Positions 1 to 64,000 of a DNA stretch of 64,000 nt are shown piece by piece. The position numbers and the translations under genes were made by a program. The notes below the pieces were generated by a model. The model was not told the origin of the DNA. It made no database searches and saw only the letters and a program-made list of their open reading frames with translations. Each line of letters opens with the position of its first letter. Position 1 is the stretch's first letter. The stretch is from Gammaproteobacteria bacterium (lineage in GTDB: Bacteria; Pseudomonadota; Gammaproteobacteria; Tenderiales; Tenderiaceae): contig JACQEP010000004.1 in NCBI GenBank assembly GCA_016200485.1, forward strand, positions 62,001 to 126,000, in the 5' to 3' direction.

Positions 1-469
1 CACTGGCGACTGATGCCGGCATCGCTACCACAGGTGCCGCTACCATCTCTACTTCAACAACCGGCGCAGGCGCTGCTGCACCAGGCGCCTTCAAATCCTC
101 TAATGCCTGCAAAAGAGAGGGATCTGCGTCTTCAGGATCAACACCGCTTTTAATGCTATCCATCATCCCATTGACAACATCTACCACCCTCAGGATGACA
201 TCCATCAAATAGGAATCAACATTGCGCTCACCTTGACGCAGCAAATTGAATACATCTTCAGCACGATGACATACTGCCACCAGCGAAGTTAAATTAAGAA
301 ATCCGGCGCCCCCCTTGACGGTATGAAACCCACGAAAAACGGAATTTAACAGATCTTTGTCATTCGGGCGCTGCTCAAGTTCAACCAGCTGTTCGCCCAG
401 CTTTTCCACGATCTCACTCGCCTCGACAAGAAAATCCTGTAATATCTCATCGTTTAGATCGATTGCCAT
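1..469 (-). CDS. cheA: Chemotaxis histidine kinase CheA, N-terminal part (runs off window)
   Basis: Translating the minus strand from the ATG at 469 gives an open frame of about 156 codons that leaves the window. It is the P1 histidine phosphotransfer domain: the phosphoacceptor is His49 in the motif HTVKGGAGFLN. An Ala/Pro-rich linker follows from about residue 130, the usual P1-P2 linker of CheA. CheA autophosphorylates on this His and passes phosphate to CheY and CheB. It starts 10 nt after the cheZ stop, in the order fliA-cheY-cheZ-cheA known from Pseudomonas and Vibrio, so it belongs to the flagellar chemotaxis system. It is distinct from the full-length cheA at 16894-19029. Confidence 0.93.
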   Translation of the reverse strand, partial: MAIDLNDEILQDFLVEASEIVEKLGEQLVELEQRPNDKDLLNSVFRGFHTVKGGAGFLNLTSLVAVCHRAEDVFNLLRQGERNVDSYLMDVILRVVDVVNGMMDSIKSGVDPEDADPSLLQALEDLKAPGAAAPAPVVEVEMVAAPVVAMPASVAS

Positions 470-479
470 ATGGTGCGCC

Positions 480-1211
480 TCAGAACCCTAAGCTCGACAG
501 CAGATCATCTACATCATCCTGGCCCTTGACCACCCCTTTATCGATACCTGGCACCGCTGGCCCCTGAGCGGTGATATCACGCTCATTACTAGTCTCGACA
601 GGTTTCACAATCTGGCTACCCGTAATACGAATTAATTCCACCAAACTGCCTTCTACTTCCTGCACCAGATTGATGACACGTTTGATAATCTGGCCGGTCA
701 GATCCTGAAAATCCTGCGCCATCATGATATCCGAGATATTTCCCTGAATCGCAGGCACATTCTCACCCAGCCATTGAAAATACGTTTCCAGCTCCTTACT
801 GAGCTTACGAAATTCCTCTACTTGCATATCGCGGCGCTGGAATCTATCCCATTCTTTCTGCAATGCGTTAGATCGCGAACCAAGTTCATCGGTAAGCGGT
901 TGCAGCTTTTCAATAGAGGTCAGTGTTCTATCCGCCGCCTGCTGCGTCATCACAATGACATAATTGAGACGTTCTTTAGCGTCAGGAATATCCTTTTCAG
1001 TCAGCCCAGCAATGCGCGAATCAAGCTGAAAATTATTTAGCGTGCTATGCAGCTCACGCGTCAGTTTTCCTAGCTCTTGAAATAGGTGCGATTCCTGCAG
1101 TGGCGATAACGCATCCATCGAGCGTGCCGCACCAACCTCATCACCGGATTCAAGTTGCTGTACCAGAAGCTTGGCTTGTTCCAGAAAATAATTGTTATTT
1201 TGATTGGTCAT
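480..1211 (-). CDS. cheZ: CheY-P phosphatase CheZ
   Basis: The 243-residue protein accelerates dephosphorylation of CheY-P. The family signature AQDFQDLTGQ lies near residues 165-174; its second Asp (about 170) and final Gln (about 174) match the catalytic Asp143/Gln147 pair of E. coli CheZ. The C-terminus, DDVDDLLSSLGF, is the conserved peptide that docks on CheY. The remainder is predicted to be a long helical hairpin that dimerises. It sits between cheY and cheA, with intergenic gaps of about 40 and 10 nt, so the three are probably cotranscribed. Confidence 0.96.
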   Translation of the reverse strand: MTNQNNNYFLEQAKLLVQQLESGDEVGAARSMDALSPLQESHLFQELGKLTRELHSTLNNFQLDSRIAGLTEKDIPDAKERLNYVIVMTQQAADRTLTSIEKLQPLTDELGSRSNALQKEWDRFQRRDMQVEEFRKLSKELETYFQWLGENVPAIQGNISDIMMAQDFQDLTGQIIKRVINLVQEVEGSLVELIRITGSQIVKPVETSNERDITAQGPAVPGIDKGVVKGQDDVDDLLSSLGF

Positions 1212-1250
1212 TATTTAACCTTGGAGTCGTGGGTTCTGCATAACCAATAA

Positions 1251-1643
1251 CTAGCCATTCGCCTCAATACGCTCAAATATTTTGTCAATTTTTTCCTTGA
1301 GCGTTGCCGCAGTGAACGGTTTAATAACATACCCGCTGACACCCGCTTGTGCCGCCTCGACAATCTGCTCGCGCTTCGCTTCGGCAGTCACCATCAATAC
1401 CGGCAAACTGGCCAAGTTGGCATCGGCGCGCACCGCCTTGAGCAAATCTATCCCCTGCATGCCAGGCATGTTCCAATCTGTAATCAGAAAATCGAATTTT
1501 CCCACCTGCAGCATGGGCAATGCTGTCTGACCATCGTCTGCCTCATGGGTGTTATTAAATCCGAGATCGCGAAGCAGATTTTTGATAATCCTTCTCATTG
1601 TCGAGAAATCGTCCACAATGAGAATTTTCATATTCTTGTCCAA
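1251..1643 (-). CDS. cheY: Chemotaxis response regulator CheY (flagellar switch-binding)
   Basis: This single-domain receiver carries the acidic pair DD at residues 11-12, phosphoacceptor Asp56 in [10 protein letters not shown] and Lys108 in [11 protein letters not shown]. It is very close to enterobacterial/Vibrio CheY that binds FliM. Start choice: a TTG at 1643 has GGAGG seven bases upstream and gives an N-terminus LDKNMKIL, like Vibrio CheY. The internal ATG at 1631 lacks a well-spaced ribosome site, and the frame is also open to a TTG at 1664. It lies downstream of fliA and upstream of cheZ. The stop codon is TAG. Confidence 0.94.
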
Positions 1644-1722
1644 AATCGAACCTCCGTTTACCAATTTCTTTCCGTTAGTACCCTGCTCTTAAATATAAAT
1701 ATCTGCACCAACGGCAAAAATT

Positions 1723-2469
1723 TTAGCCTTCCTTGCCTGTCCAGTGCCCCAGCCGGGCCTGGAGACGAATAAGCGCCTGACTATGAATCTGGCTGACCCG
1801 GGATTCACTCACCCCCAAAACGGCGCCGATCTCACGCAAATTTAACTCCTCATCATAATAAAGCGTCATGACCAAACGTTCGCGCTCCGGCAATCCTGCA
1901 ATCGCCTCTGCCAAGGAACGCTTAAAATCGTCGCGCTGCAATCCATCAAACGGGCTGGCAGAGCCGTTATCAGCCAAGTGAATCGCCACTGCCTCATCAT
2001 CGGTGCCAAGATCGTCAAAACTGAGCATCAAGTAACCGCTGGCAGCCTGTAGTGTCTGATGGTATTCATCCAACGACATGTCGAGCGCATCGGCGACTTC
2101 GTTATCGCGTGCGTCGCGGCCTTTCATATTCTCGATTTGACGCACTGCTTCGGCTACTTTTCTGGCTTTGCGATGCACCGAGCGCGGCGCCCAATCATTT
2201 TTTCTGATTTCATCCAGCATCGCGCCACGAATTCGGATACCGGCATAGGTTTCAAAGCTGGCACCTTGCTTGGAATCGTAATTCCGGGCCGCCTCCAACA
2301 GGCCAATCATACCTGCCTGAATCAGGTCGTCCGCCTGAACACTGGGAGGTAACCGGCACATCAAATGGTAAGCAATCCGCTTCACGAGCGGTGCGTGCTG
2401 GTTAACGATTTCTTCCTTTACATTTTTAGTCTTCGATTGCATAGCACTGTACATCGCGAGTCCATTCAT
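1723..2469 (-). CDS. fliA: Flagellar sigma factor FliA (sigma28)
   Basis: This 248-residue sigma70-family group 3 factor directs transcription of late flagellar and chemotaxis genes. Region 2 is visible as LVKRIAYHLM and DLIQAGMIGLLEAARNYD with GASFETYAGIRIRGAMLDE. Region 4 is the C-terminal LPERERLVMTLYYDEELNL followed by the helix-turn-helix IGAVLGVSESRVSQIHSQA. GGGGG lies seven bases before the ATG. It starts 21 nt after fleN. Its activity should be held by FlgM (59822-60145), and sigma28-type promoters are seen before fliC, flgM, cheV and the STAS gene. Confidence 0.97.
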   Translation of the reverse strand: MNGLAMYSAMQSKTKNVKEEIVNQHAPLVKRIAYHLMCRLPPSVQADDLIQAGMIGLLEAARNYDSKQGASFETYAGIRIRGAMLDEIRKNDWAPRSVHRKARKVAEAVRQIENMKGRDARDNEVADALDMSLDEYHQTLQAASGYLMLSFDDLGTDDEAVAIHLADNGSASPFDGLQRDDFKRSLAEAIAGLPERERLVMTLYYDEELNLREIGAVLGVSESRVSQIHSQALIRLQARLGHWTGKEG

Positions 2470-2490
2470 TGTGGTGCCCCCAAACGTTCA

Positions 2491-3354
2491 TCATGCGCTC
2501 TGGATCAACCTTTCGACAAAGAACTCCAGATGTCCCCCAGCAGTCCTTGGTATAGGCCAGTTATCGGCCTTTTTAGCCAAAGCCTTAAATGCTAACGCCG
2601 ATTTGCTTCTGGGATAGGCATCCACCACTGGTTTTTGTTTCTGTAAAGCCTTTTTCAAATACTCGTCATAGGGAATTGCCCCAATAAATTCCAGGGTAAC
2701 ATCTAAAAACCGGTCAGCGACCTTGACCAGTTTGTTAAACAATTCCCTACCATCTTGGGGTCCAATGACCATATTACACAAAATTCTAAAGCGTTGAAGC
2801 CCGTAATCACGATTCAATAACTTGATAAGTGCGTAGGCATCCGTAATCGACGTCGGTTCATCACATACCACTACGATCACCTCTTGTGCCGCGCGGGTAA
2901 AACTCACCACCGCGTCAGAAATGCCTGCGGCCGTATCAATAATCAAAACATCAATATCACCACTCAATTCACTAAACGCTTTAATCACACCCGCATGTTG
3001 TGCCGGGCTCAACTCCGCCATCATTTGTGTCCCCGAAGACGCCGGAATCACCCAAATATTATCTGGCCCATGAACGACAATTTCCTCCAAGGTTCTTTCA
3101 CCCTTGATCACATGGGAAAGATTGTATTTTGGATACAACCCCAACATCACATCTATATTCGCCAACCCAAGATCAGCATCCAGCAACATAACCTTCTTGC
3201 CTTCTTTGGCCATCGATACCGCAAGATTTACCGAGACATTGGTTTTTCCGGTTCCCCCCTTACCACTGGTCACCGCAATCACACGCACGGGATGGGGATT
3301 CGACATTCGCCTTAGGCCAGTGGCCTGATCCATCTGCGCTTCACTCATTAACAT
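2491..3354 (-). CDS. fleN: Flagellar number regulator FleN (FlhG), MinD-like ATPase
   Basis: This 287-residue MinD/ParA-family ATPase limits the number of polar flagella, in pseudomonads by antagonising FleQ. The deviant Walker A GKGGTGKT is at residues 31-38, followed by the LLDADLGLANIDVMLGL signature. The hydrophobic Walker B is VLIIDTAAGI. Its ATG overlaps the flhF stop by one base (TAATG), indicating translational coupling. Because FleN normally acts on FleQ, the disrupted fleQ in this window makes its present role uncertain. Confidence 0.96.
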   Translation of the reverse strand: MLMSEAQMDQATGLRRMSNPHPVRVIAVTSGKGGTGKTNVSVNLAVSMAKEGKKVMLLDADLGLANIDVMLGLYPKYNLSHVIKGERTLEEIVVHGPDNIWVIPASSGTQMMAELSPAQHAGVIKAFSELSGDIDVLIIDTAAGISDAVVSFTRAAQEVIVVVCDEPTSITDAYALIKLLNRDYGLQRFRILCNMVIGPQDGRELFNKLVKVADRFLDVTLEFIGAIPYDEYLKKALQKQKPVVDAYPRSKSALAFKALAKKADNWPIPRTAGGHLEFFVERLIQSA

Positions 3355-4529
3355 TAACCACCCGCCTCTCCCGCACTGTGCATAGGAATACCATCTTCAA
3401 GCAGATCTGCATTATCCTGCATGATTACTACACTCCGGCTGACAAGCGTATGAGAACGAGCAGGCTGTAAATCCTCTGGCACTCGCTGACCATCACTGAC
3501 ATAGGCCACAGGTAAGTTATGGCGAATAACCACATCTAGCGCACTCCCCAAGCAAGTACTTTCGTCTATCTTGGTCAGAATGCAACCCTTAACATTAAAC
3601 TTCTTATATGTCGCAACAACGTCGTTTAAACCGGACAACCGCGATGTCGTGGAAACCACAAGATAAGTAGCCACCTCGGCACGATCATATCCCAATAACT
3701 CAAGATGCTTACTCAGGCGCATATCGCGCTGACTCATTCCCGCAGTGTCAATTAATACCAACCTGCGATCGGAAAAGGCGGCCAGTGCATCATCAAGTCC
3801 GGCCCGGGTATTAACAAATTTGAATGGCACATCAAGAATACGTGCATATGCCTTTAATTGCTCATGCGCCCCGATTCTGTAACTGTCCGTGGAAATCAAC
3901 GCCACCGATCGATTCCCAAATCTCAAGGCGAATCTGGCCGCAAGTTTGGCGATAGTAGTTGTCTTGCCAACGCCCGTCGGGCCTATCAGCGCTATTACGC
4001 CACCATTGGTTAAGATATCGTCATCGGTAACCTTGACATTAATCGCCAGCTTTCCCAACATGCGGCGCCATAAATCCTCGATATTTCCTTCGTTTGGCAG
4101 TTTCTCTATCAATTGGGAGGAAAGCGCTTTACCAAATCCCAGCTTTGACATCCGTTGCTGCATTTGATGCTGCAATGGATGCTTAACTTCAAAATCAACC
4201 GCTGTCAGGTTTGCAAGCTGTGTTTCCAATAGTCCACGCATCGAACGCAACTCGCCCTTCATTTCCAACAATGTAGGCTCCTGACTCCATACCACTTTTG
4301 GTTTGACCGGTTCCTGATTTTGGCCACGCGCACTATTCTGCGAAGTTGCATTCTCAACGCCCGGCTGTTGGTCATAAATCGCCGACTCGTCATAGTCAAC
4401 GGCTGCGATCACCTCCACGCCACCATTCACCCGCTTGTTTGATAAAATTACAGCATCCTCGCCCAATGATTCACGTACTTTGCGCATCGCCTGCCGAATA
4501 TCAGTGCCAAGGAATCGTTTTATCTTCAT
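3354..4529 (-). CDS. flhF: Flagellar biosynthesis GTPase FlhF
   Basis: This SRP-type GTPase places the flagellum at the cell pole. Its 391 residues comprise a basic N-terminus (MKIKRFLGTDIRQAM), a linker to about residue 120, a helical N domain and an NG GTPase domain. The P-loop GPTGVGKT is at residues 183-190, followed by ALISTDSYRIGAHEQL, LIDTAGMSQRD and TKIDES, typical G motifs of the SRP family. It is followed without a gap by fleN, whose product stimulates FlhF GTPase activity in other bacteria. Confidence 0.97.
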   Translation of the reverse strand: MKIKRFLGTDIRQAMRKVRESLGEDAVILSNKRVNGGVEVIAAVDYDESAIYDQQPGVENATSQNSARGQNQEPVKPKVVWSQEPTLLEMKGELRSMRGLLETQLANLTAVDFEVKHPLQHQMQQRMSKLGFGKALSSQLIEKLPNEGNIEDLWRRMLGKLAINVKVTDDDILTNGGVIALIGPTGVGKTTTIAKLAARFALRFGNRSVALISTDSYRIGAHEQLKAYARILDVPFKFVNTRAGLDDALAAFSDRRLVLIDTAGMSQRDMRLSKHLELLGYDRAEVATYLVVSTTSRLSGLNDVVATYKKFNVKGCILTKIDESTCLGSALDVVIRHNLPVAYVSDGQRVPEDLQPARSHTLVSRSVVIMQDNADLLEDGIPMHSAGEAGG

Positions 4530-4582
4530 CTCTTACTCCTGAGCCAACCGAGGGATTCCGCACATCATCAACCTCACGCGTT

Positions 4583-6664
4583 CTACCCGACAGTCGCCAC
4601 AATTCTTATTTGAGTATCATCTGGTATTTCGTTATACGACAGCACTCTCAGTGACGGAATTGAACTACGTAACAAACGTGCCAGCACATTACGAAGTACT
4701 CCTGTTACCAGCAACACCGCAGGCTGTCCTTGCATTTCCTGCCGTTGAACCGATTCCGCCAAGGACTTATACATTCGTTCTGCCAAACCTGGTTCCAATC
4801 CCAAACCGCCACTACCCGCTGTCCTAACTGAGTCTTGCAATATCTGTTCCAGGTTAGGATCAAAAGTGATTACCGGCAACTCTCTCACTAACCCATTGAT
4901 TTTCTGTACAATTGATCTCCCTAGCGCAACCCTGATCACTGCCGTCAAAACGGCAGGGTCTTGACTCTTAGTCCCCTCGCCCGCCAAGGTTTCGGCGATG
5001 CGCCGCATATCGCGAATCGGAATGCCTTCTTCCAACAGGTTCTGCAAGACCTTGACCACCACTGACAACGGCAGAATATCCGGCACCAATCCTTCCACCA
5101 GTTTGGGGGAAGTCCGGGCAAGACTATCCAACAACTTCTGGGTTTCTTCTCGTCCCAGCAATTCATGGGCATGTGTCGTCAGAATATGACTGAGGTGCGT
5201 GGCAATGACGGTACTTGGATCGACAACGGTATAACCCATGGTCTGCGCTTCATCGCGTTGAGCAGGCTCGATCCACACTGCGTCCAATCCAAATGCTGGA
5301 TCCTTCCCAGGAATTCCCGAAATGCGTCCAAACACTTGACCTGGATTAATCGCCAATTCCCGATCGGAATAAATATCACCCTGCCCGACTGTAGTCCCTA
5401 ACACAATAATCCGGTACGCATTTGGAGATAACTCCAAATTATCTCGAATATGCACAGCAGGAATTAAGAATCCAAGATCCTGCGTCAATTTCTTACGCAC
5501 ACCTTTGATGCGCATCATCAGTTGGCCGCCCTGATTTTTATCGACCAATGGGATCAATCGATACCCAACTTCCAAACCCACCGTATCTACAGGTACAACA
5601 TCATCCCAGCTCAATTCCTTCACTTCAGGCTGAACAGTCGTCATGGACTGCTGCTCAACATCTTTCTTCGCAGCGCCACGAACCTTTTTGCGGGCCATAT
5701 AATATGCCCCTGCCCCCGCGAGTCCAGCGAATGATAAAAATGCGAAATTCGGCATTCCGGGTATCACGCCTATCGTTCCCAGAATCCCCGCAGAAATCCC
5801 CAATGCCCGAGGATCGTCGACCAGCTGCGAGACAATTTCATCACCGATATCTTGTTCGGAGGAAACACGGGTAACAATAATTGCCGTGGCGACGGACAAC
5901 ACCAAGGAAGGAATCTGGGCTACCAAGCCATCACCAATAGTCAGCAAGGTGTAATTTCGCAACGCGTCTTGAAAAGCCATATCGTGCTGTAAAATACCAA
6001 TCGCAAGACCGCCGATAATGTTGATAAACAGAATTAAAATACCGGCAACCGCATCACCTCTCACAAATTTCCCGGCACCATCCATAGAACCATAAAAGTC
6101 TGCCTCACGTACCACATCACTACGCCGCGCTTTAGCTTCTTCTTGACCGATGATACCGGCATTAAGATCGGCGTCTATCGCCATTTGCTTGCCAGGCATG
6201 GCATCAAGGGTAAAACGAGCCGCGACTTCTGACACACGACCAGCACCTTTGGTAACCACAACGAAGTTGATAATGACAAGGATGGCAAATACCACGAGAC
6301 CAACCGCATAGTTACCGCCAATCACAAACTCGCCAAAGGATTCAATAACATGTCCGGCGGCTGCGGTCCCGGTATGACCATCCAAAAGAATTACACGTGT
6401 AGTTGCAATATTGAGACAAAGCCGCATCAATGTTGTCAGCAGGATGACTGTAGGGAACACACCAAAATCAAGCGGCCGCTTTGAATAAATAACTGCAAGC
6501 AAAACCACGATACCCAGTGAAATATTGAAGGAAAACAACATATCAAGAATGATTGGTGGCAATGGCACAACTATCATTGCCAGCATCAATAGTATAATGA
6601 TAGGTATACCAAGACCACGCTTGGCTCCAGAAACAATCATCGCAGTCATGTCTGTCTGTGCCAT
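4583..6664 (-). CDS. flhA: Flagellar type III export gate protein FlhA
   Basis: The 693 residues match the usual family length. The N-terminal half (to about residue 330) has eight or so hydrophobic segments, with the conserved cytoplasmic loop KGAGRVSEVAARFTLDAMPG between them. The C-terminal half is the soluble domain that docks chaperone-substrate complexes. FlhA forms the nonameric export gate with FlhB and FliPQR. flhB ends 10 nt upstream and flhF begins 53 nt downstream. Confidence 0.98.
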   Translation of the reverse strand: MAQTDMTAMIVSGAKRGLGIPIIILLMLAMIVVPLPPIILDMLFSFNISLGIVVLLAVIYSKRPLDFGVFPTVILLTTLMRLCLNIATTRVILLDGHTGTAAAGHVIESFGEFVIGGNYAVGLVVFAILVIINFVVVTKGAGRVSEVAARFTLDAMPGKQMAIDADLNAGIIGQEEAKARRSDVVREADFYGSMDGAGKFVRGDAVAGILILFINIIGGLAIGILQHDMAFQDALRNYTLLTIGDGLVAQIPSLVLSVATAIIVTRVSSEQDIGDEIVSQLVDDPRALGISAGILGTIGVIPGMPNFAFLSFAGLAGAGAYYMARKKVRGAAKKDVEQQSMTTVQPEVKELSWDDVVPVDTVGLEVGYRLIPLVDKNQGGQLMMRIKGVRKKLTQDLGFLIPAVHIRDNLELSPNAYRIIVLGTTVGQGDIYSDRELAINPGQVFGRISGIPGKDPAFGLDAVWIEPAQRDEAQTMGYTVVDPSTVIATHLSHILTTHAHELLGREETQKLLDSLARTSPKLVEGLVPDILPLSVVVKVLQNLLEEGIPIRDMRRIAETLAGEGTKSQDPAVLTAVIRVALGRSIVQKINGLVRELPVITFDPNLEQILQDSVRTAGSGGLGLEPGLAERMYKSLAESVQRQEMQGQPAVLLVTGVLRNVLARLLRSSIPSLRVLSYNEIPDDTQIRIVATVG

Positions 6665-6674
6665 ACTGCCACTC

Positions 6675-7820
6675 CTATTCTGCTACGCTGGTATTTCCAG
6701 GAATCACATACTCGTCCGGGATGGGCAAATCATGCAATTCCCTTTTCGATGACCTGAAGCCAGTCTTCTTTAAGTGATAGATGTAGGCCAATACCTGTGC
6801 GACTGCCACATATAAACCTTCGGGAATTGCTTGATCCAGTTCAGTATGGTGATAGATCGACCTTGCCAATGGCGGTGCTGACAAGATTGGAACATTAGCT
6901 CCTTGAGCTATACGTCTGATTTCGAACGCCACCAAATCAGCTCCTTTTGCAACAACAATGGGCGCCCGCATCTTCTTCTGGTCATACTTGATTGCAACGG
7001 AAAAGTGCGTAGGGTTCGTGATGACAACATCGGCCTGAGGCACTTTCTGCATCATTCGCTGCATTGCTATCTGTTGCTGAATTTGCTTTACCTTCCTCTT
7101 AATTTCTGGACTACCATCCGTTTCCTTATGTTCCTGCTTAATTTCTTCGTGCGTCATCCGAAGCTGCTTATGAAAGCTCCATAACTGATAGGGCGCATCC
7201 ACCGCAGCCACTAATATCATTGGCAAACTTGCCCATAGAAACACCCATCCCAGAACCTGCACTGACGATGCCATTGCATGCTCCAACGATAGCTTACCAA
7301 GGCCAAGCATTTCATCGGTATTTACCCACAGAACAAATATTCCAACGCTACCTACCAATAGAAGCTTTAAAAAAGCTTTTCCCGCCTCAACCAGGCTATT
7401 CAAACCAAGCATCCGCTTTATCCCAGAAATAGGATCCAGCTTTGAAAAATTAAAAGCCAAAGCCTCTGTCGAAAAAATCCAGCCGCTTAGGGCGGTGGAG
7501 CCATAGATTGAGGCTACGAGGATGATTACCGCCAATGGAACTAGACTTAATAAAGCTACTTGAATACTCTCAAGGAACAGCTGTATTCCATATGTATCAC
7601 TAAAAATAAGCGATTTATCAAGAGTCAAGCTTGTGCGCATAATGCCTGCGAGTGCGTTGATAATCATTCCTCCGAACACCAGCAAACCTATTGCTGACGA
7701 CACAAGAACCAAGGTCGTGCCAAGATCACGCGATCTCGCCACCTGCCCCTTCGCCTTTGCATCAGATAGGCGTTTTTCAGTGGGTTGTTCTGTACGTTCT
7801 TGGCCGTCGAATTCAGCCAT
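6675..7820 (-). CDS. flhB: Flagellar export switch protein FlhB
   Basis: This 381-residue inner-membrane protein has four hydrophobic segments between about residues 33 and 215 and a cytoplasmic C-terminal domain. The autocleavage site NPTH lies at residues 269-272, the same positions as in enterobacterial FlhB. Cleavage there changes export specificity from rod/hook to filament substrates, in response to FliK. The N-terminus has the usual charged motif ERTEQPTEKRLSDAKAKGQ. It follows fliR with two bases between stop and start. Confidence 0.98.
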   Translation of the reverse strand: MAEFDGQERTEQPTEKRLSDAKAKGQVARSRDLGTTLVLVSSAIGLLVFGGMIINALAGIMRTSLTLDKSLIFSDTYGIQLFLESIQVALLSLVPLAVIILVASIYGSTALSGWIFSTEALAFNFSKLDPISGIKRMLGLNSLVEAGKAFLKLLLVGSVGIFVLWVNTDEMLGLGKLSLEHAMASSVQVLGWVFLWASLPMILVAAVDAPYQLWSFHKQLRMTHEEIKQEHKETDGSPEIKRKVKQIQQQIAMQRMMQKVPQADVVITNPTHFSVAIKYDQKKMRAPIVVAKGADLVAFEIRRIAQGANVPILSAPPLARSIYHHTELDQAIPEGLYVAVAQVLAYIYHLKKTGFRSSKRELHDLPIPDEYVIPGNTSVAE

Positions 7821-7822
7821 TA

Positions 7823-8593
7823 CTATTCACTCAGAATACTCATCATCATTTCCGTAGACTGATCGAACATAGCTACCATTTGAGAAAATGTGATTGGCAA
7901 TGTCACAAGCATGATCACAAATCCAGCCATAATTGTGATCACAAATCCAATTGCAAAAATATTCATTTGGGGAGCCGCACGCGTAACCACACCGAGCACA
8001 ATATTGATTGCCAGCAACGCTGTCACTGCTGGCAAGGCAATCATGATCCCGCCCGCAAATATCCAGGTACCGAAAGTGGCGATTGATAGATATTTCTCAG
8101 TTAACAAACTACCTGTAACAGGAATCAGATCAAAACTACTCGACAACACGCCAACAATTGCCAGATGCCCATTAATCGATATAAACAGAAGAATCGCCAT
8201 AATGTTATAAAACTGGGCAATGACCGGAACACTAACCCCCGTCTGCGGATCCATCATCTGGGCAAAACCAAGACCCATTTGCATACCGATAATTTGTCCC
8301 CCATTTATAATGGCCGAAAAAATGATCTGGCAGACAAGCCCCAGTGCAACGCCAATGACTACTTGATTAAATATCAAAGAAATAATGCTTGAGTTCGAAA
8401 AATCAGTGGCTGCCGTTTCAGTAATTCCAGGCGCGATCGCAACCGTTAACGCAAGGGATAATATTAATTTTATCTTCACGGGGATCATGCCAACACTGAA
8501 TACGGGAGCTACGGCCACAAATGACGCCACTCGAAAAAAAGGCAGCATAAAGGCTGAGATCCACTGTATTAGCATGGCGTCTGTCACAACCAT
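7823..8593 (-). CDS. fliR: Flagellar export protein FliR
   Basis: This multi-pass inner-membrane component of the FliPQR export core is nearly all hydrophobic, with about six membrane helices. The frame opens at a TTG at 8617 that overlaps the fliQ stop. The ATG at 8593 gives MVVTDAMLIQWISAFMLPFF, which lines up with the N-terminus of Pseudomonas FliR from memory, so it is preferred (256 residues). It lies in the unbroken fliO-P-Q-R-flhB run. Confidence 0.95.
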   Translation of the reverse strand: MVVTDAMLIQWISAFMLPFFRVASFVAVAPVFSVGMIPVKIKLILSLALTVAIAPGITETAATDFSNSSIISLIFNQVVIGVALGLVCQIIFSAIINGGQIIGMQMGLGFAQMMDPQTGVSVPVIAQFYNIMAILLFISINGHLAIVGVLSSSFDLIPVTGSLLTEKYLSIATFGTWIFAGGIMIALPAVTALLAINIVLGVVTRAAPQMNIFAIGFVITIMAGFVIMLVTLPITFSQMVAMFDQSTEMMMSILSE

Positions 8594-8609
8594 AGTTACG
8601 GCCCAATAA

Positions 8610-8879
8610 TCATCCAATTAGGTTTGGGATATCCAAAACCAGTCTCTCAAAATAATTTACAAGCAAAGAAAGCAGCCACGGCCCTGCAACAAGCAACACG
8701 GCGAAAGTGGTGAGAAGTTTTGGAATAAATGTCAGCGTTGACTCGTTGATTTGAGTAGCTGCTTGGAATACGCTTACAAGAATACCCACTATCAAGGAAG
8801 GAACTAACATCACCAGCACCATCAAAACTACCACCTGCAATGCATCGGCCGCGATACTCATTACGGTTTCTGGTGTCAT
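8610..8879 (-). CDS. fliQ: Flagellar export protein FliQ
   Basis: The 89-residue protein has the two-helix architecture of FliQ: an N-terminal MTPETVMSIAADALQVV, a hydrophobic helix, the conserved loop SVFQAATQINESTLTFIPK and a second helix. Four copies normally assemble with FliP and FliR in the export channel. It starts 3 nt after fliP ends and its stop lies just before the fliR start. Confidence 0.97.
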   Translation of the reverse strand: MTPETVMSIAADALQVVVLMVLVMLVPSLIVGILVSVFQAATQINESTLTFIPKLLTTFAVLLVAGPWLLSLLVNYFERLVLDIPNLIG

Positions 8880-8882
8880 AAT

Positions 8883-9623
8883 CTAACTCACATAAAAACT
8901 GGATGCCAGCGTACCCATAATCAACACCCAACCATCAACCAGTACAAAAAGCATTATTTTGAACGGTAATGAAATAACAAGCGGCGATAACATCATCATC
9001 CCCATTGCCATCAGTACACTCGCTACAACCAAATCTATAATCAGAAATGGGATGAATATCAAAAATCCTATTTGAAACGCTGTTTTAATCTCGCTCGTCA
9101 TAAATGCCGGGATTAAGACCGTCATTGGAATGTCATCCATCTTGTTCTCGTCCACCTCAATGCCGGCCAACTCTGAAAACAAGTTCAATTCCGAATCTCT
9201 AACTTGATTAGACATGAATTTTTTAAACGGCGCTAATGCGGCCGGAAATGCCTCTTCCACACTCTTTTTTTCATCAAGATAGGGGCCAATACCATCGGCG
9301 TATGATTTTTCAAGCACTGGAGTCATGATGAAGAATGTCAAGAACAGCGCCAATCCGACTAATATTTGGTTAGTGGGTGTGGACATTGTCCCGATCGCCT
9401 GCCTGAGCAGAGCCAGTACAATGATAATTCTGGTAAAACTGGTCATTGCCAGAATTGCCGCTGGCAAGAATGTAAGCGCTGTCATTACTGCCAGCACTTG
9501 TATACTGAGCGAATACGTCTGACTACCGTTTGGATTTACCGTTACGGTGACCGCATCTAGCCCTGTCTGGGCCGATACCAACCCTGGAATAAGCATCAAT
9601 ATCAAAACAGCCACAATATTCAT
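8883..9623 (-). CDS. fliP: Flagellar export protein FliP
   Basis: The 246 residues begin with a cleavable-looking signal peptide (hydrophobic core, LVSAQ at about residues 15-19), as known for FliP. The family signatures follow: [20 protein letters not shown], the large periplasmic loop, and [19 protein letters not shown] near the C-terminus. FliP forms the core pentamer of the export gate. Its start overlaps the fliO stop by four bases (ATGA). Confidence 0.98.
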
Positions 9624-10090
9624 TGACCACCTTTCTCTTTCATCACTTTTTTCAGGCGATCCAGAAACTGTCCTCCATCGGGCATCGTGGAGACATCACG
9701 ATTAATTGCAACCTTGTTTTTGAGTACATGCAGTTTTGTAACATTGCCTGGCGCAACACCAACAAGGATTTGCTCATCCCCGATCTCAATCAATACAACT
9801 CTTTCCTTTTGACCAACTGATATTCCACTTCTGATGATTAGAGCATTATCGCTTCCCATCTTTAATGTACCGTAACGCTTTGCCAGCCAGCCTATGCCAA
9901 TAATTACTGCAATTACAAAGCTCAAACCAATAATTGTTCTAAATAGTTGCCCACCAATCGAAATCTCGGGGGTTGCCCTGGGTAGCTTCTGAGTCGTGAC
10001 TTCCGCTGCAAGCACAGGATCAATCATGAAAACCGATGCGCATACGATTAGAGATATCGCCACTAATACCCTATAACAACGGCTACTCAT
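9620..10090 (-). CDS. fliO: Flagellar export assembly protein FliO
   Basis: This small membrane protein helps assemble the FliP ring. It has an N-terminal hydrophobic segment ending in VLAAEV (a possible signal peptide), a second membrane helix ([20 protein letters not shown]) and a short cytoplasmic domain with the family motif [20 protein letters not shown]. The frame extends to a TTG at 10102. The ATG at 10090 has GGA at a good distance and is preferred. It lies between fliN and fliP as in most flagellar operons. Confidence 0.93.
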
Positions 10091-10112
10091 ATTTTTATCC
10101 AACCTACTGATA

Positions 10113-10538
10113 TCAACGTAGTTTCTTTATCCGCTCTGCAGCGCTAATAACGTCCGTCAGGCGAATACCAAATTTTTCATTCACTACAACTACCTCGCCA
10201 TGAGCGATCAGAGTTCCATTAACGAGCACATCCATCGGTTCACCTGCGAGCCTATCAAGCTCAACGACGGATCCTTGATTTAATTGCAATAGATTTCTAA
10301 TTGATATCTTCGTCCTTCCGATTTCCATGGACACAGTTACGGGTATATCTAATATAACTTCCAGATTCTGATCATTCGAACCACGATTACCTGTATCATC
10401 GAGCTCAGAGAGCGGGGCGGATTGATATTCCTGCTTCGGCTTTTCAGTCTCGGATGTCGTCTGCTGCTCGGAAAGCGCCGCAGCCCATTCATCGGCCACA
10501 GCATCCTGCTCGCCTGAACCTACTTGATCATTACTCAT
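10113..10538 (-). CDS. fliN: Flagellar motor switch protein FliN
   Basis: This 141-residue C-ring component has an N-terminal variable segment to about residue 60 and a C-terminal SPOA domain. The signature is VTVSMEIGRTKISIRNLLQL, GSVVELDRLAGEPMDVLVNG and GEVVVVNEKFGIRLTDV. FliN lines the bottom of the C-ring and contributes to FliH docking and switching. fliM ends 14 nt upstream. Confidence 0.97.
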   Translation of the reverse strand: MSNDQVGSGEQDAVADEWAAALSEQQTTSETEKPKQEYQSAPLSELDDTGNRGSNDQNLEVILDIPVTVSMEIGRTKISIRNLLQLNQGSVVELDRLAGEPMDVLVNGTLIAHGEVVVVNEKFGIRLTDVISAAERIKKLR

Positions 10539-10552
10539 ACAAACTCCTTAAA

Positions 10553-11548
10553 CTAAATCTGTATCTTAGAAATAGGCATTACGTGCTTCACGGTCTCTGA
10601 TATCTTAATCGCGTTATTACCGCGATGCTGACCAAACAACCCCCTAAATATCACTACGTCCTCAGCAGCAATCGATATCTTCTCCGGTATTTCCACAGGA
10701 ATTACATCACCCGGCTTTAGCGATAGAATTTGTCTTAGCGTCAATGTCGTCTCGACGAGAGTGCTTTTCAGATCGACATCAGCGGCTTGGATGTCTTCTT
10801 TTACTGCATTTGTCCACCGCTCATCGACTTCGGAACGATCACTGACAGTACCCGCGTCCAATAAATCTCTTATCGGCTCAAGCATGGAATATGGAATTGT
10901 TACATGAAAATCTCCGCCGCCACCGTCAAGATCAACATGAAATGTACTAATCACCACCACTTCCGTTGGTGAAACTATGTTTGCAAAATGCGGGTTAACT
11001 TCCGAACTCTGATATTCAAATGCGACTTGCAATACAGGACTCCATGCATTCGTCAAATCACCAAATGCATGCTGGAGCATTAAATCAATAATCCTTCCCT
11101 CCGTCTGTGTAAACTCTCTACCTTCTATTTTGTTATAGAATTTTCCACTACCTCCGAAAAAGTTATCGACAACGATGTAGACCAATTTCGGATCGAATAC
11201 AAATAGGGCCGTGCCACGTAGTGGCCTGATATGAACAAGATTCAAGCTCGTTGGCACAAAAAGGCTATGCACGTATTCGGCAAACTTGAGCATCTGGACT
11301 CCCCCTACTGCAATTTCCGGGGATCTTCGCAACATGTTGAACAGGCTCGTTCTAAAATATCTGGCAAACCGCTCATTGATCATTTCGAGCGTTGGCATTC
11401 GCCCACGAACAATCCGATCTTGGCTGGTAAAATCATATGGACGGGCGTCGCCATCCATGGCCATATCCGCCGCCTGTACTACATTATCATCCACTCCGTG
11501 GAGCAGCGCGTCTATTTCGTCCTGTGAAAGTAGATCGTTGACTGACAT
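10553..11548 (-). CDS. fliM: Flagellar motor switch protein FliM
   Basis: This 331-residue C-ring protein has at its N-terminus the CheY-P-binding peptide LLSQDEIDALLHGV. The middle CheC-like domain includes ARYFRTSLFNMLRR and a GG motif (NFFGGSGK), and the C-terminal SPOA domain resembles FliN. The conserved CheY-binding peptide implies that at least one CheY in the window targets this switch. It starts 4 nt after fliL. The stop is TAG. Confidence 0.98.
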   Translation of the reverse strand: MSVNDLLSQDEIDALLHGVDDNVVQAADMAMDGDARPYDFTSQDRIVRGRMPTLEMINERFARYFRTSLFNMLRRSPEIAVGGVQMLKFAEYVHSLFVPTSLNLVHIRPLRGTALFVFDPKLVYIVVDNFFGGSGKFYNKIEGREFTQTEGRIIDLMLQHAFGDLTNAWSPVLQVAFEYQSSEVNPHFANIVSPTEVVVISTFHVDLDGGGGDFHVTIPYSMLEPIRDLLDAGTVSDRSEVDERWTNAVKEDIQAADVDLKSTLVETTLTLRQILSLKPGDVIPVEIPEKISIAAEDVVIFRGLFGQHRGNNAIKISETVKHVMPISKIQI

Positions 11549-11552
11549 ATTT

Positions 11553-12080
11553 TTATTGGATCACAAAGTTGGTGAAATAGACTTCTTCGATACCCGGCTT
11601 GCCGGATTTCTCTGTCATGATTGCCTGTAGCTTACTCAACACTGTTGATCTAATTTTATCCTTGCCCTCTTGGCTAATCAGATCACCATAGTCTTGGCTA
11701 CTAAAAATCATGATCAATTCGTTGCGAATAACAGGCATATGCGTTTTGATTTGATCCGGCACGAGTGGATCATAGGTCATCACCTCAAGCTCCACCTGTA
11801 AAAATCGTAGCCCACTTTCTGTTTCAAAATTGACAGTAATCGGCTTATCAAACGCAAAATAGACGGGCACCTTCTTAACATTTGCTACAGCCCCTTGAGG
11901 CTGTTCCGCCTCAACCTTCTTGTGCCCGATAACCCCAGTCATAAACAGCGCGGTCCCTGCGATGCTGGTGACTCCCAACCCGCCCAGGATCAAAAGCAGC
12001 ATCATTTTTTTCTTTTTATTACCTGGGGCTTCGGACTCGGCGCCTTCGCTCTCACTTGCTTCTGTCTTTTTTTCAGCCAT
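11553..12080 (-). CDS. fliL: Flagellar basal body-associated protein FliL
   Basis: This 175-residue single-pass inner-membrane protein has a short charged N-terminus rich in Glu and Lys, a membrane helix at about residues 27-50, and a periplasmic domain ending in KPGIEEVYFTNFVIQ, the conserved FliL terminus. It associates with the stator and supports torque. It is the first gene of the fliLMNOPQR-flhBA run and has a sigma54-type promoter at 12116-12131. Confidence 0.95.
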   Translation of the reverse strand: MAEKKTEASESEGAESEAPGNKKKKMMLLLILGGLGVTSIAGTALFMTGVIGHKKVEAEQPQGAVANVKKVPVYFAFDKPITVNFETESGLRFLQVELEVMTYDPLVPDQIKTHMPVIRNELIMIFSSQDYGDLISQEGKDKIRSTVLSKLQAIMTEKSGKPGIEEVYFTNFVIQ

Positions 12081-12115
12081 ATATCCATCCAGTTTGTGTT
12101 TACTGACAAAGTCAA

Positions 12116-12131
12116 TGCAAAGTCTATACCA
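12116..12131 (-). promoter_or_regulatory. Sigma54 promoter candidate for the fliL operon
   Basis: The minus strand reads TGGTATA-GACT-TTGCA, against the consensus TGGCACG-N4-TTGCA. GG and GC are separated by exactly ten bases, as -24/-12 elements require. The fliL start is about 35 bases downstream. The -24 box carries two transitions relative to consensus, so it is the weakest of the seven sites listed. Confidence 0.7.
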
Positions 12132-12303
12132 GTATTATTTTTTAATAAAATACAGATGGTTACATATTTCACATCAAAAGAGAGACGGGATGTTGACGCT
12201 TTGATGAGTAATTTACGAGGTCGCTGTCAAAGGCTAGACAGCATTAAGGGTTAAGGCAGGAACAGCATTAAAGAATTGGACTGACTGGAATCAGACCTTG
12301 GAA

Positions 12304-13620
12304 TCACGCATAAAAATCAACCGCCAGCGCCAACCCTTGATCAGACGGGTAGTAGCTGCGGCTAGCGATCCCCACGTTGATATCCTCATCATTGAGTGCA
12401 AGTGTCCCACCATTCATCGATCGCTGTTCAGATTGACGCCGTTGCTGGGGATCGCGAGAAGATTGCCCAGATACCTGGGCATCGGCAAGCATCAAGCCAT
12501 TAGACTGAAACAACTCACGCAATCTTGGCATCGAGCTTTCGATCGCGTCTCTGGTTGAGCTGTGATTTGCCGAGAAATTGATACTTGCCTGGTCATCGTT
12601 AAGTGTTATCCGCACCTCAATTGGCCCTAGATGCGCAGGATTAAGTCTTAACTCAGCTGTCTGCACCCCTTCCTTGGTCATCATGAGGATGCGCTGACCA
12701 AACTCCGATTTCCATTGTGGGCTTGCCAGTGGTATATCCAGCGCTGTCGCCCAATTTGACTTCATGGGGCTAGTGGTGGTTTCAGCCACTGATTTAAGGA
12801 TGTTTGCGCTACGATCTCTCACATTTGACGAGGAATGAAGCCCAGTCAACGCTGCCAGATCAGAATCCATTCCCTTATCTATCCCCTCTGACATGCTTGT
12901 TCTGACCATCAATGGCACAATGGAAGCCCTTAATGTGTCAGAAACTCCCGTATTTTCCTGTAGCGAAATACTTTCCAACTTTATCGGAGTCACATCCGCC
13001 TGATCAGACACCTCTGATTGCTTCGCTTTCAGATGTGCCAATATCTGTGTTGGCAACAGCGTAGGCTGTAAATCTAAGGCCGTGTCCGCCACCTCTAACG
13101 GAATCAGTGGCGTACCAGTACCATCCCCGATAACACCAGCAGACAACTTCATCAGAATTGCCGGTGGCAATGTGCGTTCCACACCGGTAGATAATTGTGT
13201 GTCTATCGCTGGTCCCGGCAGAATCGGAGTACCCGAGACAATGATCGAGGTAGATTGTTGCCCCTCAATCAAAGGCTGCTGCCCTTCCAGCACGGGTTGC
13301 CCGAGCTGTTTAAATTGCTGTACCAGCATTTCCAGGGATTGATCTTGCGACACCCCGCCGGCCATACCGTTAGCCAAGAGCGATGAGTCAAGGGTCGATA
13401 GCGGCAAAGGCTCTCCGCCCTGTGGCAATAGTTGCTGCATTGCCGCCACATCGGATGCAGGCTCCTCTACCCCACCCAACAATTGCCGCAGTAAATCCCC
13501 AAACTCTTCACCCGATATAACTAGTTGATTTTCTGATAGATTAGTGCCCTGCCCAAAAGCAAGCGCAGGATTAATAACCTGCGACGAAGTCACTAGCGAT
13601 GATGTTGCTGAGTTTTCCAT
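12304..13620 (-). CDS. fliK: Flagellar hook-length control protein FliK
   Basis: The 438 residues have the low-complexity N-terminal and central region typical of FliK, rich in Gln, Ser and Pro. The conserved C-terminal Flg_hook domain includes LRLNPAHLGPIEVRITLNDD and a region ending near LFQSNGLMLADAQVSGQS. It measures hook length and triggers the FlhB switch. It has its own sigma54-type promoter (13662-13677). The 223 nt downstream, before fliL, contain only the fliL promoter and a short direct repeat (ACAGCATTAA). Confidence 0.93.
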   Translation of the reverse strand: MENSATSSLVTSSQVINPALAFGQGTNLSENQLVISGEEFGDLLRQLLGGVEEPASDVAAMQQLLPQGGEPLPLSTLDSSLLANGMAGGVSQDQSLEMLVQQFKQLGQPVLEGQQPLIEGQQSTSIIVSGTPILPGPAIDTQLSTGVERTLPPAILMKLSAGVIGDGTGTPLIPLEVADTALDLQPTLLPTQILAHLKAKQSEVSDQADVTPIKLESISLQENTGVSDTLRASIVPLMVRTSMSEGIDKGMDSDLAALTGLHSSSNVRDRSANILKSVAETTTSPMKSNWATALDIPLASPQWKSEFGQRILMMTKEGVQTAELRLNPAHLGPIEVRITLNDDQASINFSANHSSTRDAIESSMPRLRELFQSNGLMLADAQVSGQSSRDPQQRRQSEQRSMNGGTLALNDEDINVGIASRSYYPSDQGLALAVDFYA

Positions 13621-13661
13621 CGGTAATCCGGGTGCTCAATGAAGTGGAGTTATAGATAATG

Positions 13662-13677
13662 AGCAATATTTGTGCCA
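13662..13677 (-). promoter_or_regulatory. Sigma54 promoter candidate for fliK
   Basis: The minus strand reads TGGCACA-AATA-TTGCT, a near-perfect -24/-12 promoter, about 42 bases before the fliK start. It separates fliK from the chemotaxis operon ending at 13707. Confidence 0.88.
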
Positions 13678-13706
13678 GAACTCTGAAACGATCGCTCAGC
13701 GAGAAA

Positions 13707-14786
13707 CTAAACTTCCGTCGTCACCTTGTCGATCAACCACCGTGAAATCTTGTGCAACGGCAAAATCTCCTCCGCCGCCCCAAGTTTTACGGCCTCACCG
13801 GGCATTCCCCAAACAACGCTGGATTTTTCATCCTGGGCGAGGGTCCTAGCTCCCGCTTCAAGCATCTCCTTGAGTCCCCTCGCACCATCATCCCCCATGC
13901 CTGTAAGGATCATACCAACGGCATTGGGTCCCGCACTTTGCGCAACGGAGCGAAAGAGCACATCCACCGACGGACGGTGACGATTTACAGGAGGGCCATC
14001 GCTGAGTTCACAACGATAACGAGCCCCATTCTTGACGACCAATAAATGCGCGTTACCCGGTGCGATGTACACATGTCCCGCCAATATCTGCTGGTCATGC
14101 TGGGCTTCAGAGACCTCCAGCTGACATAACTTGTTCATTCGTGCCGCGAAGGGCGCACTAAATGCCTCGGGAATATGTTGAGTAATGACAATGCCTGGCA
14201 TATCCGGCGGCAATCCAATCAGCACATCCTTAATCGCCTCGGTACCTCCCGTAGAAGCGCCAATGGCAATCAGCTTATCGGTAGTCTTGTAATGCTTGGA
14301 ACGCCCCTTATTGAGAACCACATCGGCAGAATATTTAGGCGGGACATTTTGTGAAGTCGCAAGTGCGTTATGTCTTGCCTTGATATTGACCTTGGACGCG
14401 ACCTTTATCTTATTCACAAGATCATCGCGATATTCACGAATACCTGACTCTACATCGATTTTTGGTTTGGTAACAAAATCAATTGCACCACACTCTAATG
14501 CCTGCAAAGTAACATCCGCGCCAGCCTCCGTCAGAGACGACACCATCACCACTGGCATCGGACGTAATCGCATGAGATTTTTGAGAAAAGTCAATCCATC
14601 CATGCGCGGCATTTCTACATCAAGCGTCAGCACATCGGGATTCAACTCTCTAATTTTCTCTCTGGCCACATAAGGATCTTGCGCCCAACCCACTACTTCC
14701 AATTCTGGGTCGCTTGAAATTAACTCCGAGAGCAGCTTTCTAATAAGCGCGGAATCATCGACTATTAATACTTTTATTCTATTCAT
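13707..14786 (-). CDS. cheB: Chemoreceptor methylesterase/deamidase CheB
   Basis: An N-terminal receiver (phosphoacceptor about Asp56 in [12 protein letters not shown]) is joined to a CheB methylesterase domain. The catalytic triad is visible as Ser178 in [10 protein letters not shown], His204 in ITQHIPEAF and Asp300 in [10 protein letters not shown]. It removes methyl groups from chemoreceptors when phosphorylated by CheA. The ATG at 14786 has GGA five bases upstream; an ATG at 14792 in the same frame is less well placed. It is last in the STAS-cheY-cheA-cheW-cheR-cheD-cheB operon. Confidence 0.96.
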
Positions 14787-14801
14787 AACCATCCGTTGAC
14801 A

Positions 14802-15452
14802 TTAGAACAGGTCTATATCGCCCTCGATCTTTTCATGCTCCAGTGCGTCCAGATACTTGACTTCCCTTTCTACAATCGTATTGTTATGCACGGCCCTGAG
14901 TTTTTTTAGCTTCACCCTTCCTGACAAAGGATAATAGTAAACTTTTCTGGGATATATATCGCCAACGTCTTCTGCCGCAAGTTTTAATTGCTCTAATTTG
15001 ATAAACTCTTTCACAAATCTGATATTCATGGCGCCGATATTGGTCATCTGTTCAAGGATTCTGCCCCCGCCAAATATCTTGACCTCCAGGTTCTCCTTTG
15101 ATCCACCATTCTTCAAAATGCTATTAATGAGCGCCTCCATGGCAAAGTTACCATAGCGGGTTGAAGTAGTGTTGAATGCAGGGCCGCGATGACTACTAAC
15201 TTCATCTCTACTGACTGGAAGCATGAAATGGTTCATGCCACCTATCCCAAAGACCACATCCCTGATACAAGCGGAAATACATGACCCCAATACGGTCACG
15301 ACGATCTCATCCAGGGCGGTCACATAATATTCACCTGGCAATATCTTGGCCGCAGGCATATCGCATGACTTATCCCAATATTTATTAATATGATCAAACC
15401 CAGGAATACCTCTCAATCCAGAAAATTGATTGATTTTTCCTGTCCTGCTCAC
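14802..15452 (-). CDS. cheD: Chemoreceptor glutamine deamidase CheD
   Basis: The 216-residue protein has the CheD catalytic Cys at about residue 58 (TVLGSCISACIRD) and His at about 75 (GGMNHFMLP). CheD deamidates receptor glutamines. In Bacillus-type systems it also works with CheC, but no cheC is seen here. The first 35 residues extend beyond the usual core. The start overlaps the cheR stop by four bases. Confidence 0.95.
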   Translation of the reverse strand: MSRTGKINQFSGLRGIPGFDHINKYWDKSCDMPAAKILPGEYYVTALDEIVVTVLGSCISACIRDVVFGIGGMNHFMLPVSRDEVSSHRGPAFNTTSTRYGNFAMEALINSILKNGGSKENLEVKIFGGGRILEQMTNIGAMNIRFVKEFIKLEQLKLAAEDVGDIYPRKVYYYPLSGRVKLKKLRAVHNNTIVEREVKYLDALEHEKIEGDIDLF

Positions 15453-16279
15453 GATATCTTCCGATATATTGTTTGCCCCAACAGATCAAACCTATCCGAA
15501 ACCTTATACAGGCTTTCTGAATGACCTATAAACAAAAACCCTTGCGGCCTCAGATGATTCGCAAATCGATCGAATAATTTGGTTTGGGTTGGCTTATCAA
15601 AATAAATAACCACATTTCGGCAAAATATGATATCTACATCCTGTTTAACAGGCCATTCACCCATCAGATTTAGCTGTTTAAACATTATCATCTGCCGCAA
15701 CTCAGGTTTTACCCTCACCATGCCCTCGTTATCGCCAGATCCTCTGCTAAACCATTTTTTCACCACAAGCTCAGACAAACCATTCACTCGCTCGGCACCA
15801 TAGATCCCACTTCGACCCTTCGCCAGAACTGCGGTATCCAGATCAGTGGCAAGTATCTTTACTGACCACCCTGGGTAACTTCGCAATGTCTCTGTCATGG
15901 TAATTGCCAGACTATACGGCTCCTCACCCGTGGAGCAACCCGCCGACCAGATTCGAATGGTATTTCCAGGGCGACCTTCCTTCACAATACTGGGCACTAA
16001 CTGCTGCTTGAGATATTCGAAATGATGTTTCTCGCGAAAAAATGAGGTCAGGTTGGTTGTGATCGAATTAATGAAATCACCAAGCTCATTACTGCTTTCT
16101 TCTTGGATTATTGCACAATACTCACGAAATCCACCCAGCCCAAGCTGCCGTAACCGTTTTGATAAACGGCTATAGACCATTTCCCTTTTCGCATCAGAAA
16201 GGTTGATGCCTGTGCGATCATAGACGATCTTTCTTATCTGATCGAATTCATGATCGTCAAGCACATATTGTTTTTCCAT
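15449..16279 (-). CDS. cheR: Chemoreceptor methyltransferase CheR (second chemotaxis operon)
   Basis: This 276-residue SAM-dependent glutamate methyltransferase has an N-terminal helical domain to about residue 80 and then the SAM-binding fold: IRIWSAGCSTGEEPYSLA, ILATDLDTAVLA and DIIFCRNVVIYFDKPTQ. It methylates chemoreceptors. It sits between cheW and cheD and probably serves the CheA at 16894-19029. A second cheR lies at 56966-57853. Confidence 0.96.
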   Translation of the reverse strand: MEKQYVLDDHEFDQIRKIVYDRTGINLSDAKREMVYSRLSKRLRQLGLGGFREYCAIIQEESSNELGDFINSITTNLTSFFREKHHFEYLKQQLVPSIVKEGRPGNTIRIWSAGCSTGEEPYSLAITMTETLRSYPGWSVKILATDLDTAVLAKGRSGIYGAERVNGLSELVVKKWFSRGSGDNEGMVRVKPELRQMIMFKQLNLMGEWPVKQDVDIIFCRNVVIYFDKPTQTKLFDRFANHLRPQGFLFIGHSESLYKVSDRFDLLGQTIYRKIS

Positions 16280-16342
16280 GTGCGGCCACTCTCGCCATCA
16301 TTTATGATAGTTATCCCTACCCACAAATCGTTCAACCTCGTA

Positions 16343-16867
16343 TTATAAAGTCGAGGCGACAACACCTTCATCAATTTGCTCCAATACGCTTGTATTGAGT
16401 AATTTATCAATATTCAGGACAATGATCATCTTATCGTCCACCGTAGCCAGGCCGCGCACGAAATCCGTACTAATAGCGTGACCGAAATCTGGCGCCGACT
16501 TCATACCATCATCGCTGATATTGTAAACCTCTGAAACAGCATCAACGACTATTCCCATGGTCCGCATTCCTTTTTCACCCTCTACTTTGAGGACGATCAC
16601 AACCGTTGTTTGGCCGTAACTTATTGGGTCGAGCCGGAATCTCAGTCTTAAGTCAACGATGGGGACGATGGTTCCTCGCAGATTGATCACACCTTTGATA
16701 TATTTTGGTGTATTGGGGATTTGCGTCACGTTATCCCATCCCTTGATTTCCTGCACACGGAGAATATCAATACCATACTCTTCACCTGCCAGCAAAAATG
16801 TCAGATATTGATCTGTATCTGTATTTCTACTGAGAATATCCAATTCAATACTTTGCCTAGCTTCCAT
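16343..16867 (-). CDS. cheW: Chemotaxis coupling protein CheW
   Basis: The 174 residues form a single CheW/SH3-like domain: LTFLLAGEEYGIDILRVQEI, the conserved IPNTPKYIKGVINLRGTIVP segment and VDAVSEVYNI. It links CheA to chemoreceptors. It starts 26 nt after cheA. No receptor gene is present in the window. Confidence 0.95.
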   Translation of the reverse strand: MEARQSIELDILSRNTDTDQYLTFLLAGEEYGIDILRVQEIKGWDNVTQIPNTPKYIKGVINLRGTIVPIVDLRLRFRLDPISYGQTTVVIVLKVEGEKGMRTMGIVVDAVSEVYNISDDGMKSAPDFGHAISTDFVRGLATVDDKMIIVLNIDKLLNTSVLEQIDEGVVASTL

Positions 16868-16893
16868 AATATCTGCTCCTGTACACGCTTATC

Positions 16894-19029
16894 CTATGCC
16901 AATGCCGAAGAAAGCTCGCTCAATTCAGAATAACTATGCTGATTCAACTTGGATAGTTTAATCAGCCCAGGAGTATCGACGATTAGCGCCACCGTTCCAT
17001 CACCGAGAATAGTTGCCCCTGAAATTCCTTCGACTTTCTTGAAATTCGACTCAAGACTCTTGATAACCACCTGCTGTTGACCGAGCAATTCATCAACAAA
17101 AATACCGCCATATCGCCCTTCGCCTTCAACAACAACAAGTAATCCACCAACAAGTTTGGTACTATCGGATTCTATGTTAAATGTCTTATGCAATCTGATA
17201 ACGGGTATATACTCGTTACGCAAACGATATAACTCGGCATCTCCGGCAATCGATTTCACATGCTCTGCCTTTACCTGCAGTGACTCAATGATTGACACCA
17301 GAGGCACAATAAACGTTTCACTTCCAACCCTTACCAGTTGTCCGTCAAGAATAGCCAATGTAAGTGGCAACCTGACCCTAAAAGTGGTCCCGACATCGAT
17401 TTCAGAAATGATTTCAATGGTTCCACCAAGCTCGTTAATATTTCTCCTGACAACGTCCATGCCCACACCGCGACCAGAAATATCGCTGACCTGCTCAGCT
17501 GTCGATAAACCTGGCGCAAAGATCAGCTCCAGCGTTTTCTCCTTGCTAAGGTTATCGTTTTCTCCAATAATTCCCCGCTCGATGGCTTTGCAACGAATCT
17601 TGTCTGTATCAATCCCTGCACCATCATCAGTTATTTCTATAATGATATTTCCACCTTGATGAAATGCATTTAAATGCACATGGCCCGTCTCTGGCTTTCC
17701 TATTTTCCTTCTCTTCTCAGGCAGCTCAATCCCATGATCAAGAGAATTACGGACAAGGTGTACCAAAGGATCCCCGATCCTCTCCATCACAGTCTTATCC
17801 AACTCTGTGCTTTCACCTGAAAGTTTCAACTCAACTTTCTTCCCCAACTGGTTACCAATATCGTGCACCAGCCTCGGAAACCGGTTAAAGGCGAAACTAA
17901 TGGGCAACATACGAATTCGCATCACATTTTCTTGCAACTCGCGGGTATGCCTCTCAAGCTCGACCAAACCATCCTGCAGCTTTTGAAGCTTATCGAGAGT
18001 AAACTTTTCGCCAATTTGATTTAGCATCGACTGGGTAATGACCAACTCGCCAACCATATCAATCAGCGCATCGACTTTATCGATGCCAACACGTATCGAC
18101 CCGGAGTCTGATGGTGCAGCGCGGCGCACTGCAGATTGATCCGTCTTGGATACTGCATTTTCCTGACCGACACTTGATCTATTAACGTTATCCCTCTCAC
18201 CTGAGGCTGCCTTTACTTCGGGTTGGGTGACGGACTCACTTATAACATCCACAGTCAATGCTGATGCATTATCTTGCGCGTTAGAAGAAGAGGTACTGAC
18301 TGTTTCTATGGTGATATCTGCATCATCCTCAACCCATGAAAATACGTCTTTAATTGCCGACTCTTCAACTACTCCATGAAGCATAATTTCCCACGCAAGG
18401 TAGCTATTTTCAGGATTTAGCTTTTCCAAGTGCGGCAATTTGTCGAGATTGGCAATTACTTCCATATCACCAAGCTCAGAAAGTTCGGCCAATATTCTTA
18501 GGGGGTCATTCCCAGTTCTGAAAAGATGTGACTTTGGAGTGAATTTTATTTTATAGCTCGTGCCAATATTGGACGTCTTTATAATGGGTGCTATCGCCTC
18601 TGATGTCGCTGATTGTTGTTCTGGAGACTTCTTCGGCTCCTCGCCACTGAGCATTTCCTCTAATTTAGCATGAACCATATTGATCCTGGCTTGATCCAGC
18701 GGCAGCTTAGACTGTAACGACTTCATCATTTCACGAATGACATCGACCGATGTCAACATCAGCTCAACCGCCGGCTGGCTAATCTTCCTCTTTCCGCTTC
18801 TCATTTCATCAAGAAGAGTTTCAAGTACATGTGTAAAATTAGAAACCTCTTTCAGCCCAAAGGTACCACTTCCCCCTTTTATGGAGTGAGCCGCCCTGAA
18901 TATATTATTGATCGTTTCATCATCCACTGAACTGCTATCAAGATTAAGCAGCTCAGACTCCATGATATCGAGACCTTCAAAACTTTCTTCGTAGAAGGTG
19001 GCTAGAAATTGACTGATGTCGATGCTCAT
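16894..19029 (-). CDS. cheA: Chemotaxis histidine kinase CheA (second system)
   Basis: This full-length 711-residue CheA has an N-terminal Hpt domain with phospho-His48 in AAHSIKGGSGTFG, a P2-like/linker region of about residues 140-300 and a dimerisation helix pair. The ATPase domain shows HLVRNSLDHGIE (N box), ITDDGAGID (G1) and ISGRGVGMDVV (G2), and the C-terminal CheW-like domain begins near residue 560. It differs from the CheA at the left end of the window, so the genome has at least two CheA paralogues. It is flanked by cheY and cheW. Confidence 0.97.
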   Translation of the reverse strand: MSIDISQFLATFYEESFEGLDIMESELLNLDSSSVDDETINNIFRAAHSIKGGSGTFGLKEVSNFTHVLETLLDEMRSGKRKISQPAVELMLTSVDVIREMMKSLQSKLPLDQARINMVHAKLEEMLSGEEPKKSPEQQSATSEAIAPIIKTSNIGTSYKIKFTPKSHLFRTGNDPLRILAELSELGDMEVIANLDKLPHLEKLNPENSYLAWEIMLHGVVEESAIKDVFSWVEDDADITIETVSTSSSNAQDNASALTVDVISESVTQPEVKAASGERDNVNRSSVGQENAVSKTDQSAVRRAAPSDSGSIRVGIDKVDALIDMVGELVITQSMLNQIGEKFTLDKLQKLQDGLVELERHTRELQENVMRIRMLPISFAFNRFPRLVHDIGNQLGKKVELKLSGESTELDKTVMERIGDPLVHLVRNSLDHGIELPEKRRKIGKPETGHVHLNAFHQGGNIIIEITDDGAGIDTDKIRCKAIERGIIGENDNLSKEKTLELIFAPGLSTAEQVSDISGRGVGMDVVRRNINELGGTIEIISEIDVGTTFRVRLPLTLAILDGQLVRVGSETFIVPLVSIIESLQVKAEHVKSIAGDAELYRLRNEYIPVIRLHKTFNIESDSTKLVGGLLVVVEGEGRYGGIFVDELLGQQQVVIKSLESNFKKVEGISGATILGDGTVALIVDTPGLIKLSKLNQHSYSELSELSSALA

Positions 19030-19044
19030 GTCATGGTCCTTGTA

Positions 19045-19407
19045 TTACCTGATAACCTTTTTAATAGTGGCCAGCAACTGATCTGGATTAAAAGGTTTTA
19101 CTATCCAGCCTGTAGCGCCCGCAGCCTTGCCTTCCACCTTTTTTTCAGCCCCGGATTCAGTAGTCAGCATCAAAATTGGCGTAAACTTGAAAGTCGGCAA
19201 TACACGCAGTGCCTTTATTAAAGCGATGCCATCCATCTTGGGCATGTTGACGTCAGTCAACACCAGATCAATCTTGGCCGTCTTTGCCTTACTCAGAGCA
19301 TCTTGACCATCAACAGCCTCAACAACGCTGTAGCCAGCTCCTTTCAACGTAAACGACACCATTTGTCGCATTGATGCAGAGTCATCAACGGCTAATATTG
19401 TGGGCAT
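19045..19407 (-). CDS. cheY: CheY-like response regulator (second chemotaxis system)
   Basis: This single 120-residue receiver domain has the acid pair DD at residues 8-9, phosphoacceptor Asp52 (LTDVNMPKMDG) and Lys104 (WIVKPFNPDQ). It is the short CheY subtype often next to cheA in non-enteric operons, and differs from the FliM-type CheY at 1251-1643. It could be a phosphate sink or a second switch ligand; the sequence does not decide. Confidence 0.94.
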   Translation of the reverse strand: MPTILAVDDSASMRQMVSFTLKGAGYSVVEAVDGQDALSKAKTAKIDLVLTDVNMPKMDGIALIKALRVLPTFKFTPILMLTTESGAEKKVEGKAAGATGWIVKPFNPDQLLATIKKVIR

Positions 19408-19454
19408 AACTGACTCCTATCCTGCATATAATCTTTATATTCCGTAAACAATCC

Positions 19455-19757
19455 CTAAACAGCGTTTAAATGCAGTACTTCACCAAGCCCTGATAACTTT
19501 CCGGCATTAATGAGGGCCTGCGATGGCGACTGCCATCGAATAGCGTGTTTTGCCTGGTCTGCATCATTGAATAACGCCGTCAACAATTGCAAGGCTGCGC
19601 CATCTATACGTTCTAGATGCGTGGCATCCAGAACAATCTCCCCATCAGAAACCATCGCCTGAAGAATGAGCGCTCTGAAGTCCATAACTACACTGACATC
19701 AAGCGATTCGCCACAATCGATGACCATAAGCGAATCGTTGCTAGATAAATGATCCAT
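19455..19757 (-). CDS. STAS-domain protein of the chemotaxis operon
   Basis: The 100-residue protein looks like one STAS domain (anti-sigma-antagonist fold), with the core GEIVLDATHLERIDGAALQL. In phosphorylated STAS proteins the residue after the conserved Asp here (Gly53) is Ser or Thr. Its replacement suggests this protein is not controlled by Ser/Thr phosphorylation at that site. It is the first gene of the second chemotaxis operon, behind a sigma28-type promoter. STAS proteins in such operons are common but poorly characterised. Confidence 0.82.
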   Translation of the reverse strand: MDHLSSNDSLMVIDCGESLDVSVVMDFRALILQAMVSDGEIVLDATHLERIDGAALQLLTALFNDADQAKHAIRWQSPSQALINAGKLSGLGEVLHLNAV

Positions 19758-19826
19758 ATCATCCCTCTATTATTTATAGGGATATTCCTGAACTTGAATA
19801 TATCCACCCGAACCACTTCTAATGGG

Positions 19827-19853
19827 TTAACGGCAGGTTATTGAATGACTTTA
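19827..19853 (-). promoter_or_regulatory. Sigma28 (FliA) promoter candidate for the second chemotaxis operon
   Basis: The minus strand reads TAAAGTCA, 11 bases, GCCGTTAA, against the enterobacterial consensus TAAAGTTT-N11-GCCGATAA (13 of 16 matches). It lies about 70 bases before the STAS gene. The remaining intergenic DNA up to fliJ (19854-19983) shows nothing else that I can name. Confidence 0.8.
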
Positions 19854-19983
19854 ACGTTCAAAACCGCAGATAATGTAAGAAATATTTTTGGGAAACATTG
19901 GGTTAGAATGGTTTAAAGCTAATCTACAGACTTGATAACAACGAAAGGATTAAATCAATTAAGGCGGCTGCCCTCAAACGTTC

Positions 19984-20433
19984 CTATGATGTTTTATTTG
20001 CGGGCTCGCGACTATTGCGCTCATCTTGTTCAATTTGTTCGCGTTTCTCCTGTATCTTTCTTTCGTCAGCAACATACCTGGCCAGTACGTTATCCAGCGC
20101 CTTGGATCGCCCCCTCTGCGAAAACCAAAATGCTTTACTACGATCCAAATCGAGCAGTGCCTGTTCAATCGATTTCTCCTGCTGTTCAATGGCCTGCTTT
20201 AATTTTTCCAAAAAGAGGCGATAATCAACCGCCTTGGCACTGGGCATACCGGTTTTTCCCACCAGACTAAATTGACGCACGTATTCGTTGTGATATTGCT
20301 TCAGATCACTCAGCCTGTTGATAGCCTGCTCGTATTTTTTCAAAGATGCGCCCAGAGATTCCGCCGCCTTTCTTTCAGCATCATGTGCAAGATCGACGAT
20401 TGGCGTAAATCTCTTTGATTTTTTCATGTCCAA
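19984..20433 (-). CDS. fliJ: Flagellar export chaperone FliJ
   Basis: The 149 residues are almost wholly charged and predicted coiled coil, as expected for FliJ, the stalk of the FliI ATPase ring. The N-terminal KKSKRFTPIVDLAHDAERKA and central QAIEQQEKSIEQALLDLD are typical. It is 15 nt downstream of fliI. Identification rests on position, length and coiled-coil composition more than on invariant residues. Confidence 0.9.
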   Translation of the reverse strand: MDMKKSKRFTPIVDLAHDAERKAAESLGASLKKYEQAINRLSDLKQYHNEYVRQFSLVGKTGMPSAKAVDYRLFLEKLKQAIEQQEKSIEQALLDLDRSKAFWFSQRGRSKALDNVLARYVADERKIQEKREQIEQDERNSREPANKTS

Positions 20434-20448
20434 CTTTATGACCGGGAA

Positions 20449-21828
20449 TTATCTTTGAACTGGCAATTGATCATTCGCAAATAGAGTCCTGAGTGCGGCA
20501 CATGATTCTTCGTGGGTCACTCGCTCATCAATCCCCTGCTGCAGAAATCTCGTCATGCTTGGATGCAAAGCAATGGCTTCATCGGTCCGTTTATCGCTAC
20601 CCTTGGCATAGGCGCCAATACTGATTAGATCTCTATTCTGTTCATAGGTAGAATATATTTGCCTGAACTTTCTGGCCATCATTTGATCATCCTGACTCAC
20701 GATCTCATTCATAACTCGGCTGATCGAACCCTCAATTTCAATAGCAGGATAATGCCCCATATCGGCCAGTCGTCTCGACAACACAATATGCCCATCCAGA
20801 ATAGCGCGCGCCGCATCTGCAATAGGATCTTGACCATCATCGCCCTCGGTTAATACCGTATAGAAGGCCGTTATCGATCCAACTCCGTCACGACTATTTC
20901 CTGCGCGTTCCACAAGCTGTGGTAACTTGAAGAAAACAGAAGGCGGATATCCCTTGGTCGCAGGTGGTTCTCCAATCGCCAGCGCAATCTCGCGTTGAGC
21001 CTGCGCATAGCGCGTCAATGAGTCCATAAGGAGAAGAACATTTTTGCCCTGATCCCGAAAATATTCAGCAATACTTGCGGCCAGCGATGCACCATGTAAT
21101 CGCATCAGCGGTGGCATATCCGCGGGAGTCGCTACCACAACCGCCCGCGACATACCTTCCTCGCCTAGAATCCTTTCAATGAACTCTTTCACTTCGCGGC
21201 CACGCTCACCAATGAGTCCCACCACAATCACATCAGCATTGGTAAATCTTGTCATCATGCCAAGCAGCACACTTTTACCCACACCACTTCCTGCGAACAA
21301 CCCCATGCGCTGCCCACGTCCAACAGTATATAAAGCATTGATGGCACGCACCCCCACATCCAAGTGGTGCTCAATGGGTTTTCTGTCAAGAGGATTAATC
21401 ATTTTTGGATTCAATGAAACACGAGCCGAGGTCTTGAGCGGCCCTTTACCATCCAAAGGCTTGCCAGTACCATCCAGAACACGGCCCAGCAGTTCTGGGC
21501 CCGCAGGAGCATCACTAATAGTACTTACAGGATAAACCGAGGCATTAGGCACCAGGCCTCTAATGTCCCCCACAGGCATCAAATAGGTCTTTCCCCCGGA
21601 AAAGCCAACAACCTCCGCTTCGATAGGAAGGCCAAGAGAAGAAGAAATAAGACATCTACCACCAATAACCGCCCGAATTCCAACCGCTTCCAGAGTCAAG
21701 CCAACCATCCTGGTTAACTTCCCACATATCTGAATAGGAATCGCAGTATCAAGTCTCGTCTTTCTTTGCGAAAGTCTATTATGTACGTTCTGCTTGGATA
21801 GATAATATTCAGGTGTTTCGTGCGTCAT
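20449..21828 (-). CDS. fliI: Flagellum-specific export ATPase FliI
   Basis: This F1-beta-like ATPase has Walker A GSGVGKS at about residue 180, then [17 protein letters not shown], the Walker B strand [20 protein letters not shown], and the C-terminal DEAI helix region. It energises early steps of export and disassembles chaperone complexes. The ATG at 21828 is preferred; the frame extends to a GTG at 21840. Both overlap the end of fliH. Confidence 0.97.
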
Positions 21829-22501
21829 GTTCCCGCTCACCGCCTAATAACTCAGCCGCAATCGTAGCTATCCGGTTTTCAATGCTGGCATCGATAAGAG
21901 ACTCCTCAGTCTCCACCCTGCATCCACCTCTCTCAACAGAAAGATCATCATGCAGTTCAATTCGTGCATCTTGCTTGCCAATGGCATATATTTCCCTGAC
22001 GATCTCCGCATCCGCAGGATTTAAATATATGGACACCTTTGAATACATCGGTGGCAAACTTGCTATGGCCTCGCGTACAACGCCGACAATATGCTTCGGG
22101 TCAGTCTTAAATTCTCTTCTTATAATTTGCCTGGCAATCGCAATAGAAAGATTAACTATCTCTTCTTCCAACTTGTCATCAACCTCTTTAAGAGGATTTA
22201 TAAAATGATCGATTATATTTAGTATTGTTCGCCTTTCTTTATCAGCCTGTTTTCTCCCTTGCTCCAGTCCATCGGCGGTTCCATGAGCATAACCCTCTTG
22301 CCGTGCCTGCTCATAAATCCTTTTCAATTCGTCATCAGAAACAATATTCTTGTTTCTAACTACATGCTCGGAAAGAATTCCGGAGCTATGTTCTACATCA
22401 GAAAAAAATTCAGGCCGCTCCCATTTTTTTGGCTCATTCACATCATTGCTCTTGATAATATTAGACAAACTCTTCACCCTTACCACCCAATGAGAGCTCA
22501 C
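21809..22501 (-). CDS. fliH: Flagellar export ATPase regulator FliH
   Basis: This homologue of the F-ATPase b/delta stalk negatively regulates FliI and links it to the C-ring. The middle (about residues 55-100) is Glu/Lys-rich helix with the glycine-spaced segment [20 protein letters not shown] typical of FliH. The C-terminal domain includes ADAEIVREI and [20 protein letters not shown]. The start is uncertain: the ATG at 22501 overlaps fliG by 41 nt, and GTG 22477 or TTG 22468 would shorten it. It overlaps fliI at its end. Confidence 0.92.
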
Positions 22502-23474
22502 CTGCTTCCATCATGCGACGCGCAATAGCCAGGATTTCTTTCTGTGCCGCCTCGGCATCACTGAGTCGTACTGGCCCCTTGGCCTCAAGGTCGTCACGCA
22601 ACATTTCGCCAGCGCGCTTCGACATATTTTTAAATATTTTTTCCTTGACTGCCTCATCGGCTGCCTTGAGCGCCATGATCAGAGTTTCGGATGAAATTTC
22701 TCTCAACAGCAGCTGAACACCTCTGTCATCGATTTCAGCGATGTTATCAAACACAAACATCAAATCTTCTATTCCCTGTCCCAAGTCAGGGTCGGCTTCC
22801 TTGATTTCCTCCATGATCTCACCTTCAATATTAGTATCCATGAAGTTAAGAATATTGGCCGCCGTCTTCTTACCACCGACATTCGATGTTTGAACATTAT
22901 TATTGCCCGAGAACTGTTTCTCCAAGATATTATCAAGTTCATTTAGTGCAGCAGGTTGAATACCATCCAGAGATGCGATTCTCATGATCACGTCAGAACG
23001 TGTTCGCTCCGGCAAAAGAGATAAAATTTCGGCTGCATGATCTGGCTCAAGATATGACAGTACAATAGCAATAATTTGTGGATGCTCGCGCCTGATCAAT
23101 TCGGCGACTGATTTTGGTTCCATCCATTTCAATGCTTCCAAGCCCTTGGATGAATGACCAAATAAGATGCGATCGATGACCTGCCCGGCCTTATCCTGAC
23201 CCAACGCGCTGACAAGAATATTACGAATATATTCTTCAGATCCCCCCAGCGATGCTTGATTATCAAGCTCACCCACAAAAGTTGTTAGCACCTCAAATAC
23301 AACTTCCTTGGGTACATTACTAATCGTTGACATCGCAGTGCCCACACGTTGGACCTCCTTCGGCCCCATATGCTTTAATATTTCAGCGGCATCGGCCTCC
23401 CCTAAGCTCATTAGAAGAATTGCTGCGCGCTCGGAGCCACTTAGCTGATCAGCCTTTCTGTCAGGATTAGGCAT
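22461..23474 (-). CDS. fliG: Flagellar motor switch protein FliG
   Basis: This 337-residue C-ring protein that meets the stator has N-terminal, middle and C-terminal armadillo-like domains. The motif EHPQIIAIVLSYLEPDHAAE and the C-terminal charged torque helix region (DIAEIDDRGVQLLLREISSE, FKNMSKRAGEMLRDDLEAKG) are clear. It overlaps the fliF stop by eight bases. Confidence 0.98.
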   Translation of the reverse strand: MPNPDRKADQLSGSERAAILLMSLGEADAAEILKHMGPKEVQRVGTAMSTISNVPKEVVFEVLTTFVGELDNQASLGGSEEYIRNILVSALGQDKAGQVIDRILFGHSSKGLEALKWMEPKSVAELIRREHPQIIAIVLSYLEPDHAAEILSLLPERTRSDVIMRIASLDGIQPAALNELDNILEKQFSGNNNVQTSNVGGKKTAANILNFMDTNIEGEIMEEIKEADPDLGQGIEDLMFVFDNIAEIDDRGVQLLLREISSETLIMALKAADEAVKEKIFKNMSKRAGEMLRDDLEAKGPVRLSDAEAAQKEILAIARRMMEAGELSLGGKGEEFV

Positions 23475-25059
23475 CTTTTTCTACCCACTGTTTAACAACC
23501 TGCGCCACACGTCGCGGATCTTGTGTTGCCAGCGATTTCGCAGTGGCTAACTGTTCATCATAGCTTTTGCGCTGTGCAGCCAGTAGAGCCCCTGAATTAT
23601 CCAGGGTGGCCATTCTACCCATGTCGTCGCCGGCCATTCCTTTATGCTTCCCTTTCTCTGCCAAGGCCTTCAAGATGGGCTTTATCACGAAAATCACAAT
23701 GAATATTATCAGACCAACGCCTGCCACCTGTTTTCCTATATCAAGCAGCATTCCAGAATCGAACAACGGCTCGGCTACCGGTGCCTCAGGTTCAGCGACA
23801 GTCTGGAATTCAGCACTAATGACATTGACGCTATCACCCCGCTGCGAATCAAAACCCACAGCTTCTTTAACAAAGGATGTCAAACGTGTAATTTCCGCCT
23901 CTGTCATCTTTTTGCCACCTGAACCACTATTTTGATCCAGCACAACAGCGACAGATAGGCGGCGCACGGTCCCCGAGGGCATCCGCGTATGAGAGATAGT
24001 TCTATCCAGCTCATAATTACGCACCAAACGTCGACTCGAGTTTTGCGGGGATTCTTGGGTCGCAGTTTGACTCGCTGCATTAGGCTGCACGGTACCTCCC
24101 GCTGGCGGTTGATTGGAAAGCGTGCCAGGAACCCCAGCCGGCCCACCTGCGCCGCCTTTGCTTTCTTCTTCTATGCTCTGTTCACTACGAACAGCCGGTA
24201 AATCAGGATTGTAATTCTCCTGAGTCTGTTCCGTAACTGAATAATCAAGTTCAGCAGTCACCTGCGCACGTACCTTATCGGCGCCTACAATCGGTGCCAA
24301 TATCGATTCAATGCGCTTAACGTAATATTCTTCAATATTTTTTCGATATTCAAACTGTGATGCCGAATATCTGATGTCATTGTTAACAGCAGGCGAGCTC
24401 AAAAGCCTACCCATCTGATCAACCACAGTAACACTTTCAGAATCAAGATTTGGCACACTGGATGCCACCAAATGTACAATGGAAGAAGCCTGCTCCTGAC
24501 TCATTTGCCGCCCCTGATTCAGGGTGACAACGACCGAAGCCGTGGCCTTCTTTTTATCTCTTACAAATGCACTTTGCTTTGGCAATGCCAAATGAACGCG
24601 CGCGCTCCGTATGCTATTAATTGATGAAATTGTACGCGCCAACTCTCCTTCCAATGCCCGCTGATAACGTGCAGTTTCAGCCATTTGGCTCGCCCCAAAG
24701 CCCTGATCCTTATCCAGCAACTCATAGCCAGTACCACTTGATTTTGGCAAGCCGACGCCCGCCAGCTTGAGCCTGGCCTCATGCACCATGGAAGCGTCTA
24801 CCATAATGGCGCCCGTGTTTTTATTAATCTCATAGGGAATATTGGCCTGATCCAGCGCTTTGGATATTTCGAGCACCTCTTGATCGGCAAGATTGCCATA
24901 TAACATTCTGTAAGTAGGTTTCTGCGCCCACAAAGCAATCGATACCGCCACGGCGATCAATGCCGCGAACCCCACCAAGAGCCCGACCTGCCGAACCAGG
25001 GTAAGCCTATCAAACCCTTTGACTGGCTCGGTCACTGATTCTGGTTTTAATATCTCCAT
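23467..25059 (-). CDS. fliF: Flagellar MS-ring protein FliF
   Basis: The 530-residue protein has two membrane helices, at about residues 27-47 and 433-457, enclosing a large periplasmic region with the family motif TGAIMVDASMVHEARLKLAG, GTGYELLDKDQGFGASQM and ALEGELARTISSI. The cytoplasmic tail is the FliG-binding segment. FliF is the assembly nucleus of the basal body. It is the second gene of fliEFGHIJ. Confidence 0.98.
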   Translation of the reverse strand: MEILKPESVTEPVKGFDRLTLVRQVGLLVGFAALIAVAVSIALWAQKPTYRMLYGNLADQEVLEISKALDQANIPYEINKNTGAIMVDASMVHEARLKLAGVGLPKSSGTGYELLDKDQGFGASQMAETARYQRALEGELARTISSINSIRSARVHLALPKQSAFVRDKKKATASVVVTLNQGRQMSQEQASSIVHLVASSVPNLDSESVTVVDQMGRLLSSPAVNNDIRYSASQFEYRKNIEEYYVKRIESILAPIVGADKVRAQVTAELDYSVTEQTQENYNPDLPAVRSEQSIEEESKGGAGGPAGVPGTLSNQPPAGGTVQPNAASQTATQESPQNSSRRLVRNYELDRTISHTRMPSGTVRRLSVAVVLDQNSGSGGKKMTEAEITRLTSFVKEAVGFDSQRGDSVNVISAEFQTVAEPEAPVAEPLFDSGMLLDIGKQVAGVGLIIFIVIFVIKPILKALAEKGKHKGMAGDDMGRMATLDNSGALLAAQRKSYDEQLATAKSLATQDPRRVAQVVKQWVEKDA

Positions 25060-25086
25060 TCGATTCCATTCCTAACTGCAGCAAAA

Positions 25087-25407
25087 TTAAATCGGCATAT
25101 TCAACACATCATGGTACGCCTGGACCAGCTTATTTCTAACCTCGGTCATTGCTGTAAAGGCAATTTTTGCCTTCTCAGAAGCCAATGTAATATCAATAAT
25201 CGACACAGAAGAATCGCCCTGGTCAAATCTCGTCTTCAAATCTGTCGATGTTACTTGCAGCTCATTGACTGCCTTTACCGATTTTGTCAGTAAATCGCCA
25301 AAATTCACCCTCTCGGCATTATCCATCGCTGGCGCCTGCTCGGCCTTCGCCTGTGCCGCCAGAGTTCGCATTTGTGCCAACACTTGTTCAACGCCCATAG
25401 TACTCAT
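25087..25407 (-). CDS. fliE: Flagellar MS ring-rod junction protein FliE
   Basis: This 106-residue small rod protein has a variable N-terminus, the conserved VNFGDLLTKSVKAVNELQ and a C-terminal EKAKIAFTAMTEVRNKLVQA. It connects the MS ring to the rod. It starts only 15 nt after the fleR stop and no promoter was seen in between, so it may be transcribed from the fleSR promoter or from a site inside fleR. Confidence 0.95.
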   Translation of the reverse strand: MSTMGVEQVLAQMRTLAAQAKAEQAPAMDNAERVNFGDLLTKSVKAVNELQVTSTDLKTRFDQGDSSVSIIDITLASEKAKIAFTAMTEVRNKLVQAYHDVLNMPI

Positions 25408-25422
25408 AGCCGCTTCCTCACT

Positions 25423-26760
25423 TTATTCCCCGGGGATCTGGATTCCCTGATCACGCAGTTTTGCCAGTTTATATCTCAATGTCCGTGGACTGATACCCAG
25501 TTTCTCGGCAACATCCTTTCTGTTTTCATATTCCCGAAGTGCGTCCAAAATGATATTTCTCTCAATATCTTTCACTCCATCGGTAAGTAATTTAGATTGA
25601 CATGGGTCATCATTCACGAGCACCCCTTCAGGAATGCAGGCGTCTGGCTCGAAATGAATATACTTGGCCTCGATATCACATCCAGCCATTAGAATAATGG
25701 CCCGCTGAATAACATTATCAAGCTCTCTCACATTACCTGGCCATGAGTGTGTCATCAGCTTATTCGCCGCCGCCTCAGTCAATCTTGGAGAAACACCTTG
25801 TTTCTTCCAATGACGGGATACGATGAACTTTGACAATGGAATAATGTCATGCGATCTACTTCTTAATGGCAACACATGAATCGGAAATACGTTCAATCGA
25901 TAAAAGAGATCTTCCCTGAATCGCCCCTTCGTAACTTCTTCTCTGAGATTTCGATTGGTCGTCGCAAGGATTCTCACATCAAGCGGAATGGCTTTCTTTC
26001 CACCCAGGCGCTCCACCTCACGCTCCTGAATGACACGCAACAACTTTGCCTGCAATCCGAGATCCATCTCAGATATTTCATCCAGCAGCAGGGTCCCGCC
26101 CTGGGCCTGCTCAAACTTGCCTGTACTGGCCTGATACGCCCCGGTAAATGCCCCTTTCTCATAACCAAAGAGCACGGCCTCCAGCATATTTTCCGGAATC
26201 GCGGCACAATTAATAGCCACAAATGGCTGGTCATGGCGATTCGAACAGCGATGAATGTGGCGCGCAACAACCTCTTTACCCGTACCACTCTCACCGGAAA
26301 TAATCACTGTTGCCTCCGACGCCGCCACTCGCTCCGCAAGCGCCAGCAACTCAATCGAGCGCGGGTCTTCTGCCACAATATCTGAACTAATTTCGACATT
26401 ACTGATATAACGACTAACCATATTGACCAACACTTCTGCATCAAACGGTTTGACCAGATAATCATCCGCCCCCTGCCGCATCGCCTCAACCGCCTTCTCG
26501 ACACTGCCATAGGCGGTCATGAGCACAACAGGTAAATTAGGGTCTCTTTGTTTCAGTTTCTGAAGCAATGCATTGCCATCTACTGGCCTCATATGGACAT
26601 CACTTACTACCATTGAAATCGATTGTTCCTCGACCATCTTCAGCGCTGAATTTCCATCAGAGACGCCTTTCACCGTGTAACCTGCAAGCTCAAGTGTGTC
26701 ACAGAGGGCTTCACGTAATGAAGCATCATCCTCAACCACCAACACCGTTGCCAAACTCAT
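25423..26760 (-). CDS. fleR: Sigma54-dependent response regulator FleR (FlrC)
   Basis: This 445-residue NtrC-type activator of middle flagellar genes has a receiver with phosphoacceptor Asp54 (VVSDVHMRPVDG) and an AAA+ domain with Walker A GESGTGKE (about 156-163), the sigma54-contact loop GAFTGA (about 203-208) and GGTLLLDEISEMD. A Fis-type helix-turn-helix ends the protein (DVAEKLGISPRTLRYKLAKL). It overlaps fleS by four bases. Unlike fleQ it is intact. Confidence 0.96.
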   Translation of the reverse strand: MSLATVLVVEDDASLREALCDTLELAGYTVKGVSDGNSALKMVEEQSISMVVSDVHMRPVDGNALLQKLKQRDPNLPVVLMTAYGSVEKAVEAMRQGADDYLVKPFDAEVLVNMVSRYISNVEISSDIVAEDPRSIELLALAERVAASEATVIISGESGTGKEVVARHIHRCSNRHDQPFVAINCAAIPENMLEAVLFGYEKGAFTGAYQASTGKFEQAQGGTLLLDEISEMDLGLQAKLLRVIQEREVERLGGKKAIPLDVRILATTNRNLREEVTKGRFREDLFYRLNVFPIHVLPLRSRSHDIIPLSKFIVSRHWKKQGVSPRLTEAAANKLMTHSWPGNVRELDNVIQRAIILMAGCDIEAKYIHFEPDACIPEGVLVNDDPCQSKLLTDGVKDIERNIILDALREYENRKDVAEKLGISPRTLRYKLAKLRDQGIQIPGE

Positions 26761-27977
26761 GCAGTTACCTCGCTTTTATTTTTTGTATTTATAAATCCAT
26801 TTACTTCGTTTTTAATATCATCGCCTTTAACCAGAGGAAGCTTGACAATAAATGTCGTCCCCACTCCTGATTCAGTCACAAACCCTATTTCCCCACCATG
26901 CTTGTCAATCACACTTTTAACTACGGCAAGACCCAATCCCGTTCCTTGAATCTTGGTTGTCACAAATGGCTCATAGAGCGAGTTTTTGACGTGATCGGGA
27001 ATTCCTTCACCCTTATCGGAGACCTCAATCTGAAGAGCATCATCACTTAACTTACTGGTCACGATAATCTCAACGCTGTTATTTGAAGCCGCAATCGCGT
27101 TGATGATCAAGTTGGTAAATGCTCCCAGTAAAGAATGATAATTACCGTTCACCACCACTGATCCAGCAGTATTATTAATCTTCAGCACCCCGCCTCTATC
27201 TTCAATTTGAGATATTACGGTTGTTTCCAAGCCTTCAAGCAGCATAGAAAGCGGGAACTCATCGTCATGATTCTCAGACTCTCCGCGAGTAATACTTAGC
27301 ATATCTCTCACCATACTTTCGATATGTTGCAACTGGGCCTTGATCTTGAGCGCATACGCAGACGATTTTTCAAATGGAATATTGTTGCTGCAGAGATGGG
27401 AAACGTAGAGCAATGCAGAAGCGACCGGAGTTCTAATTTGATGTGCCAGCGTTGCCGCCATATGCCCCATCGCCGACATTTGTTGCAACCGCGCCAACCG
27501 ATCCTGCAAGCGGCGAGTTTCGGTAACATCCTTTAGCAGAATAATTTGACCCGGTTCCCTGCCGAGCGAACTGGTTGCAATACTGACGCGCCGGCCATCA
27601 CGCAACGATACCTCGTGCCCATCGTCAAATTGCGGCGCAAAACAACGTGTGATCACCTTGCGCCAGGATTCTCCCGCAAGCGGTTGACCGAGCAATTCAA
27701 CCGCCACCGGGTTTGATTCGCGAACAACCCCTAACCCATCGAGCACCACCACACCTGCGGGCAGCGCTTCCAACAAACACTCCAGACGATTGGCTAGGCG
27801 ACGCGTTTCTTCGAATTGCTTAACATGACCATCCTGAGCCCTGGACAACTTGCTCTGAAGATCAACTACCTGGGTTTGCAACGCATGATAGGAACTCGCC
27901 AACTCTTCGGAGAGCCGGTTAAAGGTCTGAAAGGTCTCTTCCAGATGTGCCAAATTGGTCGGTTTTACGTCAGCCAT
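26757..27977 (-). CDS. fleS: Sensor histidine kinase FleS (FlrB)
   Basis: This soluble 406-residue kinase has no membrane segment. It has an N-terminal coiled coil, a PAS domain at about residues 60-150, an H box with His179 (LAHQIRTPVASALL), and a HATPase domain with NLIINAIAAS, VSDKGEGIPDH and GTGLGLAVVKSVIDKHGG. It phosphorylates FleR. A strong sigma54 promoter (28023-28038) and a leader hairpin (27989-28016) precede it. Confidence 0.95.
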   Translation of the reverse strand: MADVKPTNLAHLEETFQTFNRLSEELASSYHALQTQVVDLQSKLSRAQDGHVKQFEETRRLANRLECLLEALPAGVVVLDGLGVVRESNPVAVELLGQPLAGESWRKVITRCFAPQFDDGHEVSLRDGRRVSIATSSLGREPGQIILLKDVTETRRLQDRLARLQQMSAMGHMAATLAHQIRTPVASALLYVSHLCSNNIPFEKSSAYALKIKAQLQHIESMVRDMLSITRGESENHDDEFPLSMLLEGLETTVISQIEDRGGVLKINNTAGSVVVNGNYHSLLGAFTNLIINAIAASNNSVEIIVTSKLSDDALQIEVSDKGEGIPDHVKNSLYEPFVTTKIQGTGLGLAVVKSVIDKHGGEIGFVTESGVGTTFIVKLPLVKGDDIKNEVNGFINTKNKSEVTA

Positions 27978-27988
27978 ATCCTGCCTGC

Positions 27989-28016
27989 ATCAGAGCAACT
28001 TTGGGTTGCTTCTGAT
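27989..28016 (-). promoter_or_regulatory. Leader stem-loop before fleS
   Basis: On the minus strand ATCAG, one bulged A, AGCAAC, loop CCAAA, GTTGCT, CTGAT form an 11-bp stem with one bulge. It lies between the sigma54 promoter and the fleS ribosome site, ending about 12 bases before the ATG, so it would be in the 5' leader of fleSR mRNA. No T-run follows, so it is not a typical terminator. Function is inferred only from position. Confidence 0.5.
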
Positions 28017-28022
28017 ATAACG

Positions 28023-28038
28023 TGCAAAGAACGGGCCA
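28023..28038 (-). promoter_or_regulatory. Sigma54 promoter candidate for fleSR
   Basis: The minus strand reads TGGCCCG-TTCT-TTGCA, one base from the consensus TGGCACG-N4-TTGCA, about 46 bases before fleS. In Pseudomonas and Vibrio fleSR is a direct FleQ/RpoN target. Confidence 0.88.
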
Positions 28039-28098
28039 ACTACATCAGCTATACAAAATCAATGAGTTATAAGATCGATCAATTTTGGCAAGTCAAAA

Positions 28099-29547
28099 TT
28101 ACGTCAGTTCTTCGACCCGTTGCAGGCCATATTTCCGCATTTTTTCAACCAACGTGGTCCGCCGCAATTTAAGACGGCTCGCCGCATGGGCCACCACACC
28201 ACCGGCCTCTTCAATGGCCTGCATAATATAGTGCTTCTCCAGATCAGCCAGATACTCCTTCAAATCAATCCCCTCGCGCGGCAAACGTGGCATTGCCTCA
28301 GTGACGGTAACACTCTCCTTGGCCATGACCCGATTCATGATGGCCTCAGCCACTGGCTCACTGGACTCGGACCCTACCTGGAATTTGGCCGGCAAATCTC
28401 CAACATCCACCACCCCCATTGGATGCATAATCACCATCCGCTCGACCAGGTTCGCCAATTCACGAACATTGCCTGGCCAATGATATTGGCACAGACTCAC
28501 GACCGCGCCCGGCGTCAGTCGCACCGAACCTCGCCCCTCATGCTCCAGCCGGGTAATCAATTCGTTCACGAGCAACGGGATATCCTCTACTCGCTCGCGC
28601 AACGGCGGCATTTCGATCGGGAACACGTTGAGACGGTAATAGAGATCCTCGCGGAACTCCCCATCCTTGATGGCCTGCTACAGATCGCGGTGCGTCACTG
28701 CCACAATGCGCACATCGGAGGTAATGCTCTTGTTACTCCCCACGCGCTCAAAGGTGCGCTCCTGCAACACGCGCAACAACTTCACCTGCATGTGCAGGCT
28801 CATATCACCGATTTCATCGAGAAACAGCGAGCCACCCTCAGCCATTTCAAAACGACCTTGGCGGGCTGTGATCGCACCGGTAAACGCACCCTTCTCATGG
28901 CCAAAAAGTTCGCTTTCCAGCAAATCTGCCGGAATAGCTCCGCAGTTGATCGGCACAAACGGTTTTTCACGACGCGCCGAATAATAATGCAGGTTACGGG
29001 CCACCACTTCTTTGCCGGTTCCAGACTCACCCAGAATCAACACATTGGCATCGGAGGCCGCCACTTGCTGGATTAACTTGCGCACCTGACGAATACTGCG
29101 GCTATTACCCACCAAGCTGCGGAATAACTCAGGCGAGGCACGCCCCACGGCGTGAGTTTCACGATTATTGCGATAGAGTTGCGCCTGCTGTAACACATGC
29201 AACAACTGACGATACTTGATAGGCTGCTCGATAAACCCTATCGCCTCATGGATCAACGACTCCGGGCACGCACCGGCATCCACATCCTCTTTAAACAATA
29301 TCAGCGGCAAATTGGCATCGGATATGCGCAATTGCTCTAAAATCTGAGACATCTGCTCAGCCGAGCTACACGCCCCCAACACTATGGTGGCGGGAGGCTT
29401 TTGCCCCTCTCGCATCAACTCTTTGAAGGAATCGCTGCTGCTGGCCATGACATCGCTGACCTCAATAAACTCAAAAACGGCCTGCAATTGCTTTCTACGG
29501 GCCTCATTATTGTCAATCAGTAACACCGGGGCTTCCGTCACTGACAC
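28099..29547 (-). pseudogene. fleQ: Master flagellar regulator FleQ (FlrA), interrupted by in-frame TAG
   Basis: The reading frame from GTG 29547 (AAGGAG seven bases upstream) to 28099 encodes 482 residues if the TAG at 28678-28680 (codon 290) is ignored, close to the 490 of Pseudomonas FleQ. Before the stop are a degenerate receiver and an AAA+ domain with Walker A GESGTGKE (about 173-180), GAFTGA (about 220-225) and [12 protein letters not shown]. After it, with no frameshift, come GEFREDLYYRLNVFPIEM, the rest of the AAA+ domain and a Fis-type helix-turn-helix (AASRLKLRRTTLVEKMRKYG). The truncated product lacks the arginine-finger region, sensor II and DNA-binding domain. The flanks read CTG TAG CAG, so a single CAG-to-TAG transition would explain it. 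It could be a real mutation, a base error or a suppressed amber. Confidence 0.93.
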
Positions 29548-29736
29548 AGCGTCACTCCTTATAGATAATGGGTAAATTCGTCCAATCAAGAACGTCTTTG
29601 CCGGAACTCGACATCACCGTCGAAATCAAGCCGTTAACCAATCATGTCAAATAATTGTCGGCATGGCAAGAACCCAAAGGGAGTTAGCGTGGCAAGCACG
29701 CCATTGAAGATATCTTATTGTTAATTAAAAATATTT

Positions 29737-30270
29737 TTAGATTTTTTGACGCAAGCGGGCAATCTGACGACGATGGCAGCGAAAAATAAACTTTTCTAAT
29801 AAAATCCTGACCGACTCCGGCTGCGGATCCAGCAACAGCTCCACCTGATCGCCAATGAGTTTTTCGACACGTCCCGTCAGCACGATGGGAAAGGGGTAAC
29901 GCCGATGCAAATACACCTCGACCCGCAGCAGCTCGCCCACCCCAGGCAGCGGATTACCCTGCCAACTCAAGCGTGACAAGCTTAACGAAACCGGCATCGG
30001 TTGCGGCACATTGGCCCGCCCCAACAATAGCTCACTGAGCATATCGAGAGCCAGATTAACCTTGAACTCCAGGCGTTGGAGCTGAACTGCGATCTCAAGC
30101 ATATCCTCTTCAGATTCGGCCTGGTACTCGTCAATGCCATTAATGATTCGCAAGCGATCTTCATTAAGGGCAGCCATTGAGGCAAACGCAGCATCTCCCT
30201 CCCCCTCTGCGCGCTCCCAACGCAAAGCCATATGGGTCTCGCAAGTCACGCCTGATAAAGAATCACTCAT
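29737..30270 (-). CDS. PilZ-like protein between fleQ and fliT
   Basis: The 177-residue soluble protein has an N-terminal helical part (to about residue 90) and a C-terminal beta-rich part with GVGELLRVEVYLHRRYPFPI, VLTGRVEKLIGDQVELLL and the end motif FIFRCHRRQIARLRQ. This pattern resembles divergent PilZ-domain proteins seen in gammaproteobacterial flagellar clusters. The canonical RxxxR and D/NxSxxG signatures are not obvious, so c-di-GMP binding is doubtful. ATG 30270 is favoured over GTG 30276 by the AGGGG spacing. The 189 nt between this gene and fleQ show no clear promoter. Confidence 0.6.
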   Translation of the reverse strand: MSDSLSGVTCETHMALRWERAEGEGDAAFASMAALNEDRLRIINGIDEYQAESEEDMLEIAVQLQRLEFKVNLALDMLSELLLGRANVPQPMPVSLSLSRLSWQGNPLPGVGELLRVEVYLHRRYPFPIVLTGRVEKLIGDQVELLLDPQPESVRILLEKFIFRCHRRQIARLRQKI

Positions 30271-30389
30271 TGCCACCCCTCGACAAACAAGAACCTATAG
30301 CAAAACTGAAAATGGAGGAAAAAGCAATGTTGTTATGTTATGTAGAAAAAGAGGTAGAAATAAGCTTGTTTACGTAGGACCGTTAACGC

Positions 30390-30743
30390 CTACTCCAACA
30401 TTTGATTCTCATGGTACCGGCTAACTCCTTGGCGTGACTTTCCGAGCTGTTCCAGTGCCGATATGATTTCTTGCTGCGCCTCCCGCGCCAGGGACATCAG
30501 CGCCTCATCATACGCCACCAGCGCCTCCAGCTTTTCTCGTAGATGTGCGGGGCGGATCAGAGACGCATGAGCTGATGACAAAATCCCCTGGAGCAATAGC
30601 CCCCGGCGCTCTTCAAGCGCGATGACTTGAGGCCATTCCCCCGTGCGCGCCAACTCCAGCATTTCCCGGGAAATTTGCAGCGCATTAGCCAATGCTTGCT
30701 CAGAAGAACCTTGAATGGATCCGGTATTGGGAACAACGTCCAC
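30390..30743 (-). CDS. fliT: Flagellar chaperone FliT-like protein
   Basis: The 117-residue, highly helical protein starts at GTG 30743, 9 nt after fliS. Length, the helical pattern (SREMLELARTGEWPQVIALE, then YDEALMSLAREAQQEIISAL) and position after fliD-fliS fit FliT, the FliD export chaperone. Sequence conservation in this family is low, so the name rests largely on context. Confidence 0.78.
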   Translation of the reverse strand: MDVVPNTGSIQGSSEQALANALQISREMLELARTGEWPQVIALEERRGLLLQGILSSAHASLIRPAHLREKLEALVAYDEALMSLAREAQQEIISALEQLGKSRQGVSRYHENQMLE

Positions 30744-30752
30744 AGGAGAAAC

Positions 30753-31175
30753 CTAAGGCACCAATTGTTTTTCTTTAGCCAATATCTGAGGAATGGCATC
30801 CCAACCTGCTTTGATTTCCTTCAACAGCCCAGCCACTTCATCCAGCATAGCCGTGTCGTTTTTCAGATTCGCCTCCGCCAAACGCCGCCCCATATAATTA
30901 TAAAGTGCATCCAGATTGGTGGCGATTTCCCCCCCGGCCTCTTTATCCAAACTCATCCGCAAACCATCGATAATTGAAATCGCCCACGAAACATGACTGC
31001 CTTTAAGCGCAATTTCACCACGCTGCATATAGCCCTTGGCAAGATTGATTTTCTCCAAAGCTCCTTCAAGCAACATCTGAATCAGACGATGCGGCGTTGC
31101 CGATGTAGCGTCAGAATGAGTCCCGATATTTTTGTACTCATTCAGCACACCGTTTAGATTGGAAGAATAATTCAT
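30753..31175 (-). CDS. fliS: Flagellin export chaperone FliS
   Basis: This 140-residue four-helix protein has the family motifs ATPHRLIQMLLEGALEKI and ISIIDGLRMSLDKEAGGEIA followed by NLDALYNYMGRRL. It binds the flagellin C-terminus and prevents premature polymerisation. It lies between fliD and fliT. The stop is TAG. Confidence 0.96.
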   Translation of the reverse strand: MNYSSNLNGVLNEYKNIGTHSDATSATPHRLIQMLLEGALEKINLAKGYMQRGEIALKGSHVSWAISIIDGLRMSLDKEAGGEIATNLDALYNYMGRRLAEANLKNDTAMLDEVAGLLKEIKAGWDAIPQILAKEKQLVP

Positions 31176-31231
31176 TGTTATGCTCCAAGATTCCTTGTGG
31201 TTATCATTTAATTCCTAATACTCAGAACACA

Positions 31232-32539
31232 TTATCTCTTCGGCAGATTTGCCAACTGCTGGGCCAATGAGTTGCTCGTATTTTGCAAACTTGATACTAA
31301 AGAATCCAACGCTGTAAATTGTTTTTTATAGCGCTGCTCAATAAGCGTCAATCGATACTCAAGTGCGGTCTGCCGGTCCTTAACACTGCTAATTCGGGCA
31401 TTAATCCCATCCTCGCGTCCTGCAATCATCCCATTGGCCACTGTCCAATCGCTTACCTTGGATTTAAAACGTGCAGCGAATCCTTGTGTCGCATTGGAGA
31501 ACAGGTTTACCACACCATTAAAATCGGTACCCAACTGGGTATCGAGTTTGGCAGAATTTATTGACAATGTGCCATCCTTCTGCGTCGAAATTCCTATATC
31601 CGATAAATAGCTAAAAGACAAGCCGGTAGCCGCAGTATTGAGCACATCGCGAATTCCTCGCTCTACGGTGAGCAGACCACTGTCACCGCTCAGAGTCCCG
31701 GTTTTTCCGCCAAGATCACGTATGGTATTGATAACGCCATTATAGGCATCAATAAATTTCTGTATATCCCCCTTAATTGTGGCGACATCACGACCAACAG
31801 TTAGAGTTTTTGCTACAGTGTCTGTTTGATTAAGCGTCAAGGTGACCCCTGTAATCGCTCCGGTCACGGTATTGGAAGCGCTATTCACCGTGAAACCATC
31901 AACGGTAATCTGGGCATCCTGGGCGGCAAAGTTTGTCACTGTGGCAAAGCTCAATGTTGCCGCAACCGCTCCCGCCGTATCGACTGCGGAAATTGCGCTT
32001 GCTGCTCCAGTACTCTTTGCCGTGAGCACCAATTTATTCCCGGTCACATCATTGATAATCGACGCAGAAACACTAGTATTACCTGCGGCGTTATTGATCG
32101 CATCCCGAATACCCGTTAGCGAATTATTAGTAGCGTCAATAGTGACGCCAAACGTATTGGTACCCGAGGTGATATTGAATGAACCCTGCTGGGCGGCATA
32201 CACGCCCGTCGCCGACACCTTGTGGGCCTGTGCCAATTGAACAACTCTGACATTGTATGTCGCAGCCACTGCCGTGGAATCGGCTGTAGCGGTAAATTTG
32301 GTAGTATCTGCAGAAGTTGCCGAGAATTTGGCGAACCCACTGCTAGTACTCAGGTTAGTTACAGCCGTTTGGAATGTCGATAATGCGCTTTTCAGCTTGC
32401 CATAGGCGCTCAGTTCTGTATTGAGGGATTTTTCCTGCTTTTGCAGGAGAGTTAATGGCTTACGTTCCAGTGTCATCAACTGGGTGACGATGCTGTTTAC
32501 ATCCAGCCCGGAACCAACACCACCAACGGACAATGCCAT
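31232..32539 (-). CDS. fliD: Flagellar filament cap protein FliD
   Basis: The 435-residue protein begins with the conserved GVGSGLDVNSIVTQLMTLE and ends with a coiled-coil RLTLIEQRYKKQFTALDSLV segment and SSLQNTSNSLAQQLANL, the usual FliD termini that form the D0/D1 legs. The Ala/Thr-rich middle is the variable cap domain. It has its own sigma54-type promoter at 32595-32610. Confidence 0.97.
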   Translation of the reverse strand: MALSVGGVGSGLDVNSIVTQLMTLERKPLTLLQKQEKSLNTELSAYGKLKSALSTFQTAVTNLSTSSGFAKFSATSADTTKFTATADSTAVAATYNVRVVQLAQAHKVSATGVYAAQQGSFNITSGTNTFGVTIDATNNSLTGIRDAINNAAGNTSVSASIINDVTGNKLVLTAKSTGAASAISAVDTAGAVAATLSFATVTNFAAQDAQITVDGFTVNSASNTVTGAITGVTLTLNQTDTVAKTLTVGRDVATIKGDIQKFIDAYNGVINTIRDLGGKTGTLSGDSGLLTVERGIRDVLNTAATGLSFSYLSDIGISTQKDGTLSINSAKLDTQLGTDFNGVVNLFSNATQGFAARFKSKVSDWTVANGMIAGREDGINARISSVKDRQTALEYRLTLIEQRYKKQFTALDSLVSSLQNTSNSLAQQLANLPKR

Positions 32540-32594
32540 GATAAATCACCTCAGTTGCACAACAACGCGCACTAATGACGCTGCGCAAAATAGA

Positions 32595-32610
32595 AGCAAA
32601 ACCCGTGCCG
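32595..32610 (-). promoter_or_regulatory. Sigma54 promoter candidate for fliD
   Basis: The minus strand reads CGGCACG-GGTT-TTGCT, almost the same as the flgA site (CGGCACG-GGTC-TTGCT), about 55 bases before the fliD start and in the gap after flaG. Confidence 0.87.
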
Positions 32611-32615
32611 ACTAC

Positions 32616-32981
32616 CTAGGCTTTGGTTTCCATTAAAAAACCTGAAGCATCTCCTTGTTCCAAGGCACGCGCTATCCGTAAAACTTCTTCAGCCTGAATC
32701 TGACGCACAAGTTCATTAGTGGCAGAATCAACGACCTTGATGACCGTCTTACCACTGCCTTCATCAACACTAAAGTTTAAATTACGTTCAACTTTATGGG
32801 CATAATTTTGAATTTTACTCATCGCCTCAAAGACATCAGCCCGCTTGGCATCAACCTTTGGTTGAGGCGGGGCGATGATGAGTGTTGATTCAGTTTTTAC
32901 GGCGCTATCTTTAGGAACCGATTGCGCCCTTGCAGCAGCTGAAGCCACTTGCACAGTCACATTATTAATCTCGCTAATCAT
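32616..32981 (-). CDS. flaG: FlaG family protein
   Basis: The 121 residues contain the FlaG domain: LNFSVDEGSGKTVIKVVDSA followed by LVRQIQAEEVLRIARALEQ. FlaG affects filament length in polar-flagellated bacteria. AGGAGG lies eight bases before the ATG. It is downstream of fliC, separated by a stem-loop (33009-33037). Confidence 0.93.
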   Translation of the reverse strand: MISEINNVTVQVASAAARAQSVPKDSAVKTESTLIIAPPQPKVDAKRADVFEAMSKIQNYAHKVERNLNFSVDEGSGKTVIKVVDSATNELVRQIQAEEVLRIARALEQGDASGFLMETKA

Positions 32982-33008
32982 GATCTTAACCTCCTGGTAG
33001 TGAGATCA

Positions 33009-33037
33009 CCCAGCTCCAGGAATTCCCTGGAGCCGGG
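33009..33037 (-). promoter_or_regulatory. Stem-loop between fliC and flaG
   Basis: The minus strand reads CCCGGCTCCAGG, loop GAATT, CCTGGAGCTGGG: twelve pairs with one mismatch. No T-run follows, so it is more likely an attenuator or a 3' stabiliser of flagellin mRNA than a full terminator. It ends 27 nt before flaG. Confidence 0.6.
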
Positions 33038-33066
33038 ATAACCTTAATTCACCACCATCACCACTC

Positions 33067-33894
33067 TTATTTCAAGAGCGAAAGTACGTTCTGAGGAACC
33101 TGATTGGCCTGCCCCAACATAGCCACACCCGCCTGTTGCATGATCTGCGAGCGTGTCAATGAAGCGGTTTCAGCCGCAAAGTCAGCATCCATGACTCGGC
33201 TACGAGATGCCTCGAGGTTTTCAACAACGTTCTGGGCATTACGAATAACCGATTCGAACCGGTTTTGAACCACACCCAACGTAGCACGGAGACTGTTGAC
33301 TGAACTCAGGTAGGTGTCGACGGCCGCAATCATACGTGAGGCCCTGGAAGTCACAGATATCGCGGCAGCAGCAGTCAATACACTCGCGACACCAGTTTTA
33401 CTCAGGACGTTACTGGTTACTACTTTAATGGTATCGCCTGCATCGGCACCGATCTGGAAAAAGAAGCTGGTCGCTCCAGCACCTACGACAGCAGTACCAT
33501 TGAACTTGGTGCCTGCAACACGGGTAATTTCACTTTTCAGCGCCTGAACTTCGTCATCCAGAGATTTACGGTCACCTTGGCTATTAGTAGCATTACGGGC
33601 TTGAACAGCAAGCTCACGGATACGTTGCAAGTTCTGGGTAATTTCGGCCAGTACACCTTCACCCGTTTGGGCCAGAGAAACCGCATCAGCTGCGTTGCGA
33701 CTGGCTTGATTGAACCCACGAATCTGCGCTGTAAAACGAGCAGAAATGGACAAACCAGCTGCGTCATCCTTGGCGCTATTAACGCGCAACCCTGAAGACA
33801 AACGTTGCAAAGCAACTTGCATATCCATCTGCGAACGGTTCAAATTCCGTTGAGCATTCAAGGACATAATATTGGTATTAATGACTTGCGGCAT
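33067..33894 (-). CDS. fliC: Flagellin FliC, short form
   Basis: The 275-residue flagellin keeps both conserved ends: N-terminal [19 protein letters not shown] with [20 protein letters not shown], and C-terminal [20 protein letters not shown] to [11 protein letters not shown]. Between them is only a small central segment of about 50-60 residues (around [18 protein letters not shown]), so the outer D2/D3 domains are missing. The central part is Ser/Thr-rich, giving candidate O-glycosylation sites for the adjacent legionaminic-acid system. A sigma28-type promoter is at 34005-34032. Confidence 0.97.
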
Positions 33895-34004
33895 GGTGCT
33901 ACTCCTAATACTGAGGGGGTTAGAAAAGGCCTTTGGCCTACAATCGCCCCGTTGACTTCAGCGGATATACTTCACATTGGAAATATTTACCGCTCCCATC
34001 AAAT

Positions 34005-34032
34005 GTATCGACCTTTGCACCCCCAAACTTTA
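34005..34032 (-). promoter_or_regulatory. Sigma28 (FliA) promoter candidate for fliC
   Basis: The minus strand reads TAAAGTTT (perfect -35), 12 bases, GTCGATAC (-10 consensus GCCGATAA). It lies about 110 bases before the flagellin start. The flgM promoter has the same 12-base spacing and nearly the same -10. Confidence 0.85.
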
Positions 34033-34198
34033 GCCACATTAACTATCTTTGATATTTACATGGGGGTGAGTCATTTTTTTGACTGACTGACAACCTTTCT
34101 TTACTTACTATCTCAGAAAAAAGATTATATCTTATTGTTTTTTAATGTTTTTTATTAACATAAAACCCACCTATTAACTATCATGTTATTGATAAAAC

Positions 34199-34214
34199 TG
34201 GCACTTATATTGCA
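34199..34214 (+). promoter_or_regulatory. Sigma54 promoter candidate for the maf-leg-ptmE operon
   Basis: The plus strand reads TGGCACT-TATA-TTGCA, one base from the 12-base consensus, about 50 bases before maf. The 110 bases upstream (34087-34198) are very A+T-rich and contain the short inverted repeat ATGTT...AACAT, a possible activator region. The rest of the 370-nt fliC-maf intergenic region holds only the fliC promoter and leader. Confidence 0.88.
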
Positions 34215-34264
34215 TGTATTTCTCAAAATCCCATCCATACTAAATTATAGAATGGCATTAAGAA

Positions 34265-36754
34265 ATGGATATTCAACCTGGACTAGGTAACTTCCTCACC
34301 AATCGCTTTGGAGAAAGGTATCTGTATTCCGTTAATGGAATTACCTTCACGCAAACCGATTCAACATCGATCTACCAAAGCCACTTTGGCAAACGATTAT
34401 TTCGTGAAAACCACCTATACATCATCGTGGGTACAGATTCAGGGCTACTACCCAAATACATCCTCCATCGTGGCATTCCCGAAGGCAGTCGATACCTCTT
34501 TATCGAACACGACGAAATTTTTAAGGTTGTCACCCCTGAGTTCACAGATCTAAATACTCAACAAAAATTAGCATGCTGCTCGGCTTCAAGGTGGGAACAA
34601 ACTGCCACCGAATTCTATTTCAGTGAGTATGCGTATACCGATTCAATATCCCTCTTCAAATCATTAGCAGTCACAGATTGTTACTTACCTCAGTATCGAG
34701 AAATTTGGTGCGATATCGAGCACGCATACAATACTCGATTATGGGCAACCCAGGCGCAACTTGGCACCTCCATCTTTTGTCAACGCCAAATAGAAAATCT
34801 TGCCGAAAATAATATACCTGCCACCGTTCTTCGGAAACTGGGGTCTGGCCAAACTGCCGTTATCATGGGAGGAGGCCCCTCCCTGGATGAAATATTGCCC
34901 TGGATTCAGGAAAACAAATCAAAAATCACCACCATCGCGGCATCGCGTATTTCACGGAGACTTCTGGAATATAATTTATACCCAGATATAGTGGTTTCAG
35001 TAGACCCGCATCCAATCAGTTTCGATGTCAGCCGAGAAATGTTGCTGCTTTGGAAGCATACTTTACTAGTAAATGCTAATCATATAACGCCACTGCTCCT
35101 TGGCCAGTGGCGCGGCCGCAATGTTTATTTCGATGAAAAATTTCCATGGACGAATCGCTATGATAATGACAATGTTTTAAGCGCTGCTGGCCCAACAGTT
35201 ACTAACTGTGCGTTATCTCTAGCTATAGAAATGGGGTTTTCACAAATTATCCTGGCGGGCGTTGATCTCTGTTTTTCCAGAGAGGGATTTTCTCACGCAA
35301 AAGGTAGTAATGAAAGCATCGCAGGACCAACTATTAACATGGCGACTAGGCGTGTCAAAACCAATGCTGGAGATTGGGCGGAAACTGAAAACTCTCTATT
35401 CAAGGCAGTAACCTCTTTAGAACAACAGGCAAAACTTGCTTGTGATCACGGAATCAAGATCATCAACCCTGCGCCTAGTGCCGCCATGATAGAAGGTATT
35501 TCCTATACCCCTTGCCAGGAGATCATCCTGGGCGATCTGGCACACTCCATTAAGCAAAGTATAGACGCAATACTGTCGAAATATGATCAAGTATCAAAAA
35601 CAAAACATCTAAACAATGTTATTGATGAACTTTCCCAAGCAGCTGACAAGTTAAAACGGATGGATTCTCTAGTTTCGAAGGCAATCCTATATAACAATTC
35701 TCTATTTGATAAAACCGCACCAAGAAGATCAACTGGCTATAAAGAAAAATTAGACAAAATTGAAGAGATTCTTAGCAAGAAATACAAAGAATATTCAATT
35801 TTTTCAAAAATATTTGGGATGACAAAATTTGTCCGGCTACTCAAGCCATTTGATGCATCCACAATAAAGGAAGATGCGGCCATAGAACTCGGCCGTTCCT
35901 ATTATCTTGCCTATCAGGCTGGAATAAAGGAACTCTCAAGAATAATAAATGAGGCCATAGAACGAACAAAGTCACGTCGCATGGAATTAGAAAACACATC
36001 CGATATTGACATACTTTCAAAGCAATGGAAAAAAGATAACCAACCAGGGCGCGTGTTGATTTTAAAAGACAAACATGCCGGGATTATTAATTCACCCAAT
36101 GCCGCTGGAAATGAGCTATATAGCGAACTTGAGGCGAGCTTCAATGCGTCACTATCAAACATGGATACACCTCACATGCGCCGCTCAAAGACGTTCGCAG
36201 ACCTTCGTGGCATAGACAACAAGGCAAGCGAACTTTATAACAACTCTGACTCGCAGGCTCTTAAACGACTTTTGTCAAGCTTACAAGCACACCCAGATGA
36301 ACGCGCGCGCGCGCTTACCCATTTGGTCTCAGGATATTTGGCTGAAATAGAAAATAATCAAGCAAAAGCAATTACCGAATATCAATATGCTGATGCCCCA
36401 CCGGCAATCGAGCCTGCATTGCGCCGCCTATCCATGATAGCTCTCGACATGGGAGATTATGATAGTGCTACCATTGCCCTAAAGTCACTCGCAACCCTGT
36501 CGCCCGTGTATATTCCACAACTCTCGGAATTACTCCGTATTAAAGGCGATCTGCTTGGGGCATTGGACACACTCACTGAATATCTTGAATTCGCCGAGGA
36601 TGACTTCCATGCCATGCTTAGAGTTGGCCTAATATATCGTGAACTTGGTCAGAATGATAACGCCGACTGGGTTTTCCGCTATATTCTTGAAAAAGATCCC
36701 GCTAATTTTGCGGCAAAAAATCTATTGGAAAATAAGGATTCGGCTCATGGGTAA
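34265..36754 (+). CDS. maf: Motility accessory factor Maf (MptE-like DUF115 glycosyltransferase)
   Basis: This 829-residue Maf-family protein has the DUF115/MptE-like core at about residues 165-420, with AVIMGGGPSLDE (about 198-208), VSVDPHP (about 246-251) and LAGVDLCFSREGFSHAKGS. Maf proteins transfer nonulosonic acids (pseudaminic, legionaminic) to flagellin Ser/Thr in Campylobacter, Aeromonas and Clostridium. From about residue 670 a TPR-like tail follows (ALTHLVSGYLAEIENNQAKA; AIEPALRRLSMIALDMGDYD), which makes it longer than typical Maf. A (CG)6 tract lies at 36302-36314. It overlaps legB by eight bases and is the first gene of the operon. Confidence 0.88.
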   Translation: MDIQPGLGNFLTNRFGERYLYSVNGITFTQTDSTSIYQSHFGKRLFRENHLYIIVGTDSGLLPKYILHRGIPEGSRYLFIEHDEIFKVVTPEFTDLNTQQKLACCSASRWEQTATEFYFSEYAYTDSISLFKSLAVTDCYLPQYREIWCDIEHAYNTRLWATQAQLGTSIFCQRQIENLAENNIPATVLRKLGSGQTAVIMGGGPSLDEILPWIQENKSKITTIAASRISRRLLEYNLYPDIVVSVDPHPISFDVSREMLLLWKHTLLVNANHITPLLLGQWRGRNVYFDEKFPWTNRYDNDNVLSAAGPTVTNCALSLAIEMGFSQIILAGVDLCFSREGFSHAKGSNESIAGPTINMATRRVKTNAGDWAETENSLFKAVTSLEQQAKLACDHGIKIINPAPSAAMIEGISYTPCQEIILGDLAHSIKQSIDAILSKYDQVSKTKHLNNVIDELSQAADKLKRMDSLVSKAILYNNSLFDKTAPRRSTGYKEKLDKIEEILSKKYKEYSIFSKIFGMTKFVRLLKPFDASTIKEDAAIELGRSYYLAYQAGIKELSRIINEAIERTKSRRMELENTSDIDILSKQWKKDNQPGRVLILKDKHAGIINSPNAAGNELYSELEASFNASLSNMDTPHMRRSKTFADLRGIDNKASELYNNSDSQALKRLLSSLQAHPDERARALTHLVSGYLAEIENNQAKAITEYQYADAPPAIEPALRRLSMIALDMGDYDSATIALKSLATLSPVYIPQLSELLRIKGDLLGALDTLTEYLEFAEDDFHAMLRVGLIYRELGQNDNADWVFRYILEKDPANFAAKNLLENKDSAHG

Positions 36755-37760
36755 TCGCTCACAAAGGATTTTAGTCACGGGCGCTGATGGGTTTATTGGC
36801 TCTCATCTTACCGAGCGATTGGTAAATCTCGGATATCGAGTAAGAGCCTTTGTGATGTACAACTCGTTTAACTCTTGTGGCTGGCTGGATGATTCTTCAT
36901 CTGATGTTCTGAACTCACTCGAAATTTTTAGTGGTGATATACGCGATCCTCATGGTGTAAGCTCGGCCGTCGAGGGTTGCGATATCATTTTACATCTGGC
37001 GGCGCTCATTGCCATTCCCTACTCCTATCAGGCACCAGATAACTACGTTGATACTAATATCCGCGGAACCTTGAATATTCTTCAAGCGGCGCGTCGTCAT
37101 AAGGTATCTCGAATGATCCATACCTCCACCAGCGAAGTTTATGGTACAGCGAAGTTTGTCCCTATTACTGAGGAACATCCACTCCAAGGGCAGTCTCCTT
37201 ATTCTGCAACTAAAATTGGTGCTGACCAATTGGCATTGTCCTTTTACCAATCATTTGATACGCCAGTAACAGTCATTCGTCCTTTTAATACTTATGGTCC
37301 CCGTCAATCGACGCGGGCGGTTATTCCAACCATTATTACCCAATTGGCCTCTGGCCAGCATGAAATTAAACTGGGATCTGTGCATCCGACGCGAGATTTC
37401 AGCCACGTGCATGACACGGTCAGTGGTTTTATTGCCGCTGCGACAGCCCCCAGTAATATTTTTGGCGAGGTTATTAATCTAGGCAGTAATTTTGAAATCT
37501 CTATCGGAGAAACCGCTAGGATAATAGCCGAACTTATGACTAAACAGATCAATATTGTTACCGATGAACAGCGGTTACGACCAGAAAATAGCGAGGTTGA
37601 ACGCCTCTTCGCTGACAATAGCAAAGCAAAACGCTTGCTGCATTGGTCTCCAGAATATGAGGGCCGAGAGGGGCTACACCGTGGCCTTGCCGAGACTATC
37701 CGCTGGTTCACCGAACCACGCAACTTACAAAGATATAAAATTGACCGCTATAACGTATAA
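36747..37760 (+). CDS. legB: NAD-dependent nucleotide-sugar 4,6-dehydratase (LegB)
   Basis: This 337-residue extended short-chain dehydrogenase has a Rossmann motif TGADGFIGSHL near residue 11, HTSTSEVYG, and the catalytic YSATK (Tyr152, Lys156). In Campylobacter, LegB dehydrates GDP-GlcNAc as the first committed step to legionaminic acid. ATG 36747 has AAGGA eight bases upstream and overlaps maf by eight bases; an upstream in-frame ATG at 36639 lies inside maf and is unlikely. The assignment as LegB rests on the family and the gene set around it. Confidence 0.88.
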   Translation: MGNRSQRILVTGADGFIGSHLTERLVNLGYRVRAFVMYNSFNSCGWLDDSSSDVLNSLEIFSGDIRDPHGVSSAVEGCDIILHLAALIAIPYSYQAPDNYVDTNIRGTLNILQAARRHKVSRMIHTSTSEVYGTAKFVPITEEHPLQGQSPYSATKIGADQLALSFYQSFDTPVTVIRPFNTYGPRQSTRAVIPTIITQLASGQHEIKLGSVHPTRDFSHVHDTVSGFIAAATAPSNIFGEVINLGSNFEISIGETARIIAELMTKQINIVTDEQRLRPENSEVERLFADNSKAKRLLHWSPEYEGREGLHRGLAETIRWFTEPRNLQRYKIDRYNV

Positions 37761-38935
37761 TGAACAAAACAACGATCCAAGAAGCATTCAAAATACTCGC
37801 CGGCGCATTCCCTGAGGCAAGAAAACCTATAGGCCTGCATGAGCCCAGCTTTTCCGGTCAAGAATGGAATTATGTAAAAGACTGCCTCGATAGTGGATGG
37901 GTATCTTCGGTAGGTGAGTACGTCAACCGCTTCGAACGTATGCTGGAAGAATACACCGGGGTCAATCATGCCATTGCGACTGTCAATGGCACAGCCGCTC
38001 TCCATATATGCCTAATCCTAGCGGGTGTCTCCGCAGATGACGAAGTTTTAATTCCATCACTCACATTTGTTGCGACTGCCAATGCGGTAAGATATTGTGG
38101 TGCAATCCCACATTTTGTCGATGTTGATCTTCTGTCACTTGGGATCGATACAGTTAAACTGCGCACATACCTTGAACAGATCGCTATTAGAAAATCGGAT
38201 GGCTGCTACAATCGCAATACCGGCCGCAGAATCCGTGGCCTAGTAGTAATGCACACCTTTGGCCATCCAAGCGACCTTGATTCAATTCAATCTGTTTGCC
38301 AGGAATACAATATCACTTTAATAGAAGACGCCGCTGAAGCCTTAGGCTCCTTCTACAAAGGTAAACACTGCGGTAATTGGGGGGCATCTGCGACACTCAG
38401 CTTTAACGGAAATAAAGTTGTTACCTGCGGCGGCGGCGGTGCAATACTAACTAATAATAAAGATATCGCTCAACAGGCCCGCCACATCACCACCACTGCA
38501 AAGTTACCGCATGCCTGGGAGTTTTATCATGATCAAACAGGATATAACTACCGAATGCCTAATATTAATGCTGCCCTGGGGTGTGCTCAACTGGAAAAGC
38601 TACCTACATTTATTAGAGAGAAGCGTGAAATTGCCAAGAACTATCATCGTCTATACGCCAATTTCAATGGTGCCCATGTATTTAATGAACAACAATATTC
38701 TTCAAGTAATTATTGGCTAAATCTCCTGATCTTTTCAGGCATTACTCGCCATGAACGGGATGAGCTACTAGGAATGTGCCATGAAGCGAACATATTATGT
38801 AGACCCATATGGACCCCTATGCACCGCCTCCCAATGTATGAGAGTTGTCCACGAATGGATTTATCAATCACCGAGAAGTTACATGAACGTGTAATCTGCT
38901 TACCAAGTGGTACGAGGCTATCACGCCATGAGTAA
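37760..38935 (+). CDS. legC: PLP-dependent sugar aminotransferase (LegC)
   Basis: This 391-residue DegT/DnrJ/EryC1-family enzyme has GWVSSVGEYVNRFE, the PLP-contact EDAAEALGSFYKG and a Schiff-base Lys at about residue 219 in SFNGNKVVTCGGGG. It should aminate the 4-keto sugar made by LegB. Start and legB stop share one base (TAATG). Confidence 0.9.
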   Translation: MNKTTIQEAFKILAGAFPEARKPIGLHEPSFSGQEWNYVKDCLDSGWVSSVGEYVNRFERMLEEYTGVNHAIATVNGTAALHICLILAGVSADDEVLIPSLTFVATANAVRYCGAIPHFVDVDLLSLGIDTVKLRTYLEQIAIRKSDGCYNRNTGRRIRGLVVMHTFGHPSDLDSIQSVCQEYNITLIEDAAEALGSFYKGKHCGNWGASATLSFNGNKVVTCGGGGAILTNNKDIAQQARHITTTAKLPHAWEFYHDQTGYNYRMPNINAALGCAQLEKLPTFIREKREIAKNYHRLYANFNGAHVFNEQQYSSSNYWLNLLIFSGITRHERDELLGMCHEANILCRPIWTPMHRLPMYESCPRMDLSITEKLHERVICLPSGTRLSRHE

Positions 38936-40082
38936 GCTAAAGATTTCCGTTGTCACCGGGTCGAGAGCTGATTATGGGCTTCTGTGGCCATTGCTTCAAG
39001 CTATCGACAAGGATAGCCAGTTAAAGTTACAGATCATAGTTACCGGCATGCATTTATCCCCTGCCTTTGGACTCACCTACCAACAAATAGAGGCTGATGG
39101 TTTTACCATTAACGCATCGGTTGAAGCCCTCCTCAGCGGCGACACAGATGTTGCCATAGCAAAATCAATCGGCCTGGGTATCATAGGATTCGCCGATGCC
39201 TACGCAAATCTTGATCCTGACATGATTGTGGTGCTTGGTGATCGCTTTGAAATTTTTGCGGCCACACAGGCGGCTGCGGTGGCAAAAATTCCGATTGCCC
39301 ATATCGCAGGTGGCGATGTCACGGAGGGCGCCTACGACGAATCATTCAGACACTGTATTACAAAGTTGTCACACCTTCATTTTGCAACTAATGCCGATGC
39401 CGCAAGACGTATAATCCAGCTTGGAGAAGAATCATGGCGAGTACATACCGTTGGAAGCCCGGCCATAGATGTAATAAAAAACATGAAGCTTCTTACTAAG
39501 CATGAGCTTGAGACAGATCTTAACATTAAATTCCGCGACAAAAACATTCTGGTCACATTTCACCCTCCTACGCTGGATAATGATGCTGGTCGCCAGCTCA
39601 CCGCTTTGTTGGGCGCACTGGATGACACTTGCGCTGATTGCGGCATTATTTTTACCTTATCAAATGCCGATACTGGTGGACTAAAATTAAATAGCATGAT
39701 CAAAGAATACACTTCTAGTCGAGCCAATACTTTTGTATATTCATCCCTTGGCCAACTTCGATATTACAGTCTGCTTTCCAGGATCGATGCCATAGTGGGT
39801 AATTCATCCAGTGGACTATATGAAGCACCCAGCTTCAAAGTGGCAACAGTGAACATTGGTAACCGTCAGCTTGGTCGCTTACGTGCGATGTCAGTCATCG
39901 ATTGTGATCCAGAAAGACGGGCGATATCTAAAGCCATTCTCCAGGCGTTTTCCCTTGACTGCACTGATAGCACTAACCCTTATGGTGACGGGAATGCCAT
40001 TAGTCGCATAATGTCAGTGTTAAAATCAAATTTTTCGCGTGATGAGCTTATCCGCAAGCGATTTCAGGACTCCAGAAAATGA
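38928..40082 (+). CDS. legG: Hydrolysing nucleotide-sugar 2-epimerase (LegG/NeuC family)
   Basis: This 384-residue enzyme is of the UDP-GlcNAc 2-epimerase (hydrolysing) family, with VVTGSRADYGLLWPLL, VVLGDRFEIFAATQAA, HIAGGDVTEGAYDESFRH and GNSSSGLYEAPSF. It would release the 6-deoxy-diacetamido-mannose used by LegI. Its presence points to legionaminic rather than pseudaminic acid, whose pathway uses the unrelated PseG. ATG 38928 overlaps legC by eight bases (ATGAGTAA). Confidence 0.92.
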   Translation: MSKLKISVVTGSRADYGLLWPLLQAIDKDSQLKLQIIVTGMHLSPAFGLTYQQIEADGFTINASVEALLSGDTDVAIAKSIGLGIIGFADAYANLDPDMIVVLGDRFEIFAATQAAAVAKIPIAHIAGGDVTEGAYDESFRHCITKLSHLHFATNADAARRIIQLGEESWRVHTVGSPAIDVIKNMKLLTKHELETDLNIKFRDKNILVTFHPPTLDNDAGRQLTALLGALDDTCADCGIIFTLSNADTGGLKLNSMIKEYTSSRANTFVYSSLGQLRYYSLLSRIDAIVGNSSSGLYEAPSFKVATVNIGNRQLGRLRAMSVIDCDPERRAISKAILQAFSLDCTDSTNPYGDGNAISRIMSVLKSNFSRDELIRKRFQDSRK

Positions 40083-41164
40083 ATACCAAAGATGGCGTCT
40101 ATATTATCGCAGAGGCCGGTGTCAACCATAATGGTGATTTAGATCGGGCTTTGGCAATGATTGATATTGCAGCGGACTGCGGCGCAGATGCAATCAAATT
40201 CCAGACCTTTATTCCAGAGCTTCTAGTCTCACACCACGCGCCAAAAGCGAATTATCAAATAGCCAATACCGGGGATCAAGAATCACAGCTCGCCATGTTA
40301 AAACGGCTAGCATTGTCATTTAGCGATCACAATTTATTACTTGATCGATGCCAACAAAAAAATATTGATTTCCTTAGCTCTCCATTTGATACTGAAAGTG
40401 CTTCTTTTCTTATCAGGACACTGAAAATATCCAGGATAAAAATAGGTTCCGGTGAACTTACTAACGCCCCACTTTTATTACATATTGCCCAGCAAGGTGT
40501 CTCCGTTATTTTATCTACTGGCATGAGTACTCTTGATGAGGTAAAAACAGCGCTCGGTGTACTTGCCTTCGGTTATCTAAATTTTTCCAATATTCCTTCT
40601 GAGGAGGAGTTCAATCGCTGCCTAGAATCACCAGAAGCATGGACCGTATTAAAAATCAGAGTGACACTCCTACATTGCACCACAGAGTACCCATGCCCTT
40701 ATGATGAAGTTAATCTACGTGCCATGGATTCGTTACGTGATGCTTTTGGTCTCGCCGTGGGATACTCGGATCATACATCTGGAATCGCGGTAAGCATTGC
40801 AGCTACAGCAAAAGGAGCCACTGTCATCGAGAAACACTTCACCTTGGACCGAGCTCTGCCTGGACCAGACCACAAAGCATCGTTAGAGCCCACTGAGCTT
40901 AAGGAACTGACCAAATGCGTGCACCAGGTCTACCTTGCTATGGGTAATAGCATCAAGGGCCCTTCCTCCCATGAGCTCGCTAATCTCGCCATTGCCAGAA
41001 AAAGCCTGGTAGCTAAAAAGCCAATCAAAAAGGGAGATATATTCACGGAAGAAAATATTACCGTTAAACGTCCGGGAAGTGGCCTTCCACCTATTAAGTA
41101 TTGGAAATTGATTGGTAACTTCGCCCATCGGGATTATGCCGAGGATGATCAGATTCAACTATGA
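40079..41164 (+). CDS. legI: Legionaminic acid synthase (LegI, NeuB family)
   Basis: The 361-residue protein has the NeuB TIM-barrel, with IIAEAGVNHNGDLDRALAMI, DAIKFQTFIPE, KIGSGELTNAPLL, GYSDHTSG and IEKHFTLDRALPGPDHKAS, and a C-terminal SAF (antifreeze-like) domain from about residue 295. It condenses the mannose derivative with phosphoenolpyruvate. Overlap with legG is four bases (ATGA). Confidence 0.94.
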   Translation: MNTKDGVYIIAEAGVNHNGDLDRALAMIDIAADCGADAIKFQTFIPELLVSHHAPKANYQIANTGDQESQLAMLKRLALSFSDHNLLLDRCQQKNIDFLSSPFDTESASFLIRTLKISRIKIGSGELTNAPLLLHIAQQGVSVILSTGMSTLDEVKTALGVLAFGYLNFSNIPSEEEFNRCLESPEAWTVLKIRVTLLHCTTEYPCPYDEVNLRAMDSLRDAFGLAVGYSDHTSGIAVSIAATAKGATVIEKHFTLDRALPGPDHKASLEPTELKELTKCVHQVYLAMGNSIKGPSSHELANLAIARKSLVAKKPIKKGDIFTEENITVKRPGSGLPPIKYWKLIGNFAHRDYAEDDQIQL

Positions 41165-41811
41165 ATACTCCCATAATCATCCTTGGCAATGGCGGGCACG
41201 CGCTAGTCTTATATGAAATACTTCAATCCTTACATTGGCAGATAAAAGGATTCGTCTGCCCAGACAATAGTGGCGACAATAAACTTTCCACCATTCCCAG
41301 ACTTGGTGGTGATCAAAGCGTATTGGCATTCAAACCGGAAGATATTCTTCTCGTCAGTGGTATTGGCTCTGTTGGCGACAATTCATTGCGTCGTAGCATA
41401 TATGAAACATTTAGTAGCAAAGGATATCAGTTTGCGCAATTGATACACCCAAGCGCGAACATCAGTCAATTGGAAGTCACCCTCGGTTTTGGTACTCAAT
41501 TGCTCGCTGGAGTCAGAGTCGGACCGGCTGTGATTATTGGTGATAATGTTATTGTTAATTCTGGCGCCATCATAGAGCACCATTGCAACATTGGCACCCA
41601 TAGTCACATTGCCAGCGGTGCCATTCTATGCGGGCAATGTCATATAGGCGTCAATGTTCACATAGGTGCAGGTGCCGTACTAAACCAAAACATCTCTATT
41701 GGCGACAATTCTATTGTTGCTTCTGGCGCAGTCGTCATACACGACGTTCCCCCTAATACCATGGTAGCAGGCATACCTGCCGTCACCAAAAAGAGGTTAC
41801 AAAGCTCATGA
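41161..41811 (+). CDS. legH: Sugar N-acyltransferase, NeuD/PglD family (LegH)
   Basis: The 216 residues comprise an N-terminal Rossmann-like domain (IIILGNGGHALVLYEIL) and a left-handed beta-helix of hexapeptide repeats (GDNVIVNSGAIIEHHCNIGT), with the His pair that marks the active site in PglD. It would N-acetylate the 4-amino sugar. Overlaps with both neighbours are four bases. Confidence 0.88.
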   Translation: MNTPIIILGNGGHALVLYEILQSLHWQIKGFVCPDNSGDNKLSTIPRLGGDQSVLAFKPEDILLVSGIGSVGDNSLRRSIYETFSSKGYQFAQLIHPSANISQLEVTLGFGTQLLAGVRVGPAVIIGDNVIVNSGAIIEHHCNIGTHSHIASGAILCGQCHIGVNVHIGAGAVLNQNISIGDNSIVASGAVVIHDVPPNTMVAGIPAVTKKRLQSS

Positions 41812-42857
41812 ATGATTGGCGCACTATTGCAGTAAAACCCAGCGATACCATGCAAAAAGTCATGCAGGTTATCGATACTGGACGAATGCAGATCGCTTTA
41901 GTGGTCGATGATAATGATCATTTGATAGGCACCGTAACAGATGGCGACATTCGCCGGGCCATACTCAAGGGACGGGGACTAGATACTCCAGTCCAGGAGT
42001 ACATGAATAAAAACCCGACTACCGGCCTTATCGATGAGGAACCAAGCTCATGGCAACGCACAATGCTGAGACACACACTTCGTCATCTACCATTGCTAGA
42101 TGCTGGTGGGTGTATCGCAAAATTAACATTTTTAGAGCCCCCAAGAGAACCAGTTCGTGATAATCCCGTCGTACTCATGGCAGGTGGATTAGGCACTCGC
42201 CTCCGTCCATTAACGGAGAAAAAACCAAAACCGCTTCTGACAATCGGTAACAAGCCTATTCTTGAGACAATAATTGAAAATTTCGTCAGCCAGGGATTTC
42301 ATAAATTCTATGTTTGCATTAATTATAAGGGCGATATGATTCGCGAACACTTTAAGGATGGATCACAATGGGACGCGTCAATTACTTACATCGAAGAAAA
42401 CAAACGTCTTGGTACGGCCGGTGCACTAAGCCTTATCAAAGACAAGATTGATCTTCCGTTTTTTGTCATGAATGGCGACTTACTCACCAAGGTTGACTTC
42501 GTGCGTCTATCTGAATTCCATAAGCAACAACAAAACACCATCACCATGTGTGTTCGGGAATATCGCTATCAAATTCCCTATGGAGTTGTCAGCCTAGATC
42601 GGCACAGAATTACTGGAATAAGCGAAAAACCAATTCAATATTACCAAGTTAATGCTGGAATTTATATGCTAGATCATGAAATAATCAATGACATACCACA
42701 CAATCAATTCTACGATATGACGACACTTATAGAAGTGATACTTGCAAAAAATATAACTGTTGGTAGCTTTCCTCTACGCGAATATTGGATGGATGTTGGT
42801 CGAGTTGAGGATTTCGAACAGGCGCATAGTGAATATTTTGATCAGTTCGAACAATAG
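41808..42857 (+). CDS. ptmE: CBS-domain sugar-1-phosphate guanylyltransferase (PtmE-like)
   Basis: The 349-residue protein has two CBS domains (about residues 1-115) fused to a nucleotidyltransferase with VVLMAGGLGTRLRPLTEKKP and NGDLLTKVDF. In Campylobacter PtmE makes the GDP-activated glucosamine precursor used by LegB, so it would supply the start of the pathway although it is last in the operon. The 131-nt convergent gap to legF shows no convincing terminator. Confidence 0.88.
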   Translation: MNDWRTIAVKPSDTMQKVMQVIDTGRMQIALVVDDNDHLIGTVTDGDIRRAILKGRGLDTPVQEYMNKNPTTGLIDEEPSSWQRTMLRHTLRHLPLLDAGGCIAKLTFLEPPREPVRDNPVVLMAGGLGTRLRPLTEKKPKPLLTIGNKPILETIIENFVSQGFHKFYVCINYKGDMIREHFKDGSQWDASITYIEENKRLGTAGALSLIKDKIDLPFFVMNGDLLTKVDFVRLSEFHKQQQNTITMCVREYRYQIPYGVVSLDRHRITGISEKPIQYYQVNAGIYMLDHEIINDIPHNQFYDMTTLIEVILAKNITVGSFPLREYWMDVGRVEDFEQAHSEYFDQFEQ

Positions 42858-42988
42858 TAGTTTATTCTGAATTTAGACGGCCATATGAGAACAAAAAGAT
42901 TGGCTCCACAACTCAGAGGGAACCGACATTAAGCAATAGTGGGTTTACAAAAGACGTCCCTCTTGCGAACATATGGGATAGGATACCC

Positions 42989-43690
42989 CTAGGAGTCTAT
43001 CTTCCTCGTCTGCAGTAATTCGCAGGCCCTTTCAAGATCATGCTGACAATCAACATCAATAGAAGATTGCTCACTCATGATATAAGGGATGGTCTCATCC
43101 CCATAAAATCCGTGAAAACCATCTACCGGTGCGATATAAATGGCACCATTAGGAAGGTAACACTTAGGTAAAGACTGGCGCCGTGGACTACTCAGATCAA
43201 TCCCGAAGTGACTGTAGATATAACCATTTTGATTAAGACCGAAGGCCCATAACAACTTGCTATCAATTTCCTTTACCGAGACCAATGTGTCATTGCCTGA
43301 TCGCTTCTGTAAAAAAAACATATCAATGGCTTCAATAATGTGATTTTTATCCCTTAGGGGAGACGTCGGCTGCAATAAAATCACAAAATCAGCATCAAAA
43401 TCGGTATTTTCAATCGCATGTGCCACAACATCATTTCCGCTCGCCGTATCGCTGGAAAGGTATTCTGGTCTAATAAAAGGTGTCCATGCACCATATTTTT
43501 CTGCGATATCTGCGATATTTTTTGAATCTGTGCTTACAATCGTTCGATCAATATATTTGCACCCACGAGAAGCCTCAATGGTCCATGCGAGCAATGGCTT
43601 TCCGCCACAGTCGAGAATATTTTTATTCGGCAATCCTTTTGAACCGGCCCTAGCCGGGATAATGGCCAAGATTTTATTTTTTCCTATCAA
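42989..43690 (-). CDS. legF: CMP-legionaminic acid synthetase (LegF, NeuA family)
   Basis: The 233-residue cytidylyltransferase has the signature IIPARAGSKGLPNKNI, VSTDSKNIADIAEKYGA and LLQPTSPLRDKNHI. It activates the nonulosonic acid as CMP-sugar for transfer by Maf. A T8 run on the coding strand (43311-43318) encodes Phe-Phe. It is the last gene of a minus-strand operon with the radical SAM protein 30 nt upstream. Confidence 0.93.
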   Translation of the reverse strand: MIGKNKILAIIPARAGSKGLPNKNILDCGGKPLLAWTIEASRGCKYIDRTIVSTDSKNIADIAEKYGAWTPFIRPEYLSSDTASGNDVVAHAIENTDFDADFVILLQPTSPLRDKNHIIEAIDMFFLQKRSGNDTLVSVKEIDSKLLWAFGLNQNGYIYSHFGIDLSSPRRQSLPKCYLPNGAIYIAPVDGFHGFYGDETIPYIMSEQSSIDVDCQHDLERACELLQTRKIDS

Positions 43691-43720
43691 AACACTTCCT
43701 TCATACCATGAATAAATTAA

Positions 43721-45298
43721 TCACTTTAAATTCTTTAACATGGGGGCCGATATCTTTTCAGCAATAAAATTATGTGAAGGTTTAGGAATTGCGTATGGCT
43801 TTATAGATTCGTCAGATTTATTCCAGTGTTTTTCTGCCAAATCCAGCAATCTTAGATCTTTCTTGGCCACTATCTCCTGCAACCCCAGGAGTTCCATACC
43901 TGAAAACTTGTGGCAAATCGTTGCAGTAATTTTTGTGGCATCACCAAGATCCATAATGTATCTTTCCAGGTTACCGTCATACTGCTCAATTATGGAATCT
44001 TTGTAGGTATAATACCATTCAGAGCCTGGGTAAGCAGTGGCAAAATGAGGCTTGGCATGTATTCCAAGCTTGACCAATGACTCAATGGTGTTTCTGAGAC
44101 TTTTAAAATCTTCCTCAGGAAATCCTATGATAATGTTAGGTATAGGCTTAATGCCAGATTCTAGACAAATACTAATGCTCTGCTCATTTTTCTCGGAAGT
44201 TGATCCTTTTCCAAGCTTTTTTAGAATCCTTTTATCGAATGACTCCAGACCATATACCAAATGTGTACAACCGGCTTCATACATCTTTTTCAGAATTTCA
44301 GGTCGATGAAGCGCTGCATGACTAGTACCGCTCCAGAAAACACCATGGTTTTCAACTTGATCAAATGGAACATTCAAGCGGCGACAATCTGGTTGCAATC
44401 CTCCTTCAATCCATTTACGGCACAACTCATCTAACCATGTCATTTTACTGTAGCGATCCATGGTCATCAGGTTTTCATCAAGAAAGTTTACAAAATCTAT
44501 GCCATATTCACCCTTAAGGTGTTTTACCAAACTTACGATGTAGTCAGGTGAATGATAACGAATGTTTCTTCCATAAGTAAACGCTACATCATTTTCCCCG
44601 GTTGGATCTTCACGAACTATCATGTCCCCTGTTGTTCCAAGATGCCAGCAATAACGGCAGACCAGATTACAACCATAACTTGCATTTACATCGATACGTC
44701 GTTTGGCATAATAGGCCTCTTCACTGAAAAGCGATGAAGAGTTTTTTAAATATATCTCTTCAAGCGGAAATAGATCCCATGCCGGCCAGGGTATGGTATC
44801 GATATCAGAAATATTTGGCCGCTCCTTGTTGACAGTGATTTTTCCGTTATCACGATGAACAACGCCAAGCGTATTTCCCCAATCGAAATCCTTGTTATCT
44901 ACCTTTGCTAGCACTTCAGGAAATGTGATGTAAGCTTCGCCAATAATGCCCAAGTCAATCTGAGGCACCCAGTCCATTATTTCTTTAGGCATGCTCGTAA
45001 GAAATCCGCCACCCGCGATCAAAAAACTATCTGCGGCATGAATCTTCGCTAGCCGACATACTTCCTTTATAAAATTATATGTTGTCGTTAAGCCGCCAAT
45101 AGCGACCACATCCCAATGATCGGCCTCAAGGACTTGCTTTACGATATTAAACCCTTTGCGCCAGGCATTCGCATCATATACTTGAACCGCATGCCCACTT
45201 TTCCTTGCGATTTCGGCAAGTATAGCCATACCGTAAGGGATGTGCCTTGGAACGTCTTCCTCGCGCACGACAGGGTTAATAAAAAGTATTTTAGCCAT
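43721..45298 (-). CDS. B12-binding-type radical SAM protein of the glycosylation island
   Basis: The 525-residue protein has an N-terminal cobalamin-binding-like domain (about residues 1-150: ILFINPVVREEDVPRHIPYG, VAIGGLTTTYNFIKEV, FLIAGGGFLTS) and a radical SAM barrel with the 4Fe-4S cysteines C210, C214 and C217 (GCNLVCRYCWHLG). Later motifs include FVNFLDENLMTMDRY, VYGLESFDKRILKKLG and PNIIIGFPEE. Members of this superfamily often methylate unreactive carbons, but the substrate cannot be read from sequence. Its location between the DUF115 gene and legF suggests sugar or flagellin modification. It overlaps the DUF115 gene by eight bases. Confidence 0.85.
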   Translation of the reverse strand: MAKILFINPVVREEDVPRHIPYGMAILAEIARKSGHAVQVYDANAWRKGFNIVKQVLEADHWDVVAIGGLTTTYNFIKEVCRLAKIHAADSFLIAGGGFLTSMPKEIMDWVPQIDLGIIGEAYITFPEVLAKVDNKDFDWGNTLGVVHRDNGKITVNKERPNISDIDTIPWPAWDLFPLEEIYLKNSSSLFSEEAYYAKRRIDVNASYGCNLVCRYCWHLGTTGDMIVREDPTGENDVAFTYGRNIRYHSPDYIVSLVKHLKGEYGIDFVNFLDENLMTMDRYSKMTWLDELCRKWIEGGLQPDCRRLNVPFDQVENHGVFWSGTSHAALHRPEILKKMYEAGCTHLVYGLESFDKRILKKLGKGSTSEKNEQSISICLESGIKPIPNIIIGFPEEDFKSLRNTIESLVKLGIHAKPHFATAYPGSEWYYTYKDSIIEQYDGNLERYIMDLGDATKITATICHKFSGMELLGLQEIVAKKDLRLLDLAEKHWNKSDESIKPYAIPKPSHNFIAEKISAPMLKNLK

Positions 45299-46301
45299 CT
45301 GTTTTATCCAGAAAATCTTTCAACCTGATGCAGGTAATGCCATCCCCGAATAACGTTCCGCCTTCCGTACAGTTGTATAAAGTGGATGCAGAGTTTGCAA
45401 CCAGCTCAAGTATATTTCTGCGATACCAATAATATGTCGGGTCAGTATAAAATTTTTCGCCAGTTAGTGGATTCTTAATCACTGGAAATAATTCTTTAGT
45501 GATGCCCTCCTCACCCAATATTTGAGCCAATTCATAATAGGTTTGTGTCATGGTATAAGGAAGATCTATTTTATACCCAAGGTCCATACCTATAACGGCG
45601 ATATTTTTAACTTTAAGCCAAAATTGTGCAAATACCCATGCCGCAGTGCCAACATTCCCCCCCGTATTCAATGCGGGCAACTTGGCAAAGTTATACATTC
45701 TCCGAGTAAGACTGTTTTCGGATTCAGGATTATCCACTAATGGCAACCACCAATACATATCGAATCCTGCTTCCTTTGTACGTGAAACAACATTAGCAGG
45801 AGCAGTTGAAGCGATAATCAATTTTGTATTTTTAGCATATCGATTTACAATTTCAATATTATCGTTATTTTGTAGAACAGAATTTTTTCTAAAATCAATA
45901 TCAAGGTCTTGTCTTGCGAAGTAATCGTCGCCGATAGTGTTTTTCTCAAAATCAGGATCACCAAACCAACGAACAAGTCGTGTTGGGTGTGGATCCAACG
46001 TCAAAACATAATCGGGAACGATTCCAGCCCTAAGGCACTTCACATAAGAGCCATCAATAGCAATGATTGTTCCTTGATACTTTGAATCGGCGAGCGTTTT
46101 CAGCGTATTGGTGTAGTGCAAGCTCGGACCGGCACTCACGACAACAGCACTGCTGGCCTTTTGGGAGGCTAGACCTGGAAGATCTTTGATTGATTTATCA
46201 ATGTGACGGACGTTAGCTTCAGAGTTCTTAATTATTGTGCTTCCGTGCCAATCGTGACCAATATTTTCAATCTTATCGACGAGAACGTCGAATTGACTCA
46301 T
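45291..46301 (-). CDS. Short Maf-like DUF115 (MptE-like) protein
   Basis: This 336-residue protein carries only the DUF115 core: VVVSAGPSLHY (AGPSL at about 57-61), VLTLDPHPTRLV (DPHP at about 103-106), NTGGNVGTAAWVFAQFW and IAVIGMDLGYK. These match the motifs of the 829-residue Maf upstream, but without its N-terminal and TPR parts. It may be a second flagellin glycosyltransferase, or may act on the product of the radical SAM enzyme. ATG 46301 has AAGGAG eight bases upstream; a GTG at 46310 is less likely. Confidence 0.82.
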   Translation of the reverse strand: MSQFDVLVDKIENIGHDWHGSTIIKNSEANVRHIDKSIKDLPGLASQKASSAVVVSAGPSLHYTNTLKTLADSKYQGTIIAIDGSYVKCLRAGIVPDYVLTLDPHPTRLVRWFGDPDFEKNTIGDDYFARQDLDIDFRKNSVLQNNDNIEIVNRYAKNTKLIIASTAPANVVSRTKEAGFDMYWWLPLVDNPESENSLTRRMYNFAKLPALNTGGNVGTAAWVFAQFWLKVKNIAVIGMDLGYKIDLPYTMTQTYYELAQILGEEGITKELFPVIKNPLTGEKFYTDPTYYWYRRNILELVANSASTLYNCTEGGTLFGDGITCIRLKDFLDKTDG

Positions 46302-46306
46302 TGAAC

Positions 46307-46492
46307 TCACTCCTTGGGTTCATTTTCATCCTCTCCGGTCCAAACGAATTTATTGCGCTCAACAAATACCATGCTACCGCCAATAGAATTCAATGCCTTC
46401 TTTCGGAATTCACTATCCAAATCTCCGTCTTTCTCACACTCATCAACAATTTCCGTATTAATTTTGTATGTGCCTTTCAGGAAATCACTCAT
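46307..46492 (-). CDS. Small acidic protein of unknown function
   Basis: A 61-residue ORF starts at ATG 46492 with a perfect GGAGG five bases upstream and stops 5 nt before the DUF115 gene. I do not recognise the family. It is acidic and Lys-rich, without membrane segment or Cys, and includes the segment KKALNSIGGSMVFVERNKFV and an acidic tail. The strong ribosome site and tight spacing support translation. A TGAAGC/GCTTCA hairpin precedes it. Confidence 0.65.
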   Translation of the reverse strand: MSDFLKGTYKINTEIVDECEKDGDLDSEFRKKALNSIGGSMVFVERNKFVWTGEDENEPKE

Positions 46493-46731
46493 ATGCGCCT
46501 CCATTTGAAGCAAATTATGCTTCAGTAGGTTATAGCGGCCATTTTTGTTTAATATTTAGTCTATTAAATGGAGATTACGGCTAGAAATAATCGGGCTGGA
46601 ATATTTATAAAAGCGCACGTTTTTTGGTCGCGCATAACAGTGCAGTATCCATACGACATAACCACTCAGTAAGCATTGACGCTAATGGCACCTAGCCCAT
46701 TACAAGTGAACTCCATCTACCTCAAGAAAAA
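46493..46731. other. Intergenic region between flgL and the small ORF
   Basis: This 239-nt region should hold the promoter of the small ORF-DUF115-radical SAM-legF operon if flgL does not read through. I found no sigma54 or sigma28 match. It contains a 6-bp hairpin (TGAAGC, 7-nt loop, GCTTCA) at 46506-46524 just upstream of the ribosome site, and a weak GCGC...GCGC pairing before a short T-run near 46605-46630. Confidence 0.5.
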
Positions 46732-47637
46732 TTATCGCAAATAATCAAAAAGATTCAGACCTTGAACCTTCTGAAATGTTTGCTGAGCGGCCTGCATCCC
46801 TATCATTTGCAAATTCATATGGCTCACAGCGGACGCATAGTCCAGATCCTGTATATCAGACAGCGCCCCCGTCATCTGGGTCTGGAACTGCTCATTAATT
46901 TGCTTTTGCGAGTCGATCGCGCTCAGTCTGGCGCCAATGTTGCCACGGACACGCAAGATGCTATTCATAGCTGTGTCGATATCCGTCAAGCTGTTGCCGG
47001 ACGGGTTGTTTGCATTCAATGAGGTCGCGAGGTCGTACAATATCTTGAACATGTCCTGAGTTCCGCCGGCCGCTGCAGGTAAATTCGTGAATACATCATA
47101 TCCGCTATCCCCGGACGCTATCTGACGAAGAGGACTAATTTGTACCACCCGCTGCCCCTGATCGCCCTGATAGACATAAACTCCCGCTCCTGTGTCCAGA
47201 AAAGGCTGTGTCTGAACCTTATAACCGCTAAAGAGAAATTTTCCGGTACCGTCCTTCGTGTTGGCCAACCCTAAGAGGGCCTCCAAATTTTGTGTCACTT
47301 CGGCAGCAATTGACTGCCTGTTAGCCGCACCCTGCGAACCATTCAAACCCTGCACTGCCAACTCACGCGTCCTTTGCAGCACATCGCCAACCGAGGTCAA
47401 TACCTCTTCCTCAAATTCCAGTTGACTCTGTCCAGAACTCGCGTTTCTCTGATATTGATCATTTATTTGCAACAGCTGCTGGACATTCATCGCCTGCCCT
47501 GCCGCCGTCGGATCATCAGACGGGGTAAGAATACGTTTGCCCGAAGAAAGTTGCTGCTGGGTATGACTAATATCAATCTGGCGATCAAGTATTCCTTTAA
47601 CCGCCAACTGCTGAAACATGTTAGTCGAGATTCTCAT
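46732..47637 (-). CDS. flgL: Hook-filament junction protein FlgL
   Basis: The 301-residue flagellin-like protein has N-terminal MRISTNMFQQLAVKGILDRQ with QLSSGKRILTPSDDPTAAGQ and C-terminal SHMNLQMIGMQAAQQTFQKV, the D0 helices. It forms the second junction zone between hook and filament. It follows flgK by 6 nt. Confidence 0.96.
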   Translation of the reverse strand: MRISTNMFQQLAVKGILDRQIDISHTQQQLSSGKRILTPSDDPTAAGQAMNVQQLLQINDQYQRNASSGQSQLEFEEEVLTSVGDVLQRTRELAVQGLNGSQGAANRQSIAAEVTQNLEALLGLANTKDGTGKFLFSGYKVQTQPFLDTGAGVYVYQGDQGQRVVQISPLRQIASGDSGYDVFTNLPAAAGGTQDMFKILYDLATSLNANNPSGNSLTDIDTAMNSILRVRGNIGARLSAIDSQKQINEQFQTQMTGALSDIQDLDYASAVSHMNLQMIGMQAAQQTFQKVQGLNLFDYLR

Positions 47638-47643
47638 AATCCA

Positions 47644-49548
47644 CTACCGCCCTACTGCGCTTAACAATGTCTGAAATATCGTATTCGCTGTTGTTATGAC
47701 CTGGGCTGCAGCCTGATAAAGCTGCTGAAACCTCACCAAATCGGCAGCCTCTTCGTCAAGGTTAACCCCGGATACAGCCTGTTGTGACTCCTGCGCCTGT
47801 TGTAACAAGTCTGCCTGAGCCTTTTCCGTAATCTGGGCACTATTGGTCTGAATACCCACAGTACTCACCAAACCGCCATAGGTATCCCCATAAGTTTCGC
47901 TGCCATTAGCAAGCAATCGTTGCGTCTGCAACCCAGCTATCAGCAACACATTGCGATTGTCTCCCATACCACCGACATTGTTCGCTATCACGAACTGGTC
48001 ACCGTTGGCCGGATTGCCTGAAATAGAAAACTGGAGGCCATTAAAGGCTATCGTGCCACTGGCTACATAGGGTATCGGCCCCGCGCCTGGGACGGCCCCT
48101 GTAACAGTAAAATTATTGGGGCCCGTGTTGTAGGTCAAAGTAACATTACCGGGTAGTGGCAAATTGGCGGTACTGGTTACGCTGCCCGCAGAAATTATCC
48201 CGCTCCCGCTATTGGCGGGCACCACGCTGGTAGCGATTGGTGCAGCGGCCGCGATCGTACGCGGATCGGCCAGCAGATCCTGTATCCCCAGAGCCCCACC
48301 GCGCGTGGGTCTGATGAGAAATTGATCACCCGCAGCGGCACCCGCCGTAAGCGTCAAGGTAAAACCATCAACCACTGGTGTAGTATATGGTGATGCGCCA
48401 CCGGTATTAATGGCTGTGGTTTGTTGATCAGAATTTCTAATCAGCGTATACGAATTACCCCCGTTGTAGGTCAACATATACTCTTTACCGGTCAACTGAG
48501 TCGCGTTGCTAAGATTAGCCACGACTACGGCCGGAGCTCCAGTCGCCGGCAACACTTGCAAGGCGGGATTCTGAAAGAAATTCGTGCCGAGATTGCCGTT
48601 CAAATCTTGCCCGAGTGTATGCTGCGCATTAATCGTGGATGCAAAACCCATGGCTAACCGTCCAAGTTCATCTTGAGCCGGGTCTAAAACATTATTTCTA
48701 AAATTCAAAAGCCCACTCAAGGTTCCGCCAGTGATCATATTCGATATTTGTACCGTTCCCGCACCTCCAGTAGAGACCACTACCTCATTTATATTGATGT
48801 CAAATTTGTTTGGCTGTACCGATAACTGCATGGGACTAAACCCGATCACCAACGGTTGTCCGTTGCCTATGAATACATTGACAGCCCCATTAGTGTCAGG
48901 AACTGTGGTGACAGCAATTTTCTCTGATAATTTGTTGATCAGCGTATCTCGCCGATCAAGAAGATCATTCGGAGAATTATTGGTACCAGCGATAACAATC
49001 TGTTTATTTAGATCAGCGATTTCAGACGCGTAACTATTAATCTCCGCTACGGTATCTTTCATTTGCCCATTGACCTGAGATCTCATTTCTTCAAAGCGCT
49101 GGTTCAGGTAATGGAAACGATCAACCAGAGTGCCCGCTTGATTGAGCAAGGCCTGACGGGGCGTAATCGCTGAAGGATCATTGGCCACATCTTGCATCGC
49201 GCCAAAAAAAGACTGAACCGCGGGCATCATCCCGACGTTTGAATCTGCCAGGAGTTGATCCACCAGGCCCGATTGGCTGGCAAACGTTTTTGCCTGACTA
49301 TAACTAGAGTTATACGCACGCACCTGACCGACAAGAAAGCTATCGTACGAACGCGTAATACCGCCGAGCTTGACACCGCTCCCAAGGTAATTTCCGCCGA
49401 GGAACAACGGAGTCTGCGTTTCCAACTCAACTCGCTGACGACTATACCCTTCGGTCTGAGCATTGGCGACATTATGCGCCGTCGTCCGTAGATTCGTTTG
49501 AGCCGCGGCCAGAGTTCCAACGCCTATATTATACAAACCACTCGACAT
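47644..49548 (-). CDS. flgK: Hook-filament junction protein FlgK
   Basis: The 634 residues begin with the axial-protein motif ALAAAQTNLRTTAHNVANAQ and TEGYSRQRVELETQ, and end with SGVNLDEEAADLVRFQQLYQ and the C-terminal helix. The middle is a long variable domain rich in Gly, Thr and Asn. No clear sigma28 or sigma54 site was seen in the 60-nt gap before flgJ. Confidence 0.96.
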   Translation of the reverse strand: MSSGLYNIGVGTLAAAQTNLRTTAHNVANAQTEGYSRQRVELETQTPLFLGGNYLGSGVKLGGITRSYDSFLVGQVRAYNSSYSQAKTFASQSGLVDQLLADSNVGMMPAVQSFFGAMQDVANDPSAITPRQALLNQAGTLVDRFHYLNQRFEEMRSQVNGQMKDTVAEINSYASEIADLNKQIVIAGTNNSPNDLLDRRDTLINKLSEKIAVTTVPDTNGAVNVFIGNGQPLVIGFSPMQLSVQPNKFDININEVVVSTGGAGTVQISNMITGGTLSGLLNFRNNVLDPAQDELGRLAMGFASTINAQHTLGQDLNGNLGTNFFQNPALQVLPATGAPAVVVANLSNATQLTGKEYMLTYNGGNSYTLIRNSDQQTTAINTGGASPYTTPVVDGFTLTLTAGAAAGDQFLIRPTRGGALGIQDLLADPRTIAAAAPIATSVVPANSGSGIISAGSVTSTANLPLPGNVTLTYNTGPNNFTVTGAVPGAGPIPYVASGTIAFNGLQFSISGNPANGDQFVIANNVGGMGDNRNVLLIAGLQTQRLLANGSETYGDTYGGLVSTVGIQTNSAQITEKAQADLLQQAQESQQAVSGVNLDEEAADLVRFQQLYQAAAQVITTANTIFQTLLSAVGR

Positions 49549-49608
49549 AGCTCGTTCCTAATTTCAGGCAATATAGTGGACGTCATCAACTTCTGATAAC
49601 ACCTATAC

Positions 49609-50532
49609 TCAAGATAGCGGCACTTCTGCAGCGTTCTTGAGTTTAGCCACCCCTTCGGGGGGCCAGACACTATTCATTATCATATTGATTTTATTTGAGT
49701 ATTCAGGATCTGTCGCATAACCGGCCTGGTGCAGGGCACGGACAAAACTGGCTCCATCGTGCGTCTGCGCCAAGGCATCTTGATAACGCGGGCTCGCCCG
49801 CAAAAAGCCGACATAATCGGCAAAGCTGGATTCGAAATCCGGATAAGCCCGGAATGCGGCCCGCTTTTGTACCGCGACCCCATCTTCAAACTCCAAGCTG
49901 GAAATCACTGCGCGCTTGTCAGTCCAACGCTCATCCGCTTTGATATTGAATAAATTATGGCTACTGCCACCACTCGCATCACTGATGACTGCCCGGCCCC
50001 ACCCCGTTTCCAGCGCGGCCTGAGCCAACATCACCTTTGGGTCAAGCCCGATTGACGATGCATAGCGTTCAGCCAAGGGCCATAGCTTATTCACAAAGTC
50101 CTGTGGCGAGCTAAATTCCTCGATTCGTTGTGATGCAGAGCTGGGGACGGTGCCACTTTCAGCAGCCTTTATAACCGGTCTATATTTTTCAAGCGAACCT
50201 GTTGCAGGACTATTAGATTCTTTAGGCACACCGTTAACGGCTTTCAGTTGGCGAATTAGCGCGTCGGCAATTCCACCTTGATGCTTATTCGCCAAATTCA
50301 AAGCAATCTGCTGGTCATATAGCTCCTGATACATTTGGCTCTGATCGTTATCCATTATCCCATCGCCCAGCTTTGCCTCCCTCATACTCTTAAGCATCAT
50401 TTGCAAAAAAATTCCCTCGAATTGGACGGCTACTTTTTCAAGTGTCTCGGGCGACGATTGGCTCGCCATGCCACGCAAAGACTGAAGCCCTTGAAAGTCC
50501 GTGACAACATCTTGTCGCGTATTAAGACTCAT
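49609..50532 (-). CDS. flgJ: Rod assembly protein and peptidoglycan hydrolase FlgJ
   Basis: This two-domain, 307-residue protein has an N-terminal rod-binding domain (KVAVQFEGIFLQMMLKSMRE, NDQSQMYQELYDQQIALNLA) and a C-terminal glucosaminidase-type muramidase domain from about residue 150 (LAQAALETGWG, NLFNIKADERW, FRAYPDFESSFADYVGFL). It opens peptidoglycan for the rod. The dual-domain form is typical of beta- and gammaproteobacteria. Confidence 0.95.
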   Translation of the reverse strand: MSLNTRQDVVTDFQGLQSLRGMASQSSPETLEKVAVQFEGIFLQMMLKSMREAKLGDGIMDNDQSQMYQELYDQQIALNLANKHQGGIADALIRQLKAVNGVPKESNSPATGSLEKYRPVIKAAESGTVPSSASQRIEEFSSPQDFVNKLWPLAERYASSIGLDPKVMLAQAALETGWGRAVISDASGGSSHNLFNIKADERWTDKRAVISSLEFEDGVAVQKRAAFRAYPDFESSFADYVGFLRASPRYQDALAQTHDGASFVRALHQAGYATDPEYSNKINMIMNSVWPPEGVAKLKNAAEVPLS

Positions 50533-50545
50533 GCAAACTCGCTCG

Positions 50546-51664
50546 TCAAATGACGATCAGCTCCGCCCGCAAAGCACCAGCCTCTTTCAAGGCCTCAAGA
50601 ATCGCAACCAAATCACCAGGCGATGCACCCACACCATTCACTGCACGCACGATCTCATCAAGAGATATTCCAGGCTCAAACATAAACATCTTATTCTTCT
50701 CCTGCCTGACCTGAACATCGGAGCTCGGCACAACCACAGTACTTCCCCCTGCCAATGGTGCCGGTTGACTGACCGTTGGCTTTTCGGAAATGGCAACTGT
50801 AAGACTGCCATGAGTAACAGCTGCAGATGTCACTCGTACATAGCGGCCAATCACGACAGTTCCCGTACGCGAATTGATCACCACTCGCGCTGAACGCTCG
50901 CCTGGCTCCAGTGTCAACTGCTCCAGCATTGAAACAAAAGCGACTCGCTGTCCATGATCGCGCGGGGCTTGAACAGCGATCGAAGAGGCATCGATCGGCT
51001 GTGCCGTGCCAAGGCCTATTTTGTCGTTAATGGCATCGGAAAGACGATTAGCCGTCGTAAAATCCGGGGAAAATAAATTCAATACCAGACTATCCTCGCT
51101 ACCGAATGGCGTAGGCGCCGGGCGTTCGACGTTTGCACCGCCAGGTATACGTCCGACACTTGGAATATTCACTGTTATTTTCGAACCATCACTGCCGCCT
51201 GCGCCAAAACCGCCAACGACAAGATTTCCCTGAGCAACAGCGTAAATATTCCCATCCGCCCCTTTAAGCGGCGTCATCAACAGAGTACCGCCCCGCAAAC
51301 CTTTGGCGTTGGCAATCGAAGAAACCGTGACATCGATTTTTTGCCCAGACTTGGCAAAAGGTGGCAGCTCGGCACTTACTGATACCGCAGCGACATTCTT
51401 AAGCTGCGGATTTACATCCGGCGGTATGGTAATACCAAACTGAGACAACATGCTCTTCAGGCTCTGCACGGTGAAAGGGGCTTGTGAAGTTTGGTCGCCA
51501 GTGCCATCCAATCCGACGACCAACCCGTAACCGACAAGCTGATTACTTCGCACTCCGGCCACCGTGGCAAGATCCTTAATTCTTTCAGCCATCACTGGAA
51601 CCGAGTTAATAATTAGCGCCAGGCCGATACTAAAAATTAAGATAATCCGTTTCATATGTGTCAT
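50546..51664 (-). CDS. flgI: Flagellar P-ring protein FlgI
   Basis: This 372-residue periplasmic protein has a signal peptide (about residues 1-26, ending VMAE) and the conserved [20 protein letters not shown] and [20 protein letters not shown], plus a C-terminal [20 protein letters not shown]. It forms the peptidoglycan-embedded bushing with FlgH. Confidence 0.97.
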
Positions 51665-51675
51665 ACCTTATAGTA

Positions 51676-52398
51676 TTAGAACGGCCACCACTTGCTATTA
51701 AAGAATCGCCCAAGCCATCCTTGCGAATTCACATCTGCGAGCGTCCCTTCACCGATATAAGCGATTTTTGCATCGGCCACCTTTGATGAAATAACTGTAT
51801 TATCTGGACGAATATCTGCAGCACGCACATAGCCGGAGAATTGGACCAGCTCATCACCTTGATTAATAGTCAGCCGCTTTTGGCCTCTGACAAATAGGTT
51901 GCCGTTGGGCAACACTTCGGCAACCGAAACCGTAATATTTCCTGTAAGACTATTACTCTGAGAAGAATCTCCTTCGCCTTTGAAACTATTCTTGGAATCA
52001 ATTGATGTCTCTAAGGTCATCCCATTTATAGACGGCTGGAAAGGCCGCGGCAGACTGAAGCTCGGCTTCCTTCCGAACAATGTCGGATTAGCCATCGCCA
52101 TACTGCTATCCTTGGCAGTATTAGTGCTTGCCTTCTTCGATGCATTTGTATTCTCCAGGAGGACAATTGTAATAATGTCACCCACCCGGCGCGCTTTCAT
52201 GTCATCATACAATGACATCTCATAACCGGACTGATAAATAGCACCATTGACTGGTTGTGGCGGCGTCAAATAGGCCGGACGTGACGATTGGAATTCTTCT
52301 TCCGAAGCCTTCCGGTCGATGGTTGAGCAACCACCAAAAAGTGCCATCACGGTCACTACTCCGATCATCATTACACTCTTATTCACGATGTACATCAC
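51676..52398 (-). CDS. flgH: Flagellar L-ring lipoprotein FlgH
   Basis: The 240 residues have a lipoprotein signal with lipobox LFGGC (Cys24). The conserved FlgH region follows: GAIYQSGYEMSLYDDMKARR, VGDIITIVLLENTNASKKA and the C-terminal SGYVRAADIRPDNTVISSKV, ending near GWLGRFFNSKWWPF. It forms the outer-membrane ring. Confidence 0.97.
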   Translation of the reverse strand: MMYIVNKSVMMIGVVTVMALFGGCSTIDRKASEEEFQSSRPAYLTPPQPVNGAIYQSGYEMSLYDDMKARRVGDIITIVLLENTNASKKASTNTAKDSSMAMANPTLFGRKPSFSLPRPFQPSINGMTLETSIDSKNSFKGEGDSSQSNSLTGNITVSVAEVLPNGNLFVRGQKRLTINQGDELVQFSGYVRAADIRPDNTVISSKVADAKIAYIGEGTLADVNSQGWLGRFFNSKWWPF

Positions 52399-52419
52399 GT
52401 CACCCGCCTCACACTAAGA

Positions 52420-53208
52420 CTAGAGGTTATTTGCTGCATACTGCAGCATTTGATCAACCGTCGTAATCGCCTTTGAATTCATCTCATATGCGCGCTGCGC
52501 CTCAATCATCCCGATCAATTCTTCAACCACATTAACGTTTGAGCTCTCAAGAGATCCCTGAATGACCGTACCGACCCCATTCAAGCCGGGATTACTCGTC
52601 TGTGGAGTACCGCTGGCCGCAGTCTCGATAAACATATTTTCCCCAATCGGTTGCAACCCTGAAGGATTGACAAAATCTGCCAATTGAATTTTGCCCACTT
52701 GAGACGGCGTCGGCTGCCCAGGAAGCATGACCGAAACGGTGCCATCTGTACCAATCGTCACGCTCAAGGCATTTGAAGGAATGGTCATCGCTGGCTGCAT
52801 AACATAACCATTGGACGTGACTAACTGTCCTGTCGCATCCATTTGAAACTCGCCATCGCGGGTATAGCCCAAGGTTCCGTCAGGACGCAAAATTTGGAAG
52901 AATCCACGCCCTTGCACCGCAACATCAAGTGAATTATCGGTATTAACGGCGTTACCCTGAGTGAACATTTTTTCTGTCGCAACCGTACGCACACCGGTCC
53001 CAATCATCAAGCCGGACGGCAAAATCGTGTTTTGCGATGATTGGCCACCTGCTTGCCTTACATTTTGATATAGCAAATCCTCGAAAACAGCTCGACCACG
53101 CTTGTAGCCCATGGTATTAACGTTCGCCAGGTTGTTGGAGATTGCCGACATTCTAGTCTGCTGTGCATCCAGACCGGTTTTTGCTACCCATAATGCTTGA
53201 TTCATCAC
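52420..53208 (-). CDS. flgG: Distal rod protein FlgG
   Basis: This 262-residue rod protein carries the axial motif [20 protein letters not shown] near the N-terminus and [20 protein letters not shown] with a C-terminal [12 protein letters not shown]. It forms the distal rod crossed by the P and L rings. Confidence 0.97.
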
Positions 53209-53229
53209 ATCACCTCGGAATTTTTAGAA

Positions 53230-53973
53230 TTAATTCATGCTCATCATTTGCGTAGATGCGTTGTCATTTTTGCTTGCCGTTTCCATCACCTTGATCTGCA
53301 TTTCATATTTTCGCGCCAGCTCCACCATATTGATCATCGACTCGACAATATTGACATTCGATCCTTCCAACATGCCTGACGTCAGTCGTACAGAAGCATC
53401 TGGTGGCAAAACTGTTTGATCCTTGACTCGCATCAGGCCATCCTCCCCCTTTTCAATGGCTGATGCCGCCGGTTTTACCAATTTTATGCGATCCACGACC
53501 GCTAATGTTGTCGCATCTTGTCCCTGGGGACGAATGGTGATCGTGCCATCATTGCCAATTTCGATTTTTTCAAAGGGTGGCAATGTAATTGGCGCACCAC
53601 TGTTACCAATTACAGGATGTCCGGCTGCAGTCGTCAACAATCCTGTCGATGTGATTCGAAGATCGCCGGCACGAGTAAATGCCTCATCTCCGCTATTGGC
53701 CGATACTGCAATCCATCCATCGCCACTGACTGCGACATCCATGTCACGGCCCGTAGACATAAGCGAACCTGGTGCCAGATCCGCCCCGCCATCCTCTTCA
53801 AGAACATAAACACGCGATGGATGACCAATACCATACAGTGGCTGACTCCGGGCAACTGCCAGGTCTTTCTTGAAACCCACTGTATTTGCGTTGGCAAGGT
53901 TATTAGCGTTGAGGGCCTGCGCCATCATAATTTCCTTGCTACCGCCACTTGCTATGTACAACACTCGATCCAT
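53230..53973 (-). CDS. flgF: Proximal rod protein FlgF
   Basis: The 247 residues start with MDRVLYIASGGSKEIMMAQ and NANNLANANTVGFKKD, and end with LEGSNVNIVESMINMVELAR, the FlgF pattern. It lies between flgE and flgG. Confidence 0.96.
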   Translation of the reverse strand: MDRVLYIASGGSKEIMMAQALNANNLANANTVGFKKDLAVARSQPLYGIGHPSRVYVLEEDGGADLAPGSLMSTGRDMDVAVSGDGWIAVSANSGDEAFTRAGDLRITSTGLLTTAAGHPVIGNSGAPITLPPFEKIEIGNDGTITIRPQGQDATTLAVVDRIKLVKPAASAIEKGEDGLMRVKDQTVLPPDASVRLTSGMLEGSNVNIVESMINMVELARKYEMQIKVMETASKNDNASTQMMSMN

Positions 53974-53992
53974 GCTTCACCTATATTTTGAA

Positions 53993-55237
53993 TTAACGCA
54001 TTTGAATAATCGTCTGCGTTACTTGATTGGCAGTGGTGATTACCTGCGCGTTCGCCTGAAAATTACGCTGGGCTGTAATTAAGTTCACCAGCGACGCAGC
54101 CACGTCGACATTGGATGCCTCCAGGGCTCCCGACTGCATCAACCCAAAACTGCCAGTACCCGCCTCACCCAACAGTAAATCACCCGCTGCATAGGTTTGC
54201 CCCCATTCCGTATCGCCTTGTGGTGACAAGCTTTGTGGATTTTGGACATTGCCTAATGCAACTTTGCCCATCGTAGTGGATTGACCGTTGGTATAGCGTG
54301 CGGAGACCACGCCTTTTGCATCGATATCAATACCGCTCAGTCTCCCGGGTGAATAACCATTCTGGCTCAGAGAATTGACGGCAAACGGACTACCATACTG
54401 AGTTGCCTTGGCAAAACTCAAGGTCAAAGAGATATTAGACGCACCCGTGGTTGGCACATACGGATCGAAAGGAATCTGTCCGCCAACCGGGGTTAGCAAC
54501 GCGCCTGTTGGACTGAACGTCATGCTGCCGAAATTACTAGCTCCACCGCCGGTTGTAACCAAAGTATTGTCAACGTATAAATAGGTATTCCAGCTATTGG
54601 CTGCCGTTTTTCTAAAATATTGTGTCGCGGTGTGCGCACTGCCCAACGAGTCATAGACCGTCATCGACGTCGATGAGTTATATTGATCCGGCTGGGGATT
54701 GGCGATATTGAAGGCCGCAGCTGGCACAATGGCGCTTGCATCCAAATTTAAGTCCGAAGAAATTAGATCTGTCGCTTTAGGCGATCCGACGGAGGTTGAT
54801 AGTTGAAGGCTAGTCAAGCGACCGGTATCGAATACGGTACCCGTCGGCGTCACAGTCGCCGGGAATACCTGCAATTTATGATTACTACTGTTGACTACAT
54901 TGCCATCACGGTCCACACGGAATGCGCCGGCGCGAGTCAACATTCGAGAGCCATTGTTGTCCATAATAAAAAATCCCTGGCCGTTAATGGCCAGATCGAG
55001 ATTATTATTAGTGAAATCGACATTGCCCTGACTAAACTGCTGCGCCACCGACGCCAAGCGTGTACCGCCACCAATGGCCGTGGATGAAACCCCGCCATAA
55101 CCGATCGCGAATATGTCGACAAATTCCGCGCGCGACTGCTTGAACCCTGTGGTATTGGCGTTAGCAATGTTGTTAGCGGTAGTTTTAAGATCGGCCTGTG
55201 CACCATTAAGGCCGCTAAGTGCTATACGAAATGGCAT
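53993..55237 (-). CDS. flgE: Flagellar hook protein FlgE
   Basis: The 414-residue protein has the axial N-terminus ALSGLNGAQADLKTTANNIA with NANTTGFKQSRAEFVDIFA and the C-terminal ALEASNVDVAASLVNLITAQ with RNFQANAQVITTANQVTQ. It polymerises into the hook under FlgD. It follows flgD by 20 nt. Confidence 0.97.
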   Translation of the reverse strand: MPFRIALSGLNGAQADLKTTANNIANANTTGFKQSRAEFVDIFAIGYGGVSSTAIGGGTRLASVAQQFSQGNVDFTNNNLDLAINGQGFFIMDNNGSRMLTRAGAFRVDRDGNVVNSSNHKLQVFPATVTPTGTVFDTGRLTSLQLSTSVGSPKATDLISSDLNLDASAIVPAAAFNIANPQPDQYNSSTSMTVYDSLGSAHTATQYFRKTAANSWNTYLYVDNTLVTTGGGASNFGSMTFSPTGALLTPVGGQIPFDPYVPTTGASNISLTLSFAKATQYGSPFAVNSLSQNGYSPGRLSGIDIDAKGVVSARYTNGQSTTMGKVALGNVQNPQSLSPQGDTEWGQTYAAGDLLLGEAGTGSFGLMQSGALEASNVDVAASLVNLITAQRNFQANAQVITTANQVTQTIIQMR

Positions 55238-55257
55238 GTATTTTCTCCTCTATTGCG

Positions 55258-55950
55258 TTACATGATCTTTGCGACTGAGTTCATATTGACAGAACCGATA
55301 CCAGCGACGTTGAGCGTAAACCCGCCGCCACCTTTATTCAGCGTCACACTTTCCACCGGACTAATCGAGTAAGTATCAATGCTCTGCTTTTTTCCATCGA
55401 TCAAGGCGCTTGCCTTTATTTGATAATTGCCCGGCGACATCGGCTGCCCGTTATCATCTTTTCCATCCCAGGAAAAATCAGCCTTACCACCTTTCTGAGA
55501 TCCCAAGTCCAAATGTCGACGAACTTGTCCGTCCGGCGAGGAAACCAACACCGAGACATTCCCCGTTGCTGAAGGCACATCCACAGCCCCCATCAATGGC
55601 CGATCACTCCATAAAACTGCAGTTTCGCTCGGCACCATCACCCAACGTCCAACCATCGACGATGCCTGCAATGCCTGATTGGATTGAAGTCCGGCCGCAA
55701 AGTTATCAAACGATGACTTCAGTTCATCAATACCAGATACCGCCTTGAACTGCGCCAACTGGGATAGGAAAGCACCATTATCCATTGGCTTCGTTGGATC
55801 CTGATTTTTTAATTGCGCCAGAATCAGCTTCATAAATGTATCCTGGCTCTTATCGATTTTTTTTGCCTGACCAGCCTTGGCCTTGGCATCGGCTGCTTGA
55901 GTAAGCCCAAGACTATCGAGCAATTTCATATCTAGTGATGACGTTGTCAT
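55258..55950 (-). CDS. flgD: Hook scaffolding protein FlgD
   Basis: The 230 residues contain the FlgD signature DTFMKLILAQLKNQDPTKPM with LSQLAQFKAVSGIDEL, then a C-terminal Ig/tudor-like part with FSWDGKDDNGQPMSPGNYQI. It caps the growing hook. Confidence 0.96.
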   Translation of the reverse strand: MTTSSLDMKLLDSLGLTQAADAKAKAGQAKKIDKSQDTFMKLILAQLKNQDPTKPMDNGAFLSQLAQFKAVSGIDELKSSFDNFAAGLQSNQALQASSMVGRWVMVPSETAVLWSDRPLMGAVDVPSATGNVSVLVSSPDGQVRRHLDLGSQKGGKADFSWDGKDDNGQPMSPGNYQIKASALIDGKKQSIDTYSISPVESVTLNKGGGGFTLNVAGIGSVNMNSVAKIM

Positions 55951-55966
55951 TTAATGGCTCCTTGCG

Positions 55967-56380
55967 TTAGCGCCCAAGCTGAAGTGTTCTCATTAACAAT
56001 TGCTTGGTTGTATTAAAAACCTCTACATTATTCTGATAAGAACGTGAGGCCGACATCATATTCGCCATTTCCTCAACCATGTTGACGTTGGGAAGGTAGA
56101 TATTTCCCTGTGCATCAGCCATCGGATGATTTGGCTCATAGCGTTTTATTGGAGGCGCGTTACTCTCAATCACACCATTAATTTTTACCCCGGCCATATC
56201 CTGCTGTAATCCGGCATTTTTCAGCAGTGTGGAAAATACCGGCTGTCTAGCTTTGTAAACCGTGTTCGGGTCGCCGCTGACGGTATCCGCGTTGGCCATA
56301 TTACTAGCCACAGTATTTAACCTCACCGACTGCGCATTCATCGCAGAACCAGAAATTTCAAAAGTCTCAAATAGTGACAT
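55967..56380 (-). CDS. flgC: Proximal rod protein FlgC
   Basis: This 137-residue rod protein begins SLFETFEISGSAMNAQSVRL with NTVASNMANADTVSGDPNT, and ends YLPNVNMVEEMANMMSASRS with YQNNVEVFNTTKQL, typical of FlgC. It starts 2 nt after flgB. Confidence 0.97.
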   Translation of the reverse strand: MSLFETFEISGSAMNAQSVRLNTVASNMANADTVSGDPNTVYKARQPVFSTLLKNAGLQQDMAGVKINGVIESNAPPIKRYEPNHPMADAQGNIYLPNVNMVEEMANMMSASRSYQNNVEVFNTTKQLLMRTLQLGR

Positions 56381-56382
56381 AA

Positions 56383-56787
56383 TTATTCACCACCTTTGAT
56401 CGCTTGCTTCAGAGTACTGATCCGACCTTCTATAAAGGTTAACGTCGCTTGATATTCGACTGCATTTTTGGCAAAAGCCGCCTGCTCCACTTGGCTCTCA
56501 ACGGTATTGCCATCAAGTGCCGCCTGAAATGGAACCCGATATCTAATGCCATCGTGCTGCACAGAGGAAGCGGTATCTGAAATATGTCCTTCTCTTGTAG
56601 CCGAAAGGCCGACGCTCGATTGACCTGATTGCGCTTGTTTTAATGCCGTTGAAAAATCGATATCACGCGCTTTGTACCCAGGCGTATCTGAGTTCGCAAT
56701 GTTCGCTGCGATTATTTCCGAACGTTGCGCCCGCAGTTTCAATGCGGTTTCATGCACACCAAACATATTGTCTAGACTGAATATCAT
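56383..56787 (-). CDS. flgB: Proximal rod protein FlgB
   Basis: This 134-residue rod protein includes ALKLRAQRSEIIAANIANSD and TPGYKARDIDFSTALKQA. ATG 56787 has GAGG six bases upstream and is preferred over ATG 56799, which lies within that ribosome site. It is first in the flgB-L operon, behind a strong sigma54 promoter. Confidence 0.96.
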   Translation of the reverse strand: MIFSLDNMFGVHETALKLRAQRSEIIAANIANSDTPGYKARDIDFSTALKQAQSGQSSVGLSATREGHISDTASSVQHDGIRYRVPFQAALDGNTVESQVEQAAFAKNAVEYQATLTFIEGRISTLKQAIKGGE

Positions 56788-56821
56788 GCAATGCCTCATA
56801 TGGTCCTATAGACATTACATG

Positions 56822-56837
56822 AGCAATTGTCATGCCA
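56822..56837 (-). promoter_or_regulatory. Sigma54 promoter candidate for the flgBCDEFGHIJKL operon
   Basis: The minus strand reads TGGCATG-ACAA-TTGCT, one transition from consensus in the -24 box, about 35 bases before the flgB start. Confidence 0.87.
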
Positions 56838-56965
56838 ACTACAATTATTTATTAAATAACAATTAGTTATGAATTTACAAGCATTTTTGACAGGCGCAAG
56901 CGGCAAAGTCCTGCCATGCCAACGGCAATGAATCCCACAACGATTGATTTACAACCAGAGATGAC

Positions 56966-57853
56966 TCAACTACGTCGCATTGCGACGCCAGGCGTGTAAC
57001 CTGATTTTGAAGGGTTTGGTACATCTTTTAATTGATAAACTATTCCGCCTTCATGACGCACTGTATCAAAGGCATCGGAATAACTGGCCAAAGTTTCCGT
57101 GGACCCCATAAATAAATATCCACCTGGTACCAGCGCTTGCGCCATGCGTGACAAAATATCACGCTTGAGTTCGGTCGAAAAATAGATCAGCACATTGCGG
57201 CAAAATATGATCTGGAATTTCCCAAGGGATGCATAACTGTTCATCAAATTTATCTCTGTGAACTTTATACGCTTCTTGAGCTCGTCCTTTACTTCCCACA
57301 TATCGCCCGCCTTTCTAAAAAAGCGTTCACGCCGTTCCTGGGAAAGGCCGCGGGATAATGCAAGATTGTCATACCGGCCAGTCCTCGCCATTTCCAGCAT
57401 AGTTGGCGATATGTCAGTTGCAGTAATTTGAATATTATCAGTCAGACTTCCTGGCCGTAGCGCAAGATATTCCTGCAAAATCATGCTAATAGAATATGGC
57501 TCTTGACCAGATGAACACGCTGCTGACCAGATTTTGACCTGTGACGGCCTCGCTTTGGCGACATTCGGAAACACAAGGTCTTTAAGCAGTGCATAGGGAT
57601 GATTGTCACGAAACCAGAAGGTTTCGTTGGTGGTCATAGCATCGACAATGCGCTCTCGTAACCCGGATCGTGGATCGCGTTTCATTTGCGTGATCAGCTC
57701 GCCAACGGAGACGACATTGAGTTCTTTTAATAGCCTATTTAACCGGCTGGCAACCAGATAGTGCTTGTTTTCGCCCAGAACGATTCCACAGGCCTCTTCA
57801 AGAAAGATCCTAAACGATTCGTAATCCTGAGCAGAAATAGATTGATTCGTCAC
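56966..57853 (-). CDS. cheR: Chemoreceptor methyltransferase CheR (cheV-linked)
   Basis: This second CheR has about 295 residues. It begins near ISAQDYESFRIFLEEACGIV and contains the SAM-binding motifs VKIWSAACSSGQEPYSISMI, ITATDISPTMLEMARTG and FQIIFCRNVLIYFSTELKRD. GTG 57853 follows AGGGG at five bases and aligns with Pseudomonas CheR; an in-frame start at 57871 is possible. It sits after cheV, upstream of flgB, the arrangement seen in Pseudomonas and Vibrio flagellar regions. Confidence 0.94.
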   Translation of the reverse strand: MTNQSISAQDYESFRIFLEEACGIVLGENKHYLVASRLNRLLKELNVVSVGELITQMKRDPRSGLRERIVDAMTTNETFWFRDNHPYALLKDLVFPNVAKARPSQVKIWSAACSSGQEPYSISMILQEYLALRPGSLTDNIQITATDISPTMLEMARTGRYDNLALSRGLSQERRERFFRKAGDMWEVKDELKKRIKFTEINLMNSYASLGKFQIIFCRNVLIYFSTELKRDILSRMAQALVPGGYLFMGSTETLASYSDAFDTVRHEGGIVYQLKDVPNPSKSGYTPGVAMRRS

Positions 57854-57926
57854 GCGCACCCCTGAATGCAATTATATAACTCTCTATTTTCTGTGCTCAA
57901 TGTCTTAGATTGGCTCAAATCTAATA

Positions 57927-58868
57927 TTAGCCATTGGCGCGCGATTGCACAAACTCCCGCACCCGCTGCAACACCTCGCCGGCCAATTCATCCGGTTTAA
58001 ACTTTGGCACAAATTTGTCAGCCCCGACTTTTTGCACCATTGCCAAATTGAATGTCCCACTCAACGAGGTATGCAGCAAAACATACAGCTTCTGTAAGCG
58101 GCTATCCTTGCGAATCTCAATGGTGAGCGTATAACCATCCATTTCTGGCATCTCAACATCCGACAGGACCATCGCCAGTCTATCCAACCGCTCATCTTGA
58201 GTTTCAGCCCATTCCTGAAGCATTTTTAGCGCTTCCCGACCATTCGTTGCCAACGTACACTGTAATCCCAACTGATCCAGTGTACGCTTAATCTGATTAC
58301 GGGCAACGCTGGAATCGTCAACGACCAGGATATGCTGTTCACTCAATGACGACTCAACAGAATCAGTCACCTCTTTTGAAACCTCGGTCGAAGCCTGCGT
58401 CACTTCGGCCAGCACCTTCTCCACATCGATAATTTCAACTAATTCATTATCGATTCGGGTCACTGCTGTCAGGTAACTATCTTTGCCCGATCCCTTCGGC
58501 GGCGGCAGGATCTCTTCCCAATTTAAATTCACGATCCGTTCGACAGCACCCACCAGAAATGCCTGAGTCGAACGGTTATACTCGGTCACGATCATAAAAC
58601 ACTTGCTGGTATCCCCGATCGCACCCGCACCAATCGCCATGCTTAGATCCATCACGGGAATGGTTTTGCCACGCATCGTCGCCACCCCTCGTACCACAGG
58701 ATGTGAATGCGGAATTTGTGTCAGTGCCGGGCACTGCAATACTTCCTGTACCTTGAATACATTGATTCCGAACCGTTGTTTGCCACGTAGACGAAAAGTA
58801 AGCAATTCCAAACGGTTATGGCCAGCCAACTGCGTTCGCTGATCAACCGAATCAATTACACCCGCCAT
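57927..58868 (-). CDS. cheV: Chemotaxis protein CheV (CheW-receiver fusion)
   Basis: The 313 residues comprise an N-terminal CheW domain (to about residue 160: RFGINVFKVQEVLQCPALTQ, GVATMRGKTIPVMDLSMAIG) and a C-terminal receiver (about residues 180-310) with HILVVDDSSVARNQ, the phosphoacceptor in VLSDVEMPEMDGY and KFVPKFKPDELA. It couples receptors to CheA and tunes adaptation. It has a sigma28-type promoter with a perfect palindrome at the expected start site. Confidence 0.96.
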   Translation of the reverse strand: MAGVIDSVDQRTQLAGHNRLELLTFRLRGKQRFGINVFKVQEVLQCPALTQIPHSHPVVRGVATMRGKTIPVMDLSMAIGAGAIGDTSKCFMIVTEYNRSTQAFLVGAVERIVNLNWEEILPPPKGSGKDSYLTAVTRIDNELVEIIDVEKVLAEVTQASTEVSKEVTDSVESSLSEQHILVVDDSSVARNQIKRTLDQLGLQCTLATNGREALKMLQEWAETQDERLDRLAMVLSDVEMPEMDGYTLTIEIRKDSRLQKLYVLLHTSLSGTFNLAMVQKVGADKFVPKFKPDELAGEVLQRVREFVQSRANG

Positions 58869-58898
58869 GATAATGCCCCTAAGAAGTTATAAGAATGG

Positions 58899-58914
58899 GA
58901 TTTTCATGAAAATC
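58899..58914. repeat. Perfect 16-bp palindrome at the cheV transcription start region
   Basis: The sequence GATTTTCATGAAAATC is its own reverse complement. It begins immediately downstream of the cheV sigma28 -10 box (58915-58922), where a repressor operator would block initiation, and it would also form a hairpin in the leader. No known operator was recognised. Confidence 0.6.
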
Positions 58915-58941
58915 TTATCGACCTACCGGGTTTAATCTTGA
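58915..58941 (-). promoter_or_regulatory. Sigma28 (FliA) promoter candidate for cheV-cheR
   Basis: The minus strand reads TCAAGATT, 11 bases, GTCGATAA, against TAAAGTTT-N11-GCCGATAA (13 of 16 matches), about 50 bases before the cheV ATG. Confidence 0.82.
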
Positions 58942-58956
58942 GCCCCAATAACCCGG
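58926..58956. repeat. Inverted repeat in the cheV-flgA divergent promoter region
   Basis: Perfect 7-bp arms CCGGGTT (58926-58932) and AACCCGG (58950-58956) are 24 bp apart start to start. One arm lies inside the spacer of the cheV sigma28 promoter; the other overlaps the -24 box of the flgA sigma54 promoter. This is a candidate shared operator, by position only. Confidence 0.5.
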
Positions 58957-58969
58957 CACGGGTCTTGCT
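58954..58969 (+). promoter_or_regulatory. Sigma54 promoter candidate for flgA
   Basis: The plus strand reads CGGCACG-GGTC-TTGCT, one base from consensus, about 40 bases before flgA. It is nearly identical to the fliD site. Confidence 0.87.
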
Positions 58970-59009
58970 TAACAATCTTTGACAGATTCATAGCTCAAAG
59001 TGGGTATTT

Positions 59010-59711
59010 GTGAAGATAAAACTATTAACAATGATTTTGTTGCTGGGCAACAGCCTCCCAGGGGCTGCTGACTCCGTAAGCATACAGCCCCTTGATCTCA
59101 TCCAGGCACAAGCTAAAACCTTTGTTGAACAAAGCCTTGGTTCTATCCCCGGTCGCCATGAGGTGGCCGCTGGCGGCCTCGATCCTCGATTAAGGCTTCC
59201 CAGTTGCAGCACCCCGCTACAAACTGAATTTCTATCCCCGCAACGCAAGAGCGGCAACACTACCGTCAGTGTCAGTTGCCGCAGCGGCAAGACTTGGACT
59301 ATTCACTTGCCGGTCACCGTAAAATCCTTTGTTCAAATTGCGGTTGCCAATCGCCCAGTCGCCAGAAACACACCCATACAGTTCAGTGATATCAGGCTCG
59401 ATGAACGGGATGTCTCACCTCTGGCAAGCGGCTATTACACGGATATTCAATCCTTGGTGGGCAAGATCTCTAAACGCCCCCTCAGTGATAGCACCGTCAT
59501 CACTCCTAGCGACCTGGATACCCAGAAAATTATTCGTCGCGGCAACCGCGTCACTATTATTGCTGAAGGTGAATCTTTCTCAATTCGCATGGAAGGCACT
59601 GCTTTGAGTGATGCGACTGAGGGCGAGCAAATTCCTGTGGAGAACTTATCTTCTCAACGTAAAATCGAGGCCACTGCTGTCGCCGCAGGATTGGTAAAAG
59701 TACCGATGTAA
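59010..59711 (+). CDS. flgA: Flagellar P-ring assembly chaperone FlgA
   Basis: The 233-residue periplasmic protein starts at GTG 59010 with a signal peptide ending near GAADS. The C-terminal SAF-like region has VAVANRPVARNTPIQFSDI-type spacing (ARNTPIQFSDIRLDERDV) and RGNRVTIIAEGESFSIRMEG, the FlgA pattern. It is needed for FlgI assembly. An internal ATG at 59031 would shorten the signal peptide too far. Confidence 0.94.
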   Translation: MKIKLLTMILLLGNSLPGAADSVSIQPLDLIQAQAKTFVEQSLGSIPGRHEVAAGGLDPRLRLPSCSTPLQTEFLSPQRKSGNTTVSVSCRSGKTWTIHLPVTVKSFVQIAVANRPVARNTPIQFSDIRLDERDVSPLASGYYTDIQSLVGKISKRPLSDSTVITPSDLDTQKIIRRGNRVTIIAEGESFSIRMEGTALSDATEGEQIPVENLSSQRKIEATAVAAGLVKVPM

Positions 59712-59757
59712 CAAATAGTTAAATCTACATTACTGTTCATGAAGAGAGATAAGCTCC

Positions 59758-59785
59758 TCAAGTTTTATCTCCCTAAAGTCGATAT
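59758..59785 (+). promoter_or_regulatory. Sigma28 (FliA) promoter candidate for flgM
   Basis: The plus strand reads TCAAGTTT, 12 bases, GTCGATAT, very close to the fliC promoter including the 12-base spacing. It is about 37 bases before the flgM ATG. It would give the anti-sigma factor a feedback promoter driven by the factor it inhibits. Confidence 0.82.
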
Positions 59786-59821
59786 AAAATGTATGAATTT
59801 TTTGCGTAGGAGAAGTTAGAA

Positions 59822-60145
59822 ATGGCCATAGAGATATCTGGTAACGTCTCAAGCCCGTCGCAAAACACCACAGAGGCGAGCCAAGTTCAAAAACAGCAGG
59901 CTGCACAAACCACAAAACCTACTGTTGAACCCACTCGTTCTCAGGAAGATCGAGTCACTGTGACTGACACTGCGGCACAACTACAAGCTCTGGAAAAAGT
60001 AATCGCCAAAGAGCCGGCTGTTAATCTACAAAAAGTCGATGACGTGCGCGCAGCAGTCAATAACAAACAATACGACATCAATCCCGAACGCGTCGCCGAT
60101 AAAATGTTGAATTTTGAAGGCGCCCTTAATAATGCCCGTGGTTAA
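59822..60145 (+). CDS. flgM: Anti-sigma28 factor FlgM
   Basis: The 107-residue protein has a disordered Gln/Thr-rich N-terminal half and the conserved C-terminal FliA-binding helices, VDDVRAAVNNKQYDINPERV and ADKMLNFEGAL. FlgM holds FliA inactive until exported after hook completion. It is 21 nt before flgN. Confidence 0.95.
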   Translation: MAIEISGNVSSPSQNTTEASQVQKQQAAQTTKPTVEPTRSQEDRVTVTDTAAQLQALEKVIAKEPAVNLQKVDDVRAAVNNKQYDINPERVADKMLNFEGALNNARG

Positions 60146-60166
60146 TAAAGAGCAAAGGAGTCATTA

Positions 60167-60661
60167 ATGACAGCCGCCAAGGACACTGGCCTGACTATGG
60201 AGAAAGTAATCCTCCAGCAAATTGCTGCCACTGAAGAAATGGCAAAGATTCTTATTGATGAAAATCAGGCGCTGATTAAACGCGATATCTCTGCGATTGA
60301 ACAATATACTCAGTTCAAAAATGAATTGAGCGAGACCCTGGCGACACTGACGCTTCAGCAACATCAATTACTCACCAAGGCTGGGCTATCACTGTCGCGA
60401 AGCGGAATAGATCAGTTTATTGCCAGTGCACCTCGGGCTGAAAAACAACGCTTACACGACACCTTCCTGACCTTGAATCAGTTACTAGAACAATGCCAGC
60501 GCCAAAATCTCATCAACGGCAATATCATTGCCGCCAACCGCCAGGCCGCCGAAATGGCACTGGCCATCCTTCGTGGCCAAAACCAACGCAACCCAACCCT
60601 TTACAACGCCAACGGACAAACCCCTCCGGCCGATCAAAGCAGTACTCTGGCCAAAGCCTAA
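60167..60661 (+). CDS. flgN: FlgK/FlgL export chaperone FlgN
   Basis: The 164-residue helical protein has the FlgN-type segment EKVILQQIAATEEMAKILID and, near the C-terminus, QRQNLINGNIIAANRQAAEM and ILRGQNQRNPTLYNANGQ, the conserved FlgN end. It delivers FlgK and FlgL to the export gate. Confidence 0.93.
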   Translation: MTAAKDTGLTMEKVILQQIAATEEMAKILIDENQALIKRDISAIEQYTQFKNELSETLATLTLQQHQLLTKAGLSLSRSGIDQFIASAPRAEKQRLHDTFLTLNQLLEQCQRQNLINGNIIAANRQAAEMALAILRGQNQRNPTLYNANGQTPPADQSSTLAKA

Positions 60662-60734
60662 GTAATCGGGCTAAGATAGGCCCTGAACATCACCATGATT
60701 TCGGTGACTTTATTGGGTATTGTCTGGTGAATCG

Positions 60735-61463
60735 ATGGAGCAGCTGACTGATCAAATCCGCATTAAGGGCTTTCTAAAGCGCCTCTTTACCCAGCGTGCG
60801 CTGCTGACCCTTAAACTCTTTGATCGCCCTGAAGAATTTATCTCCATGGTTATTGGGTTGGACCCCGAGCAAAACCGGTTCATGATCGATGCACTACAGC
60901 CGGACCTCGGTAACAATCTTTTAGGCCAAATCGGCAAGGTTATGATCAGGGGTACTTTCGAGGGTATCAACCTCAGTTTTGAAGCCAACCTCATCGAAAC
61001 CAAGTTAGAGAACAATCTTCCTCTCCATGTCCTGGCAATCCCCAACGTAATGGACTATTTACAGCGCCGAGAAGCCATCCGCATTAAACTCAGCGCTGCC
61101 CATCCCTACCCTGTTGAATTACGCACAGAGGATAAAAAAATACCGGTGATTCATGGATTAATTCGCGATTTATCGGTGGGCGGTTTAGGTATTCAGGTGG
61201 ATAAAAAATTGCCCGCCCAAATAGAATCAGGACAGCATCTGGAATGCACCTTTCCTTTACCCCTGGACGTAAAACAGTCTATTCGCTGTGAGGTGATTAT
61301 TCGCGTCATCAAATCCCCGATTCCCGGGCAGTCACATTCGTTCCTGGGCATTCAATTTATCGACATGCTCAAACCCCAGCAACGTCTGCTCGAAAAGAGC
61401 ATCATGAACCTGCAGCGCTTGGCACAACAACGCCGCAACGGCGAAGAAGACGAAATGGATTAG
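60735..61463 (+). CDS. ycgR: Flagellar brake protein YcgR (c-di-GMP receptor)
   Basis: The 242-residue protein has an N-terminal YcgR domain (to about residue 105) and a C-terminal PilZ domain with the two c-di-GMP motifs, RREAIRIKL (RxxxR) and DLSVGGLGIQ (DxSxxG). Bound to c-di-GMP, YcgR slows the motor. ATG 60735 is preferred over TTG 60720. Together with flgM and flgN it forms a run that is common in gammaproteobacteria. Confidence 0.93.
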   Translation: MEQLTDQIRIKGFLKRLFTQRALLTLKLFDRPEEFISMVIGLDPEQNRFMIDALQPDLGNNLLGQIGKVMIRGTFEGINLSFEANLIETKLENNLPLHVLAIPNVMDYLQRREAIRIKLSAAHPYPVELRTEDKKIPVIHGLIRDLSVGGLGIQVDKKLPAQIESGQHLECTFPLPLDVKQSIRCEVIIRVIKSPIPGQSHSFLGIQFIDMLKPQQRLLEKSIMNLQRLAQQRRNGEEDEMD

Positions 61464-61477
61464 GTTTAACGGGGCTG

Positions 61478-61506
61478 TTTTCACGTCCCCTCCTGCTTGC
61501 TATACT
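61478..61506 (+). promoter_or_regulatory. Sigma70 promoter candidate for tRNA-Arg
   Basis: TTTTCA, 17 bases, TATACT. The -10 box has five of six consensus bases (TATAAT) and the -35 box four of six. The predicted start would be about 50 bases before the tRNA. Confidence 0.5.
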
Positions 61507-61561
61507 TAACCCACTGTTTGAATTGGTAATTCAGTCCGAGCCGATATTCAAAATCACATCC

Positions 61562-61637
61562 GCCCCGGTAGCTCAGTGTATAGAGCGATCCCCTCCTAAG
61601 GGATAGGTCGCAGGTTAGATTCCTGCTCTGGGCGCCA
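61562..61637 (+). tRNA. tRNA-Arg (anticodon CCU), unusual elbow
   Basis: 76 nt fold as a complete cloverleaf: acceptor GCCCCGG/TCTGGGC (one C-U mismatch at 5-68, one G-U at 7-66), D stem GCTC/GAGC, anticodon stem ATCCC/GGGAT with loop CTCCTAA (anticodon CCT), variable loop AGGTC, T stem GCAGG/CCTGC, and an encoded CCA. The D loop has T at position 19 (61579) and the T loop has A at 56 (61617), replacing the near-universal G19-C56 pair by a complementary U-A. It decodes AGG. Confidence 0.9.
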
Positions 61638-61794
61638 TATAACGTAACGGTATGTTATTATAAAAAATTGATTGTTTCTATTATATAGAAAATCGACTAT
61701 CATTTTCTAAGGCCATTTACCCATTACTGCCATGTTAAAACAGAGTCCTGCATATCAAGATACCGTCCCCAATACCGGCCACCAAGGCCCGGGG

Positions 61795-63450
61795 ATGTAC
61801 ATCTATAACCAATATGATCAGCGCGCCGTCGACGAGCGCGTCGCCCAGTTTCGCGATCAAACCCGTCGTTTTCTGGCGGGCGAACTCAGTAACGACGAAT
61901 TCATGACGTTGCGCCTGATGAATGGACTCTATGTCCAGCTCCATGCGCCGATGCTGCGTGTGGCCATACCTTATGGTTTGCTCTCTTCACGTCAGATGCG
62001 AATGCTGGCCCATATTGCCCGCAAATACGACAAGGGCTATGGCCATTTCACCACGCGCCAAAACATACAGTACAACTGGCCGCGCATCGAAGATGCACCG
62101 GACATCCTGGCGGATCTGGCTTCAGTGCAAATGCACGCCATCCAGACCAGTGGTAACTGCATTCGCAATGTCACCAGTGATCCTCTTGCCGGTGCCGCTG
62201 CAGACGAGATTGAAGACCCAAGACCGTATTGCGAAATCATTCGCCAGTGGTCCACCTTCCATCCGGAATTCGCCTATCTACCACGTAAATTCAAGATTGC
62301 CGTGACCGGCGCCAGCCATGATCGCGCGGCAACATTGGTACATGATATCGGTTTACGTTTAGTGCGCAACAACTCGGGGGAAGTCGGTTTTCAGGTGTTG
62401 GTCGGTGGTGGCCTGGGCCGGACCCCGATTCTGGCACAAACCATTCGTCCCTTTATCGAGAAAGAACATTTGCTTTCTTATCTCGAAGCGATTCTGCGGA
62501 TTTATAATCTCCACGGTCGCCGCGACAACAAATATAAGGCCCGCATCAAAATCCTGGTCCAAAGCCTGGGCATCGAACGCTTCCGCGAAAAGGTAGAAGC
62601 CGAGTGGCACAAGATCAAGGATCAGATGCAACTCGATGCACGCGAGATCGAGCGCGTCAAAGCCTTCTTCGCCCCACTGCCCTACGCCCCTGGTGCTGGC
62701 GATGACCGTGAAATCCTGGTCAAAGCCGGCACTGATGCGGCCTTTAATCGCTGGTTGAAATACAACGTTGCCGATCACAAGGTCAAAGGCTATCGCGTGG
62801 TCTTTATCGCCCTCAAGGCTACCGGCACACCGCCGGGCGATATCACCGATATCCAGATGGATGCTGTTGCCGAGCTTGCCGATCGTTACAGTTTTGGCCT
62901 GATCCGCGCCACGCATGATCAGAATCTGGTACTTACGGATGTCAAACACTCCGATCTTTACACGCTATGGCAGGCATTAGCGGCGCAAGAACTGGCCACA
63001 CCATGCATCGGTACCCTTGCCGACATGATCTGCTGCCCCGGTTCCGATTTTTGCGAACTGGCCAACGCCAGTTCCATCGATGTCGCACTGATGGTGCAGC
63101 AACGCTTTGAACAGCTCGATTATCTTTATGATTTAGGTGAGTTGCGACTGAAGATGTCGGGCTGCATGAATGGTTGCGGTCATCATGACATCGGCCACAT
63201 CGGCATCCTCGGCGTCGACAAGAAAGGTGAACATTGGTATCAGTTTTCACTCGGTGGCTTTGCCCTCAACGAGGGACGCTTGGGTGAACGTCTCGGCCGC
63301 TCCGTACCCAAAGCGGAAGTTGCCAATACTCTTGAGAAGCTCATGTGTGTCTATGTCGATAAGCGCGTAGAAGGAGAACGCTTCGTCGACACCTTCAACC
63401 GCATCGGCATCGAACCTTTCAAGGAACGGGTCTATGAAACAAATCATTAA
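61795..63450 (+). CDS. cysI: Nitrite/sulfite reductase hemoprotein (CysI-type)
   Basis: This siroheme and 4Fe-4S enzyme of the sulfite reductase family is about 551 residues from ATG 61795. The N-terminal ferredoxin-like halves include MLRVAIPYGLLSSRQMRML and YGHFTTRQNIQYNWP. The cofactor ligands lie in CCPGSDFC (C-x5-C) and SGCMNGCGHHDIG (C-x3-C). ATG 61795 aligns with the N-terminus of Pseudomonas homologues (MY.Y..YDQR) and has AAGG seven bases upstream; the frame is open to ATG 61732. It likely reduces sulfite to sulfide in assimilation, paired with the DUF934 gene. Confidence 0.93.
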   Translation: MYIYNQYDQRAVDERVAQFRDQTRRFLAGELSNDEFMTLRLMNGLYVQLHAPMLRVAIPYGLLSSRQMRMLAHIARKYDKGYGHFTTRQNIQYNWPRIEDAPDILADLASVQMHAIQTSGNCIRNVTSDPLAGAAADEIEDPRPYCEIIRQWSTFHPEFAYLPRKFKIAVTGASHDRAATLVHDIGLRLVRNNSGEVGFQVLVGGGLGRTPILAQTIRPFIEKEHLLSYLEAILRIYNLHGRRDNKYKARIKILVQSLGIERFREKVEAEWHKIKDQMQLDAREIERVKAFFAPLPYAPGAGDDREILVKAGTDAAFNRWLKYNVADHKVKGYRVVFIALKATGTPPGDITDIQMDAVAELADRYSFGLIRATHDQNLVLTDVKHSDLYTLWQALAAQELATPCIGTLADMICCPGSDFCELANASSIDVALMVQQRFEQLDYLYDLGELRLKMSGCMNGCGHHDIGHIGILGVDKKGEHWYQFSLGGFALNEGRLGERLGRSVPKAEVANTLEKLMCVYVDKRVEGERFVDTFNRIGIEPFKERVYETNH

Positions 63451-63925
63451 ACAGCGGCGGATCGTCGACGATCACTGGACCCTGGTTGCGCCGGAAACTG
63501 AAATTAGCAGCTTGCCAAGCGGTGACATCATCGTACCGCTGCGTCTTTGGCAAACTCACCGCTCCACGTTGGAACAACGCAGCGGCAAACTCGGCGTCTG
63601 TCTGACAGGTGACGATGACCTGGAAGCCATCGCGGCGGAAGTAACGCGTTTCCCTGTGATTGCGCTGAGCTTCCCCGTCTTCCGTGACGGCCGCGTCTAC
63701 TCGTTTGCGCGCCAGCTGCGCCAACAGTATGGCTATCGCGGCGAAATACGCGCGGTGGGTGAGGTACTGCGGGATCAGCTGCTCTATATGGAACGTGTGG
63801 GCTTTGATGCCTTTGAAGTACACCCGCGGCAGAATATTGAATCTGCCCTGGCGGCGTTTGACGAGCTGACAGTGAAATATCAGGCCAGCAGCGACGAACC
63901 CCGCCCCCTCTATCAGAGATATTAA
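63434..63925 (+). CDS. DUF934 protein, sulfite reductase partner
   Basis: This 163-residue protein overlaps the reductase gene by 17 nt, with AAGGA eight bases before its ATG. Family features are SGDIIVPLRLW, GVCLTGDDDLEAIA, FPVFRDGRVYSFARQLRQ and ERVGFDAFEVHP. DUF934 proteins are regularly encoded after this type of reductase and are presumed to assist sulfite reduction; the biochemical role is not established. Confidence 0.9.
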   Translation: MKQIIKQRRIVDDHWTLVAPETEISSLPSGDIIVPLRLWQTHRSTLEQRSGKLGVCLTGDDDLEAIAAEVTRFPVIALSFPVFRDGRVYSFARQLRQQYGYRGEIRAVGEVLRDQLLYMERVGFDAFEVHPRQNIESALAAFDELTVKYQASSDEPRPLYQRY

Positions 63926-63937
63926 AAGCCCCAAAAC

Positions 63938-63965
63938 AGACAGGCGGCCTTCTGGCCGCCTGTCT
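63938..63965 (+). terminator. Strong hairpin after the sulfite reductase pair
   Basis: AGACAGGCGGCC, loop TTCT, GGCCGCCTGTCT: a perfect 12-bp G+C-rich stem with a tetraloop, 12 nt after the DUF934 stop. The following sequence is only moderately T-rich (TTGGTTCCTTTCC), so termination may be imperfect. Confidence 0.8.
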
Positions 63966-64000
63966 TGGTTCCTTTCCGAGCGTTGAGCCCCCCGCATCCA

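Follow-up and report, generated by a model that had tools for sequence, protein, structure and literature searches.

The 61-residue protein small61, a short DUF115 protein (DUF115s) and a cobalamin-binding radical SAM enzyme (rSAM) are encoded by three adjacent genes that constitute a real, conserved unit. This cassette is linked to nonulosonates of the legionaminic or sialic type. We infer, at roughly even chances, that it serves the tailoring and transfer of nonulosonates, with a putative target and chemistry.

In the window, the 64-kb stretch of DNA analyzed here, four minus-strand genes are found downstream of flgL. The first is small61 (46310..46492; 61 aa), with an ATG start, a GGAGG ribosome-binding site and a stop codon at 46307-46309. 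It is followed by DUF115s (45291..46301, with the ATG at 46301), which encodes a short PF01973 protein of 336 aa (MptE-like/Maf central domain), by rSAM (43721..45298), which combines PF02310 and PF04055 and carries a CX3CX2C motif at residues 210-217, and by a gene for a legF/PseF-like CMP-nonulosonate synthetase of family PF02348 (42989..43690), which has a TTG start and is the last of the operon. The small61 stop and the DUF115s ATG are 5 nt apart, DUF115s and rSAM overlap by 8 nt, and 30 nt separate the rSAM stop from the legF start; the gene set, strand and junctions given in the preliminary description are thus borne out by the sequence. The legF gene is convergent with, and on the opposite strand to, a part of the Leg pathway operon that encodes a NeuC-type epimerase, a NeuB-type synthase, a NeuD-type acetyltransferase and a PtmE-type CBS/nucleotidyltransferase (38907..42857, plus strand) and is taken to provide the sugar. 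Upstream of these plus-strand genes lie more sugar genes and the gene of a full-length, 829-aa Maf-type DUF115 protein (34265..36754, plus strand), a likely flagellin transferase that has the GPSL...DPHP motif in common with DUF115s. The entire window is a flagellar region. Scans for sigma70 promoters and terminators gave matches at chance level only.

A scan of genome contigs for rSAM yielded 78 loci, 74 of them with a full-length enzyme. The preliminary description had proposed a search for the co-occurrence of the 61-residue ORF with the DUF115 and radical SAM pair, and the three were found together in 72 of the 74 full-length loci; the remaining two are truncated by the contig, beginning within about 65 nt of its end. 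The order small61-DUF115s-rSAM, without a gene-sized gap and often with overlapping or nearly overlapping genes, occurs in 68 of the 74. Because this order recurs across seven phyla, the arrangement is not attributable to chance, and its presence in cultured strains and in a complete chromosome (L057), together with the spread over phyla, rules out an assembly artefact or a chance ORF. The rSAM tree includes Pseudomonadota, Nitrospirota, Omnitrophota, Myxococcota, Elusimicrobiota, Chloroflexota and Bdellovibrionota. Since the phylum labels require 11 changes on this tree against a minimum of 6, some transfer of the cassette between phyla is possible, with MAG binning and paralogy also to be reckoned with. 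Among 56 relatives the distribution is all-or-none, with all three genes in the same 4 genomes. In a set of 232 genomes from the class, both small61 and DUF115s are restricted to the window genome, where rSAM is also found, with one weak partial match elsewhere; in a separate draw of 398 genomes, small61 occurs in the window genome alone. A single copy of small61 is present in 42 of 43 cassette genomes and two copies in the other. A mobile or phage origin was rejected: DUF115s has no match in plasmid or phage collections, small61 is absent from viral contigs, and the plasmid matches of rSAM are only about 25% identical. A role in anti-phage defence was likewise discarded, as PADLOC gave no match. 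Methylobacter tundripaludum SV96, Thalassotalea and Colwellia chukchiensis are cultured hosts of the cassette, which is therefore directly testable.

The link to nonulosonates follows from the surrounding genes. Flanks of 7 kb or more on each side are available for 42 loci; among these, a legF homologue is present in 39, NeuB in 36 and NeuC in 33, and at least one of the three is found in all 42. Homologues of the cassette are thus not mostly located away from legionaminic acid loci, and on this point the preliminary description is upheld. A legF homologue lies on the same strand within 400 nt of the cassette in 41 of the 74 loci. The window LegF matches PF02348 (CTP_transf_3) with an E-value of 1.1e-26 and stays below the PseF equivalog cut-off, and the window NeuB scores 478 bits, above the NeuB cut-off, with PseI below its own. 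The best scores of 44 synthases from the loci are likewise higher for NeuB than for PseI, so that an association with pseudaminate was set aside in favor of the better-fitting NeuB type. A radical epimerase for 8-epi nonulosonates was also considered and rejected; the known 8-epi-Pse genes, epaA and epaB, encode a CTP-transferase/aldo-keto reductase fusion and its partner (PMC12053666), with no mention of a radical enzyme.

Among the neighbors, whose family names were assigned partly by inspection, amidotransferase/HisH/HisF and formyltransferase/PIG-L genes are optional; in locus L005 the amidotransferase set is inserted between rSAM and legF. Some clusters of long-ORF neighbors in GC-rich loci are antisense artefacts and were disregarded. 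The optional genes correspond to established modules for nonulosonate side-chain tailoring (WbpG/HisH/HisF-type amidotransferases, and a formyltransferase with a PIG-L deacetylase), neither of which, unlike the cassette, involves a radical SAM enzyme, cobalamin or a dedicated peptide. No exporter is universally conserved, and flippase-type ABC transporters occur in some loci only.

DUF115s belongs to the MptE-like/DUF115 family (PF01973; E=6.6e-22), and its AlphaFold2 model has a pLDDT of 94. A Foldseek search with this model returned MptE first (E 1.7e-5) and, more weakly, the GT29 sialyltransferases ST8SiaIII and ST6Gal1 (E 4e-3 to 4e-2, TM about 0.3). A profile search against the PDB retrieved MptE (8sd5, 8sbu; E=6.4e-11) and the Maf structure from M. 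magneticum (5mu5; 1e-4). MptE, the archaeal 6-hydroxymethyl-7,8-dihydropterin pyrophosphokinase, is hence the closest solved structure by both profile and fold, yet it belongs to a pterin context whereas DUF115s belongs to a nonulosonate one; DUF115s is also longer, and about 90 residues align by sequence. With the Maf transferases, which attach nonulosonates to flagellin, DUF115s shares the PF01973 domain, the GPSL...DPHP motif and the association with Leg genes. It differs in size, as Maf proteins have three domains and about 600-850 aa (about 830 aa in the window), whereas the N- and C-terminal domains of Maf are missing from the 336 residues of DUF115s. Its gene is distinct from the full-length Maf gene of the window, to whose product homology is confined to about 61 columns, and it is present in non-flagellated hosts too, whereas Maf is tied to flagellated ones. 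The PF01973 domain of Maf is CstII-like, and the Maf donors are CMP-nonulosonates (PMC11339370). Given the likeness of its model to MptE and, to a lesser degree, to sialyltransferases, DUF115s is probably a CMP-nonulosonate-dependent transferase.

In rSAM, a B12-binding domain (E=4.5e-14) precedes a Radical_SAM domain (2.9e-17) in which the cysteines of the CX3CX2C motif are C210, C214 and C217. The sequence lacks DxHxxG and reads DANAWR in its place; according to a review (PMC13331322), base-off binding of cobalamin with no His ligand is found in many members of this enzyme class. Profile matches include AprD4 and the methyltransferases CysS, TokK and TsrM. All NCBIfam matches, those to characterized methyltransferases included, fall far below their cut-offs; the top relative is ApyD (90 vs 750 bits), a B12-dependent radical SAM enzyme of a RiPP pathway that beta-methylates Tyr (PMC10635010). 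The B12-binding N-domain and the CX3CX2C radical SAM core are common to TsrM, TokK, CysS, ApyD and rSAM (profile matches 1e-7 to 1e-3), whereas rSAM forms a conserved subfamily of its own, in which 149 of 525 positions are at least 93% conserved, with small61 and DUF115s as fixed partners. With nearly even chances, rSAM would be a carbon-functionalizing, most likely methylating, enzyme acting on the same sugar-bearing intermediate as DUF115s. Cobalamin-dependent radical SAM enzymes also catalyze ring contraction, cyclization and other reactions, so that methylation is here a prior rather than a result.

The small61 family has no match in Pfam, NCBIfam, PHROGs or the sequences of the PDB. Its consensus, MxxxLKGNFxxxxxV...LExxFExxALKxLGGSIAFVxKKKVxW, is conserved over the full length, with LKGN-F/Y near the start and LGGS-I/M-A/V-F/Y-V and a Trp near the end; G38-G39-S40 are the sole invariant columns (67 of 67 sequences), and LKGN and W51 are near-invariant. 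AlphaFold2 gives a single helix (residues 25-37) at low confidence (pLDDT 61). As expected for a peptide substrate, or for a subunit that folds upon binding, no independent fold is thus predicted for small61. When pairwise identities are compared, small61 and rSAM show a partial correlation (rho) of 0.56 given DUF115s, against 0.19 between small61 and DUF115s given rSAM, with non-overlapping bootstrap intervals, a difference that could stem from sequence length or shared ancestry. In loci L034 and L066, DUF115s is displaced and small61 is still found directly 5' of rSAM. Because of these correlations and this gene order, a particular tie of small61 to rSAM is suggested, and suggested only. The preliminary description treated the 61-residue ORF as an accessory of no assigned function; its presence in 72 of 74 loci makes it instead an obligatory, strongly conserved member, and it is likely to be an obligatory partner or substrate of the enzymes. 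On the one ground of conservation, Ser40 would be a candidate acceptor, although a rather doubtful one.

The link to flagella is looser than first proposed. Flagellin is lacking in 13 of 43 cassette genomes, of which 12 also lack FlhA, a soft count as several of the genomes are incomplete MAGs or single-cell genomes; these hosts include Pelagibacteraceae, Omnitrophota, Elusimicrobia and Chloroflexota. The cassette is for this reason not flagellin-specific, and the flagellin link is not supported in its original form. A flagellar role is still likely in the organism from which the window comes, because the genes lie between flgL and the Leg operon and a weak sigma28-like site is located upstream. 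The site, TAAA-N15-GCCGCTAT (46532..46558, minus strand), lies some 40 nt 5' of the small61 start and agrees with the consensus at 10 of 12 positions; it is weak evidence, with a chance probability of about 0.07 for finding any match of this kind in the gap and of 0.008 for a strict form chosen post hoc. Flagellar co-expression of the cassette is plausible there.

We propose that small61, DUF115s and rSAM would operate as one functional cassette downstream of CMP-nonulosonate synthesis, with LegF as the presumed supplier of CMP-legionaminate. DUF115s would most likely bind the CMP-nonulosonate and transfer the sugar; its weak matches to sialyltransferases, and a top match, MptE, that is a pyrophosphokinase, speak against this. 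Using methylcobalamin, or cobalamin and a 5'-deoxyadenosyl radical, rSAM would functionalize an unactivated carbon on the same sugar-bearing intermediate, most likely by C-methylation. As a short peptide disordered on its own, small61 may be the obligatory partner of both enzymes, its Gly-Gly-Ser motif providing either the acceptor Ser or a docking site that presents the substrate. The product would reside on flagellin in some hosts, and on another surface glycan or protein in those devoid of flagella.

Other readings assign the parts differently. The preliminary description had rSAM tailor CMP-legionaminate by C-methylation, or the sugar already bound to flagellin, with DUF115s as a second flagellin glycosyltransferase and small61 as a minor accessory. 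The site between flgL and the Leg operon, the weak sigma28-like site, the flagellar neighbors at the Chromatiaceae MAG, Thalassotalea, Colwellia and Methylobacter loci, and the Nitrospira loci that carry FliC and weak matches to Maf agree with this version, but the cassette genomes without flagellin, and a small61 as obligatory as the enzymes, make it unlikely. It is less probable still that the substrate of rSAM is another sugar or a lipid from the same surface-glycan locus, altered for instance by deoxygenation, epimerization or ring contraction, and that the co-location reflects the general clustering of glycan genes. Its relatives do include BchE/HpnJ and AprD4-type enzymes, and many other sugar genes are found at the loci; those genes vary from locus to locus, however, whereas nonulosonate genes are the common denominator of all the wide-flank loci.

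A further possibility is that small61 is the precursor of a glycosylated ribosomal peptide, O-glycosylated by DUF115s with a nonulosonate at Ser40 and C-methylated or crosslinked by rSAM in a RiPP-like manner, the product being a glycopeptide that perhaps serves as a scaffold, a primer or a secreted signal. A short protein, disordered alone and encoded by the first gene of the operon, in which the Gly-Gly-Ser triad alone is invariant and LKGN and W51 nearly so, resembles such a precursor, and it stands beside rSAM in nearly every locus; Maf relatives O-glycosylate Ser/Thr, and ApyD is itself a RiPP enzyme. Against this, the putative core shows more conservation than is usual among natural products, neither a protease nor a dedicated exporter seems to be conserved with small61, and the ApyD match lies far below its cut-off. 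Pfam detects no RRE (PqqD-like) domain in rSAM, DUF115s or small61, which also counts against a RiPP, with a remote RRE still conceivable; the lack of a classical RRE in rSAM weighs against the proposal favored above as well. On balance, we consider this pathway improbable. The same low likelihood is given to a new kind of system, spread over at least seven phyla, in which a stand-alone sialyltransferase-like DUF115 protein would attach a nonulosonate to the invariant Gly-Gly-Ser of a conserved ribosomal peptide, or peptide carrier, of about 60 aa, which a cobalamin radical enzyme would remodel.

Nonulosonates are sialic-acid-like sugars that control the assembly of flagella as well as recognition by phages and by immune systems. 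To our knowledge, their tailoring consists of acyl, amidino, O-acetyl or epimer chemistry. A search of 5.4 million open-access papers returned nothing relevant on radical SAM enzymes together with flagellin glycosylation, legionaminic or nonulosonic acid, DUF115 or MptE-like proteins, in keeping with the earlier statement that no described system with this gene set was known. Because the three genes travel together in nonulosonate clusters of at least seven phyla, the cassette is indicative of a chemical step, as yet undescribed, in the decoration of bacterial surfaces. If the proposal is true, a cobalamin-dependent radical step with a dedicated, conserved peptide would represent new chemistry on bacterial sialic acids, a function would be given to an unnamed family of small proteins, and the roles of short DUF115 proteins outside flagella could be put to the test.

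A candidate sigma28-like promoter, TAAA-N15-GCCGCTAT, is predicted from the sequence upstream of the gene for the 61-residue protein (small61), at positions 46532-46558 of the window on the minus strand. The cassette that this gene forms with those of the short DUF115 protein and the B12-binding radical SAM enzyme is also located within nonulosonate gene clusters of Pelagibacteraceae genomes of about 1 Mb, which lack flagella (loci L069-L071).

In L005, amidotransferase, HisF-like and HisH-like genes (7756-10513) separate the radical SAM gene from legF and have the same direction, and in an Omnitrophota locus a split transketolase-like pair adjoins legF downstream of the cassette (L023:12317-14085). 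A different, second B12-binding radical SAM protein is encoded immediately downstream of the L018 cassette (11586-13403); a comparable but weaker radical SAM match follows the cassette in L025 (11698-12792). One Dehalococcoidia genome contains two small61 copies (L034:9756-9947 and L034:21318-21506; see also L112), the latter heading a gene run read as HisF, HisH, a WbpG-like amidotransferase and PtmE.

The window genome encodes a second NeuB-family synthase, 34% identical (L115; contig C17, around 38104-38703). An NTP/CMP-transferase adjoins it, so this genome perhaps harbors a second nonulosonate-like pathway elsewhere.
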